A DNA stretch of 41,275 nucleotides from assembly GCA_902793635.1 (NCBI GenBank), contig CADBEA010000019.1:1-41275 (forward strand), in the 5' to 3' direction. This document shows, piece after piece, positions 1 through 41,275 of this stretch. The notes under the pieces were generated by a model, which saw only the letters and a program-made list of their open reading frames with translations, was not told the DNA's origin and made no database searches. This DNA comes from an uncultured Erysipelotrichaceae bacterium. GTDB lineage: Bacteria; Bacillota_I; Bacilli_A; Erysipelotrichales; Erysipelotrichaceae. A program made the position numbers and the translations under genes. Within the stretch, counting starts at the first letter, position 1. The number at the start of each line of letters is the position of its first letter.

Positions 1-1404
1 CATCGTTTTGCGAAAAGTCTGCAGTATGAAGAAGACGCGGTATTATATGCGATCAGCGGCCGGTCACAGGAAAAACTGGACAAATTCGCGGAAGAATTTC
101 CGTGTGAGAAGAAATATGTCGGTCATGATCTTCTGATCAATGATCCTGATGTCGACGCGATCTATCTCGCTCTGCCGCATGGCATGCACGCCGCGTGGGC
201 AATCAAAGCGCTGTCCGTCGGCAAGCCGGTCTTAAGCGAAAAGCCGGCCGCGGCAGATGAAGAGGAAACAGCCGCCATCATTCAGTGTGCGAAAGACAAT
301 CATGTTCTGTTCATGGAAGCGATGAAGCCGCGTTTCCTGCCGGCTTATCAGGAAATCAAAAAGCAGCTTTCCGATGGTATCATCGGCAAAGTGGAAAAGG
401 TCTTCACGAAGATCTGCTTCACGCTGCCGAAGGAAGCCATTGGCAAAAGCTATCATACCAGCGGTGACAAAGGCAGCGGAGCCCTGCTGGACAGCGGCAT
501 TTACTGCGCGAATCTGATCGAGGATCTGCTGAAAGGCGAGCCGGTTTTTGAACAGACGTATGCCAACTACTATAACGGTGTTGACTGGTACGTCGACAGC
601 ATCATGAACTTCGACAACGGCTGTGCCGAGATGGAAGTGGCATTTGATAGAAGCGCACCGCGCAATGCGGAGATTTATGGCAGCGAGGGATCCATCACGA
701 TCGTCGATGTGCACCGGCCATCCACCTGGATCGTGCACAAAAACGACCAAGATGAAACATTCACCGCGCCGTATATCAATGACGATTTCTATGGACAGAT
801 CCATCATTTTGACGAATTGATCCGGCAGGGAAAAGAAGAAAGTGACGTCATGACCTATGACGCGATCCTCCGGGAAGCGCATATTCTCGAATGCATCCGC
901 GGCCAGTATGCCTGCTATGACGAAAACGATCTGCGGGTGCTGGAAAAGCAGGAAGAAGAACTGGCGGTATCTTCTTTCAGCAGTGAAGACGCTCTGAAAC
1001 TTGGCAATACGATCGCTGAACTGGCGAAAGAATATGACCGGCCGGTCGCCATCCGTATCGACCGTTGTGAAGACAGTCTGACACTGTTCCAGTACATGAT
1101 GGACGGCAAGACAGTTGCTAATCTGAAATACATGGACGGCAAGAAGCAGAGCGTGCTCGACAGCGGTCACAGCAGTGCCTGGGTCTATGTCAAACTGATG
1201 GCCGATGACGAACTTGCGGAATGGAAGAATGACGGTATCCATCTGATCAGCGGCGGCGCCTTCCCGCTGTACATGGACGGCAGGATTGTTGCTGTCGTAC
1301 AGGTCAGCGGTCTGCACGAAGGCAAGGATCACGAGCTGATCGTCCGCGGTGTTTCGGCGGCGTTCGGAAAGGAATTCACGCCTTTTAGGAAGGCACTCGG
1401 CTGA
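1..1404 (+). CDS. Gfo/Idh/MocA-family oxidoreductase fused to a UPF0303 (GlcG/HbpS-like) domain, 5' end cut off
   Basis: The reading frame is open from base 1, so the N-terminus with the dinucleotide-binding glycine loop lies outside the window; 467 residues are visible. Residues from about 1 to 260 match the Gfo/Idh/MocA dehydrogenase fold: the second half of a Rossmann domain, the family motif SEKP (about residues 79-82), and the sugar-binding alpha/beta domain with GSGALLDSGIY. These enzymes oxidise or reduce sugars and polyols with NAD(P). From about residue 320 the sequence changes to a UPF0303/DUF336-type domain (LGNTIAELAKE, then SGHSSAWVYVKL, SGGAFPLYMDGRIVAVVQVSG), a family related to GlcG and the haem-binding HbpS. 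The two parts are in one frame without a stop, so this is a genuine fusion unless there is a sequencing error. The substrate is unknown. The gene is followed by a strong hairpin terminator. Confidence 0.85.
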   Translation, partial: HRFAKSLQYEEDAVLYAISGRSQEKLDKFAEEFPCEKKYVGHDLLINDPDVDAIYLALPHGMHAAWAIKALSVGKPVLSEKPAAADEEETAAIIQCAKDNHVLFMEAMKPRFLPAYQEIKKQLSDGIIGKVEKVFTKICFTLPKEAIGKSYHTSGDKGSGALLDSGIYCANLIEDLLKGEPVFEQTYANYYNGVDWYVDSIMNFDNGCAEMEVAFDRSAPRNAEIYGSEGSITIVDVHRPSTWIVHKNDQDETFTAPYINDDFYGQIHHFDELIRQGKEESDVMTYDAILREAHILECIRGQYACYDENDLRVLEKQEEELAVSSFSSEDALKLGNTIAELAKEYDRPVAIRIDRCEDSLTLFQYMMDGKTVANLKYMDGKKQSVLDSGHSSAWVYVKLMADDELAEWKNDGIHLISGGAFPLYMDGRIVAVVQVSGLHEGKDHELIVRGVSAAFGKEFTPFRKALG

Positions 1405-1444
1405 TTTTCCCGGGAAATCATTTTTAATCGCAGAATACTGCTTT

Positions 1445-1494
1445 CACCTTTCCTGTGATTTGGGTAAACTAAAATCATAGGAAAGGTGTTTTTT
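1445..1494 (+). terminator. Intrinsic terminator overlapping the ribosome binding site of the next gene
   Basis: Bases 1445-1461 (CACCTTTCCTGTGATTT) pair with 1472-1488 over 17 consecutive positions, with a single G-U pair and a 10-base loop. Six T residues (1489-1494) follow, and the ATG of the PTS IIB gene starts at 1495. The 3' arm contains AGGAAAGGTG, which is also the only Shine-Dalgarno sequence for that gene. The element can therefore terminate transcription, hide the ribosome binding site, or both. Confidence 0.85.
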
Positions 1495-1803
1495 ATGAAG
1501 AAAGTGTTATTTTTATGCGCTGCCGGTATGTCCACCACGCTTCTGGTAAACAAGACAATGGAAGCCGTTCATAAAGCCGGAAAAGAAAATGAACTGATCT
1601 TCACTGCCAGTGAAGTTTCCAATGCCTCTGAGGCTGTGCAGGATGCCGACTGTGTATTGCTGGCACCGCAGGTCCGCTTCAAGCTCAACGACCTGAAAGA
1701 GCAGTTTCCGGGTCTGAAGATCGAGATGATCCCGCCGCAGGTATACGGCATGTGCAACGGCAGAGAAATCATCAAACAGGCGGAAAAACTTCTGAAGCAG
1801 TAA
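1495..1803 (+). CDS. PTS system lactose/cellobiose-type IIB protein
   Basis: This 102-residue cytoplasmic protein carries the phosphate-accepting loop of cellobiose/lactose-type IIB enzymes: FLCAAGMSTTLL, with the phospho-cysteine at residue 8. In the family, IIB takes phosphate from IIA and passes it to the sugar during IIC transport. Length is normal for a free-standing IIB. The ATG at 1495 is chosen over an in-frame GTG at 1486 because the purine-rich AGGAAAGGTG lies just upstream. No IIA or IIC gene is in the window, so it either serves components encoded elsewhere or has a regulatory role. It lies between a dehydrogenase and rpiB, which hints at sugar-phosphate metabolism. Its ribosome binding site is buried in a terminator hairpin, suggesting expression controlled by antitermination or RNA refolding. 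Confidence 0.88.
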   Translation: MKKVLFLCAAGMSTTLLVNKTMEAVHKAGKENELIFTASEVSNASEAVQDADCVLLAPQVRFKLNDLKEQFPGLKIEMIPPQVYGMCNGREIIKQAEKLLKQ

Positions 1804-1844
1804 TATTTCAGAGAAACATAGACAATAGGGAGAAGAAAAACAGA

Positions 1845-2321
1845 ATGGCAATGAAAAAACTGGTAATCGGCAATGATCATGTTGCCGTAGACATGAAGAA
1901 TGAAATCAAGGCATATCTGGAAGGCAAGGGCTATGAAGTGATCAACGTCGGCACCGATACACCGGACCGCTTCAATTATCCTGTTTCCGGATACAAAGCC
2001 GCGAAGATGGTCGCTTCCGGTGAAGTGGACGGCGGCATCCTGATCTGCGGTACCGGCGTCGGTATTTCCCTGGCTGCCAACAAAGTGCACGGCATCCGTG
2101 CCTGTGTCTGTTCGGAACCGTACAGTGCCAGACTGTCCAAACAGCATAACAACACGAACATCATCGCTTTCGGTGCCCGTGTCATCGGTGTGGAAATGGC
2201 CAAGATGATCGTCGACGAATGGCTCGCGGCGGAATACGAAGGCGGCCGTCATTCCATCCGTGTCGTGGAGATCATGGAAATCGAAGAAACCCAGCACCTG
2301 AAGGAAGCAGAAGAACAGTAA
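1845..2321 (+). CDS. rpiB: Ribose-5-phosphate isomerase B / LacAB-type sugar-phosphate isomerase
   Basis: The 158-residue product interconverts ribose 5-phosphate and ribulose 5-phosphate, or a related aldose/ketose phosphate. The family landmarks are present: NDH at residues 10-12, the active cysteine C68 in GILICGTGVG, HGIR around residue 84, and HNNTN (101-105) followed by FGARVIG. RpiB usually begins GSDHAG; here it reads GNDHVA, a mild departure shared with LacA/LacB relatives, so the exact sugar is open. The start at 1845 is chosen because AGGGAGA (1827-1833) precedes it; ATG 1851 is an alternative. It lies 41 bases after the IIB gene, probably in the same transcript, and is closed by a terminator that begins inside its stop codon. 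Confidence 0.88.
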   Translation: MAMKKLVIGNDHVAVDMKNEIKAYLEGKGYEVINVGTDTPDRFNYPVSGYKAAKMVASGEVDGGILICGTGVGISLAANKVHGIRACVCSEPYSARLSKQHNNTNIIAFGARVIGVEMAKMIVDEWLAAEYEGGRHSIRVVEIMEIEETQHLKEAEEQ

Positions 2322-2345
2322 GGATCCAGACAGGGTCCTTTTTTT
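2321..2345 (+). terminator. Intrinsic terminator after rpiB
   Basis: AGGATCC (2321-2327) pairs with GGGTCCT (2333-2339) with one G-U pair and a 5-base loop, followed by T residues 2339-2345. The stem starts on the last base of the stop codon. Confidence 0.85.
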
Positions 2346-2368
2346 GGCCACGGAAATTAGTAGATTAG

Positions 2369-2377
2369 TGATATGAT
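2369..2377 (+). promoter_or_regulatory. Extended -10 promoter of the hydrogenase gene
   Basis: TGATATGAT gives a TGn element plus TATGAT (2372-2377), 32 bases before the ATG. No convincing -35 box is at the standard distance, which is typical of extended -10 promoters. Confidence 0.55.
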
Positions 2378-2409
2378 TTCTGTAGAAAGACTTTTTTGAG
2401 GATAATACT

Positions 2410-3870
2410 ATGGCAATGTTTACGAGTGATTCAAGACAGTTCAAATTTGATGTGCTGACGGAGATCTGCCGGCAGAGTTTCGGAGGAGAACTGAAAGAAG
2501 AAAAGGTGCAGGAAATGGCACGGAATCTGGTGTCGCTGGATTCACCGAGATACCGCTGCTGTGTATACAAGGAAAGGGAGATCCTGCGTCAGAGAGTGCG
2601 GCTTTCCCTTGGTCATATGGCTTCGGATACCGCAGTCTATAATCCCGATCAGATCGTTCAGGTCATTGACGCGGCCTGTGACGGCTGTACGATCCATAAG
2701 ATCACGGTAACGGACAACTGCCGTAAATGCATGGCGAAGTCGTGTCTTTCCGCCTGCCGTTTCGGAGCGATTTCCATCGGTACCAGCCGGACTCAGATCG
2801 ATTATGACAAATGTAAGGAATGCGGTGCCTGCGCAAGGGCCTGCCCGTACAACGCCATCGTCGTGACCGAGCGTCCCTGCTATGCACACTGTCCGGTTCA
2901 GGCGATCAGCTGGGATAAAAACGGCATTGCCAGCATCAATCAGGAAAAGTGCATCAACTGCGGCCAGTGTGTTCTGTCCTGTCCGTTCGGTGCTGTCGAA
3001 GATATGAGCTGGGTGGCTCCGGTCATTGAAGAGCTGAAGTCCGACACACCTGTTTATGCGATCGTCGCACCGAGTATTCAGGGCCAGTTTGACAATGCCA
3101 ATCTGCCGCAGATCATGGAAGCGATCCGTCAGCTGGGCTTTGACGACTGTCTGGAAGTTGCGGCCGGTGCGGACGCAGTCGCTTATTACGAAGCGGAAGA
3201 ACTGGTTGAGAAGATGAAGGAAGGTAAACCGATGACAACTTCCTGCTGCACGGCTTTCGTCAATATGCAGAGAATTCATTTCCCCGAGCAGTATGCCGAA
3301 AACAAATCCACCCTGGTCACGCCGATGATGGCCATGGCCAGAAAACTGAAACAGGAACATCCGCATCATAAGGTTGTCTTCATCGGTCCCTGCGTTGCCA
3401 AGAAACAGGAAGCCCGGGCGGAAGATTCGGCGGTCGACTATGTTCTGACCTATGAAGAACTGGCGGCAATGTTTGTCGCGAAACGGATCAATCCGGAAGA
3501 GATGGAAGGAAAAGCGGATACGGTACCGAGTAACTTCGGCCGCAGCTTCGCGGCCAGCGGCGGTGTCGCGGCGGCCGTCGTGCAGGCGCTGAAGGAAAAG
3601 GGCATCCCCGATGTCACATACGAACTTGCCAATGGCGGTGTCGAATGCAAACAGCAGCTGACATTGATCAAGAACGGCCGCTTTACCAAGAATATTCTGG
3701 AAGGCATGAGCTGCTTCGGAGGCTGTATCGGCGGTCCGGCCACCCTGGCATCGGCCAATCTTGTCAAAGGCCGCATGGTCAAGGAAAACATGGCCAACAA
3801 AGGCAAAACGATCGGCGAGGCATTGTCTGAAACACCATTCTATGAAGTGGATATGGAGATCCGCAAGTAA
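2410..3870 (+). CDS. Monomeric [FeFe] hydrogenase, group B-like
   Basis: The 486-residue protein binds the H-cluster and would interconvert protons and H2 with ferredoxin-type electron carriers in the cytoplasm. Cysteine-rich FeS motifs come first: C104xxC107...C116, C135xxC138xxC141xxxC145, C157/C161, and C181xxC184xxC187xxxC191. The H-cluster signatures follow: L1 TSCCTAFV (277-284), L2 GPCVAKK (326-332) and L3 SCFGGCIGGPA near the C-terminus. L1 in this form and the short length fit group B enzymes rather than the clostridial group A type (inference). It is a single-gene unit with an extended -10 promoter, ribosome binding site GAGG (2398-2401) and its own terminator. The maturation genes hydE, hydF and hydG are not nearby. 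The in vivo direction (H2 production, uptake or sensing) cannot be told from sequence. Confidence 0.88.
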   Translation: MAMFTSDSRQFKFDVLTEICRQSFGGELKEEKVQEMARNLVSLDSPRYRCCVYKEREILRQRVRLSLGHMASDTAVYNPDQIVQVIDAACDGCTIHKITVTDNCRKCMAKSCLSACRFGAISIGTSRTQIDYDKCKECGACARACPYNAIVVTERPCYAHCPVQAISWDKNGIASINQEKCINCGQCVLSCPFGAVEDMSWVAPVIEELKSDTPVYAIVAPSIQGQFDNANLPQIMEAIRQLGFDDCLEVAAGADAVAYYEAEELVEKMKEGKPMTTSCCTAFVNMQRIHFPEQYAENKSTLVTPMMAMARKLKQEHPHHKVVFIGPCVAKKQEARAEDSAVDYVLTYEELAAMFVAKRINPEEMEGKADTVPSNFGRSFAASGGVAAAVVQALKEKGIPDVTYELANGGVECKQQLTLIKNGRFTKNILEGMSCFGGCIGGPATLASANLVKGRMVKENMANKGKTIGEALSETPFYEVDMEIRK

Positions 3871-3898
3871 AACAGAAGATCAAAAATCTTCTGTTTTT
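3871..3898 (+). terminator. Intrinsic terminator after the hydrogenase gene
   Basis: AACAGAAGAT (3871-3880) pairs perfectly with ATCTTCTGTT (3886-3895) around a 5-base loop, followed by T residues. Confidence 0.9.
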
Positions 3899-3936
3899 CC
3901 CTTTTACAAACCAATTGATCAGCGAGGTGACTTACG

Positions 3937-5178
3937 ATGAAATTCATTGACCAGAAAGAAAATATTGAGATTGCTTCCGGAAATCTGCCGGAAGACTATA
4001 CATGGGAAGCAGAAATCGATCAGCGGCGCGTCAGCGTGGCGAAATTCTACAGATATTTCGCAAAGGCCGAAACGCCGGATCACAGCATCCGCATCTGTTT
4101 CCAGGACGGTGAATCGTTTATCTTCCCGATGAAACAGCTGTATACCGACGATCCGTTCGTACCGTTTCAGTACAACAAAAACGGCCTAATCTTCATGACG
4201 CCATGCACATTGGCAGACCAGATGACGTTCTTCGTGCAGACACTGCTGGAACAGCCGGCGGAAATGATCGGTCTGGAAGGGTTCTATTCGGATAAACAGC
4301 AGGAAATCAGCGCGGAAGCACAGCGCATGTTCACTGAGGTTCAGCAGAACGAACTGCAGATCAGAATGCATACCGGCGGTATGGAACAGCCGCAGTATCT
4401 GCAGACCCTGCTGGATGGCGGTATCGGTACCTACCGTTTACAGGACGACCGCAGAGCAGCTGCCGCGCTCTGGCGTTTTGGCGTGGAAACAGCCTATCTT
4501 TCGCCGATGATGCCGATGTATCAGAACATGTACGGCGCGTATCAGCCGCTGCAGGGAAGCGGCTTTGGCTACAGTGACGTATCGAACAGCCTTGGCGCGT
4601 TTGCGACATGGTCGGTGCCGTATGTGCTCTATGCTGTCTGTGACGAAAGTCATTTCACCGAGATGAAGAAAGTCTTCACCATTTTCGCCAACAGCTTCGT
4701 ACTGTCTGAGCAGCTCAATGCCATTGATCATAGAAACAACCAGATCGCTCTCATGGAGGCGATTCAGAGCACCAATCAGAATCAGGCCATGATGCAGCAG
4801 TTGCTGTCCCAGCAGCAGGCCAGCTGGAACATGGTCGAACAGGCCGGCCGCCAGATCAGCCAGGATCTCGACAGTTTCCACCAGCAGACCCTCGCCGGCA
4901 TGCAGGCTAACGATGCCTGGCACCAGCAGCTGCAGAGCAGCCTGAACGGCAATCCTTTCAGCGGCCAGGAAACCACCGACGAGCACATTCAGAGAATGCG
5001 CCATGAGGCGACCATGGGCGTCAACACCTATACCAACGACGAAGGACACGAAACGGAATTCTCGACGATGGCCGACCGGGTCTTTGAAAACAAGGCGGAT
5101 CCGGACGTGCACGTTGGCACGGAAAACTACTTCGGCAATACACCGGATGGCTGGAACGAACTGAACCGGAAGAAGTGA
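3937..5178 (+). CDS. Uncharacterised glutamine-rich protein
   Basis: I do not recognise this 413-residue protein. It has no signal peptide or clear membrane segment, so it is probably cytoplasmic. Residues 1 to about 130 look globular, with an SFIFPMKQLYTDDPFVPFQY stretch. A middle part is rich in Met, Tyr and Gly (PMMPMYQNMYGAYQ). Residues from about 260 to 345 are very rich in Gln, Asn and Met and likely form a long helix or coiled coil (IQSTNQNQAMMQQLLSQQQ). The C-terminus ends with a tryptophan/asparagine-rich stretch (GTENYFGNTPDGWNEL). The ribosome binding site is GAGGTGA. Its stop codon touches the start of the GH5 glycanase gene, so the two are probably translated together, but no function follows from that alone. 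Confidence 0.8.
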   Translation: MKFIDQKENIEIASGNLPEDYTWEAEIDQRRVSVAKFYRYFAKAETPDHSIRICFQDGESFIFPMKQLYTDDPFVPFQYNKNGLIFMTPCTLADQMTFFVQTLLEQPAEMIGLEGFYSDKQQEISAEAQRMFTEVQQNELQIRMHTGGMEQPQYLQTLLDGGIGTYRLQDDRRAAAALWRFGVETAYLSPMMPMYQNMYGAYQPLQGSGFGYSDVSNSLGAFATWSVPYVLYAVCDESHFTEMKKVFTIFANSFVLSEQLNAIDHRNNQIALMEAIQSTNQNQAMMQQLLSQQQASWNMVEQAGRQISQDLDSFHQQTLAGMQANDAWHQQLQSSLNGNPFSGQETTDEHIQRMRHEATMGVNTYTNDEGHETEFSTMADRVFENKADPDVHVGTENYFGNTPDGWNELNRKK

Positions 5179-5180
5179 AA

Positions 5181-6620
5181 ATGATGAAACGGATATATAC
5201 GACAGTTTTTATGTTTCTGCTCTGCACCGCGCTTTTGCTTTGCGGATGCCGGCAGAAAGAAACAAATACCAATACGGATCAGGAACCAGCAGCACCTGCT
5301 GAAGAAACCGCCAGCATTCTTTATGCTGAACTGAAGGAAACCAACAGCTGGGAAGAAAACGGCAATACGGTCCGGCAGTATATGCTGCGGATCGAAAACC
5401 AGAGTGAAGCAGATCTCAGTGACTGGCAGGTCACACTGCAGGCGGAAGAGAAGGCGGAAATCAGAGACTGCTGGAACGCGCAGCCGAATAAAACAGAAGG
5501 AAAAAGTTTCGTATTTACGGCGATGGATTATAACAATGTCCTGACACCCCATCAGAAATATCAGGATGCCGGCTTCATCGTCAAAGGTGAATTGTCATTG
5601 ACGAAAATTGAAGCGAAACAGAACGGTGGCATCGTCACAGTCCTGCCGACGGAAATGAACCGACAGACAGTGACCCATACGCCGATTGAAGTTACACCGG
5701 CCAAAACCGAGAATATCGTTGGTCCTCTGTCTTTAGAGGGCAATCAGATCGTGGATTCTTCGGGCAATGTGATCCAGCTGCAGGGTATCAGCCTGCATGG
5801 TCTTGCCTGGTTCCCGCAGTATGTCAACAAAGATACGTTTCAGACATTACGGGATGAGTGGGGTGTCAATCTGATCCGGCTTCCCTTGTACACGGCCGAA
5901 TACAACGGCTACTGCAACGGAGGCGATCAGGAAGAACTGAAGAAACTGATCGACGACGGTGTCAGATACTGCAGTGAGCTGGGCATGTACGTGATCATTG
6001 ACTGGCATATTCTCTCGGACAACGACCCCCGTATGAACGAAGAAGAAGCGGCCCGTTTCTTTGCGGAGATGGCGATCCGCTACCGGGATTTTGACAATGT
6101 CATTTTCGAGATCTGCAACGAACCGCAGAACAGTTCCTGGGACGAAGTGATCAAGCCATATGCGGAACGGATCCTCAAAGTGATCCGTGACAATGACAAC
6201 GACGCGCTGGTCATCGTCGGCACCAATACCTGGTCACAGGATATTGATCAGGTGATCGGCAGTCAGATCGATGATGACAGGGTCTTATATGCCTTCCATT
6301 TCTATGTCTCCACCCATAAGGAAGATCTGCGGAACAGACTGCAGAAAGCCTATGACAGCGGTGTGCCGGTCTTTGTCAGTGAATGCGGTGTTTCGGAAGC
6401 CAGTGGCAGCGGCAGGATCGACTACGACAGCGCCGATGCCTGGTTTTCATTGCTGTATCAGGATCATATCGGCTTCTGCGTCTGGAATCTCTCCAACAAA
6501 GACGAAACGTCCGCCCTGCTTTCCGCGGACTGCGAAAAACTGTCCGGCTGGCAGGAAGAAGAACTCAGTGAAAGCGGCCGGTGGGTGCACAGCCTGCTGG
6601 CAAAAGAAAAGAGGGAGTAA
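5181..6620 (+). CDS. Secreted lipoprotein glycoside hydrolase family 5 (endoglucanase-like)
   Basis: The 479-residue protein starts with a lipoprotein signal peptide; the lipobox is LCGC with C23 as the likely lipid-modified cysteine, so it should sit on the outer face of the membrane. Residues 45-150 form a beta-rich domain (YMLRIENQSEADLSDWQVTL) resembling carbohydrate-binding or cellulosome-type modules. From about residue 185 comes a GH5 catalytic barrel: GISLHGLAW, RLPLYT, the acid/base glutamate E314 in EICNEPQ and the nucleophile E401 in VFVSECGVSE. This fits GH5 subfamily 2-like cellulases acting on beta-1,4-glucans. The start at 5181 (or 5184) follows the preceding stop by two bases, and a GTG overlaps that stop at 5175. 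A minus-strand terminator is embedded at the very 3' end of the gene. Confidence 0.88.
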   Translation: MMKRIYTTVFMFLLCTALLLCGCRQKETNTNTDQEPAAPAEETASILYAELKETNSWEENGNTVRQYMLRIENQSEADLSDWQVTLQAEEKAEIRDCWNAQPNKTEGKSFVFTAMDYNNVLTPHQKYQDAGFIVKGELSLTKIEAKQNGGIVTVLPTEMNRQTVTHTPIEVTPAKTENIVGPLSLEGNQIVDSSGNVIQLQGISLHGLAWFPQYVNKDTFQTLRDEWGVNLIRLPLYTAEYNGYCNGGDQEELKKLIDDGVRYCSELGMYVIIDWHILSDNDPRMNEEEAARFFAEMAIRYRDFDNVIFEICNEPQNSSWDEVIKPYAERILKVIRDNDNDALVIVGTNTWSQDIDQVIGSQIDDDRVLYAFHFYVSTHKEDLRNRLQKAYDSGVPVFVSECGVSEASGSGRIDYDSADAWFSLLYQDHIGFCVWNLSNKDETSALLSADCEKLSGWQEEELSESGRWVHSLLAKEKRE

Positions 6621-6628
6621 ACTCCCTC
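6607..6628 (-). terminator. Minus-strand terminator inside the 3' end of the GH5 gene
   Basis: GAGGGAGT (6611-6618) and ACTCCCTC (6621-6628) form a perfect stem with a 2-base centre. Read on the minus strand it is followed by TTTTCTTTTG, so it terminates the YdcF-like gene. The plus strand has no T-run after the hairpin. The stem contains the ends of both convergent reading frames. Confidence 0.75.
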
Positions 6629-7652
6629 AGACTCCGAAATAGGAGAGGATCACCGGTAACATACAGACGAGCCAGCCGGCGATGAAAATGATCAGATGTT
6701 TCTTTTCGGCATGCACGGCGATGTATTCGCGGATCAGGGCACTCGGCCAGTAATAGAAGGCTGTATGGCTGCCGACACCGGTGCATTTCAGACCGATCTT
6801 GCGGCAGTAGCGCAGCGCCCGGTAAACATGGTAGTTACTGGTAACGAGAACGGTATATTTACTGCCTTCGCGGGCATCGATGATCTCCTTTGAGAACTTC
6901 AGGTTTTCATAGGTCGTCGTCGATCTGTCTTCCTTGATGATCTGCTCAGCCGGGATGCCTTTTTCAATCAGATACCTGGCCATCGCTTCCGCTTCCGAAA
7001 CGACTTCGTCGTTGCCTTTGCCGCCGGAAGGAATCATGATCGGCGGCGAAGGATCCTTGCGGTAGACCTCGATTGCCTTGTCCAGACGGTCAGACAGCAG
7101 TTTGGAAACACGGCGGTCCGGCAGAAGTCCGGCACCGTGAATGATCACGTAATCAAAGTCACGCTTGCGCGGAATGATCTGCAGGAAAACGCAGTAGATC
7201 ATGAAGATGACAAACGTCATCGACGTGTAAATGACGGTGACGCTCAGGAACATACTGAAACGGCTCAGTTCATACAGCTGGGTTCCCGCCTGCCATTGCT
7301 CACCGCCGATGCCCGGCATCGTGATGGCCAGAAAGGTGGCAACTTCACCAAGGCCGACAAACAGACCAAGGACCAGGGAAAGAAGATTAGCCAGACTGCG
7401 GCCTTCCCGTCTGATCATCAGAATGCCGTTGATGATGAGGAAGAACGGCACCGACAGCAGGGCCAGAAAAATCACGACGAACAGAAGCGTGATGATGGTG
7501 TCCTGCGCCGGCCCGGCCATCGCAGTCAGGGCGAGTACGGTGAAAACAAGCGCGAAAAACAGCAGATAACAGTTCCGGTATCTGCTTCTGTCATTGATGA
7601 ATGAGAGGGCCAGCAGAGCCCAGAATATCAGTGCGGCGACGATAAAGAACAT
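6627..7652 (-). CDS. YdcF/SanA-type DUF218 membrane protein
   Basis: The 341-residue protein has several hydrophobic segments in residues 1-165, probably five or six membrane spans, then a DUF218 domain: DYVIIHGAGLLPDRRVSKLLSDR, PSGGKGNDE, STTTYENLKFSKEI and TSNYHVYRAL. A final hydrophobic segment closes the protein. DUF218 proteins such as SanA, ElyC and YdcF are linked to cell-envelope integrity and lipid-carrier metabolism in other bacteria, but the reaction is uncertain. It lies 53 bases downstream of acpS on the same strand, without an obvious terminator between them, so they are likely co-transcribed. It ends in a terminator shared with the 3' end of the convergent GH5 gene. Confidence 0.85.
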   Translation of the reverse strand: MFFIVAALIFWALLALSFINDRSRYRNCYLLFFALVFTVLALTAMAGPAQDTIITLLFVVIFLALLSVPFFLIINGILMIRREGRSLANLLSLVLGLFVGLGEVATFLAITMPGIGGEQWQAGTQLYELSRFSMFLSVTVIYTSMTFVIFMIYCVFLQIIPRKRDFDYVIIHGAGLLPDRRVSKLLSDRLDKAIEVYRKDPSPPIMIPSGGKGNDEVVSEAEAMARYLIEKGIPAEQIIKEDRSTTTYENLKFSKEIIDAREGSKYTVLVTSNYHVYRALRYCRKIGLKCTGVGSHTAFYYWPSALIREYIAVHAEKKHLIIFIAGWLVCMLPVILSYFGV

Positions 7653-7705
7653 AGTGACTTCCTTTTTGTGATCAGACAGAATGTGAATGACAATACGTCG
7701 GAATG

Positions 7706-8083
7706 CTATTCCAGAACAACAAAAGCAGTCGCATAATCCTGCTCCGTCGTGATCGACAGCAGGATTTTTTCCGCTCCGGCCTGTTCCATCAGCGCCTGCA
7801 GTTCCGGCGTGATGTTGATATAGGGGGAACCGTCTTCGCGGTGCAGTGATTCCACCATACGCAGATCGAAATGATGGCTTTCCAGCAAAGGCGCGAGCGC
7901 TTTGTAAACGGCTTCCTTGGCGGCGAAACGGGCCGCGTAGTAGGCGGCTGTCTGCACGCCCTGCGGTGCCAGGCGGTTCTCCGCTTCCGTGAAGGTATGA
8001 CGGAAAAAAGCAGTTTCTCCTTTGTCGAGCAGCTTCTGCAGGCGGGGAATATAGACCATGTCGATGCCGATGTTTCTTGTCAT
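7706..8083 (-). CDS. acpS: Holo-[acyl-carrier-protein] synthase
   Basis: This 125-residue cytoplasmic enzyme transfers 4'-phosphopantetheine from CoA to acyl carrier protein. Family residues are visible: IGIDMV with the metal ligand D8, FTEAE, and RFAAKEAVYKAL with E57. Length is normal for AcpS. A possible -10 box TATGAT (minus strand, 8095-8090) lies six bases before the ATG, so the mRNA may start at the initiation codon; AGGA just before the ATG could still act as a ribosome binding site if transcription starts earlier. It heads a two-gene unit with the YdcF-like protein. Confidence 0.93.
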   Translation of the reverse strand: MTRNIGIDMVYIPRLQKLLDKGETAFFRHTFTEAENRLAPQGVQTAAYYAARFAAKEAVYKALAPLLESHHFDLRMVESLHREDGSPYINITPELQALMEQAGAEKILLSITTEQDYATAFVVLE

Positions 8084-8089
8084 AGTCCT

Positions 8090-8095
8090 ATCATA
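8090..8095 (-). promoter_or_regulatory. Candidate -10 box of acpS, leaderless spacing
   Basis: The minus-strand TATGAT ends six bases before the acpS ATG (8083). A start site seven bases after the -10 would be the A of the ATG. No good -35 box is visible. Confidence 0.4.
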
Positions 8096-8134
8096 CAGGA
8101 TTTTTCGCAGCAGGACTTGTCTTTTGGAATTTTC

Positions 8135-8143
8135 TGCTATAAT
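8135..8143 (+). promoter_or_regulatory. Extended -10 promoter of a short leader or small RNA
   Basis: TGCTATAAT is a perfect extended -10 (TATAAT at 8138-8143). Transcription would start near 8150, well upstream of the GH1 gene, and meet a terminator at 8291-8332. A TTGTCT upstream (spacing 15) is a poor -35. Confidence 0.6.
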
Positions 8144-8151
8144 GAAATTAC

Positions 8152-8167
8152 GAATGACGGGTCATTC
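8152..8167 (+). promoter_or_regulatory. Operator-like dyad at the transcription start
   Basis: GAATGACGGGTCATTC has perfect 7-base arms around a GG centre and begins about where the transcript from TATAAT 8138-8143 would start. Position and symmetry fit a repressor site. Confidence 0.4.
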
Positions 8168-8250
8168 CCCGTCACTCATGACATTCTCGCCGATATGTGT
8201 GTATGGCTTCACACAAAATGGAAGGAGGCCGAGGGTGTGTAAGCGCGTGA

Positions 8251-9864
<1,614 letters not shown>

Positions 9865-9880
9865 GACAAACTGACACAAG

Positions 9881-9905
9881 GGCAGGTGTTACAGCCTGCC
9901 TTTTT
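9881..9905 (+). terminator. Intrinsic terminator after the GH1 gene
   Basis: GGCAGG (9881-9886) pairs with CCTGCC (9895-9900), followed by TTTTT (9901-9905). Confidence 0.85.
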
Positions 9906-9952
9906 CTTATGCTCATTCATGCATGAACAAGCAATGAATGCAGGTAAAAAAA

Positions 9953-9985
9953 TGTAAATGTTTTCACGAAATGTAACGGTTTTCA
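9953..9985 (+). promoter_or_regulatory. Two tandem operator-like motifs upstream of livK
   Basis: TGTAAATGTTTTCA (9953-9966) and TGTAACGGTTTTCA (9972-9985) are 14-base repeats 19 bases apart, 32 or more bases upstream of the -35 box. They resemble the catabolite-responsive consensus (TGWAARCGYTWNCW) with one and two mismatches in the centre. The first copy matches a site before gdhA at 12 of 14 positions. Confidence 0.45.
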
Positions 9986-10016
9986 TTCAATTTGAAAGAA
10001 ATGTGTAAAAATAGTG

Positions 10017-10045
10017 TTGAAATTGAAAACAAGCCTTTCTATAAT
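10017..10045 (+). promoter_or_regulatory. livK promoter
   Basis: TTGAAA (10017-10022), a 17-base spacer and TATAAT (10040-10045) make the strongest housekeeping promoter in the window. The inverted repeat TTAGTT-CATTC-AACTAA (10045-10061) lies over the expected start site. The ribosome binding site GAGGGA precedes the ATG at 10085. Confidence 0.85.
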
Positions 10046-10084
10046 TAGTTCATTCAACTAAATAGAAAAGCGAGGGAAAGAAAC

Positions 10085-11290
10085 ATGAAGTTTAACAAGT
10101 TCGTAAAAGGAGGATTAGCCGCAGTTATGGCCATGGGTATGATGGCCTGCAGCAACAGCGGCGGATCCGCAACAACTACAACGACGGAACCGACTGGCGG
10201 TGACGCGGCTCTCAAACTCGGCTTCTCCGGTCCTCTGACAGGCGATGCATCTGTATACGGTCTGGCAGTACAGCATGCGGTTGAAATCGCCGTTGAAGAA
10301 GTCAATGCCGGTGAAGGCGTCAAGTTCGAAGTCAACGCACAGGACGACATGGCTGATCCGGAAAAGGCAGTCTCTGCTTACAACGCTCTGATGGACTGGG
10401 GCATGCAGGTATCCCTGCTGACCGTTACTTCCGGTGCCGGTCAGGCAGTTGCTCCGCAGTATCAGAAAGACAATATGTTCGGTATCACACCATCTGCTTC
10501 CTCGACAGCAGTCATCTATGCGGATGCTGAAAACAGCGCCAATCCTTATGGCAGCGTCTTCCAGATGTGCTTCACAGACCCGAACCAGGGTACTGCATCT
10601 GCTGCATATCTGAAGAAACATGCTGAACTCGGCACAAAGGTAGCTGTCATCTACAGAAGTGATGACAACTATTCCTCCGGTATCTACAACACATTCATGG
10701 CTGAAGCAGAGAAAGAAGGCCTGGAAGTCGTCTCTACTGCAGCTTTCGTAAATGCCGATACAGACTATTCTGTACAGGTCAAGCAGGCTGCTGATGCCGG
10801 TGCTGAAATCGTATTCCTTCCAATTTACTATCAGCCGGCATCACAGATCCTGGTTGAAGCAAACAAGCAGGGCTACAAACCGGTATTCTTCGGATGCGAT
10901 GGTATGGACGGTATTCTCTCGCTTGACAACTTTGACAAGAGTCTGGCTGAAGGCTTATACATGCTGACACCGTTCTCTGCTGATGCGACAGACGAAAAGA
11001 CACAGAACTTCGTCAAGAAGTATCAGGAAAAGTTCGGTGAAGTTCCGAACCAGTTCGCAGCTGACGCATATGACTGTGTCTATGCAGTCAAGCAGGCTGC
11101 TGATGCTGCCGGTGTTACAGCTGACATGTCCACTGCTGACATCACAGCTGCTATGGTAGCTCAGTTCACATCCATGACATTCGACGGCATCACCGGCACT
11201 TCCATGAAGTGGTCCAAGACCGGCGAAGTCTCCAAGGATCCGAAGGCAGTCGTTATCCAGAACGGTGCTTACGTTGGCGTTGAAGACTGA
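10085..11290 (+). CDS. livK: Branched-chain amino acid ABC transporter substrate-binding lipoprotein
   Basis: The 401-residue protein has a lipoprotein signal (MMAC, lipid cysteine C22), a Ser/Thr-rich linker, then a type I periplasmic-binding fold: LKLGFSGPLTGDASVYG, AVEIAVEEVNA, TVTSGAGQAVAPQYQ, SSTAVIYADAENS and FGCDGMDG. This is the LivJ/LivK family, which captures leucine, isoleucine, valine or related ligands and hands them to LivHM. It is the first gene of a complete transporter operon. Its codons look more A/T-tolerant and uniform than its neighbours (TCT, ACA, GCT), consistent with high expression. A long hairpin after its stop probably lets more binding protein than permease be made. 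Confidence 0.92.
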   Translation: MKFNKFVKGGLAAVMAMGMMACSNSGGSATTTTTEPTGGDAALKLGFSGPLTGDASVYGLAVQHAVEIAVEEVNAGEGVKFEVNAQDDMADPEKAVSAYNALMDWGMQVSLLTVTSGAGQAVAPQYQKDNMFGITPSASSTAVIYADAENSANPYGSVFQMCFTDPNQGTASAAYLKKHAELGTKVAVIYRSDDNYSSGIYNTFMAEAEKEGLEVVSTAAFVNADTDYSVQVKQAADAGAEIVFLPIYYQPASQILVEANKQGYKPVFFGCDGMDGILSLDNFDKSLAEGLYMLTPFSADATDEKTQNFVKKYQEKFGEVPNQFAADAYDCVYAVKQAADAAGVTADMSTADITAAMVAQFTSMTFDGITGTSMKWSKTGEVSKDPKAVVIQNGAYVGVED

Positions 11291-11315
11291 CTTCTAACGA
11301 ACAGGATTTACCAGG

Positions 11316-11351
11316 AAAGGTTGCCAATGTTGATTAATATTGGTAACCTTT
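11316..11351 (+). terminator. Intercistronic hairpin between livK and livH
   Basis: Bases 11316-11331 pair with 11336-11351 over 16 positions (two G-U pairs) around a 4-base loop, followed by an A/T-rich tail with scattered T runs. It may act as a leaky terminator or as a 3' stabiliser of the livK message. Confidence 0.7.
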
Positions 11352-11387
11352 ATTTGTTTATATTTATTTAATAAGGGGGAGTTCTGT

Positions 11388-12266
11388 ATGGCTTTTCTTT
11401 CATATTTAATCAGCGGACTCGGCCTGGGAAGTGTCTACGCGATCATCGCGCTTGGCTACAGTATGGTTTACGGTATTGCCAAGATGCTGAACTTCGCGCA
11501 TGGTGATGTCATCATGGTTGGCGCCTATGTTTCTTTCTTTGCCATGACGCTGGCCGGCCTGCCGTTTGTCGTCAGTGCTCTGGCTGCTGTCGTGATCTGC
11601 ACCATGCTGGGCATGACGATCGAGAGACTGGCATACAAGCCGCTGCGTCAGGCATCCAGTCTGGCTGTTCTGATCACGGCGATCGGCGTCAGTTATTTTC
11701 TGCAGAATGCGGCCCAGCTGTTATGGGGATCCGACACCAAGATCTATCCGACGATTCTCGCCGGTGCTGTTTCGCTGTTCGGCGGTCAGCTGTCGATTTC
11801 CTATCTGACCATCGTGACGATCCTGACCTGTATTCTGATCATGGTCGTTCTGATTCTGTTTATCAATAAGACGAAGACCGGCAAGGCCATGCGGGCCTGC
11901 TCGGAAGACAAAGGCGCTGCCACGCTGATGGGCATCAATGTCAATCAGATCATTTCCATCACCTTTGCCATCGGTTCCGGTCTGGCCGCGATCGCCGCCG
12001 TGCTGCTTTGCGCGACTTATCCGTCGGTTTATCCGACGCTTGGTTCCATGCCTGGTATCCGTGCTTTCACGGCCGCGGTATTCGGCGGTATCGGCTCGAT
12101 TCCCGGCGCTTTCCTGGGCGGTCTTCTGCTCGGTGTCATCGAGACGATGGCCAAGGCGTATATTTCCACCCAGCTGTCTGACGCGATCGTTTTCGCGGTG
12201 CTGATCGTCGTGCTTCTGATCAAGCCGACCGGACTGCTCGGCCGCAAGATCAGTGAGAAAGTGTGA
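11388..12266 (+). CDS. livH: Branched-chain amino acid ABC transporter permease LivH
   Basis: The 292-residue hydrophobic protein has about eight membrane spans and the LivH hallmarks GLGLGSVYAIIALGYSMVYGIAKMLNFAHGD at the N-terminus and FGGIGSIPGAFLGGLLLGVIE near the C-terminus. It forms one half of the membrane channel. ATG 11388 is preceded by AAGGGGGAG (11373-11381) at good spacing; longer in-frame starts lie within the intercistronic hairpin tail and are rejected. livM follows after 10 bases. Confidence 0.92.
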   Translation: MAFLSYLISGLGLGSVYAIIALGYSMVYGIAKMLNFAHGDVIMVGAYVSFFAMTLAGLPFVVSALAAVVICTMLGMTIERLAYKPLRQASSLAVLITAIGVSYFLQNAAQLLWGSDTKIYPTILAGAVSLFGGQLSISYLTIVTILTCILIMVVLILFINKTKTGKAMRACSEDKGAATLMGINVNQIISITFAIGSGLAAIAAVLLCATYPSVYPTLGSMPGIRAFTAAVFGGIGSIPGAFLGGLLLGVIETMAKAYISTQLSDAIVFAVLIVVLLIKPTGLLGRKISEKV

Positions 12267-12276
12267 GGGCCGCGGT

Positions 12277-13344
12277 ATGAAATTCATCAAAGCTTTATGG
12301 AATCCGAAACTGCGTTCGCGGACGATCAGCTATCTGGTCGTCGTCGCGGCATATATCCTGCTGCAGGCCATGATGGCAACCGGCAACCTGAGCCGTCTGT
12401 TCACGTCTCTGCTGGTGCCGGTAACGGCGTATACCGTCGCCGCCATCGGTCTGAATCTGAACGTCGGTATTTCCGGTGAACTGAATCTTGGCCAGGCCGG
12501 CTTTATGAGCATTGGCGCCTTTACGGCTGTCGTTGTTTCCGCTCTGCTGGAAGGAGCGGGAGTCGGCGCTCTGCTGCGGCTTGTCATATGCATCGCCGCC
12601 GGTGCCCTGATGGCTGCTGTCATGGGCTGGCTGATCAGTATTCCGGTATTGAAACTGCGCGGTGACTATCTGGCGATCGTCACACTGGCGTTCGGCCAGA
12701 TCATCATGTCGCTGCTCAACAACGTATATGTCGGTCTTGATCCCAAGGGTCTGCATTTTGCCTTCGTGACAAACACGATCCAGATGGAACCGGGCGGCAA
12801 GCTTCTGATCAGCGGTCCGATGGGCGCGACCGGTGTTTCCACCGCTTCCACGTTCACGGCCGGCTTCCTGCTGATCCTGATCGCGCTGGCCGTTGTCTAT
12901 AACCTGATGTACAGCCGTAACGGCCGGGCCATCATGGCTTCCCGTGACAACCGTATCGCCGCCGAATCCGTCGGCATCAAGGTATCCCAGGCAAAGACGC
13001 TCGCCTTCGTGACGGCATCCTGTCTGGCTGGTGCGGCCGGCGCTCTGTACGCGCTGAATTATTCGTCCTTCGCGGCGACGAAGTTTGACTTCAACAACTC
13101 GATCTTACTGCTGGTATATGTCGTACTCGGCGGTCTGGGCAATATGACCGGCACGGTGATCGCCACCGCGCTGCTCGTCGTCCTGCCGGAAATGCTGCGC
13201 TTCCTGCAGAATTACCGTATGCTGATATACGCCATCGTTCTGATCGTGATCATGCTTGTTTCCAACAATGAATATCTGCGGCTGAAAATGCAGCAGCTGA
13301 AAACCAAACTGACCAGGAAGAAAGGAGCCCCTGCCAATGAGTGA
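12277..13344 (+). CDS. livM: Branched-chain amino acid ABC transporter permease LivM
   Basis: The 355-residue membrane protein carries the LivM motif LNLNVGISGELNLGQAGFMSIGAF, the conserved LRGDYLAIVTLAFGQI segment, and GRAIMASRDNRIAAESVGI in the loop that contacts the ATPases. It pairs with LivH to form the pore. The start at 12277 lies ten bases after the livH stop, with GAGGGC upstream. Its 3' end overlaps the livG start by eight bases (ATGAGTGA), which suggests translational coupling. Confidence 0.92.
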   Translation: MKFIKALWNPKLRSRTISYLVVVAAYILLQAMMATGNLSRLFTSLLVPVTAYTVAAIGLNLNVGISGELNLGQAGFMSIGAFTAVVVSALLEGAGVGALLRLVICIAAGALMAAVMGWLISIPVLKLRGDYLAIVTLAFGQIIMSLLNNVYVGLDPKGLHFAFVTNTIQMEPGGKLLISGPMGATGVSTASTFTAGFLLILIALAVVYNLMYSRNGRAIMASRDNRIAAESVGIKVSQAKTLAFVTASCLAGAAGALYALNYSSFAATKFDFNNSILLLVYVVLGGLGNMTGTVIATALLVVLPEMLRFLQNYRMLIYAIVLIVIMLVSNNEYLRLKMQQLKTKLTRKKGAPANE

Positions 13345-14116
13345 GAATAACAGCCAGGCTCCGATCCTGGAAGTGACAGATCTCGGTATCGATTTCGGCG
13401 GTCTGACCGCTGTCAACGATCTGAATCTGAACGTATATCCCAATGAGATCGTCGGACTGATCGGCCCGAACGGTGCCGGCAAGACGACTGTCTTCAACAT
13501 GCTGACAAAAGTGTATCAGCCGACCCGCGGCACCATTAAGCTGCTGGGTCAGGACACCGCGAAAATGACGACGATCGACGTGAACAAGGCCGGTATCGCC
13601 AGAACCTTCCAGAATATCCGTCTGTTTATGAACATGAGTGTTCTGGACAACGTTCTGACCGGCATGCACAACGATATTTCCTATGGCAACGTCAGTGCCA
13701 TCTTCCGGCTTCCGAAATACTATCAGGAAGAAAAGGAAAAGACAGAGCGGGCCATGGAACTGCTGAAGATCTTCGATCTGGATCAGAAAGCGGATCTGAT
13801 CGCCGGCAATCTGCCGTATGGTGAACAGAGACGTCTGGAAATCGCCCGCGCGCTGGCCACCCAGCCGAAGCTTCTGCTGCTTGACGAACCGGCGGCCGGC
13901 ATGAATCCGCAGGAAACGGAAGAACTGATGAAGACGATCCGTTTCGTACGCGATCATTTCCAGATCGCCGTGCTGCTGATCGAACATGATATGAAACTGG
14001 TCATGGGTATCTGTGAAAGGATCACCGTGCTGAACTTCGGTATGATGCTGATGCAGGGAACACCGGAAGAAGTACGTTCCAATCCGGATGTCATCAAGGC
14101 TTACCTGGGAGAGTGA
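13337..14116 (+). CDS. livG: Branched-chain amino acid ABC transporter ATP-binding protein LivG
   Basis: This 259-residue ATPase has Walker A GPNGAGKTT near residue 45, the variant signature LPYGEQRRLEIARAL, and Walker B LLLLDEPAAGMNP, all typical of LivG, which uses YGEQR instead of SGGQ. The C-terminal MMLMQGTPEEV is also family-like. The ribosome binding site AAAGGAG lies within the end of livM, and livF follows after four bases. Confidence 0.93.
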   Translation: MSENNSQAPILEVTDLGIDFGGLTAVNDLNLNVYPNEIVGLIGPNGAGKTTVFNMLTKVYQPTRGTIKLLGQDTAKMTTIDVNKAGIARTFQNIRLFMNMSVLDNVLTGMHNDISYGNVSAIFRLPKYYQEEKEKTERAMELLKIFDLDQKADLIAGNLPYGEQRRLEIARALATQPKLLLLDEPAAGMNPQETEELMKTIRFVRDHFQIAVLLIEHDMKLVMGICERITVLNFGMMLMQGTPEEVRSNPDVIKAYLGE

Positions 14117-14120
14117 CGAT

Positions 14121-14825
<705 letters not shown>

Positions 14826-14833
14826 TCATAATT

Positions 14834-15511
14834 ATGTATGTAAAAGATCATATGACGAAGGATCTGAAAACGATCAATGCCGATACTTCCGTCCTGAAGG
14901 CACTGGAAATTATGGGCAAGAATCATTTCCACCGTCTGCCGGTCGTTGACGAAAACGGAAAACTGATCGGTCTGGTCACCGAAGGACTTGTCACGGAAAC
15001 ATCCGGCAAGAATTCCACGTCCCTGTCGATTTATGAACTGAATTATCTTCTGTCCCGCACCAAAGCGAGCGATATCATGATCAGGGATGTCAAGACGATT
15101 TCGCCGGACGTATTCCTGGAAGAAGCGGCGGCTGTTATGCTGGAAAACAACATCAACGTTCTGCCGGTCGTCGTCGATGACAATAAAGTCGTCGGCATCA
15201 TCACCGAAAAGGACATGTTCCAGGCATTCACGGAACTGATGGGTTATAAGCATCAGGGCACGAAGTTCGTCTTCAGCTGTGAGGACGTGCCGGGCATCTT
15301 CGCAAAGATCGCCGAACTGTTCGCGGAAAATGACGCAAACCTGGAATCCGCGGCCGTCTATCACAACGAAGAACGCGGCACCGAAGTCGTCGTAAAAGCG
15401 ACCGGCGAGATCTCCGTCGAGAGCATGACGGATATTCTGAAAGAAGCCGGCTTCAAGGTCATGCGCGTCATTCAGACCACCAAGGAAGGCGAGACGATCG
15501 TATTCTGCTGA
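14834..15511 (+). CDS. CBS-CBS-ACT regulatory protein, AcuB-like
   Basis: The 225-residue soluble protein has two CBS motifs (residues 1-60, MYVKDHMTKDLKTINAD; and about 77-135, ASDIMIRDVKTISPD to GIITEKDMF), which bind adenosine nucleotides in related proteins. An ACT-like domain follows from about residue 142 (FVFSCEDVPGIFAKIAELFAENDANLESA), a fold that binds amino acids. It is the last gene of the liv operon, with ribosome binding site GGAGGAT and the operon terminator right after it. I infer that it senses energy state and branched-chain amino acids and adjusts transport or metabolism; no direct target is visible. Confidence 0.85.
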   Translation: MYVKDHMTKDLKTINADTSVLKALEIMGKNHFHRLPVVDENGKLIGLVTEGLVTETSGKNSTSLSIYELNYLLSRTKASDIMIRDVKTISPDVFLEEAAAVMLENNINVLPVVVDDNKVVGIITEKDMFQAFTELMGYKHQGTKFVFSCEDVPGIFAKIAELFAENDANLESAAVYHNEERGTEVVVKATGEISVESMTDILKEAGFKVMRVIQTTKEGETIVFC

Positions 15512-15518
15512 GTTAAGG

Positions 15519-15546
15519 ACTGTTCACCATCGGGTGAGCAGTTTTT
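15519..15546 (+). terminator. Intrinsic terminator of the liv operon
   Basis: ACTGTTCACC (15519-15528) pairs with GGTGAGCAGT (15533-15542), with one U-G pair and a 4-base loop, followed by T residues to 15546. Confidence 0.88.
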
Positions 15547-15552
15547 ATTTGC

Positions 15553-15582
15553 TTGAAGCAGCTGAAAAGGGAAGTGTATAAT
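15553..15582 (+). promoter_or_regulatory. Promoter of the small membrane protein gene
   Basis: TTGAAG (15553-15558), an 18-base spacer and TATAAT (15577-15582); AAGGAG (15594-15599) then precedes the ATG at 15611. Confidence 0.7.
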
Positions 15583-15610
15583 GCTCTGGTAACAAGGAGT
15601 ACAGTTAACG

Positions 15611-16048
15611 ATGGATGATATTGTTTTCTATATTATGGATGCCGGCGTATTTGTGATGTTCGCCTATATGCTGTGGCGTTCGACGACAGTCGTCATTGAG
15701 TCAAAGATCGGCAACAAATGGATCATTGCCGGAATGTTTCTGCTGCTGGGTGCGGTCGGTTTTCTGAATTACCGGGCACCGTTTACCTGGATCCAGTTGG
15801 CTTTTATGATTCTGATTGCCGGTATGTACATGATGCTGAAGAGCGGTCTCAGCAACGACGGCATTATCATGGCGGGATCCTTTCTTTCTTTTGAGAAAGC
15901 GGGCAAAATCACGGTCTATAAGAAGGATCACTGCATCAGCTTTGACTCAAGAGGCAGACGCGTCGATCTGTTCTTTGACGAAGGACAGATGGAAGAGGTG
16001 CGCTCTTTCCTGAAGGAACACAGCAGCGCCGGTGTGCAGACGCGATAA
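15611..16048 (+). CDS. Small membrane protein of unknown function
   Basis: The 145-residue protein has three likely membrane spans (about residues 5-20, 37-52 and 58-75), then a C-terminal soluble part of about 65 residues with alternating beta pattern (ITVYKKDHCISFDSRGRRVDLFF). That layout resembles small membrane proteins with a PH-like tail, such as DUF5673-type proteins, but I cannot assign it firmly. It is a single-gene unit with a clear promoter, ribosome binding site and terminator. Confidence 0.75.
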   Translation: MDDIVFYIMDAGVFVMFAYMLWRSTTVVIESKIGNKWIIAGMFLLLGAVGFLNYRAPFTWIQLAFMILIAGMYMMLKSGLSNDGIIMAGSFLSFEKAGKITVYKKDHCISFDSRGRRVDLFFDEGQMEEVRSFLKEHSSAGVQTR

Positions 16049-16064
16049 AAACAGATCGGAAGAT

Positions 16065-16098
16065 AACTGCTGAGCTGCCATAAGCCCGGCAGTTTTTT
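16065..16098 (+). terminator. Intrinsic terminator after the small membrane protein gene
   Basis: AACTGC (16065-16070) pairs with GCAGTT (16089-16094), with an inner GCT/AGC pairing, followed by six T residues. Confidence 0.75.
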
Positions 16099-16131
16099 CT
16101 TTCTCGCATGTTCGGGAAAAGAAATATAGAT

Positions 16132-16137
16132 TACAAT
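16132..16137 (+). promoter_or_regulatory. Possible -10 box of the TIR gene
   Basis: TACAAT lies about 57 bases before the ATG. The best upstream hexamer, TTCGGG, has a short 15-base spacer, so the call is weak. Confidence 0.3.
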
Positions 16138-16193
16138 GAAACAGACAGCAGTGGTGCTGGGAAACTTTCGCGGCACATACCAGAGGTGCGGAC

Positions 16194-19100
16194 ATGATCG
16201 AGAAGTATAATGCGTTTATCTCTTACCGTCACGTGGAAAGAGATATCAAAGTGGCAGAGGATATCCAGAATCAGCTGGAACATTTTAAGATACCAAAGGC
16301 GATCGCCGAAAAGACCGGTGTTCAGAAAATCGAACGCATTTTCCGTGACAAAAGCGAGCTGCCGATCACCAGCAACCTGACCGACGACATTCAAACCGCA
16401 CTGAAAAACTCGGATTTTCTGATCGTGATCTGTTCACCGGAAGTTCTTGAATCACTCTGGGTCAGACGGGAAATCGAACTGTTTCTGAAGACGCATCCTT
16501 ATGAAAGGATCCTGACGGTGCTGAGCGCCGGTGAACCGCAGACCGCGATTCCCGATCTGCTTCTGAAACGGCGCATCGAAACAGTGGATGAAAACGGCCG
16601 TCCGGTCGTCATTGAAGAACCGACCGAACCGCTTTCCTGTGATTACCGCCTGCCCTTGAAACAGGCCCGGAAAGTGGAACTGCCCAGACTTGCCGCCGCA
16701 TTGATCGGCTGCTCGTATGATGAACTGGTGCAGCGGGCGGAACAGTACCGGCTGAGAAGATGGCGCCTGATCGCCGGCTCGGTGGCGGCCGCTTCCGCCG
16801 TCGCTCTGTCATATCTGATCTGGAGCAACCGTCAGATTTCGCATAATCTGGAACAGTCACAGAAGAATATGTCGCTGTATCTGGCCGAAGAATCCGGCAC
16901 AGCTCTGGAAAATCAGGACCGGCTGCGGGCCGTCTGGCTGGCTCTGAAGGCTCTGCCTTCGGAAACGGAAAACAAGCCGGTCATCAGCGAAGCAGAATAC
17001 GCGCTGGCGGAAGCGACCCGTGTTTACAAGCTTCCGTCCGTGTTGGAATACACAGCCGTCCGGCTGTTTGAAACCGAATATGATATCCGTGATTTTCTGA
17101 TCAGTCCGGACCGGACGGTGATGACGGCTGTTGATCAGGAGGATAATCTGTATCTCTGGAAACTGCCGGAAGGGGAATTGATCCGTTCTCAGAAACTGCC
17201 GCAGTACACGTCTCTGTTTGACGGCGGTGAAGCGGGCTTTTATACATCGGCGAATCACAGTACCCAGCTGTTAAGCTGGCAGGATGGCAGCGTCATCTGG
17301 GAAAACGACGCTCCTTCCCACAGCCTGTCGCTGTATGTGCAGAAAGAAAGCGGTCTTTTGCTGAAGTGGACGGAGGAACAGATCAGCCTCGTCGGTGAAG
17401 ACGGAAAGACCGTCCGTACGATGGCGGTGCCGGAACTGGCCGCCGGCTTTCGTATGGAAACTGCCGCGCTGGATCCTTCCGGCACAAAGGCTTTGCTGGT
17501 ATACCGTAACAACAGTCAGTCGGCTGTCATGCTGGCGGATCTGGAAAGCGAAGCGACAAAGCTGCTGCGGGACGATCTGATCATTGCCGATCGGGCGGAG
17601 TTTCTGGATGACGGAACCGTGCTGATCTGTGAAATGGCAAATCCGCTGAATGAAATCTCGGAAGAGAGTTTCGATCAGTCATACTATCTCTATAACATGC
17701 ATGCGAATATCTGGCGGCTGGATCCGGAAAGCGGCGAAGTCATTTTCAAAACAGCCATTCCGTTCAGCCAGGAAGGATATTTCAGAAGCTATGAAAGAAT
17801 CGACTACCTTGACAGTGAAGGACAGACACAGGATGGTCTTTTGTGTAATCTTGCCACTGTGCAGGCAATCGTGAATCTGAGCGATGGCAGTGTTTTCAAG
17901 ATGTCCGAGTGGCCGGCAGTTGTCAAAAACACGATTTCCCGTGATAAGGAAACCATCTTCACACTGCTGTCCGACGGCAGTCTTGGCATCAATTCATTCA
18001 ACGACAATTATGTCAGCGGCATCAAAGCCTTTGTCCGCGATGCCGAAAAGGCAGTGATCTACGGCAAAGAAGAAGGCTCCCTGGCTTCCGTCATGGTCAT
18101 GCCGAAAGGACAGCCGTACATCATTCAGTATGTGCCGGCCGATTACCCGCCCGGCTATCAGCGGCTGGAAAACATTCAGACCAGAACGATCGAGAGCGCC
18201 ATTATGAGGGACGACCGGCTGGCCATGGAGTACAGGGATGATAGCCATGAGAGGCATATAACCGTCTTTGATATCCATACGGAACAGCCCGTGCTTGATT
18301 ATGAAGCGGAGATCGGTGAAGATGCCGCGTATCTGTTCAGCCGGGACGGCAGTATGTTCTATGTCGTTTCCGACGTGGATGACCATATCCGGATCGCGAA
18401 GATGTCACTGTCTGACGGCAGCCGCACGGACAGTTTCGTGATCGATCCGGATCTGATCCTGCAGGATTCGGCTTTCTCAATGAAGGACAGCCTGATCCGG
18501 TATGTCTGCTATGTGCATTCCGAGGATGGCAATGTCCTGAAAATGGGTGCATATGACTGTATGAAAGGTGAGGAACTTTCCGGCGCGGAGATCGATTCCG
18601 AAGGATTCCCCGATACCCTCATGATCCAGAACTGCGTTTTTTCGGAGGATGGCAAAAGCTGTCTGCTGGAAATCCGCAATTATGGCAAAGACACCCAGAA
18701 AAACGAACTCTATTATATGACGGCCGGACAGAAACCTTTCCTGCTGGACGCATCGGATGAACCGCACTATCCCGGTCTCTTCAATTCTTCCTCGACTGCC
18801 TTCGCGACGGTTTTTAACGGCGAGATCACCGTCTATGACATGAGCGGCCAGCCATCCGGCAACATATCCTTCAAGCCGGACAGCTATCTTTCGGCGGCTT
18901 ATCTGAACGACGAGCTGTATCTTTTGACCAATGAAGGAATCGTCTACCGGTATTCCGCGAAAAACGAACTGCTCATGAAGTACTCGGTGGGCATCTATAC
19001 CAATTCACTGTATGTTTCAAATGACCGCTACGAATGGCAGCAGGATGCCGGCAACATCTATCTGCAGGCCAACGGCATTCTCAGTGTGATCGATCCGCAG

Positions 19101-19286
19101 CAGTCATTTATGCGGGCATGTATCCAGCATGTCCTGGGTATCGCGCCAGCTCATTCCGCCGTGATCGTATCGGATACATCTTCCGGTGTCAGTTATGCTT
19201 ATCCCGGCATCATGCCGCTGTATACGACCGAAGAACTGATTCAGACCGGCCGGGAAATTGTCCGGGATTATGAGCCCAAGGAATGA
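16194..19286 (+). CDS. TIR domain - transmembrane - beta-propeller-like protein
   Basis: The 1030-residue protein begins with a TIR domain (residues 4 to about 130): YNAFISYRHVERD, then DFLIVICSPEVLESLWVRRE. W89 and E93 occupy the WxxxE position that includes the catalytic glutamate in NAD-cleaving TIRs. A single membrane span follows (about 191-210), preceded by basic RLRRWR. Next is a helical segment, ALENQDRLRAVWLALKALPSE, of the kind that links TIR or ATPase modules to WD40-like repeats. The remaining 750 or so residues are beta-rich, with repeated D-x-S/D-G turns and tryptophans (NLYLWKLPEGELI), probably one or two propellers. The likely role is an envelope-linked sensor with a TIR effector; defence is plausible but unproven. 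The start has AGAGGTG upstream. Confidence 0.85.
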   Translation: MIEKYNAFISYRHVERDIKVAEDIQNQLEHFKIPKAIAEKTGVQKIERIFRDKSELPITSNLTDDIQTALKNSDFLIVICSPEVLESLWVRREIELFLKTHPYERILTVLSAGEPQTAIPDLLLKRRIETVDENGRPVVIEEPTEPLSCDYRLPLKQARKVELPRLAAALIGCSYDELVQRAEQYRLRRWRLIAGSVAAASAVALSYLIWSNRQISHNLEQSQKNMSLYLAEESGTALENQDRLRAVWLALKALPSETENKPVISEAEYALAEATRVYKLPSVLEYTAVRLFETEYDIRDFLISPDRTVMTAVDQEDNLYLWKLPEGELIRSQKLPQYTSLFDGGEAGFYTSANHSTQLLSWQDGSVIWENDAPSHSLSLYVQKESGLLLKWTEEQISLVGEDGKTVRTMAVPELAAGFRMETAALDPSGTKALLVYRNNSQSAVMLADLESEATKLLRDDLIIADRAEFLDDGTVLICEMANPLNEISEESFDQSYYLYNMHANIWRLDPESGEVIFKTAIPFSQEGYFRSYERIDYLDSEGQTQDGLLCNLATVQAIVNLSDGSVFKMSEWPAVVKNTISRDKETIFTLLSDGSLGINSFNDNYVSGIKAFVRDAEKAVIYGKEEGSLASVMVMPKGQPYIIQYVPADYPPGYQRLENIQTRTIESAIMRDDRLAMEYRDDSHERHITVFDIHTEQPVLDYEAEIGEDAAYLFSRDGSMFYVVSDVDDHIRIAKMSLSDGSRTDSFVIDPDLILQDSAFSMKDSLIRYVCYVHSEDGNVLKMGAYDCMKGEELSGAEIDSEGFPDTLMIQNCVFSEDGKSCLLEIRNYGKDTQKNELYYMTAGQKPFLLDASDEPHYPGLFNSSSTAFATVFNGEITVYDMSGQPSGNISFKPDSYLSAAYLNDELYLLTNEGIVYRYSAKNELLMKYSVGIYTNSLYVSNDRYEWQQDAGNIYLQANGILSVIDPQQSFMRACIQHVLGIAPAHSAVIVSDTSSGVSYAYPGIMPLYTTEELIQTGREIVRDYEPKE

Positions 19287-19376
19287 AAAAAAGAATACAT
19301 CCGATTTATACTAACGCATCACTAATCCGGCATGGTAATATACTTGATGTAATCATTAGAAAGCAGAGATTATCCT

Positions 19377-19859
19377 ATGGCGAGACAGAAAGATTATTTT
19401 TCATTTGAATCGATCCGGGACAGGGAAGGGAATGTGGTATGTTATCACGTGACCATGATCGGCACGATTGAAGCGGACGGCGTTGCCCGCATGCGTACCG
19501 ATTTCGGTGCTGACGAGAATCAGCGGATGGCTTTCGGCCGTCTGACGGTCTGTGGTCTCGACAAAAAGATCAAAGTCTTTACCGATCAGCTGAACTGCCG
19601 CATCTATTATCATTCCTACAGCGAGGAAAACGGCGCGGTGGACATCATCAGTTTCTCGGCCAAAGACTGGCGGGCTGACGAAGTGTACGCACTGCAGGAA
19701 GGCGACCGCGTGCTGATCGAGGGAAGAGCCTATATCCGGCCGGTTTCCGAAAAATATCCCGACCGTCTGCCGGAAGTCAGCGTGACAATGACCGGCATGT
19801 TCCTGCTGGGTCATAAACGTTTCCACAGCATGAACAGCGGTCTGATTCCCCAGAAATAA
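19377..19859 (+). CDS. SSB-like OB-fold protein (tentative)
   Basis: The 160-residue protein resembles single-stranded DNA-binding proteins only in outline: an early strand VTMIGTIEADGVARM, a middle strand VDIISFSAKDW, then LQEGDRVLIEGRAYIRPV, close to the SSB signature LKKGDRVLVEGRL. It lacks the acidic SSB tail, ending SGLIPQK. A nucleic-acid role is inference. The ribosome binding site is weak, and no strong promoter is visible in the 90 bases upstream, although TIR-gene read-through is possible since I see no terminator between them. It is followed by its own terminator. Confidence 0.65.
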   Translation: MARQKDYFSFESIRDREGNVVCYHVTMIGTIEADGVARMRTDFGADENQRMAFGRLTVCGLDKKIKVFTDQLNCRIYYHSYSEENGAVDIISFSAKDWRADEVYALQEGDRVLIEGRAYIRPVSEKYPDRLPEVSVTMTGMFLLGHKRFHSMNSGLIPQK

Positions 19860-19860
19860 C

Positions 19861-19885
19861 GACAGCAGGAGCACTGCTGTCTTTT
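19861..19885 (+). terminator. Intrinsic terminator after the SSB-like gene
   Basis: GACAGCAG (19861-19868) pairs perfectly with CTGCTGTC (19874-19881), followed by TTTT. Confidence 0.85.
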
Positions 19886-19910
19886 CAATCTGCCTGCATG
19901 TTTATATAAT
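19882..19910 (+). promoter_or_regulatory. Promoter of the helical protein gene
   Basis: TTTTCA (19882-19887), a 17-base spacer and TATAAT (19905-19910); the -35 box overlaps the T-run of the preceding terminator. The leader to the GTG start is about 50 bases. Confidence 0.5.
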
Positions 19911-19968
19911 GAAATCAGTTTCGGAATATTGATACGATAATACGATCACGGTTCAAAGGAGGTACATC

Positions 19969-20526
19969 GTGGGACTGTTTGACAAACTGGTGAAGGAAGG
20001 GGCGAACCTTCTGAAAGAAGGCGAGAAGGTACTGAAAGAAGTCGCTTCCGACGAAAACAAAGAGAAGGCTGCGGAACTGTTTCAGTCTCTGAAGGAAACG
20101 ATCAGTGAAAAAGCGGAAGGCCTCAGCCAGGCAGTGGATGAATGGAAGGCAGAACAGCAGGCCAGGACGGAGGAGTCACAACAGCAGGCGTCTTATTATG
20201 AAGCGGACGCTTCCGACAGCCGCAGCTGCCGTGAGAAGATCCTCGCCTGCCTGAGTGAGGAATTCAGCAATTACACCGTCGAAGAAAACGTCTCACCGCG
20301 CCGGTTCGGCGGCGAAGGACGCTTCATGGATTATTCCATCGCTGTCTTTGACGGAACGGAAGTACGGCTGGTCATTATGCTGATCGGCAAGACGACGACT
20401 CAGCACCGTGAATACCGCTGGAGCAAAGAACTGGCGGAGAAGAACGGCTATCCGTTCATCAACTTCATCAATCATTATCCCAACACACCTGAATATATTT
20501 CCGACAGATTGCACAAATACCTGTAA
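19969..20526 (+). CDS. Uncharacterised protein with helical N-terminus
   Basis: The 185-residue protein starts with GTG at 19969, fixed by AAAGGAGG at 19955-19962. Residues 1-75 form a charged amphipathic helix or coiled coil rich in Lys, Glu and Gln (LVKEGANLLKEGEKVLKEV). The C-terminal 110 residues look like a compact alpha/beta domain: KILACLSEEFSNYTVEE, FMDYSIAVFDGTEVRLVIMLIG, then EKNGYPFINFINHYPNTPEYISDRL. The latter resembles a nuclease-like or metabolite-binding fold in outline, but I cannot name a family. It ends only about six bases before the structured RNA that precedes the reverse transcriptase, so it could be co-transcribed with that RNA. Confidence 0.75.
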   Translation: MGLFDKLVKEGANLLKEGEKVLKEVASDENKEKAAELFQSLKETISEKAEGLSQAVDEWKAEQQARTEESQQQASYYEADASDSRSCREKILACLSEEFSNYTVEENVSPRRFGGEGRFMDYSIAVFDGTEVRLVIMLIGKTTTQHREYRWSKELAEKNGYPFINFINHYPNTPEYISDRLHKYL

Positions 20527-20531
20527 TCTGT

Positions 20532-20676
20532 AAGAAAAAGAAAGAGAATTGCGGAGACGCACCTGCGGCAGCCGCAGCCTGTTCCTTCATATATGGTTTT
20601 GCAGGAACCGGAACAGGTACCGGCCGGTAACACAAGCACCGCTTGTTTCAAGGCGATTTCTCTTTCTTCTTTTTTT
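20532..20676 (+). ncRNA. Highly structured candidate ncRNA in front of the reverse transcriptase
   Basis: A long inverted repeat closes the element. AAGAAAGAGAA (20538-20548) pairs perfectly with TTCTCTTTCTT (20658-20668). It extends inward by four pairs past one bulged U (20549-20552 with 20653-20656) and outward by about five pairs past one mismatch. Inside are consecutive hairpins: CTGCGG-CAG-CCGCAG (20563-20577), CCTGTTCC with GGAACAGG (20578-20585/20610-20617), the palindrome TACCGGCCGGTA (20618-20629) and ACAAGC-ACC-GCTTGT (20632-20646). Seven T residues (20670-20676) follow the closing stem, so the whole element could also end as an intrinsic terminator. A weak promoter-like CCGACA-N17-TAATCT (20501-20529) would start transcription near 20536. 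The layout resembles retron msr-msd or other RT-associated RNAs; this is inference. Confidence 0.55.
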
Positions 20677-20679
20677 ACT

Positions 20680-21903
20680 ATGATGACGATCCTGAACAGA
20701 CTCCGTGACGCCGCGTGCTGGCAAGAATTCTATGAATATAAAAAAAGCCGGAACCAGCTGACTCAGAAAGAGCTGAAGAAGCTGGAAGAGTTCATCGTGC
20801 AGAAAAAATATCTTCCGGTGACGGAAGACCTTTCGTTCTCTTATCCGACGAAACACGCAATTGTCAAAATGGGCACTTCGCGCAGACGTATCGTCTACAG
20901 TTATCCGGAAGATGAAACATGGGTTCTGAAACTGCTGGCGTATCTGCTGTTCAGATATGACGGAAAACTGGCTGGCAATACGTATGCCTTCCGGCGCCGG
21001 ATGACAGCCGTTTCAGCCATCCGGGATATTCTGAAGATCCCGGATCTGAATGAGAGATATGTCCTGAAACTGGACATCCACGATTATTTCAATTCCATTG
21101 ATACGGAAATACTGATCGGTATCCTGGCGCGGGTCATCGATGACGACGAACCGCTGCTTTCTCTTTTATGCACGCTGCTGCGGCAGGATAGATGTTATGA
21201 GAACGGAAGTCTGATTGAAGAGAAAAGAGGCGCGATGGCCGGTGTGCCGCTGGCCGGCTTCTTCGCCAATTTCTATCTGGCGGATCTGGACGAATACTTC
21301 CTTGCAAAAGGCATTTCCTGGTTCCGTTATTCCGACGATATGATCCTGTTTCTGAAGAATGAAAAGGAACGGGAAGAATGTTTCGCGTATATCATGCGGT
21401 TTCTTGATGAAAGAAAACTGACCCTGAATCCGGACAAACTGAAATACAGTAATCCGGGTGAGGCATGGGAGTTCCTCGGTTTCCGCTATACCAGCGGAGT
21501 CATCGATCTTTCCCGCGGGGCCATCGATAAAATGAAAGGCCGCATCCGCCGCAAAGCCCATAAACTGTACCGCTGGAGAAAGAAGAATCATCAGGAATAT
21601 GACAAAGCAGCGAAAGCCATGATCCGCAGCTTCGATCACAAATTCTATGACTTCAGCGGCGACAACGAATACACCTGGACCAGATACTGTTTTCCGATCA
21701 TCAGCTGTCCGGACGGACTGCGTGAAATCGATACCTACATGGTCATGCATCTGCGGTATCTGTATTCCGGCCGCTACAGCAAGACCAACTATAAAATCAC
21801 CTACGAACATCTCAAACAGCTGGGATATACGCCGCTGGTGGCGGAGTATTACAACTGGCAGGAAGAAAACCGGATGCTCGACGAACAGAACCGGAAGAAA
21901 TGA
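20680..21903 (+). CDS. Stand-alone reverse transcriptase (RNA-directed DNA polymerase)
   Basis: The 407-residue protein has the ordered RT blocks: NTYAFRRRMTAVSAI (about 100-114), motif A LKLDIHDYFNSID (catalytic D132), motif B GVPLAGFFANFYLADLDEYF (189-208), motif C WFRYSDDMILF (D219, D220), and motifs D/E LTLNPDKLKYSNP and WEFLGFRY (263-270). About 130 helical residues follow, perhaps a thumb (RRKAHKLYRWRKK, WTRYCFPII, LKQLGYTPLVAEYY). There is no endonuclease domain, zinc finger or protease, and I do not see the retron VTG motif. The start at 20680 (or 20683) begins the region I expect for the family. Longer in-frame starts would run through the structured RNA. No Shine-Dalgarno sequence precedes it, only a T tract. 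It ends in a shared terminator region. Group II intron-like, retron-like or defence-type RT remain possible. Confidence 0.88.
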   Translation: MMTILNRLRDAACWQEFYEYKKSRNQLTQKELKKLEEFIVQKKYLPVTEDLSFSYPTKHAIVKMGTSRRRIVYSYPEDETWVLKLLAYLLFRYDGKLAGNTYAFRRRMTAVSAIRDILKIPDLNERYVLKLDIHDYFNSIDTEILIGILARVIDDDEPLLSLLCTLLRQDRCYENGSLIEEKRGAMAGVPLAGFFANFYLADLDEYFLAKGISWFRYSDDMILFLKNEKEREECFAYIMRFLDERKLTLNPDKLKYSNPGEAWEFLGFRYTSGVIDLSRGAIDKMKGRIRRKAHKLYRWRKKNHQEYDKAAKAMIRSFDHKFYDFSGDNEYTWTRYCFPIISCPDGLREIDTYMVMHLRYLYSGRYSKTNYKITYEHLKQLGYTPLVAEYYNWQEENRMLDEQNRKK

Positions 21904-21931
21904 AAACAGCCGCGGATCATTGCCGCGGCTG
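21903..21931 (-). terminator. Terminator of the M20 amidohydrolase gene
   Basis: CAGCCGCGG (21907-21915) pairs perfectly with CCGCGGCTG (21923-21931). On the minus strand it is followed by TTTTCA. The plus-strand side has only GCCGTGTTT, so RT transcripts may end here less efficiently. Confidence 0.8.
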
Positions 21932-21949
21932 CCGTGTTTCAGTATGAGG

Positions 21950-23317
21950 TTAATCTTCTTTCGGATAGGGCCAGGGGATGGAGTCGTCGATCGGGCATTC
22001 GTAGACTTCGCCGTTGAGCGAATTGCGGAATTCCTCTTTCGCCGCTTCCAGACGGGCCGGATCCTTCATCAGTTTATAGGTGCCGAGTGCCATGATCTTG
22101 GCCGCTCTTAACATGCCCTTCATGCCGATGGAGTGGCCGGAAGAAGCGGTCATCATCCAGCTGTGGCCGGAGGACAGGGATGCGGCCGTGCATTCGTTGA
22201 CCTGGAAACCCGGGCAGATGTATTCGACGTCACCGTAGTCGGTCGAGCCGAAGATGTTTCTTGTCTGCAGGGTCTGATCTTCATAATCGAGCGGCAGTGT
22301 CTTGCCAGGGACATAGGCGGCTGCCTTCTGGTTGATCTCGTCCGCGAAGCGCAGTTCTTCCTCGGTATAGGTATTGAGCGGAACTTCCTTTCTGGCTTCC
22401 TGGATGGCTTCGCCGATGACGTGGTTCTGCAGGGTCGGATACAGACCGCCGAGTCTTGTGATGACCGCTTTGGTGTCGGTCATGATGGCGGCGCCTTCCG
22501 CGCACTTGCAGACACGCTCATAGGCATCAACAGTTGCCTTGCGGCTTAAAGCACGGATGAAATATCTGGCCGCGGCATAGTCAGGCACGATATTCGGAGC
22601 CAGACCGCCGTCGGTGATCGTGTAATGCATGCGCACGTCGTCGGTGACGTGTTCCCGGAGGAATTCGACACCGATGTTCATTAACTGCAGGGCGTCCAGG
22701 GCACTGCGGCCGTTCTGCGGTTCGCCTGCCGCATGGGCGGTGCGGCCGTGGAATTCCACTTTCATGCCTTCCACACCGGTATGGCAGCCGAGGGTATCGC
22801 GGGATGCGGTAGCCGGATGCCAGGCAATCGTGAAGTCGCATTCTTTGAAGGCGCCCTGTTTTGCCATCAGGCCTTTGCCAAGCAGCTGCTCTTCAGCCGG
22901 GCAGCCGTAGAAGATCACGGTGCCGCTCAGGTTATCTTTGATCATCGCTTCCTTGAGGGCGATGCAGGCGCCAAGACATCCGGTGCCGAGCAGGTTATGG
23001 CCGCAGCCGTGACCGTCGCCGCCTTCGACGATGGGATTCTGATAACTGCAGACATTCTGGGAGAGACCCGGCAGGCAGTCATACTCGGCGCAGAAGCCGA
23101 CGACCGGACGGCCTTTGCCGAAGACGGCCCGGATACAGGTCAGCATGTCATAGGCGCCGACTTCGGTTTCAAATCCGTTGGCCCGCAGCACTTCAGCTGT
23201 CCATTCAACCGCTTTTGTTTCCTTCCAGCCCATTTCAGGATGGGCCCAGATGTTTTCGGCAAGACGGATCAATTCATCCGCGTGGCTGTCAACAACATTA
23301 CAGATCAATGTATTCAT
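21950..23317 (-). CDS. M20-family amidohydrolase, AbgB-like
   Basis: The 455-residue metal-dependent hydrolase resembles the B subunit of p-aminobenzoyl-glutamate hydrolase and related aminoacyl amidases. Visible motifs are VVGFCAEYDCLPG, the metal-binding GGDGHGCGHNLLG, YGCPAEE with the catalytic glutamate, AWHPATASR, FHGRTAHAAGEPQNGRSALDA in the dimerisation domain, and SGHSWMMTASSGHSIGMKGM near the end. ATG 23317 is chosen because AAAGGGAAA lies just upstream; an in-frame ATG at 23350 lies on the -10 box. It is transcribed divergently from argS and has its own terminator. Confidence 0.88.
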   Translation of the reverse strand: MNTLICNVVDSHADELIRLAENIWAHPEMGWKETKAVEWTAEVLRANGFETEVGAYDMLTCIRAVFGKGRPVVGFCAEYDCLPGLSQNVCSYQNPIVEGGDGHGCGHNLLGTGCLGACIALKEAMIKDNLSGTVIFYGCPAEEQLLGKGLMAKQGAFKECDFTIAWHPATASRDTLGCHTGVEGMKVEFHGRTAHAAGEPQNGRSALDALQLMNIGVEFLREHVTDDVRMHYTITDGGLAPNIVPDYAAARYFIRALSRKATVDAYERVCKCAEGAAIMTDTKAVITRLGGLYPTLQNHVIGEAIQEARKEVPLNTYTEEELRFADEINQKAAAYVPGKTLPLDYEDQTLQTRNIFGSTDYGDVEYICPGFQVNECTAASLSSGHSWMMTASSGHSIGMKGMLRAAKIMALGTYKLMKDPARLEAAKEEFRNSLNGEVYECPIDDSIPWPYPKED

Positions 23318-23345
23318 AGAATCATTTCCCTTTCTGATTACAAAC

Positions 23346-23354
23346 ATCATATCA
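23346..23354 (-). promoter_or_regulatory. Extended -10 promoter of the M20 gene
   Basis: The minus strand reads TGATATGAT, with TATGAT at 23351-23346, about 29 bases before the chosen ATG. Confidence 0.6.
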
Positions 23355-23405
23355 GACCGGCGACATTCTGCATCTCAGATGATACACAAACGACAGGGAT
23401 TCCGA

Positions 23406-23411
23406 TATAAT
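23406..23411 (+). promoter_or_regulatory. argS -10 box
   Basis: TATAAT at 23406-23411, with TACACA (23383-23388) at 17 bases as a partial -35. The ATG is 29 bases downstream. Confidence 0.55.
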
Positions 23412-23440
23412 ATGTAGGCTGTATGAACGGAGGCTTCTAC

Positions 23441-25099
23441 ATGAATGATATCAACGCCAGAATCATCAGCGCTCTTAAGGAAGTGCTGAAAGAGAAATAT
23501 GACCTGGATGCGCCGGAAGGCATTCTTGCGGTCGAAATCCCCAAGGATCCGAAGATGGGCGACTATTCGTCCACCTGCGCCATGCGTCTGGCCAAGACCC
23601 TGCATCAGAATCCGAAAGTGATCGCGGAAACGATTGCCGAAGGACTGCGTGAGAAACTGCCGGATGCCGAAACGATCGAAATCGCCGGACCCGGTTTCAT
23701 CAATTTCCGCATGAAGAAATCAGCTCTGGCTTCCGTGATCAACACGATCCTCGATGCCGGTGCGAAATACGGCCACAATAACAGCGGCGAAGGAAAGAAG
23801 ATCCTCGTCGAGTGGGTCAGCGCCAATCCGACCGGCGAACTGCACTGCGGTCATGCCCGCAACGCGGCCTGGGGCGACAGTATCTGCCGTCTTCTGGAAG
23901 CGAGCGGCTGGGACGTGCTGCGTGAATACTATGTCAATGACGCCGGCAATCAGATCGTCATGCTTGGTGAATCACTGATCGCCAGATATTTTGAATATTT
24001 CGGCAAAGAATATCCGCTGCCGCCGGATGGCTATCATGCCCAGGATGTCAAAGACATCGCGGTGAGTATTGCCGAAGCCGACGGAGATAAATGGCTGAAT
24101 GCCGATCCGAAAGAGCGTCTGGCATACTTCATGGCGGAAGGCAAGAACCGCGAACTGAAAAAAATCGACGCCGATCTGAAGCTGTATGGCGTCAGGATCG
24201 ATTCCTGGATCCATGAAACACTGTTCTATGAGAATGACAGGGAACGTATCAATGCTGTTCTGAAGCGTATGGACGACCTCGGTCTGACTTATGAAAAAGA
24301 CGGTGCGCTGTGGTTCAGAAGTACCGAATACGGTGATGACAAAGACCGTGTATTGAAGAAGAGTGACGGAACCCTGTCCTATATGACACCGGATATCGCC
24401 AACCATGTATACAAAGTGGAACGCGGCTATCCGCTGCTCGTTGACCTCTGGGGTGCTGACCATCACAGCTATGTCATTCGTATGAAGGCGGCTCTGAAAG
24501 CGCTCGGCTATCCGGAGGATACCCTGCAGGTGGATCTGATTCAGATGGTCAGAATGGTCGAAGACGGTGTCGAAGTCAAGATGTCCAAACGTACCGGCAA
24601 CGCCATCACGATCCGTGAACTGTGTGAGGACGTCGGTGTCGATGCGGCCAGATGGTTCTTCGTTTCCAAGGACGTCGCGACCCACATGGACTTTGATATG
24701 AAACTTGCCCGGACCCGTTCCAACGACAATCCGGTCTACTATGCCCAGTATGCCTATACAAGAATGTTCAACATTCTTCATAAGGAAGGCACACCGGAAT
24801 TCCGCCGCGAAGAAAGCTATGATCTGCTCACGGATGCGCATGAGACAGAGATGCTGAAACTGATCGCCGAATTCCCGAAGACAGTTGCTGAAAGCGCGAA
24901 GAACAGAACGCCGAACCGCATGTGCAACTTCTGCCAGCAGCTGGCCAGAGAATTCCACAGCTACTACAACAGCTGCCGGGTCAGCGACCCGCAGAATCCG
25001 GAACTGACCAACCAGCGTCTGGGTCTGATCAGCGCCGTCATGATTACCATGAAGAACGCGCTCGACCTGATTGGTGTCAGCGCGCCGGAAAAGATGTAA
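23441..25099 (+). CDS. argS: Arginyl-tRNA synthetase
   Basis: The 552-residue cytoplasmic class I enzyme charges tRNA-Arg. It has the N-terminal ArgRS domain (PKMGDYSSTCAMRLAK), the HIGH-type motif HCGH in NPTGELHCGHARNA, the stretch REYYVNDAGNQI, DLWGADHHSYVIRMKAAL, the KMSKS-type loop VKMSKRTGNAITI, and a C-terminal anticodon-binding helical domain ending in MKNALDLIGVSAPEKM. ATG 23441 has CGGAGG (23428-23433) at ideal spacing; the in-frame ATG at 23423 has no such site. It forms a single-gene unit with a strong terminator. Confidence 0.95.
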   Translation: MNDINARIISALKEVLKEKYDLDAPEGILAVEIPKDPKMGDYSSTCAMRLAKTLHQNPKVIAETIAEGLREKLPDAETIEIAGPGFINFRMKKSALASVINTILDAGAKYGHNNSGEGKKILVEWVSANPTGELHCGHARNAAWGDSICRLLEASGWDVLREYYVNDAGNQIVMLGESLIARYFEYFGKEYPLPPDGYHAQDVKDIAVSIAEADGDKWLNADPKERLAYFMAEGKNRELKKIDADLKLYGVRIDSWIHETLFYENDRERINAVLKRMDDLGLTYEKDGALWFRSTEYGDDKDRVLKKSDGTLSYMTPDIANHVYKVERGYPLLVDLWGADHHSYVIRMKAALKALGYPEDTLQVDLIQMVRMVEDGVEVKMSKRTGNAITIRELCEDVGVDAARWFFVSKDVATHMDFDMKLARTRSNDNPVYYAQYAYTRMFNILHKEGTPEFRREESYDLLTDAHETEMLKLIAEFPKTVAESAKNRTPNRMCNFCQQLAREFHSYYNSCRVSDPQNPELTNQRLGLISAVMITMKNALDLIGVSAPEKM

Positions 25100-25103
25100 T
25101 ACA

Positions 25104-25138
25104 AGGAACTGTTTCTGTATGGAAACGGTTCTTTTTTT
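25104..25138 (+). terminator. Intrinsic terminator after argS
   Basis: GAACTGTTTC (25106-25115) pairs with GAAACGGTTC (25122-25131), with one U-G pair, followed by seven T residues. Confidence 0.9.
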
Positions 25139-25175
25139 GTCAGTCATTGTCTGTCAGAGTCTGTTGAAAATGAAG

Positions 25176-25181
25176 TACAAT
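25176..25181 (+). promoter_or_regulatory. Candidate -10 box with leaderless spacing before the ABC exporter
   Basis: TACAAT ends seven bases before the ATG at 25189, and no Shine-Dalgarno sequence lies between. The transcript would start at or very near the initiation codon. The -35 region is unclear. Confidence 0.45.
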
Positions 25182-25188
25182 AAAACAA

Positions 25189-26910
25189 ATGAAAACGCTC
25201 CGCACATACCTCAGGCCATGGTATGGAATGATGGCCGTTGGTCTGACTATAAAAATCACAGGTTCCTTCATGGAACTGTTTTTGCCGGAGATTCTTTCCC
25301 GTATCATCGATGAAGTCGTGCCCCGCGGCAATATGCAGGAGATCGTGTTCTGGGGCTGTGTGATGGGAGTGATTTCCCTGCTGGCTCTGGTTTTCAATAT
25401 TCTCGCCAACCGCAACGCTTCACGTGTGGCCCGCAATATCACCGAGAACATCCGTCATGATCTGTTTGACAAGGCTCTGTATCTGACCTGTGAAAAGACA
25501 GATGCGTTTACCATACCTTCCATTGAAAGCCGTCTGACTTCCGATACCTATCATCTGCACCGGATGATCGGCATGATGCAAAGACTCGGTGTCAGAGCGC
25601 CGATCATCGCGGTCGGCGGTCTGATCATGACATTTGTCCTCGATCCGTTTCTGGCCATGGTCTTTCTGGCCGTGGTGCCGTTCATGGTAATCGTGCTGTA
25701 TCTTCGGGCGACAAGAGGTGTGAGGATGTTCACGGAAGTGCAGAAAGCCAATGACCGGATGGTAGGTGTCGTGCGTGAGAATGCCCAGGGCATCCGCATC
25801 ATCAAGGCACTCTCGAAAGTCGGCTATGAGAAGAAGCGTTTCCATGGCGTTAACGAGAACCTGAAGGATGAGGAAGTACGGGCCAACCGGATGATGGCAC
25901 TGATCAATCCGGCGATGAATTTCCTGCTGTATCTCGGTATGGTGGGTGTCATTCTGGCCGGTGCCTACCGGGTCAACCTCGGTCTGTCCAAGACCGGCCG
26001 CATTCTTGCCTTCATGTCCTACTTCCAGATGATCTCCCGTTCGCTGATGGCGGTCAGCCGCATGTTTATCATGTTCTCCCGCGGCATGGCGTCTTCGAAG
26101 CGTATCATGGAGATCCTGAACTGTGAAACGGAAAAGGATTATGTGCCGAAGGAATATCCGGCCGGCGATCCCGCCTATGCCCTTGAATTCCGGGATGTCA
26201 CATTCTCATATCTGAAAGTCAAAGACAATCTGAAGAATATCAGCTTCCGGCTGAAGAAAGGGGAGACACTGGGCATTATCGGCGCCACCGGTGCCGGCAA
26301 GACGACCGTTCTTTCCCTGTTGCTGCATTTCTATAACATCGATCAGGGTGCAATCTATCTCAACGGCCGCGATATCCGCAGCTTCGCGCCGTCCGAGCTG
26401 CGCCGTCAGTTCGGTGTCGTCATGCAGAATGACTTCCTGTTCCGTGATTCCTTGGAGGAAAATGTCCGTTTCGGCCGTGATGTCAGTGAAGAGGAAATGC
26501 TGGAAGCGGAAGAAGACGCCCAGGCTGCTGAATTCATTCACGACCTGCCGGAAGAAAACAGTTACCAGCTGAGTGTCAAAGGTGCCAATCTTTCCGGCGG
26601 ACAGCGGCAGCGCGTGCTTTTGTCACGGGCGTTTGCCGGCCGGCCTGACTTCCTGCTGCTTGATGATTCCAGCAGCGCTCTGGATTACAGGACCGATGCG
26701 GCACTGCGCAAAGCCCTGCAGGAGAAATATCCCGATACGACCATGATCATCGTCGCCCAGCGTGTTTCATCGATCAAAAACTGTGACGAGATCCTGGTTC
26801 TTGACCACGGCACGATCAATGGCCGCGGCCGTCACGAAGACCTGATCAAAGACAACACGCTTTATCAGGACATCGCCGATTCACAGATGGGAGGTGCTCT
26901 GTTTGACTGA
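25189..26910 (+). CDS. Heterodimeric ABC exporter, subunit with degenerate ATP site
   Basis: The 573-residue protein fuses a six-span membrane domain (residues 1 to about 320) to an ATPase domain. Walker A is GATGAGKTT (365-373) and the signature is LSGGQRQRVLLSRAF. Walker B is FLLLDDSSSALD, with D493 replacing the catalytic glutamate, and the switch reads IIVAQRVSSI with Q524 instead of histidine. These changes mark the degenerate half of heterodimeric exporters of the TM287/288 and BmrCD type. The partner is the next gene, whose start lies inside the end of this one. Substrates of such pairs are usually drugs, lipids or peptides and cannot be told here. The start appears leaderless. Confidence 0.9.
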   Translation: MKTLRTYLRPWYGMMAVGLTIKITGSFMELFLPEILSRIIDEVVPRGNMQEIVFWGCVMGVISLLALVFNILANRNASRVARNITENIRHDLFDKALYLTCEKTDAFTIPSIESRLTSDTYHLHRMIGMMQRLGVRAPIIAVGGLIMTFVLDPFLAMVFLAVVPFMVIVLYLRATRGVRMFTEVQKANDRMVGVVRENAQGIRIIKALSKVGYEKKRFHGVNENLKDEEVRANRMMALINPAMNFLLYLGMVGVILAGAYRVNLGLSKTGRILAFMSYFQMISRSLMAVSRMFIMFSRGMASSKRIMEILNCETEKDYVPKEYPAGDPAYALEFRDVTFSYLKVKDNLKNISFRLKKGETLGIIGATGAGKTTVLSLLLHFYNIDQGAIYLNGRDIRSFAPSELRRQFGVVMQNDFLFRDSLEENVRFGRDVSEEEMLEAEEDAQAAEFIHDLPEENSYQLSVKGANLSGGQRQRVLLSRAFAGRPDFLLLDDSSSALDYRTDAALRKALQEKYPDTTMIIVAQRVSSIKNCDEILVLDHGTINGRGRHEDLIKDNTLYQDIADSQMGGALFD

Positions 26911-28666
26911 ACTGAAACAGGAACAGAAGACGCCGTCCATGGTCGTGGCCCGGCGTCTGATGACATATATCGACCGTCATATCGGTCTGACTATTCTGGC
27001 TGTTCTAACGACCATTGCCGCCAATACGGCGGCTCTGTATATTCCCTACTTCTCGGGCCGGGCAATCGATGCCATCGGGGAAGCCGGGCAGGTGCAGTTT
27101 GATAAGGTCATCGGCCTTTGTGTCTGGATGATCGCCTGCATTGTTTTCAACAGTGTGCTGGCATATGTGACCCAGCGGCTTCTGATCCGCATCTCCTCAC
27201 GTATTACAGCGGAAATGCGCAAAGAGGTATTCGAGCATCTGCTGGAAATGCCGGTGCAGTTCTTTGACACCCATCCGGTCGGTGATATCATTTCCCGGAT
27301 TTCCTATGACATCGACACGATCAACGCGTCATTGTCCTCGGATATCGTGACGATCGCGACCAGCGTCATCACGGTCGTCGGGTCGTTTGTTATGATGCTG
27401 CGGATCTCGCTGATCCTGTCGCTGATCTTCGTCATTACCACGCCATTGATCTTCTTTATTACAAGACACCGCGCCAAGGTAGTGCGGCCGCTGTTCTCGA
27501 AGCGTTCGCATAAGCTCGGTGAACTGAACGGCTTTGTCGAAGAGATGCTGTCGGGTCATAAGACGATCAAGGCATACGGTCAGGAAGAGACGATCATCGG
27601 ACGGTTTGACGACAAGAATCTGGAAGCGGTGGATTCCTATTACGAAGCCGATTATCAGGGCTCCATCGTCGGTCCGACCGTCAATTTCATCAACAACCTG
27701 TCACTGGCCATGATCTCCGGTCTGGGCGGTGCCCTGTATCTGATGAAGCAGATTTCGATCGGCAACATTTCTTCATTCATTCTTTACTCAAGACGTTTCT
27801 CGGGTCCGATCAGCGGCGCGGCGGAAGTTCTGGCCGAAATCCAGTCAGCTTTCTCAGCAGCCCGGCGTGTCTTCGCTCTGCTCGATGAACCGGCGGAGAA
27901 GAAGGATGACGAGGATGCGGTCGTGCTCGATCAGGTGGAAGGCAGAGTGGCCTTTGAAAAGGTCCGCTTCAGCTATGTGCCGGAGAAGGAGATCATCCAT
28001 GGTCTTGATCTGACTGCCGAACCGGGTAAGATGATTGCCATCGTCGGTCCGACCGGCGCCGGCAAGACGACGATCATCAATATGCTGATGCGCTTCTACG
28101 ATCCGGACAGCGGGGTGATCAGGGTCGACGGTCACGATATACTTCACTGCACAAGAGATTCTCTGCGAAAACAGTTCTCAATGGTTCTGCAGGACACCTG
28201 GCTGTTCCAGGGAACGATCAGTGAGAATGTCGCCTACGGCAGTGACCATGCCACGGAAGAGGATGTGGTCCGGGTATGCAAGGCGGTTGAGATTCATGAC
28301 TTCATCACGTCATTGAAGGATGGTTATCAGACAGTCCTCAGTGACGACGGTGTCAATATTTCCAAAGGACAGAAACAGCTTTTGACGATCGCGCGGGCGA
28401 TGCTCAACGAATCGAAGATGCTGATCCTGGACGAAGCCACTAGCAACGTCGACTCGACGACCGAGCAGAAGATCCAGCGGGCGATGATGGAACTTTGCCG
28501 CGGCAAGACGACCTTCGTCATTGCCCACCGGCTTTCCACCATCAAGGAAGCGGACATGATCCTCGTGCTGCAGAACGGCACCGTCATCGAACGCGGCAGC
28601 CATGAGGAACTGCTGCAGAAGAAGGGGTTCTACGCGTCCCTGTTCAACGCTCAGTGGGAATCCTGA
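26903..28666 (+). CDS. Heterodimeric ABC exporter, catalytically competent subunit
   Basis: The 587-residue partner has a membrane domain (residues about 20-330) and an ATPase domain with Walker A GPTGAGKTT (382-390), an altered signature ISKGQKQ (486-492), Walker B LILDEATSNVD with catalytic E511, and H542 in VIAHRLSTI. Its altered signature would complete the degenerate ATP site of the first subunit, so the pair is complementary. TTG 26903 is preferred as start because GGGAGG (26889-26894) lies eight bases upstream; GTG 26894 overlaps that site. The TTG overlaps the upstream stop codon, which indicates translational coupling. Confidence 0.88.
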   Translation: MTELKQEQKTPSMVVARRLMTYIDRHIGLTILAVLTTIAANTAALYIPYFSGRAIDAIGEAGQVQFDKVIGLCVWMIACIVFNSVLAYVTQRLLIRISSRITAEMRKEVFEHLLEMPVQFFDTHPVGDIISRISYDIDTINASLSSDIVTIATSVITVVGSFVMMLRISLILSLIFVITTPLIFFITRHRAKVVRPLFSKRSHKLGELNGFVEEMLSGHKTIKAYGQEETIIGRFDDKNLEAVDSYYEADYQGSIVGPTVNFINNLSLAMISGLGGALYLMKQISIGNISSFILYSRRFSGPISGAAEVLAEIQSAFSAARRVFALLDEPAEKKDDEDAVVLDQVEGRVAFEKVRFSYVPEKEIIHGLDLTAEPGKMIAIVGPTGAGKTTIINMLMRFYDPDSGVIRVDGHDILHCTRDSLRKQFSMVLQDTWLFQGTISENVAYGSDHATEEDVVRVCKAVEIHDFITSLKDGYQTVLSDDGVNISKGQKQLLTIARAMLNESKMLILDEATSNVDSTTEQKIQRAMMELCRGKTTFVIAHRLSTIKEADMILVLQNGTVIERGSHEELLQKKGFYASLFNAQWES

Positions 28667-28712
28667 AACACAGAAAGAAGCTGTGCCGCTGAACGGATAC
28701 AAGGAATATATG

Positions 28713-28740
28713 AAAAAGGGAGTCCGGCGCGGACTCCCTT
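28713..28740 (-). terminator. Second, backup terminator for the minus-strand glycosyltransferase gene
   Basis: AAGGGAGTCCG (28716-28726) pairs perfectly with CGGACTCCCTT (28730-28740) around GCG. On the minus strand it is followed by TTTTTCAT; the plus-strand side lacks a T-run, though the hairpin may also help end the exporter transcript. Confidence 0.75.
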
Positions 28741-28748
28741 ATATGTAT

Positions 28749-28772
28749 AAAAAAGAGGTCCCGAAGGACCTC
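28749..28772 (-). terminator. First terminator of the glycosyltransferase gene (UUCG loop)
   Basis: On the minus strand GAGGTCC-TTCG-GGACCTC is followed by TTTTTT, a textbook intrinsic terminator 12 bases after the stop codon. Confidence 0.9.
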
Positions 28773-28784
28773 AGAGGTTTTGTC

Positions 28785-29867
28785 TTAACGTAAGCCAAGC
28801 GCTTTCTGATACAGCTTGATGTAGGAAACAGCCATCTTGTCGAGGTTGTAGTTCTTGATGACATCCTGCTGGGCGTTTTCGACGATCAGCGGCGTCTGCG
28901 GACTGTCGGCATGATTGATGGCATTGACGAAAGCGGCAGCGCTGTTGCACAGATAGCCGTTTTCACCGTTGCGGATAACGTCACGGGAACCGATGACGTT
29001 GTTGACGATGCACAATTTCTTCAGATACATCGCTTCCAGCAGGGACAGCGGCAGACCCTCCCAGAGGGATGTCAGGATAAAGACATCGGACTGATAGGCG
29101 CGCTGCAGGGCTTCGCTGCGTTCCAGCCAGCCGGTGACTTCGATATTCGGTGACTTCAGCTTGTAGCGCCATTCACCGTCACCGATCCAGATGAATTTGA
29201 CGTCCGGCATCGCGTCGGCGATCTCGTTGAAGAGATCCGGATTCTTCTGGGGGTTGATCAGACCGGTCGTGAAGACAGTCAGCGGATGATCGGAGTTCTT
29301 CTCGTCTTTGATGCAGTCGTCGATTTCGACCAGGTTGACACCGTTGTTGATGTAGACCGCATTGTCGGTAAAGGCCAGTGTTTCCGCGAACTCACCTTTA
29401 CTGACGGCCACGGTCGTGCAGTTGATGCGGGCACAGCTCTGTTCATTCATGCGGAAAAGGCTGCGGGAAAGCACGTTGTGGTCTTCTGAAAGGAACAGAT
29501 AGCCGTGCGGTGTATAGAACATCGGCACTTCCGCGTCGGCGAATGTCTTGCGGCCCAGACGGCCGGCTTCGTAGCCATGGAAGTGAATGATGTCCGGTTT
29601 TTCATTTTCCGCCAGCGCCCGCAGTTCGGAGCGGGCAGAAGCGTCGTTGATCAGGTTCGATTTGCCCTGGAAGGACACGATCGGAACAAGGGAAATGCGT
29701 TTGTCAAAAAGGCTGCGGATATTCTCGGGTGTTTCTTCGTTGGTGGAATAGCCGATCGTAATATCGTACAGATCGACAAGCCGGTTTGAGAGTTCCATCA
29801 GATAGGTGAGAATACCACCGCTCAGACGTCTGACAATGTACAGGATCTTGGGGTTCTTTGTACTCAT
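28785..29867 (-). CDS. Glycosyltransferase family 4 protein
   Basis: The 360-residue cytoplasmic GT-B enzyme has the acceptor-side start ILYIVRRLSGGILTYLMELSNRL, HFHGYEAGRLG, then the nucleotide-sugar half with TTGLINPQKNPDLF, FIWIGDGEWR, VTGWLERSEALQRAY and the family motif SLWEGLPLSLLEAM containing the EX7E-type glutamates. It probably adds a sugar to a cell-envelope glycan or lipid; donor and acceptor are unknown. It is a single-gene unit. AAGAAGG precedes its ATG, and two terminators in tandem follow. The gap of 156 bases to hppA holds divergent promoters. Confidence 0.88.
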   Translation of the reverse strand: MSTKNPKILYIVRRLSGGILTYLMELSNRLVDLYDITIGYSTNEETPENIRSLFDKRISLVPIVSFQGKSNLINDASARSELRALAENEKPDIIHFHGYEAGRLGRKTFADAEVPMFYTPHGYLFLSEDHNVLSRSLFRMNEQSCARINCTTVAVSKGEFAETLAFTDNAVYINNGVNLVEIDDCIKDEKNSDHPLTVFTTGLINPQKNPDLFNEIADAMPDVKFIWIGDGEWRYKLKSPNIEVTGWLERSEALQRAYQSDVFILTSLWEGLPLSLLEAMYLKKLCIVNNVIGSRDVIRNGENGYLCNSAAAFVNAINHADSPQTPLIVENAQQDVIKNYNLDKMAVSYIKLYQKALGLR

Positions 29868-29978
29868 GATATTGTACCTTCTTTCATAAATGCATGTGAT
29901 CTAACTTAATGATAACCGAAGCGGACGGAAAAAGTCTTTCTTTTTTTGGAGCGATTTGTGAATAATGCCGGAAAAATA

Positions 29979-29987
29979 TGCTATGGT
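29979..29987 (+). promoter_or_regulatory. Possible extended -10 promoter of hppA
   Basis: TGCTATGGT lies 36 bases before the ATG. TTGTGA upstream is 20 bases away, too far for a standard -35. Confidence 0.4.
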
Positions 29988-30023
29988 AAAAATGATATCG
30001 ATTTCTAAGGGGTGAGAAAATCT

Positions 30024-32144
30024 ATGGGCTACTGGCTATGCATTCTGGCCATCACTTTGGTCTCGATGGCCTACGTTTTCTACAACTACGGTGCGATCAG
30101 AAATATGGACGAAGGCACGGAGGACATGAAAGAACTCTCGGCCATCATCCGCAGCGGCGCTGATACATTCCTGAAAACAGAATTCAAGTATGTCATCGTC
30201 GTCGTCATCGTACTGGCAATCATCTTCACACTGCTTGTTGAAGTCACCAGCGGCATCACACTGATGATCGGTGCGGCGATGAGCAGCTTCGTCTGCGTGC
30301 TCGGCATGCGCAGTGCCACCTTCGCAAATGTCCGTACCACGAACAAAGCCAAGGAAACCCTCTCGATCGGTGAAACCGTCAAGGTCGCCTTATGCGGCGG
30401 CTCGATCAGCGGTCTGTCCGTACAGGCGATGGGTCTGATGGGTCTGATCCTGATCCTGATCATCTGGAACGGTGTTTCCGCGGAAGCCACGAGCCAGGGT
30501 CTTCTGACCGGCCTGCCGTGCAATCCGACCATTACCCGCATTACCACATATTCCCTCGGCTGTTCGATCGTCGCCATGTTCAACCGTGTCGCCGGTGGCA
30601 ACTATACCAAGGCAGCGGACATCTCGGCTGACATCCTCGGCAAGATCCGTCACGATCTGCCGGAAGACGACAGCCGTGTCCCGAATACCATCGCCGACTT
30701 TATCGGTGACAACGTCAATGACATCGCCGGCAACTGCTCCGACCTGCTGGAAAGTTTCGTGGCGACGATTGCCGCGACGCTGATGATCGCTGTCACTGCT
30801 TACAATAATTACGGCAGCACGGTCACCGCCGATACCTTCAAGGCAACGATCATGTTCCCGCTGATCATGGCGGGGTCGGGCCTCTTGGCATGTCTGATCG
30901 GTCTGTTTCTGGCCAATGTCAGAAAGATGTCCGACGATCCCTCCCGTGAGCTGAATCTTGCGACATGGTTCTCAGCCGGCATTACCCTGGTCATGTGCCT
31001 GATCGCCAGCCTGTTCGTGTTTAAAAACGTACCGCTGTATGAAACCTTCAAGTTCGGCTGGATCTCACCGTGGATCTCCTCCGTGCTCGGAATTATCAGC
31101 GGCATCGCGATCGGTTCGATCACCGAATACTACACAAGTACGGAATTCAAGCCGACCAGAGGTCTGGCTTCGATCGCCCACGAAGGTGAAGCGTTCGTCG
31201 TCACCAAGGGCGACGCCATCGGTTCAAGATCCTGTCTGGCGCCGGTTCTGGTCATCGGTATTGCCCTGTTCGTGTCGGGACGTCTGTGCGGCACGTACGG
31301 CATTGCCGTATCGGCTCTCGGCATGTTGTCATTCGTCGGCGCGACGGTATCCATTGACGCGTTCGGTCCGATCGCCGACAACGCCGGCGGTATTGCCGAA
31401 TCCTGCCACCTGGATGAAAAGGTCCGTGCCATCACCGACCGTCTGGATGCGGTAGGCAACACGACAGCCGCCATCGGCAAAGGCTTCGCCATTGGTTCGG
31501 CCGCCTTCGCGACCGTTTCCCTGATCGTCGCTTATGTATCCAACTACACGTCGGCCGGTTCCGAACCGATCCTGAATATCGCGTCCTACGTCGTCATCGC
31601 CGGTTCCATCATCGGCGGTGCCATGGTCGAATACTTCAGCGCGCTGCTGACCGACAACACCATCGACGCTGCCAAGCTGATGGCGGATGAAGGTGACAGA
31701 CAGCTCTCCGAGCCGGGCATTCTGGAAGGCACGAAGAAGCCGGACTACAACCGGATGATCGCAATGGCTGCCAACACAGCCATCCGCAAGATGCTGATCC
31801 CGTCTGTTCTGGCCCTGTTCATTCCGGTCCTCGGCGGTTTCCTGTTCGGTGTCGAGTTCGTCGGCGGCATGCTGATCGGCGCTACCATCGTCGCGATTCC
31901 GCGTGCCATCTTCATGGGCAACTCGGGCGGTGCCTTCGACAATGCCAAGAAGTACATTGAAAGCGGCGCCATCGTCGGCAGTGAAAAGGGCACACCGGCC
32001 CACAAGGCAGCGGTTACCGGCGATACGGTCGGTGATACAAGAAAAGACGTCGTCGGTGTCGCTCTGGATATCTTCATCAAGACGATGTCCACCGTCGCCA
32101 ATTCCATGGCCACGGTCTTCGTTCACATCCGCGTCTTCAAATAA
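30024..32144 (+). CDS. hppA: Membrane-bound ion-translocating pyrophosphatase, divergent type
   Basis: The 706-residue protein with about 16 membrane spans couples pyrophosphate hydrolysis to H+ or Na+ export. Core motifs are conserved: TIADFIGDNVNDIAGN, DAFGPIADNAGGIAES, and HKAAVTGDTVGD near the end. The substrate motif usually written DVGADLVGKVE reads DISADILGKIR (199-209) here: both aspartates and the lysine are kept, but the final glutamate is arginine. The usual C-terminal PFKDTSGPSLNILIK is replaced by TRKDVVGVALDIFIK. An alanine in GNTTAAIGKGFAIGSAAF fits the potassium-dependent class. The pumped ion is uncertain. ATG 30024 is preceded by AAGGGGTGAG; an in-frame GTG at 30012 overlaps that site. 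Confidence 0.88.
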   Translation: MGYWLCILAITLVSMAYVFYNYGAIRNMDEGTEDMKELSAIIRSGADTFLKTEFKYVIVVVIVLAIIFTLLVEVTSGITLMIGAAMSSFVCVLGMRSATFANVRTTNKAKETLSIGETVKVALCGGSISGLSVQAMGLMGLILILIIWNGVSAEATSQGLLTGLPCNPTITRITTYSLGCSIVAMFNRVAGGNYTKAADISADILGKIRHDLPEDDSRVPNTIADFIGDNVNDIAGNCSDLLESFVATIAATLMIAVTAYNNYGSTVTADTFKATIMFPLIMAGSGLLACLIGLFLANVRKMSDDPSRELNLATWFSAGITLVMCLIASLFVFKNVPLYETFKFGWISPWISSVLGIISGIAIGSITEYYTSTEFKPTRGLASIAHEGEAFVVTKGDAIGSRSCLAPVLVIGIALFVSGRLCGTYGIAVSALGMLSFVGATVSIDAFGPIADNAGGIAESCHLDEKVRAITDRLDAVGNTTAAIGKGFAIGSAAFATVSLIVAYVSNYTSAGSEPILNIASYVVIAGSIIGGAMVEYFSALLTDNTIDAAKLMADEGDRQLSEPGILEGTKKPDYNRMIAMAANTAIRKMLIPSVLALFIPVLGGFLFGVEFVGGMLIGATIVAIPRAIFMGNSGGAFDNAKKYIESGAIVGSEKGTPAHKAAVTGDTVGDTRKDVVGVALDIFIKTMSTVANSMATVFVHIRVFK

Positions 32145-32158
32145 ACAACACACGCGAT

Positions 32159-32193
32159 GCAGATCTCTGCAAATACAGGGATCTGCTTTTTTT
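32159..32193 (+). terminator. Intrinsic terminator after hppA
   Basis: GCAGATCTCTG (32159-32169) pairs with CAGGGATCTGC (32176-32186), with one U-G pair, followed by seven T residues. Confidence 0.9.
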
Positions 32194-32225
32194 CTGTGCA
32201 AACCGGACCGTCTCAGAAACAAAAG

Positions 32226-32248
32226 AAAAAGCTCTGCCAAAGCAGAGC
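32226..32248 (-). terminator. Terminator of the minus-strand MATE gene
   Basis: GCTCTGC (32231-32237) and GCAGAGC (32242-32248) pair perfectly; on the minus strand the stem is followed by TTTTTC. Confidence 0.88.
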
Positions 32249-32257
32249 GTGTTCGCA

Positions 32258-33616
32258 TCAGATGAGAAGCTGTGTCCATTCACCGCGGCGGAAGCGGATC
32301 GACAGGAAGATGAATCTTGATACCTGATCCGAGAGGATACCGATCCAGATGCCGGTCAGACCGAGATTGAAGATGCTTGTCAGGACCCATGTGACAGCCG
32401 TACGGATGATCGTGACACTGATCAGTGAGGCGAACAGGGTGAACTTGACGTCGCCGGCACCGCGCAGGCAGCCGCCGAAGATGATCTGGGAAATCTGGAA
32501 GACGACGATCACGATGATGTAGTCACAGATCATGACACCCATATCCAGGACCTTGGGATCCGTGAAGAACAGTCCGAAGAGGTTGCGGCCGAAGAAGAAC
32601 AGTATCATGGCCAGGATCAGCGAGATGGCAAGACCGGTACGCTGACAGAGGCTGCCGTATAACTTGGCTTTTTCGGGATTTCTTTCACCTAGCGAACGGC
32701 CGATCAGGGCAACTGCCGCGACCTGCATGCCGTCGCCGAACGAGAAGCCGAGCGACAGGAAGTTCATGCCAACGTTATGTGCCGCGAAGGCATCGGTGCC
32801 GAGTCTTGCGGCGATCATGGCTGTTGTGACAAAGCCGACACGCATGGCGACATTTTCCACCAGCATGTTGGAACCGAGACGGTAGATGCTGGAGAGGGCG
32901 GAGCCGAGCGGCCGGATCTTGTTCTCCAGAATATAGGGAATCGACACATAGCTGTTTTTGTTGAACAGTGAGCGCAGGCTCATGACGAAGGCCGCAACGG
33001 TGCCGAGCACGGTAGCGACCGCGGCACCGAAGAGTTCCCAGCGCGGGAAGCCGAAGTGGCCGCCGATCAGCAGGTAGTTAAACACCATGTTGACGATCGA
33101 AGAGGTGACGTTGGTCGTCATGGCAATTTTCGTGTTGCCGGATCCGCGCTGAGCGGCGTTGATGACCAGTGACATGACATTGAAGATCATACAGCCCTGA
33201 ATGACATTGAAGTATGTCACAGCCGGCCCGTGGGTGTCCGGATTGGAGCCGCTGATCGAAATGATCTGATTGGCGAAAACAATGGACAGCACCGACAGAA
33301 TGATACAGGCGATGATGGTAAACACGATCGCTGTCAGCAGGATCTCGTTGGCATTGCGTCTGTCATCCTGGCCGCGCCTTCGGGCAACCAGAGCCGATAC
33401 GGCTACGTTGCAGGCGAAGAAGACTGCCAGGGTGATGAATTTCGGCTGGGTCGTCAGACCGACCGCCGCTACCGCATAGGTGCCAAGCGAAGAAACCATC
33501 ATTGTGTCGATCATGCCGGCAAGGGATATGAAGAAACTCTCCAGTACCGCCGGCCAGGCCATGCGCAGCGTCTCCATTAACAGAGACTTTTTGTCATAAG
33601 TGTTCGTTGTACTCAT
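32258..33616 (-). CDS. MATE-family efflux transporter
   Basis: The 452-residue integral membrane protein has about twelve spans in two similar halves, each beginning with the MATE pattern (MAWPAVLESFFISLAGMIDTMMVSSLG in the first; MLVENVAMRVGFVTTAMIAARLG in the second). The family exports cationic drugs, metabolites or flavin-like compounds using Na+ or H+ gradients; the substrate is not evident. ATG 33616 has GAGG upstream. It has its own extended -10 promoter in the 33-base gap after the AlkD-like gene, so it is at least partly independent. Confidence 0.9.
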   Translation of the reverse strand: MSTTNTYDKKSLLMETLRMAWPAVLESFFISLAGMIDTMMVSSLGTYAVAAVGLTTQPKFITLAVFFACNVAVSALVARRRGQDDRRNANEILLTAIVFTIIACIILSVLSIVFANQIISISGSNPDTHGPAVTYFNVIQGCMIFNVMSLVINAAQRGSGNTKIAMTTNVTSSIVNMVFNYLLIGGHFGFPRWELFGAAVATVLGTVAAFVMSLRSLFNKNSYVSIPYILENKIRPLGSALSSIYRLGSNMLVENVAMRVGFVTTAMIAARLGTDAFAAHNVGMNFLSLGFSFGDGMQVAAVALIGRSLGERNPEKAKLYGSLCQRTGLAISLILAMILFFFGRNLFGLFFTDPKVLDMGVMICDYIIVIVVFQISQIIFGGCLRGAGDVKFTLFASLISVTIIRTAVTWVLTSIFNLGLTGIWIGILSDQVSRFIFLSIRFRRGEWTQLLI

Positions 33617-33636
33617 AATTTGCCTCGTTTAAAAGA

Positions 33637-33645
33637 ATTATAGCA
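33637..33645 (-). promoter_or_regulatory. Extended -10 promoter of the MATE gene
   Basis: The minus strand reads TGCTATAAT (TATAAT at 33642-33637), a perfect extended -10, 20 bases before the ATG. Confidence 0.65.
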
Positions 33646-33649
33646 TTAT

Positions 33650-34354
33650 TCATTCCGCATCTGCGGGAAAAGGCCCTTTCCGGCGCAGGCTGCGCAGATA
33701 TGCCTTTGTTTCGGCGCTGATCCGGTAGCTTTCAATTGCCTTGCGGATCGTCATGCGGTGAACGAAATCATTCAGTCTGTCGTTTCTGAGATAGAACAGA
33801 ACGTCTTCTTCGTGATCGATCATTGCCGTGGCGAGATACCAGGCGATCATCATGTTGATATAGTATTCCTCACCCTGTACGGAAACGGCCATGGCCAGCT
33901 GCGAAGGGTCGTATGCCTCATGCAGGAAATAGGCCATCAGAAAGCCGATGGCCAGCCGCACCGTGTAGATCTGATCACTGGCCAGCCAGCCGGTGATATA
34001 CGGCAGAAGTTCGTCCGTGTGCTTCTTCAAAATGGGATTGCGGATCCCGTCACAGCTTGCCCAGCATTTTACTTCCGGCAGGATCTTTTCCAGTTCTTCC
34101 ATATATCTGGCAAAGTCCTTTTCATAAGCCAGCAGGAAGGTATGCAGATTGACTTCCTCATAGTACTTATGGGGAAGATCCTGCAGAAAAGCGGCGGCCG
34201 TATCGGTGTGCTTGTACTCTTTGGCAAGTTTGCGCAGCACCGGCGTGCGGACACCGAGGACGGTGTCGGCCGGAATGCCGGGCAGCAGCGGCAGAGTGAA
34301 CTGCCGGTATTCTTCGTCGGTGTTTGCCATCAATTGTTCACTCAGGGGATTCAT
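33650..34354 (-). CDS. AlkD-like DNA alkylation repair protein
   Basis: The 234-residue helical protein belongs to the HEAT-like AlkC/AlkD family of DNA glycosylases, which remove positively charged alkylated bases without flipping them. Landmarks are the start pattern YRQFTLPLLPGIPADTVLGVRTPVLRKLAKE, EEVNLHTFLLAY, and KCWASCDGI with W98 and D102 at the spacing of the catalytic Trp and Asp in AlkD. MIAWYLATAM follows. The -10 box TAAGAT lies six bases before the ATG, and there is no ribosome binding site, so the mRNA may be leaderless. It is divergent from the SseB-like gene, only 52 bases away. Confidence 0.85.
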   Translation of the reverse strand: MNPLSEQLMANTDEEYRQFTLPLLPGIPADTVLGVRTPVLRKLAKEYKHTDTAAAFLQDLPHKYYEEVNLHTFLLAYEKDFARYMEELEKILPEVKCWASCDGIRNPILKKHTDELLPYITGWLASDQIYTVRLAIGFLMAYFLHEAYDPSQLAMAVSVQGEEYYINMMIAWYLATAMIDHEEDVLFYLRNDRLNDFVHRMTIRKAIESYRISAETKAYLRSLRRKGPFPADAE

Positions 34355-34360
34355 GGTTTC

Positions 34361-34369
34361 ATCTTACCA
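34361..34369 (-). promoter_or_regulatory. Extended -10 promoter with leaderless spacing before the AlkD-like gene
   Basis: The minus strand reads TGGTAAGAT, then six bases and the ATG. Transcription seven bases after the box would begin at the start codon. Confidence 0.5.
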
Positions 34370-34390
34370 TGCAATCCCGGCATAAAAATG

Positions 34391-34396
34391 TATAAT
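34391..34396 (+). promoter_or_regulatory. -10 box close to the start of the SseB-like gene
   Basis: TATAAT lies ten bases before ATG 34407, so the expected 5' leader is only about three to five bases. No ribosome binding site is present. It is divergent from, and within 25 bases of, the AlkD-like promoter. Confidence 0.5.
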
Positions 34397-34406
34397 AGTG
34401 GATAAT

Positions 34407-35633
34407 ATGGGAAAGAAATTTCTGGCGGGAGCCCTTGCCGCGGTTGCCATTGTGATTTCACTGATCGCCGTGCCGGCGTTCTGTCTTTTCTTTGTGGAGA
34501 TATGGGGTTCCGATCCGGATACGTATATCTGGGTGATTCTCAGTTTTGCCATGGCGGCCCTGATCATTACCGCGTGGATCGCCATGCAGACAGCCAACAC
34601 GGTATATGACGAGGCGGATGGCTATAAGAACAATACAAAGCGGATCAGCCGCTGGACGAAGAATCTCGCCTTCGCTGATCTGTGGCTGGCTTTTCTGGTA
34701 ATCTGGGTTCTTTTCATGGCATACCATGGCGGCGCGACGTTCTACCGCGGTCGTCTGCTGATACTGTGGTGGGCGGTGCTGGCGGCCGGCATTCTGTATC
34801 TGCTGCGCTATACCCGCTACACACGAAGACGAGCTATGATCCGGACATTGAAATATCAGGCATCTTCCTGTGACCGCCGCCGTTTTCATTTCACGGTTCT
34901 CAAGGCGGAAGGCAATGTGCTGGAAGGCTATGTGCAGGGAACCATGAAGGAGAACGATCAGGTTTATGCGATCCTGCCGGGGACGGAGCAGCCGGTGGCT
35001 GCCAGGATCCTTACCATCCACGCGGCTGATAAAGAGGTCCGCAAAGCGAAAGATATTTACGCGCGCGTTACATACGATGCCGGCCAGTATCATCTGACAC
35101 CCTATACCGTTCTGTCTTCCCAGCGTCCCATGCATCAGATCACACCGATGATCCAGGCGGAAAATCCCCGCCTTTCCGGTATGGTCAGCGTCTATACGAC
35201 AGAATTTGCCAACAGCGACTATATTTCACTGCTCAACTACGATATCTGCCATGGCCAGTATCTTATTCCGGCCACGTTCGGACCGGATCAGAAAAACCAT
35301 GGTGACATGATGGAGCCGCTGCCAGGTCATGCCAGGGTCGCCTTCCTGTCGGTCAACAGCGAACTGGAACCGGATAAGCCGTGCCTGCCGGTATTCACCG
35401 ACTGGGACGCCCTGGGCCGCTATGGATACATCATCGAGGAGCCGGAAGCGGCATCGCTGGTCATGGATTTCAATAAATGCACCGGCCTGATGAATCAGGG
35501 CTATACCGGCATCGTGATCAATCCGTTCGGCCCGCGGCCTTTCTACCTTGCCAAAGAATACGTGCAGAACCTGACACAGCTGAAAGGCTATCAGGAAGAA
35601 TTTGCAGCACAGGAGGTAAAACAGGATGAATGA
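34407..35633 (+). CDS. Membrane protein with SseB-like C-terminal domain
   Basis: The 408-residue protein has four likely membrane spans in the first 150 residues, a middle soluble region (RRRFHFTVLKAEGNVLEGYVQG), and from about residue 270 an SseB-like domain: LIPATFGPD, ARVAFLSVNSELEPDKPCLPVFTDWDALGRY and GIVINPFGPRPFYL. SseB domains occur in proteins of poorly known function, including type VII and enhanced-serine-sensitivity factors. The fusion to membrane spans is less common in my experience. ATG 34407 is chosen; GTG 34398 in frame is another option that sits almost on the -10 box. Its end overlaps the M29 aminopeptidase start by eight bases. Confidence 0.78.
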   Translation: MGKKFLAGALAAVAIVISLIAVPAFCLFFVEIWGSDPDTYIWVILSFAMAALIITAWIAMQTANTVYDEADGYKNNTKRISRWTKNLAFADLWLAFLVIWVLFMAYHGGATFYRGRLLILWWAVLAAGILYLLRYTRYTRRRAMIRTLKYQASSCDRRRFHFTVLKAEGNVLEGYVQGTMKENDQVYAILPGTEQPVAARILTIHAADKEVRKAKDIYARVTYDAGQYHLTPYTVLSSQRPMHQITPMIQAENPRLSGMVSVYTTEFANSDYISLLNYDICHGQYLIPATFGPDQKNHGDMMEPLPGHARVAFLSVNSELEPDKPCLPVFTDWDALGRYGYIIEEPEAASLVMDFNKCTGLMNQGYTGIVINPFGPRPFYLAKEYVQNLTQLKGYQEEFAAQEVKQDE

Positions 35634-36864
35634 ACTTTATCAGAAACTTGCCCGGCTGGCGGTCCGGCGGGGCGTCAATGTTCAGAAAGGACAGCCGCTG
35701 ATCATCCGGGCGGACGTCCGGGACCATGTATTCATTGAAATGCTGGTCGAAGAGGCATATGAAGCCGGCGCCGGCAGTGTCAGTGTCGACTGGAAAGATC
35801 AGACACTGAACCGCATGGACTATGAATACCAGACAGCCGAGACACTGTGTGACATCGGCACCTGGATCCACACGCGGGAGGCGGACCGGCAGAAGAAGCA
35901 CGCCTGCTATCTGTCCGTCATCTCCGACGCGCCGAATTCCCTGCAGGGTATCGATCAGAGCAAGCGCAATGCCTATCAGTCAGCCTATCTGGAAATGATG
36001 GCGGATCTGCAGAAATATTCCGTGAATAACGAAGGCCAGTGGTGCGTGTTCGGCATACCTTCCGTTGCCTGGGCAAAAACCGTCTTCCCGGATCTTCCGG
36101 AAGAGGAAGCCTTCAACAGACTGGAAGCGGCGATCTTCCAGGTAAGCCGGGTCCATACCGGCAGCGATCCGCTGCAGGAATGGGAAAAACATGACGCGGA
36201 GCTGATCCGCCATGCCGATAAACTGAATGCCTGTCAGTTTGACCGTCTGCATTTCCGCAGCGGTCTGGGAACCGATCTTACGGTCGGGCTGGTCCGCGAT
36301 CATATCTGGGTCGGCGGCGGCTGCACGACACCGGACGGTGTCTACTTCGATCCCAACATTCCGACCGAGGAGATCTTCTGTATGCCGGACCGTAACCGGG
36401 TCGACGGCGTTGTCTATGCCAGCATGCCCTTGTCCTATCACGGCACACTGATCGAGGATTTCCATTTCCATTTCAAGGACGGCAAAGTCACGGTGGCGCA
36501 CGCCGGTAAGGAAGCGGACGTGCTGAATGACATGCTGGCGTTCGATGAAGGGTCGAGCCGGCTTGGTGAAGTGGCCCTGGTGCCGTACGGCTCACCGGTT
36601 TCCGCTTCCGGCATTCTGTTCCTGAACACACTGTATGACGAAAACGCCGCCTGCCATCTGGCGCTCGGCATGTGCTATCCGGAGAACCTCAAAGGCGGCA
36701 CGGCAATGAGCGACGATGAACTGCAGGCAGCCGGCGGCAATGTTTCCCGCCAGCATATTGATTTCATGTTCGGCACGGCCGACATGGAAATTGACGGTAT
36801 CGCCGAAGACGGCACCGTTACAGCCATTTTCCGCAATGGCAGATTCGTATGGGAGGATAAATAA
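35626..36864 (+). CDS. M29-family metallo-aminopeptidase (AmpS/PepS type)
   Basis: The 412-residue cytoplasmic enzyme removes N-terminal amino acids from peptides using two metal ions. All five ligand positions of the family are visible: a glutamate in PTEEIFCMPDR (about 248-249), the glutamate of LGEVALVP, the histidine 29 residues later in DENAACHLALG, and H and D in SRQHIDFMFG. The N-terminal domain opens with the family pattern LARLAVRRGVNVQKGQPLII. The start has CAGGAGG upstream and overlaps the SseB-like gene; the amidohydrolase follows after two bases, so the three genes form a coupled operon for peptide or amide breakdown. Confidence 0.92.
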   Translation: MNELYQKLARLAVRRGVNVQKGQPLIIRADVRDHVFIEMLVEEAYEAGAGSVSVDWKDQTLNRMDYEYQTAETLCDIGTWIHTREADRQKKHACYLSVISDAPNSLQGIDQSKRNAYQSAYLEMMADLQKYSVNNEGQWCVFGIPSVAWAKTVFPDLPEEEAFNRLEAAIFQVSRVHTGSDPLQEWEKHDAELIRHADKLNACQFDRLHFRSGLGTDLTVGLVRDHIWVGGGCTTPDGVYFDPNIPTEEIFCMPDRNRVDGVVYASMPLSYHGTLIEDFHFHFKDGKVTVAHAGKEADVLNDMLAFDEGSSRLGEVALVPYGSPVSASGILFLNTLYDENAACHLALGMCYPENLKGGTAMSDDELQAAGGNVSRQHIDFMFGTADMEIDGIAEDGTVTAIFRNGRFVWEDK

Positions 36865-36866
36865 GC

Positions 36867-38147
36867 ATGGAGTACGCACTGGTCAACGGCATCATTCTGA
36901 ACGGTCATGAAAACATGACGCCGCAAAAAGGCAAAGTGATCCTGATCGAAAACGACCGGATCAAAGACATCCGTCCGGAAGGCGAAGCTCTTTCCGGCTA
37001 TCAGCGAATCGACCTGCACGGGCAGTATGTCATGCCGGGTCTGATCAACATGCATGTTCATCTCGCCGGCAACGGCAAACCGCAGAAGAAGCAGCGCGAC
37101 AACGAAAAACTGGTCAATATGATCTTCGCGACCCATCTTGGCACAGCGGCTGCCTATCAGCTGGTTTCCCGCTATGCCGAATATGAACTGCTGAGCGGCG
37201 TGACCACCATCCGCACGGTCGGCGGTCTGCGGGATATCGATACCAGAGTCCGTGACGAGATCAATCACGGTGTCCGCATCGGTCCGCGCATTCTCGCCGC
37301 CAATGAAGGTATCACGGTACCGGGCGGCCATATGGCCGGTTCCGTCGCCATCGCGGCAGAAAGCATCGACGAAGCGGTCCGGATGGTGCGCAAAAGAGCC
37401 GGCCAGGGTGTCGATCTGATCAAGATCATGGTGACCGGCGGGGTCATGGACGCCAAAGAGAAGGGTGTGCCGGGAGAAATGAAAATGGATCCGGCCATGA
37501 TCAAGGCGGTCTGTGAGGAAGCACACCGGCTCGGTTTCAAGGTGGCTGCCCATGTGGAATCCTCGGCCGGTGTGAAAGCGGCTCTGGAAAACGGTGTTGA
37601 TTCGATCGAGCACGGCGCCGTGCTGGATGACGAAATGGTCCGTCTGTTTAAAGAGAACGGGTCCTTCCTGATCACGACACTGTCACCGGCGCTTCCTTAC
37701 GCGCTGTTTGATCGAAGTGTGTCCAACGCGTCGGAAGTGGAACAGTATAACGGCAAGGTCGTCTTTGACGGTATCGTGGAATGCTCGAAACAGGCGCTGG
37801 CCAACGGTATTCCGGTCGGTCTTGGCAATGATGTCGGCTGCCCGTGGGTATCCCAGTATGACTTCTGGCGCGAACTCGTCTACTTCCATAAATATGTCGG
37901 TGTCTCCAACGCCTTCGCTTTATATACAGCAACCCTGCGCAACGCCCAGCTGGCCGGTATCGCAGACAGCACCGGTTCGATTGACAAAGGCAAATGCGCC
38001 GAACTGATCGTCACGAAAGAAAACCCGCTGGATAATCTGCAGGCCCTGCGGAATGTTTCCATGGTCATCAAGGACGGCAACGTGATCCGCGATCCGAAAG
38101 TCAGACGGAAGAAGATCGTCGACGAGGAACTCGACAAATTCCTCTAA
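36867..38147 (+). CDS. Metal-dependent amidohydrolase (imidazolonepropionase/prolidase-like)
   Basis: The 426-residue enzyme is of the amidohydrolase superfamily: H63 and H65 in NMHVHLAG, a lysine in DLIKIMVTGG, histidines in KVAAHVES and SIEHGAVLD, and an aspartate in VGLGNDVGC. The composite-barrel start (ALVNGIILNG) and end (GKCAELIVTKENPLDNL) are typical. Relatives hydrolyse cyclic amides or Xaa-Pro and Xaa-Arg dipeptides, which would suit its place after an M29 aminopeptidase, but the substrate is inferred. The ribosome binding site GGGAGGAT lies in the end of the preceding gene. I see no clear terminator after it before the gdhA promoter. Confidence 0.88.
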   Translation: MEYALVNGIILNGHENMTPQKGKVILIENDRIKDIRPEGEALSGYQRIDLHGQYVMPGLINMHVHLAGNGKPQKKQRDNEKLVNMIFATHLGTAAAYQLVSRYAEYELLSGVTTIRTVGGLRDIDTRVRDEINHGVRIGPRILAANEGITVPGGHMAGSVAIAAESIDEAVRMVRKRAGQGVDLIKIMVTGGVMDAKEKGVPGEMKMDPAMIKAVCEEAHRLGFKVAAHVESSAGVKAALENGVDSIEHGAVLDDEMVRLFKENGSFLITTLSPALPYALFDRSVSNASEVEQYNGKVVFDGIVECSKQALANGIPVGLGNDVGCPWVSQYDFWRELVYFHKYVGVSNAFALYTATLRNAQLAGIADSTGSIDKGKCAELIVTKENPLDNLQALRNVSMVIKDGNVIRDPKVRRKKIVDEELDKFL

Positions 38148-38151
38148 AAAA

Positions 38152-38184
38152 TGTAAATTCTTTCATTGTAAGAAAATCTTTTCA
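38152..38184 (+). promoter_or_regulatory. Operator-like motifs upstream of gdhA
   Basis: TGTAAATTCTTTCA (38152-38165) matches the first livK motif at 12 of 14 bases. A longer relative, TGTAAGAAAATCTTTTCA (38167-38184), follows and overlaps the -35 box. Confidence 0.4.
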
Positions 38185-38207
38185 TCTATTCTGAAATATT
38201 TTATAAT
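38179..38207 (+). promoter_or_regulatory. gdhA promoter
   Basis: TTTTCA (38179-38184), a 17-base spacer and TATAAT (38202-38207). The 5' leader is about 110 bases, with GGAGGAGAA before the ATG. I see no strong hairpin in that leader. Confidence 0.6.
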
Positions 38208-38326
38208 GTACGAGTGTTTTTAAACGGAAGCTTTTCATTCGGAAGGAAGTTATCCCGCAGTATCCGTCAGTTATTCGTCAAAACAAACGCAGTTGTTATA
38301 AACGATCAGAGTGGAGGAGAAAGAAC

Positions 38327-39673
38327 ATGAATGAATATGTAAAGAGAGTCATCGAAGAAACAAGAAAAAAGAACCCGACCGAGCCGGAATTTCTGCAGAC
38401 TGTTGAAGAAGTTCTGACATCCATTGAACCGGTCATCGAAAAGCATCCGGAATATGAAGAAGCGGCTCTGCTGGAACGTCTGGTCGAACCGGAACGTACG
38501 GTGGAATTCCGTGTTGCCTGGGTCGACGATGCCGGCAAGGCACATGTCAACCGCGGCTACCGTATCCAGTTCAACGGCGCCATTGGCCCGTACAAAGGCG
38601 GTCTTCGTTTCCATCCGACGGTCAATCTCTCGATCCTCAAGTTCCTCGGCTTCGAGCAGATCTTCAAGAACAGCCTGACCACGCTGCCGATCGGCGGCGG
38701 CAAGGGCGGTTCCGACTTTGATCCGCACGGCAAGTCTGATAACGAAATCATGCGTTTCTGCCAGGCCTTCATGACCGAATTGCAGAGACATATCGGTCCT
38801 TCCACCGACGTGCCGGCTGGTGACATCGGTGTCGGCGGCCGTGAGATCGGCTATCTCTTCGGCCAGTACAGAAGAATCCGGGACGCGTTTGACAACGGCG
38901 TTCTGACCGGCAAGGGTCTGACCTACGGCGGTTCCCTGATCCGTCCGGAAGCGACCGGCTTCGGTATTATGTACTATGCCCGCGAAGTGTTCGCCCATGA
39001 AAACGACACGATCAAAGGCAAGACCTTCGTCCTTTCCGGCTACGGCAACGTTGCCTGGGGCGCGGCTACCAAGATCGCCGAACTCGGCGGCAAGGTCGTC
39101 ACGATTTCCGGCCACAATGGCTATGTCTATGATCCGGAAGGCATCACGACAAAGGAAAAGCTCGACTATCTGCTGGAAATGAGATCTTCCCGTCATGCCA
39201 ACGTCAAGATGTACGCGGACAAGTTCGGCTGTGAATTCCACGAAGGCAAGAAACCGTATGAAGTCAAGGCAGACGTCTATATTCCGTGCGCGACCCAGAA
39301 CGAAGTCGGTATGGAAGAAGCGAAGCTGATCGCCGCATCCGGCGCAAAGTACTACTTCGAAGGCGCCAACATGCCGACGACCAACGAAGCCGTCAAATTC
39401 CTGGAAGACAGCGGCCTGATCGTCTGCCCGGCCAAGGCAGTCAATGCCGGCGGTGTCGCCGTTTCCGCTCTGGAAATGTCCCAGAACTCCCAGCGTTATG
39501 GCTGGAGCCGGGAAGAAGTCGACGCGAAACTGCAGGGCATCATGAAGTCCATTCATGACAACTCGGCAGCCGCCGCGGAAGAATACGGCCTCGGCTATGA
39601 TCTGGTCAAGGGAGCCAATATCGCCGGCTTCCAGAAGGTTGCGGAAGCGATGATGGCCCAGGGTCTCTTCTGA
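38327..39673 (+). CDS. gdhA: Hexameric glutamate dehydrogenase, NADP-type
   Basis: The 448-residue enzyme interconverts 2-oxoglutarate plus ammonium and glutamate. Landmarks are the substrate pocket NGAIGPYKGGLRFHP (K90), QIFKN (K114), the catalytic lysine K126 in PIGGGKGGSDFDP, PAGDIGVGGREIGYLFGQYRRI, and the nucleotide fold VLSGYGNVAWGAA. Length and motifs match the roughly 450-residue bacterial hexamers, usually NADPH-linked and assimilatory; cofactor preference is inferred. It has its own promoter, a long leader and a terminator. The shared motif with livK suggests joint control by nitrogen or carbon state. Confidence 0.94.
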   Translation: MNEYVKRVIEETRKKNPTEPEFLQTVEEVLTSIEPVIEKHPEYEEAALLERLVEPERTVEFRVAWVDDAGKAHVNRGYRIQFNGAIGPYKGGLRFHPTVNLSILKFLGFEQIFKNSLTTLPIGGGKGGSDFDPHGKSDNEIMRFCQAFMTELQRHIGPSTDVPAGDIGVGGREIGYLFGQYRRIRDAFDNGVLTGKGLTYGGSLIRPEATGFGIMYYAREVFAHENDTIKGKTFVLSGYGNVAWGAATKIAELGGKVVTISGHNGYVYDPEGITTKEKLDYLLEMRSSRHANVKMYADKFGCEFHEGKKPYEVKADVYIPCATQNEVGMEEAKLIAASGAKYYFEGANMPTTNEAVKFLEDSGLIVCPAKAVNAGGVAVSALEMSQNSQRYGWSREEVDAKLQGIMKSIHDNSAAAAEEYGLGYDLVKGANIAGFQKVAEAMMAQGLF

Positions 39674-39716
39674 TCATTTGGATTTTTCAACAATGCCATA
39701 TAAAACAACCGAAAGG

Positions 39717-39741
39717 GCTGTAGAAGTTCTTTCGGTTTTTT
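39717..39741 (+). terminator. Intrinsic terminator after gdhA
   Basis: AACCGAAAG (39717-39725) pairs with CTTTCGGTT (39729-39737), with the T-run continuing to 39741. The short loop means the inner pairs probably open. Confidence 0.8.
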
Positions 39742-39758
39742 AACAGGAAGGTGACAAT

Positions 39759-41123
39759 ATGAATTCAGGAAATTTCACGGAAGGGAAGATCCTTCAGCCG
39801 CTTCTCAGATTCACACTGCCGATCCTGGCGGCGCTTTTTCTGCAGTCACTGTACGGCGCAGTCGACCTGATGATCGTCGGCCAGTTCGCCGCCAGCCGTG
39901 ACGTATCGGCTGTTTCGACCGGCGCCCAGATCATGATGACCGTCACCCAGGTCATGGCCGGTCTTTCGATGGGCACGACGATCCTGCTGGGGCAGCTGAT
40001 CGGCGAAGAAAAACACCAGGAGGCCGGTCACGCGGTCGGCGTCAGTATTGTCTTTTTCGCCTTGACGGCCGCGGTTCTGTCGCTTGTCATGATAGCCGGC
40101 AACCGGGTGCTTGCCGCATTGATGAACGCTCCGCAGGAAGCGTTTGAAATGACCTGTTCCTATCTGAAGATCTGCTCGTCGGGCCTGATCTTCATCATCG
40201 CCTACAATCTGCTTGGCTCGCTTTTCCGCGGTATCGGCAATTCCCGCATACCGCTGATAGCGGTGACCATCGCGGCGATCATCAATATCTTTCTCGATCT
40301 GTTCTTTGTCCGGGTGATGCACATGGGTGCCTCCGGAGCGGCGCTCGCGACCGTTATATCCCAGGCGCTCAGCGTTCTGGTGTCGTTGCTGATCATCCGT
40401 CATATCCAGCTGCCGTTTCGTCTGCGCAAAAGCGACTTCCGCTTTGACGGAAAGGTGATCCGCCGCATCGTCGGCTTCGGTGCGCCGATCGCGCTGGCCG
40501 ACTTCCTGGTCGGCATCAGCTTCCTGATCATTCTGGCGATCGTCAATTCACTGGGCCTGATGGCCAGTGCCGGTGTCGGTGTCGCGGAAAAAGTATGCGG
40601 CTTTATCATGCTGGTGCCGTCGGCGTTCGGCCAGTCCATGGCGACCTTCGTAGCCCAGAATTACGGCGCGCGGAAAATGGACAGAGCTCACAAGGCTCTG
40701 CGCATGGGCATTGCCGTATCGTTTGCCTTCGGTGCATTAATGGGATACATTTCCTTTTTCCACGGTGATTTGCTGTGCGGTATCTTCTCAAACGATCCCG
40801 AAGTTGTCGTGCAGGGTTGGGAATATCTGAAGGCCTATGCGATCGACTGTCTTCTGACTTCGTTCTTCTTCTGTATGACCGGTTATTTCAACGGCTGCGG
40901 CTTCACGTCCTTTGTCATGACACAGAGTATCATCGGTGCTTTCGGGGTGCGTGTGCCGGTATCCTTCCTGATGGCGAAGATCAAACCGGTGTCCCTGTTC
41001 AAAGTGGGACTTGCCACACCGGCTTCCTCGCTGGTGCAGACCATACTGTGTCTGATCTATCTGCAGACAGCCGCGAAGAAAAAAGAAGCGGAACTGATGA
41101 AAGAAAACGGACTTCCCGGATAA
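39759..41123 (+). CDS. MATE-family efflux transporter
   Basis: The 454-residue membrane protein has about twelve spans and MATE features: LPILAALFLQSLYGAVDLMIVGQF at the start, then LLGSLFRGIGNSRIPLIAVTIAAIINIFLDLFFV, and the second half beginning at GFGAPIALADFLVGISFLI. It groups with the DinF/NorM-like Bacillota exporters and is clearly different from the minus-strand MATE gene at 32-33.6 kb, so it is not a recent duplicate. AGGAAGGTGA precedes its ATG, and its terminator starts inside the last codons. Confidence 0.92.
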   Translation: MNSGNFTEGKILQPLLRFTLPILAALFLQSLYGAVDLMIVGQFAASRDVSAVSTGAQIMMTVTQVMAGLSMGTTILLGQLIGEEKHQEAGHAVGVSIVFFALTAAVLSLVMIAGNRVLAALMNAPQEAFEMTCSYLKICSSGLIFIIAYNLLGSLFRGIGNSRIPLIAVTIAAIINIFLDLFFVRVMHMGASGAALATVISQALSVLVSLLIIRHIQLPFRLRKSDFRFDGKVIRRIVGFGAPIALADFLVGISFLIILAIVNSLGLMASAGVGVAEKVCGFIMLVPSAFGQSMATFVAQNYGARKMDRAHKALRMGIAVSFAFGALMGYISFFHGDLLCGIFSNDPEVVVQGWEYLKAYAIDCLLTSFFFCMTGYFNGCGFTSFVMTQSIIGAFGVRVPVSFLMAKIKPVSLFKVGLATPASSLVQTILCLIYLQTAAKKKEAELMKENGLPG

Positions 41124-41137
41124 CGGGAAGTCTTTTC
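41112..41137 (+). terminator. Terminator overlapping the stop of the second MATE gene
   Basis: ACTTCCCG (41112-41119) pairs with CGGGAAGT (41125-41132) around the stop codon TAA, followed by CTTTT. Confidence 0.8.
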
Positions 41138-41143
41138 GTTAGA

Positions 41144-41176
41144 AAAAGAGATGCACGTTACTTGTGCATCTCTTTG
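41144..41176 (-). terminator. Terminator of a minus-strand gene at the right edge
   Basis: AAAGAGATGCAC (41146-41157) pairs perfectly with GTGCATCTCTTT (41165-41176). On the minus strand the stem continues into TTTTTCTA, so it ends a transcript coming from the right. Confidence 0.75.
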
Positions 41177-41274
41177 CAGGTGTGCCGGGCATGGCACATC
41201 TCCAGCTGGTGAAAGTCCAGCCACGGGTATTTACCGCCAAGTGTAGCGAAACTCAAGTCGAAAGCAGTAATGCT
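41159..41274 (-). CDS. C-terminal end of an unknown minus-strand protein, cut by the window edge
   Basis: An open minus-strand frame enters from the right edge and ends at TAA 41161-41159, in the loop of a minus-strand terminator. The 38 visible residues include FATLGGKYPWLDF and the Cys/His-rich CHARHTCKEMHK. I cannot identify the family. The terminator placement is the main reason to believe the frame is coding. Confidence 0.45.
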
Positions 41275-41275
41275 G

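Follow-up and report, generated by a model that had tools for sequence, protein, structure and literature searches.

The window is the whole stretch of DNA analysed here, a complete contig of 41,275 nucleotides in the draft genome of an uncultured Erysipelotrichaceae bacterium. Close to its 5' end, a phosphotransferase system (PTS) IIB gene lies between an oxidoreductase gene and rpiB, and a hairpin covers the start of the IIB gene. An IIB match at E <= 1e-25 was found in 4 of 70 genus genomes, the window's own counted. The orthologue set comprises the window and the loci L013 (genome G067), L014 (G017), and L015 (G011). The features at the locus are as follows.

1-1404, + strand: upstream Gfo/Idh/MocA oxidoreductase gene with an HbpS-like domain (Pfam PF01408, PF22725, PF03928), truncated at its 5' end by the contig boundary
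1402-1425, + strand: weak hairpin (8 pairs, 1402-1420; fold energy -5.1 kcal/mol) with T5; it overlaps the TGA of the upstream gene, for which it may act as a first terminator
1442-1447, + strand: candidate -35 box TTTCAC, 17-nt spacer, overlapping the base of the hairpin 5' arm (promoter model; weak match)
1445-1461, + strand: hairpin 5' arm (inverted repeat search and folding)
1465-1470, + strand: candidate -10 box TAAACT in the hairpin loop (promoter model; TAAA[CG]T at the same place in all four orthologues)
1472-1488, + strand: hairpin 3' arm, with a predicted transcription start near A1477 inside it (repeat search and folding)
1479-1486, + strand: Shine-Dalgarno sequence AGGAAAGG, in the 3' arm (from the sequence; AGGAA equally spaced from TAAA[CG]T in all four orthologues)
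1489-1494, + strand: T6 tract, with the stem on its 5' side and the ATG on its 3' side and no gap; kept in L013, missing in L014 and L015
1495-1803, + strand: PTS IIB gene, lactose/cellobiose type, 102 amino acids (PF02302, 57.8 bits against a cut-off of 23.6; TIGR00853 below cut-off)
1845-2321, + strand: rpiB, ribose-5-phosphate isomerase B, the next gene (TIGR01120, 188 bits against a cut-off of 138.65)

The oxidoreductase gene precedes the IIB gene in all four orthologous loci. The window copy, which was the one scanned, joins the Gfo/Idh/MocA oxidoreductase and a C-terminal HbpS-like domain (PF03928) in one frame; a gene of about equal length occupies this position in L013, L014, and L015. 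The CCCGGG hairpin at 1402-1425 is not conserved in L013, which gives the window's species two putative terminators in tandem. No IIC or IIA gene adjoins the IIB gene (1495-1803). Its genome has 11 matches to PF02302 (IIB) versus 2 to PF02378 (IIC) and 1 to PF02255 (IIA), and this IIB may share an IIC encoded elsewhere. In G067, GH1-like glycosidase genes (family assigned by eye) precede the oxidoreductase gene, together with a second IIB gene (L056, 10737-12203 and 12332-12640, - strand). IIB paralogues stand on both sides of the same cluster in that genome.

A hairpin over the IIB gene start

The hairpin pairs the Shine-Dalgarno sequence and ends in a T tract at the start codon. We find a single inverted repeat between positions 1380 and 1900, with two 17-nt arms that are 94% complementary and separated by 10 nt. 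The sole mismatch, G1455 against T1478, becomes a G·U pair in RNA, so that the stem has 17 uninterrupted pairs. The T6 tract that follows abuts the ATG of the IIB gene (1495-1497). Folded in isolation, the hairpin has an energy of -25.2 kcal/mol, and its stem has a mean pair probability of 0.91-0.93 when folded in four contexts. The stretch 1400-1520 has a folding z-score of -5.3, and none of 200 shuffles folded equally well. The element has one feature of an intrinsic terminator, a stable stem running directly into a U-tract. It also has one feature of leaders of the T4 gene e and I-TevI type, a stem that pairs the Shine-Dalgarno sequence in RNA from upstream. This confirms the preliminary description of the locus, which reported a 17-pair stem with T6 reaching the ATG and the Shine-Dalgarno sequence inside the 3' arm.

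The hairpin is real and exceeds chance expectation. We surveyed a genome sample consisting of the window and 20 stretches of 20 kb on both strands (441,275 bases, 18% of the 2.43-Mb assembly). This sample contains 340 hairpins with at least 12 pairs, 36 of which have at least five T among the next eight bases. Only two of those 36 lie within 10 nt of an ATG that opens a frame of 60 or more codons: the hairpin of the window and one in L053. Hairpins with at least 17 uninterrupted pairs and at least five T in eight bases occur at two distinct places in the sample, in the window and in L054. Twenty Markov-simulated sets of equal size gave one such hairpin in all. A T6 tract ending no more than 3 nt from the ATG is found at 1 of 273 other gene starts, again the L053 start. 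The folding survey of gene starts covered 273 starts and left out the IIB start of the window, which is therefore unranked.

The L053 start is a possible second case of a hairpin over a gene start. There, at 19593-19639 on the - strand, a weaker hairpin (-14.6 kcal/mol) with T7 directly precedes the start of a gene for a PfkB-like sugar kinase, a family assigned by eye. TATAAT lies in the loop of this hairpin, and the catabolite-element-like sequence AAAGCGCTTTCA lies in its 5' arm.

A repeated element was also considered and rejected. The string formed by the Shine-Dalgarno sequence, T6, and ATG has a single exact copy in the genome, the one in the window; five other places match it with three mismatches (control, one).

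Conservation among the four orthologues

The stem and the T6 tract are present together in two of the four orthologues and missing together from the other two. The closest relative, L013, retains the T6 tract as well as both arms, which fold with a single-nucleotide bulge at -23.1 kcal/mol. Stem and T6 are both missing from L014 and L015. The bulge in L013 is single because T1451 has become G opposite exactly the base that is missing there (A1482). An unrooted comparison of the upstream protein pairs the window with L013 (0.90) and L014 with L015 (0.84). The window and L013 are one lineage, and retention of the stem counts once. The preliminary description had stated that its reading would be contradicted if close relatives lacked the stem. 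Half of this was found, with the stem kept in L013 and absent from L014 and L015. As a single comparison with one lineage on each side, the joint presence and absence of stem and T6 points to termination rather than to a DNA operator.

Between the window and L013, the hairpin block has diverged little. The alignment has 4 changes in 54 columns across 1441-1494, versus 10 changes in 38 columns across the preceding 1405-1440 and differences at 71 of 205 fourfold sites in the genes on either side. The divergence of the block is lower than that of the fourfold sites (Fisher p = 4e-5) and that of the preceding stretch (p = 0.018). Positions 1431-1450 are without any change. Since 1431-1440, the end of the preceding stretch, is also unchanged, constraint begins slightly before the hairpin. 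Constraint on a promoter and a ribosome-binding site could alone preserve much of the block.

We consider it highly improbable that the hairpin is chance complementarity without function. The simulated genome samples, with just one such hairpin among the 20, argue against this, as does the fact that the block has changed little between two species. What can be said for it is that the hairpin is known from one lineage only and that a weaker look-alike stands at another sampled gene start, that of L053.

The part of the hairpin common to all four orthologues is its loop and 3' arm. Here, TAAA[CG]TA-N7-AGGAA recurs at fixed spacing; L013 has G after TAAACT, so that its shared part is TAAACT. Identity to the window in the loop and 3'-arm block is 13/20 for L014 and 16/20 for L015, and just upstream it is 9/26 in each. 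Neither L014 nor L015 shares the 5' arm. In L014, the distance between AGGAA and the ATG is too great for a Shine-Dalgarno sequence and a second motif, AGGAG, lies nearer; the block is retained regardless.

Searches beyond the orthologue set returned little. A scan of genome contigs for IIB orthologues gave the same three relatives and one distant Streptococcus gene, and a search of viral contigs gave none. When 1405-1500 was compared by BLAST with the 70 genus genomes, G067 and the window's own genome were the only ones with long matches. Four of the many weak matches (L026, L027, L028, and L031) were inspected in context, and none of these four has such a hairpin over a gene start. L028 carries GGTAAACTAAAATCATG, which resembles a -10 box followed immediately by a start codon; this has little weight, as a chance match is expected at this search size.

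A predicted promoter in the loop and a proposed read-through lock

A candidate promoter has its -10 box in the hairpin loop. We used a two-box promoter model that started from the sigma-70 consensus and was refitted on 106 gene starts of the same genome, giving a TATAAT-like -10 box and a 17-nt spacer. Unsupervised expectation maximization (EM) recovered no promoter motif, and the boxes of the model lean towards the sigma-70 consensus. With this model, the shared TAAA[CG]T is the top-ranked site in all four 100-nt upstream regions, with modest scores. The window's score lies at percentile 0.35 among the 106 gene starts and at percentile 0.90 of random 100-mers; on the latter scale, L014 is at 0.69 and L015 at 0.53. 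A general consensus scan listed no promoter at the hairpin. The case for a loop promoter thus comes from position and conservation, not from strength. Transcription is predicted to start about 7 nt 3' of the -10 box, near A1477. CAGAAT at 1431-1436 is a weaker -10 candidate, the fourth-best site in the window and the third-best in L013; transcripts from it would begin near 1443, at the hairpin base. The preliminary description had seen no strong promoter inside the hairpin. This holds for strong promoters, and is to be qualified by the modest, conserved -10 candidate in the loop.

Operators commonly take the form of a dyad around a promoter, and the repeat could be read as DNA bound by a dimeric repressor around the -10 box. 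We regard this as very unlikely. For an operator, which would need neither T6 nor the G·U pair, 17-bp arms are long, and two of the four orthologues lack the dyad though the -10 box is kept. Furthermore, no second copy with up to three mismatches occurs in the window besides the two arms, and the 70 genus genomes have no other long match besides G067.

The preliminary description proposed an on/off switch for the IIB gene. In its fullest form, this would be a regulated attenuator, in which transcription enters from an upstream promoter (of the operon, or CAGAAT at 1431-1436) and some factor opens the hairpin for elongation and translation. The anatomy of a hairpin over the ribosome-binding site and ATG would suit such an attenuator. 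The CAGAAT candidate is also kept in L013, within a region where 1431-1450 is identical between the two species. However, the 40 nt after the upstream stop, partly taken up by another hairpin, leave no room for a sensor, and two of the four orthologues lack the stem. An Rfam scan of 1200-1900 returned nothing above the gathering score, only sub-threshold microRNA models. The CAT_RBD antiterminator domain (PF03123) was found in none of the four orthologue genomes, versus 4 of 14 control genomes. No competing fold of similar energy was found in 1200-1497; when the 5' arm was limited to upstream partners, this region folded at -97.9 versus -113.7 kcal/mol, a penalty of about 16 kcal/mol. These searches gave neither a BglG-type antiterminator nor an alternative upstream pairing. 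With the loop promoter predicted in all four orthologues, the stem present in two, and no switching partner of these kinds found, the proposed switch is unsupported. Regulated attenuation is therefore unlikely, although it leads the alternatives considered here.

We propose instead that the element is a read-through lock, combining a terminator and ribosome-binding site sequestration over a nested promoter, and give this reading a probability of roughly 55%. Its anatomy, its rarity, its retention in the nearest relative, and the conserved block of loop -10 and Shine-Dalgarno sequence are observed. From these, we infer promoter activity, the start site, termination, and silencing. The IIB gene would have a modest promoter of its own, with the -10 box TAAACT (1465-1470) in the dyad loop and a transcript from near A1477. 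Because the predicted start lies inside the 3' arm, this transcript would lack the 5' arm and the stem could not form. The gene's own mRNA would begin at about AUAGGAAAGGUGUUUUUUAUG, with its Shine-Dalgarno sequence free, and would be translated. Both arms would be transcribed only by RNA polymerase entering from the oxidoreductase gene. Such read-through should mostly terminate at T6, and any RNA that passes T6 would carry its Shine-Dalgarno sequence hidden within a stem of about -25 kcal/mol. One 50-nt element would thereby make IIB expression independent of the upstream operon. The hairpin most likely insulates the IIB gene from its neighbor. On this point, the hairpin geometry supports the earlier prediction that an upstream transcript would meet a strong terminator or else carry a sequestered Shine-Dalgarno sequence.

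The hairpin might also be no more than an intergenic terminator for the upstream operon, which overlaps the promoter and the ribosome-binding site for economy of space and in which sequestration has no role. Stem and T6 go together across the orthologues, as this would have it, and since L013 is without the CCCGGG hairpin of the window, the element may be the main terminator there. Yet the geometry itself sequesters the ribosome-binding site in any read-through RNA, and such a terminator differs from a lock only in what was selected. We place it just behind regulated attenuation, as a likewise unlikely explanation.

A read-through lock may also have a distinctive origin. It is conceivable, though we hold it with some doubt, that a single 50-nt hairpin serves as operon terminator, ribosome-binding site cap, and promoter housing, and that it arose in one lineage as the DNA upstream became complementary to an older block of promoter and ribosome-binding site, cutting the gene from the operon in one step. 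If true, the locus shows how one compact element can release a bacterial gene from its operon, by stopping read-through at the level of transcription as well as of translation. Simple reporters could compare the hairpin-bearing and hairpin-free pairs among the four orthologues.

Comparison with known systems

Sugar operons controlled by BglG/LicT antiterminators have an intrinsic terminator before a PTS-related gene, as does the IIB locus. In contrast to those operons, no CAT_RBD protein was found in the four orthologue genomes, and no element resembling the ribonucleic antiterminator (RAT) motif was noticed by eye. In the transposase leaders of IS10 and IS200, external transcripts fold over the ribosome-binding site or terminate, and the transposase gene's own transcript starts inside. 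In IS200, the terminator and the ribosome-binding site hairpin are separate. The IIB element differs from these mobile elements in that one hairpin would serve as both.

The rpfB leader of Mycobacterium tuberculosis also has an intrinsic terminator before the gene, and an internal promoter gives RNA from which the initial leader segment is missing, as described in passages of PMC6009663. Those passages report tests of an antiterminator conformation, whereas none was found here. In narrow word searches of the open-access literature, we recognized no chromosomal precedent for promoter-terminator overlaps or read-through locks on chromosomal genes. Because such locks resemble attenuators, they may escape notice in ordinary bacterial chromosomes. 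A terminator over a ribosome-binding site does not in itself imply a riboswitch; what matters is where the promoter lies.

The closest likeness is to phage T4. According to passages of PMC3014915, long early transcripts of gene e bury the ribosome-binding site and reduce lysozyme synthesis 100-fold, and late promoters just upstream yield RNA without the 5' part. Passages of PMC2988022 describe arrangements akin to this for I-TevI, I-TevII, I-TevIII, segB, and mobE. In the gene e and the I-TevI and mobE leaders, a stem hides the ribosome-binding site in long RNA started upstream, and RNA from a nearby or inner promoter lacks the 5' strand and is translated. The IIB stem likewise pairs the Shine-Dalgarno sequence in upstream RNA, and the loop promoter, predicted with modest scores, would give RNA of the second kind. 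If the IIB promoter is real, the element would work as these leaders do, a likeness in working for which we claim no membership. The blocking logic is thus already documented for T4 late genes. Those are phage genes under temporal control from late promoters, whereas the hairpin described here precedes a chromosomal gene, its promoter and effect are predicted, and its T6 tract should also end transcription. What would set it apart from the T4 leaders is the combination of a chromosomal sugar-PTS gene and a U-tract.

Follow-up and report, generated by a model that had tools for sequence, protein, structure and literature searches.

Linkage of an RT-5 family RNA with a UG26-class reverse transcriptase and a conserved accessory gene in Erysipelotrichaceae

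Organisation of the locus

The window analysed in this study is the whole of a 41,275-nucleotide stretch of contig CADBEA010000019.1 (assembly GCA_902793635.1), from an uncultured Erysipelotrichaceae bacterium of the gut. A gene for a small accessory protein, a structured RNA and a gene for a reverse transcriptase (RT) follow one another on its forward strand. The features of the cassette and its borders, numbered from the first letter of the window, are:

19861-19881, + strand: hairpin resembling a terminator, at the end of the transcription unit upstream (pattern scan)
19882-19910, + strand: promoter-like site TTTTCA-17-TATAAT before the cassette (consensus match only; 4 such sites found, 2.5 expected)
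19969-20526, + strand: accessory gene, 185 aa, immediately 5' of the RNA at every core locus (PADLOC RTasCOG2852)
20538-20668, + strand: companion ncRNA over its whole length of 131 nt, bounded by the two strands of the closing stem (126.7 bits with covariance model R1; covariation)
20680-21903, + strand: UG26 reverse transcriptase, 407 aa (PADLOC RT_UG26, E 2e-147; Pfam RVT_1; tree)
21905-21933, no strand assigned: inverted repeat resembling a terminator, 3' of the RT gene (pattern scan, reported for the - strand; the hairpin can be read from either strand)

As promoter- and terminator-like patterns flank the accessory gene, the RNA and the RT, the three were framed as one unit and apparently form a single operon (19882-21933). 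The initial annotation of this DNA had described an RT-ncRNA pair; the pair was recovered here, and the conserved accessory gene, which is also part of the cassette, had been overlooked. Each core locus has the accessory in this fixed place next to the RNA; the remaining neighbours, among them the TIR protein, the M20 peptidase and ArgS, vary. In the window, a 1030-aa protein with an N-terminal TIR domain is encoded upstream of the cassette (16194-19286); it was rejected as a part of the system, being kept beside the cassette only in a 97% identical relative.

A PADLOC search of 86 cassette-adjacent genes identified MADS, AbiO/Nhi, type I methyltransferase, Jet and SoFic proteins. Fewer matches were obtained with 86 control genes from distant stretches of the cassette-carrying contigs, a comparison that amounts to a rough tally, and these included several housekeeping-like proteins (GlgB), one mad3 and one CARF.

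Classification of the reverse transcriptase

The open reading frame at 20680-21903 encodes 407 residues, in which the catalytic D132 and the YSDD motif are both present and the VTG motif of classical retrons is absent, all as read in the initial annotation. The PADLOC RT_UG26 profile matched the protein with 489 bits, covering 394 residues (E 2e-147), and on this match the RT is assigned to PADLOC class UG26. The runner-up DRT profiles, UG17 (= DRT10), UG27 and UG4, scored about 91-93.5 bits, and a generic RT profile outscored UG17. It is this ranking that suggests a placement among the Class 2 UG RTs, and the profile rankings do not favour Class 1.

In a tree of 24 proteins, made up of UG26, group II, DGR and unlabelled RTs and including no other DRT classes, the UG26 RTs formed a single clade with 100/100 support, separate from the group II and DGR RTs; one row of the tree (L162) is labelled DGR, but scores as group II. 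The phylogenetic placement proposed with the initial annotation thus puts the RT outside the group II clade. The UG26 clade also takes in three deep-branching RTs (L120, L156 and L157) upstream of which no RT-5-like RNA was found, and these may have a different RNA, or none. No DRT9 or DRT10 reference proteins were found among the sampled Bacilli and phylum genomes.

Identity and structure of the companion RNA

The structured RNA noticed upstream of the RT proved to be real, conserved and strongly covarying. Folding of the segment 20527-20680 gave -57.3 kcal/mol, against a mean of -38.2 for shuffled sequences (z = -4.7; 0 of 200 shuffles). A search of Rfam returned a full-length match to RF03026 ('RT-5') that exceeds the gathering threshold, by which the RNA is placed in the RT-5 family. 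The idea that the RT-ncRNA pair was undescribed consequently had to be given up, the RNA being catalogued as RF03026 and the RT as PADLOC RT_UG26. The Rfam model has 104 positions, lacks the closing stem and shows no pseudoknot in its printed structure line, whereas the RNA here measures 131 nt and has both; it extends beyond the RT-5 model to a closing stem, three hairpin units and a covarying pseudoknot. Directly 3' of the closing stem lies a U-rich tract, and the RT start follows 12 bases downstream. The elements of the RNA are:

20557-20660, + strand: match to Rfam RF03026, RT-5 RNA (68.4 bits; gathering threshold 45.7)
20538-20548, + strand: closing stem P1, 5' strand (pairing kept, sequence replaced in divergent lineages)
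20551-20560, + strand: hairpin SL1 (covariation)
20562-20566, + strand: pseudoknot strand 1 (CCUGC), pairing with 20601-20605
20571-20624, + strand: P2 stem carrying hairpin P3, the latter formed by 20595-20598 with 20606-20609 (covariation)
20601-20605, + strand: pseudoknot strand 2 (GCAGG), within the P3 loop (covariation)
20632-20646, + strand: hairpin P4, candidate template-boundary element (covariation)
20647-20656, + strand: unpaired segment UUCAAGGCGA (family UUCAAAGCNN), candidate template (conservation; position as in DRT10 and DRT3; PMC12632851, PMC13174585)
20658-20668, + strand: closing stem P1, 3' strand (covariation)

Covariation among homologues, the check put forward in the initial annotation, is strong. 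In an alignment of 27 homologues, 95.9% of the cells were paired, against at most 46% when the partners were slid, and two-sided changes occurred in 25 of the 43 pairs, a level reached by none of 500 shuffles. The pseudoknot, which in the family comprises 6 bp between GCCUGC and the P3 loop, was paired in 99.4% of cases in the same alignment, with two-sided changes in four of its six family pairs. Adding three divergent lineages, in an alignment that leans towards the model structure, raised the two-sided changes to 31 of 37 pairs, including 8 of the 11 pairs of P1. Unconstrained folding of the divergent RNAs kept the closing stem with quite different sequences (for example AGUAAGCGGAA/UUCCGCUUACU and GUAAAGGAGA/UCUCCUUUAC), and R1, a covariance model spanning all 131 nt that scores 126.7 bits at 20538-20668, recovers divergent relatives.

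The 11 perfect pairs of the closing stem described at the outset were found again (20538-20548 with 20658-20668); the outer extension of this stem past a mismatch and a bulge is not conserved among relatives. The four hairpins originally drawn in series reduce to the conserved units SL1, P2/P3 and P4, and a hairpin CUGCGGCAGCCGCAG at 20563-20577 competes with the pseudoknot.

A candidate template segment

The eight unpaired bases 3' of P4 (UUCAAAGC) are 98% conserved, compared with 77% in the other unpaired columns, and constitute the most conserved unpaired block of the RNA. By analogy with related systems, we infer that the conserved UUCAAAGCNN between P4 and the closing stem serves as a template, and it is plausible that the RT-RNA pair makes a short cDNA, as had been surmised earlier. 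An A-B-A' pattern, UUC-N8-UUC, can be seen in most lineages, with its second half falling inside the paired closing stem; it occurs no more often than in shuffled sequences (p about 0.8) and was dropped as evidence for a template repeat because composition alone accounts for it.

Distribution and linkage of the RNA and the RT

Comparison of two lists, one for the RT-5 RNA and one for the UG26 RT, gave the identical 35 of 244 family genomes, a one-to-one linkage in which about 14% of the family genomes carry the cassette. In nearly all of these the RNA sits directly upstream of the RT and ends a few bases before its start. The closest named relative among the 244 genomes is a Solobacterium MAG from goat ileum. 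Sampling of the phylum showed UG26 to be rare (2 of 392 genomes), and searches of phages, plasmids and viral contigs revealed no close relatives and no phage-borne copies.

Two loci depart from the usual layout. In one genome (G022), an RT-5-like match of 42 bits, below the gathering threshold, is located 12 kb from the UG26 RT (L101:16334-16434, - strand), and a separate terminator-like hairpin comes after it. In L016 the ncRNA is separated from the RT start by a strong hairpin, rich in GC and carrying a T-run (CCGUCCGGCAG...CUGCCGGACGG, upstream of 1501), which could be taken for a terminator of the RNA itself. These separate terminator-like hairpins, together with the 12-kb distance in G022, suggest that the RNA can act in trans. 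A TnpB/Cas12f-like gene (L101:14285-15649) was also observed just beyond the distant RT-5-like RNA.

The accessory protein

PADLOC-DB 2.0 (2023) lists UG26 RTs with the RT-associated protein RTasCOG2852, and both the RT and the accessory protein here are members; RTasCOG2852 was matched by 21 of the 23 accessory homologues. In a single-sequence model of the accessory (pLDDT 67), the N-terminal part is long and helical and is followed by a domain of alpha-beta-beta-beta-alpha-beta-alpha topology, and the top matches of this C-terminal domain were restriction-enzyme-like folds at a Z of about 7, which is below the decisive level. On this model the protein probably has a PD-(D/E)XK-like fold and a helical N-terminus, without a recognisable catalytic triad. 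The catalytic D...(D/E)xK is not conserved among the accessory homologues, in which D121 alternates with N, Ile occupies the (D/E) position and K141 alone is invariant.

At divergent loci the accessory is reduced to a C-terminal match (L100), or none was found, and in one genome (G531, L110:4991-6433) the usual accessory gives way to an AbiO/Nhi defence gene, which immediately precedes the ncRNA and the UG26 RT. The helical N-terminal part is tandemly repeated in the accessory genes of L093, L094 and L117, in units like EVTSEENKEKASAFLNSLKETV, and these tandem units account for the differences in accessory length between species.

Comparison with characterised UG reverse transcriptases

The searchable literature yielded no mechanism or ncRNA for UG26, which is named only in a viral survey (PMC10504277). 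In the Class 2 UG RTs DRT2, DRT3a, DRT9 and DRT10, a cognate ncRNA is bound and part of it is copied repetitively, namely a gene-encoding loop in DRT2, poly-U in DRT9, ACACAC in DRT3a and an A-B-A' segment after the last stem-loop in DRT10; the template of DRT3, DRT9 and DRT10 lies in a loop comparable to that of the UG26 RNA (PMC12632851, PMC12483538, PMC13174585).

The DRT10 RNA has 137 nt, with a large central stem, smaller stem-loops and a template after the last of them (PMC12632851), and DRT10 resembles the present cassette both in this layout and template site and in encoding an accessory and an ncRNA together with the RT. However, the accessory of DRT10 is a SLATT protein, whereas that of UG26 is a probable nuclease-fold protein; the ncRNA is found upstream of the SLATT gene in DRT10 and downstream of the accessory gene here; the template loop is poorly conserved in DRT10, in contrast to the eight nearly invariant bases of the present RNA; and A-B-A' is a feature of DRT10, while UUC-N8-UUC remains at shuffle level. 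DRT9 and DRT3a likewise combine an RT and a cognate ncRNA with a short conserved template in a loop (a candidate template here), and the DRT9 RNA also lies immediately upstream of its RT (PMC12483538, PMC13174585). Their templates are poly-U and ACACAC, respectively, as against the candidate UUCAAAGCNN, and the DRT9 RNA comprises 188 nt and six stem-loops (PMC12489045), compared with 131 nt and three hairpin units.

Proposed mechanism and alternatives

We consider it probable that the cassette is a three-part defence-type system of class UG26, composed of the accessory protein, an RT-5 RNA serving as scaffold and template, and the RT, with a repetitive cDNA as product and the accessory as effector or regulator. 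The RT would bind the RNA, whose closing stem, SL1, pseudoknotted P2/P3 and P4 would together make a scaffold with several branches. The conserved UUCAAAGCNN, the unpaired stretch that joins P4 to the closing stem, would be positioned at the RT active site and copied, probably repeatedly, into single-stranded DNA of short repeats. Such a short repetitive cDNA is predicted because the RNA layout and the position of the conserved loop are comparable to those of Class 2 DRTs. DNA synthesis would probably start on a protein side chain, for which no residue is put forward because the single-sequence AlphaFold model of the RT was unusable (pLDDT 38). The accessory, with its nuclease fold and possible membrane association, would then sense this DNA or its build-up on infection, or act on it, and so stop growth or the phage. 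A bolder version of this mechanism, which we hold tentatively and with some doubt, sees UG26 as a further telomerase-like bacterial repeat synthesiser, having a pseudoknot RNA, a short template flanked by a boundary hairpin, protein-primed tandem repeats of about 11 nt (at this locus like TCGCCTTGAAA) and a nuclease-fold effector, not SLATT.

An unlikely but serious alternative is that the RNA is a structural or regulatory partner, or a cis-acting leader or attenuator, and not a template, the RT making untemplated DNA like Class 1 DRTs. Class 1 UG RTs are known to make DNA without a template from a protein primer (PMC12632851), the repeat pattern found here does not stand out from shuffles (UUC-N8-UUC, p about 0.8), and the U-rich tract 3' of the closing stem, 12 bases ahead of the RT start, would be in keeping with such a leader. 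However, the block of eight bases after P4, the most conserved unpaired part of the RNA, fits a template rather than a switch, the profile rankings of the RT do not favour Class 1, and both the location of the RNA 12 kb from the RT in G022 and the terminator-like hairpin between RNA and RT in L016 argue against a role in cis.

We find it improbable that the RT-RNA cassette has a housekeeping or mobile-element role, not one in defence, even with its frequency of about 14% in the family, its widely varying neighbours and the lack of phage or viral-contig relatives in the searches. Its presence is patchy, its sites are varied and defence genes lie nearby, and it belongs to a class whose DRT1-10 members are antiviral (PMC12632851, PMC13213688).

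A retron, too, would have a structured RNA framed by an inverted repeat just ahead of its RT, the paired ends being a1/a2 and the RNA an msr-msd copied into branched msDNA. This is very improbable, given that the Rfam search of the window gave no retron family, that the retron RT model scored 51.6 bits against a cut-off of 235, that VTG is absent, and that the RNA of 131 nt, with three hairpin units inside one closing stem, has no long copied arm like an msd. The distant similarity to group II RTs (TIGR04416, 107.6 bits) falls below the cut-off of 300, and with the UG26 clade separate at 100/100, no intron RNA in the window by Rfam search and no TR/VR-like repeat pair within 19000-23000, a group II intron RT with its ribozyme elsewhere, or a DGR RT, is hardly credible. 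The initial view that the pair is neither a classical retron nor a group II intron is therefore upheld by the model scores, the absence of VTG and the tree.

Conclusion

The cassette, which combines a small, probably nuclease-fold protein, a folded RNA of 131 nt and an RT, most likely acts against viruses by copying part of the RNA into DNA. For several Class 2 UG RTs, the search for an RNA led to an unusual, repetitive DNA by which the cell is defended, and one of these enzymes gave a clue to how telomerase arose (PMC12632851). RT-5 and UG26 had each been catalogued already, and the combined system is apparently uncharacterised. This study ties the catalogued RNA to the catalogued RT and supplies the full extent of the RNA, its structure and the predicted site of the template. 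UG26 stands as a class apart, with a different accessory protein and a conserved RNA of its own that contains a pseudoknot.
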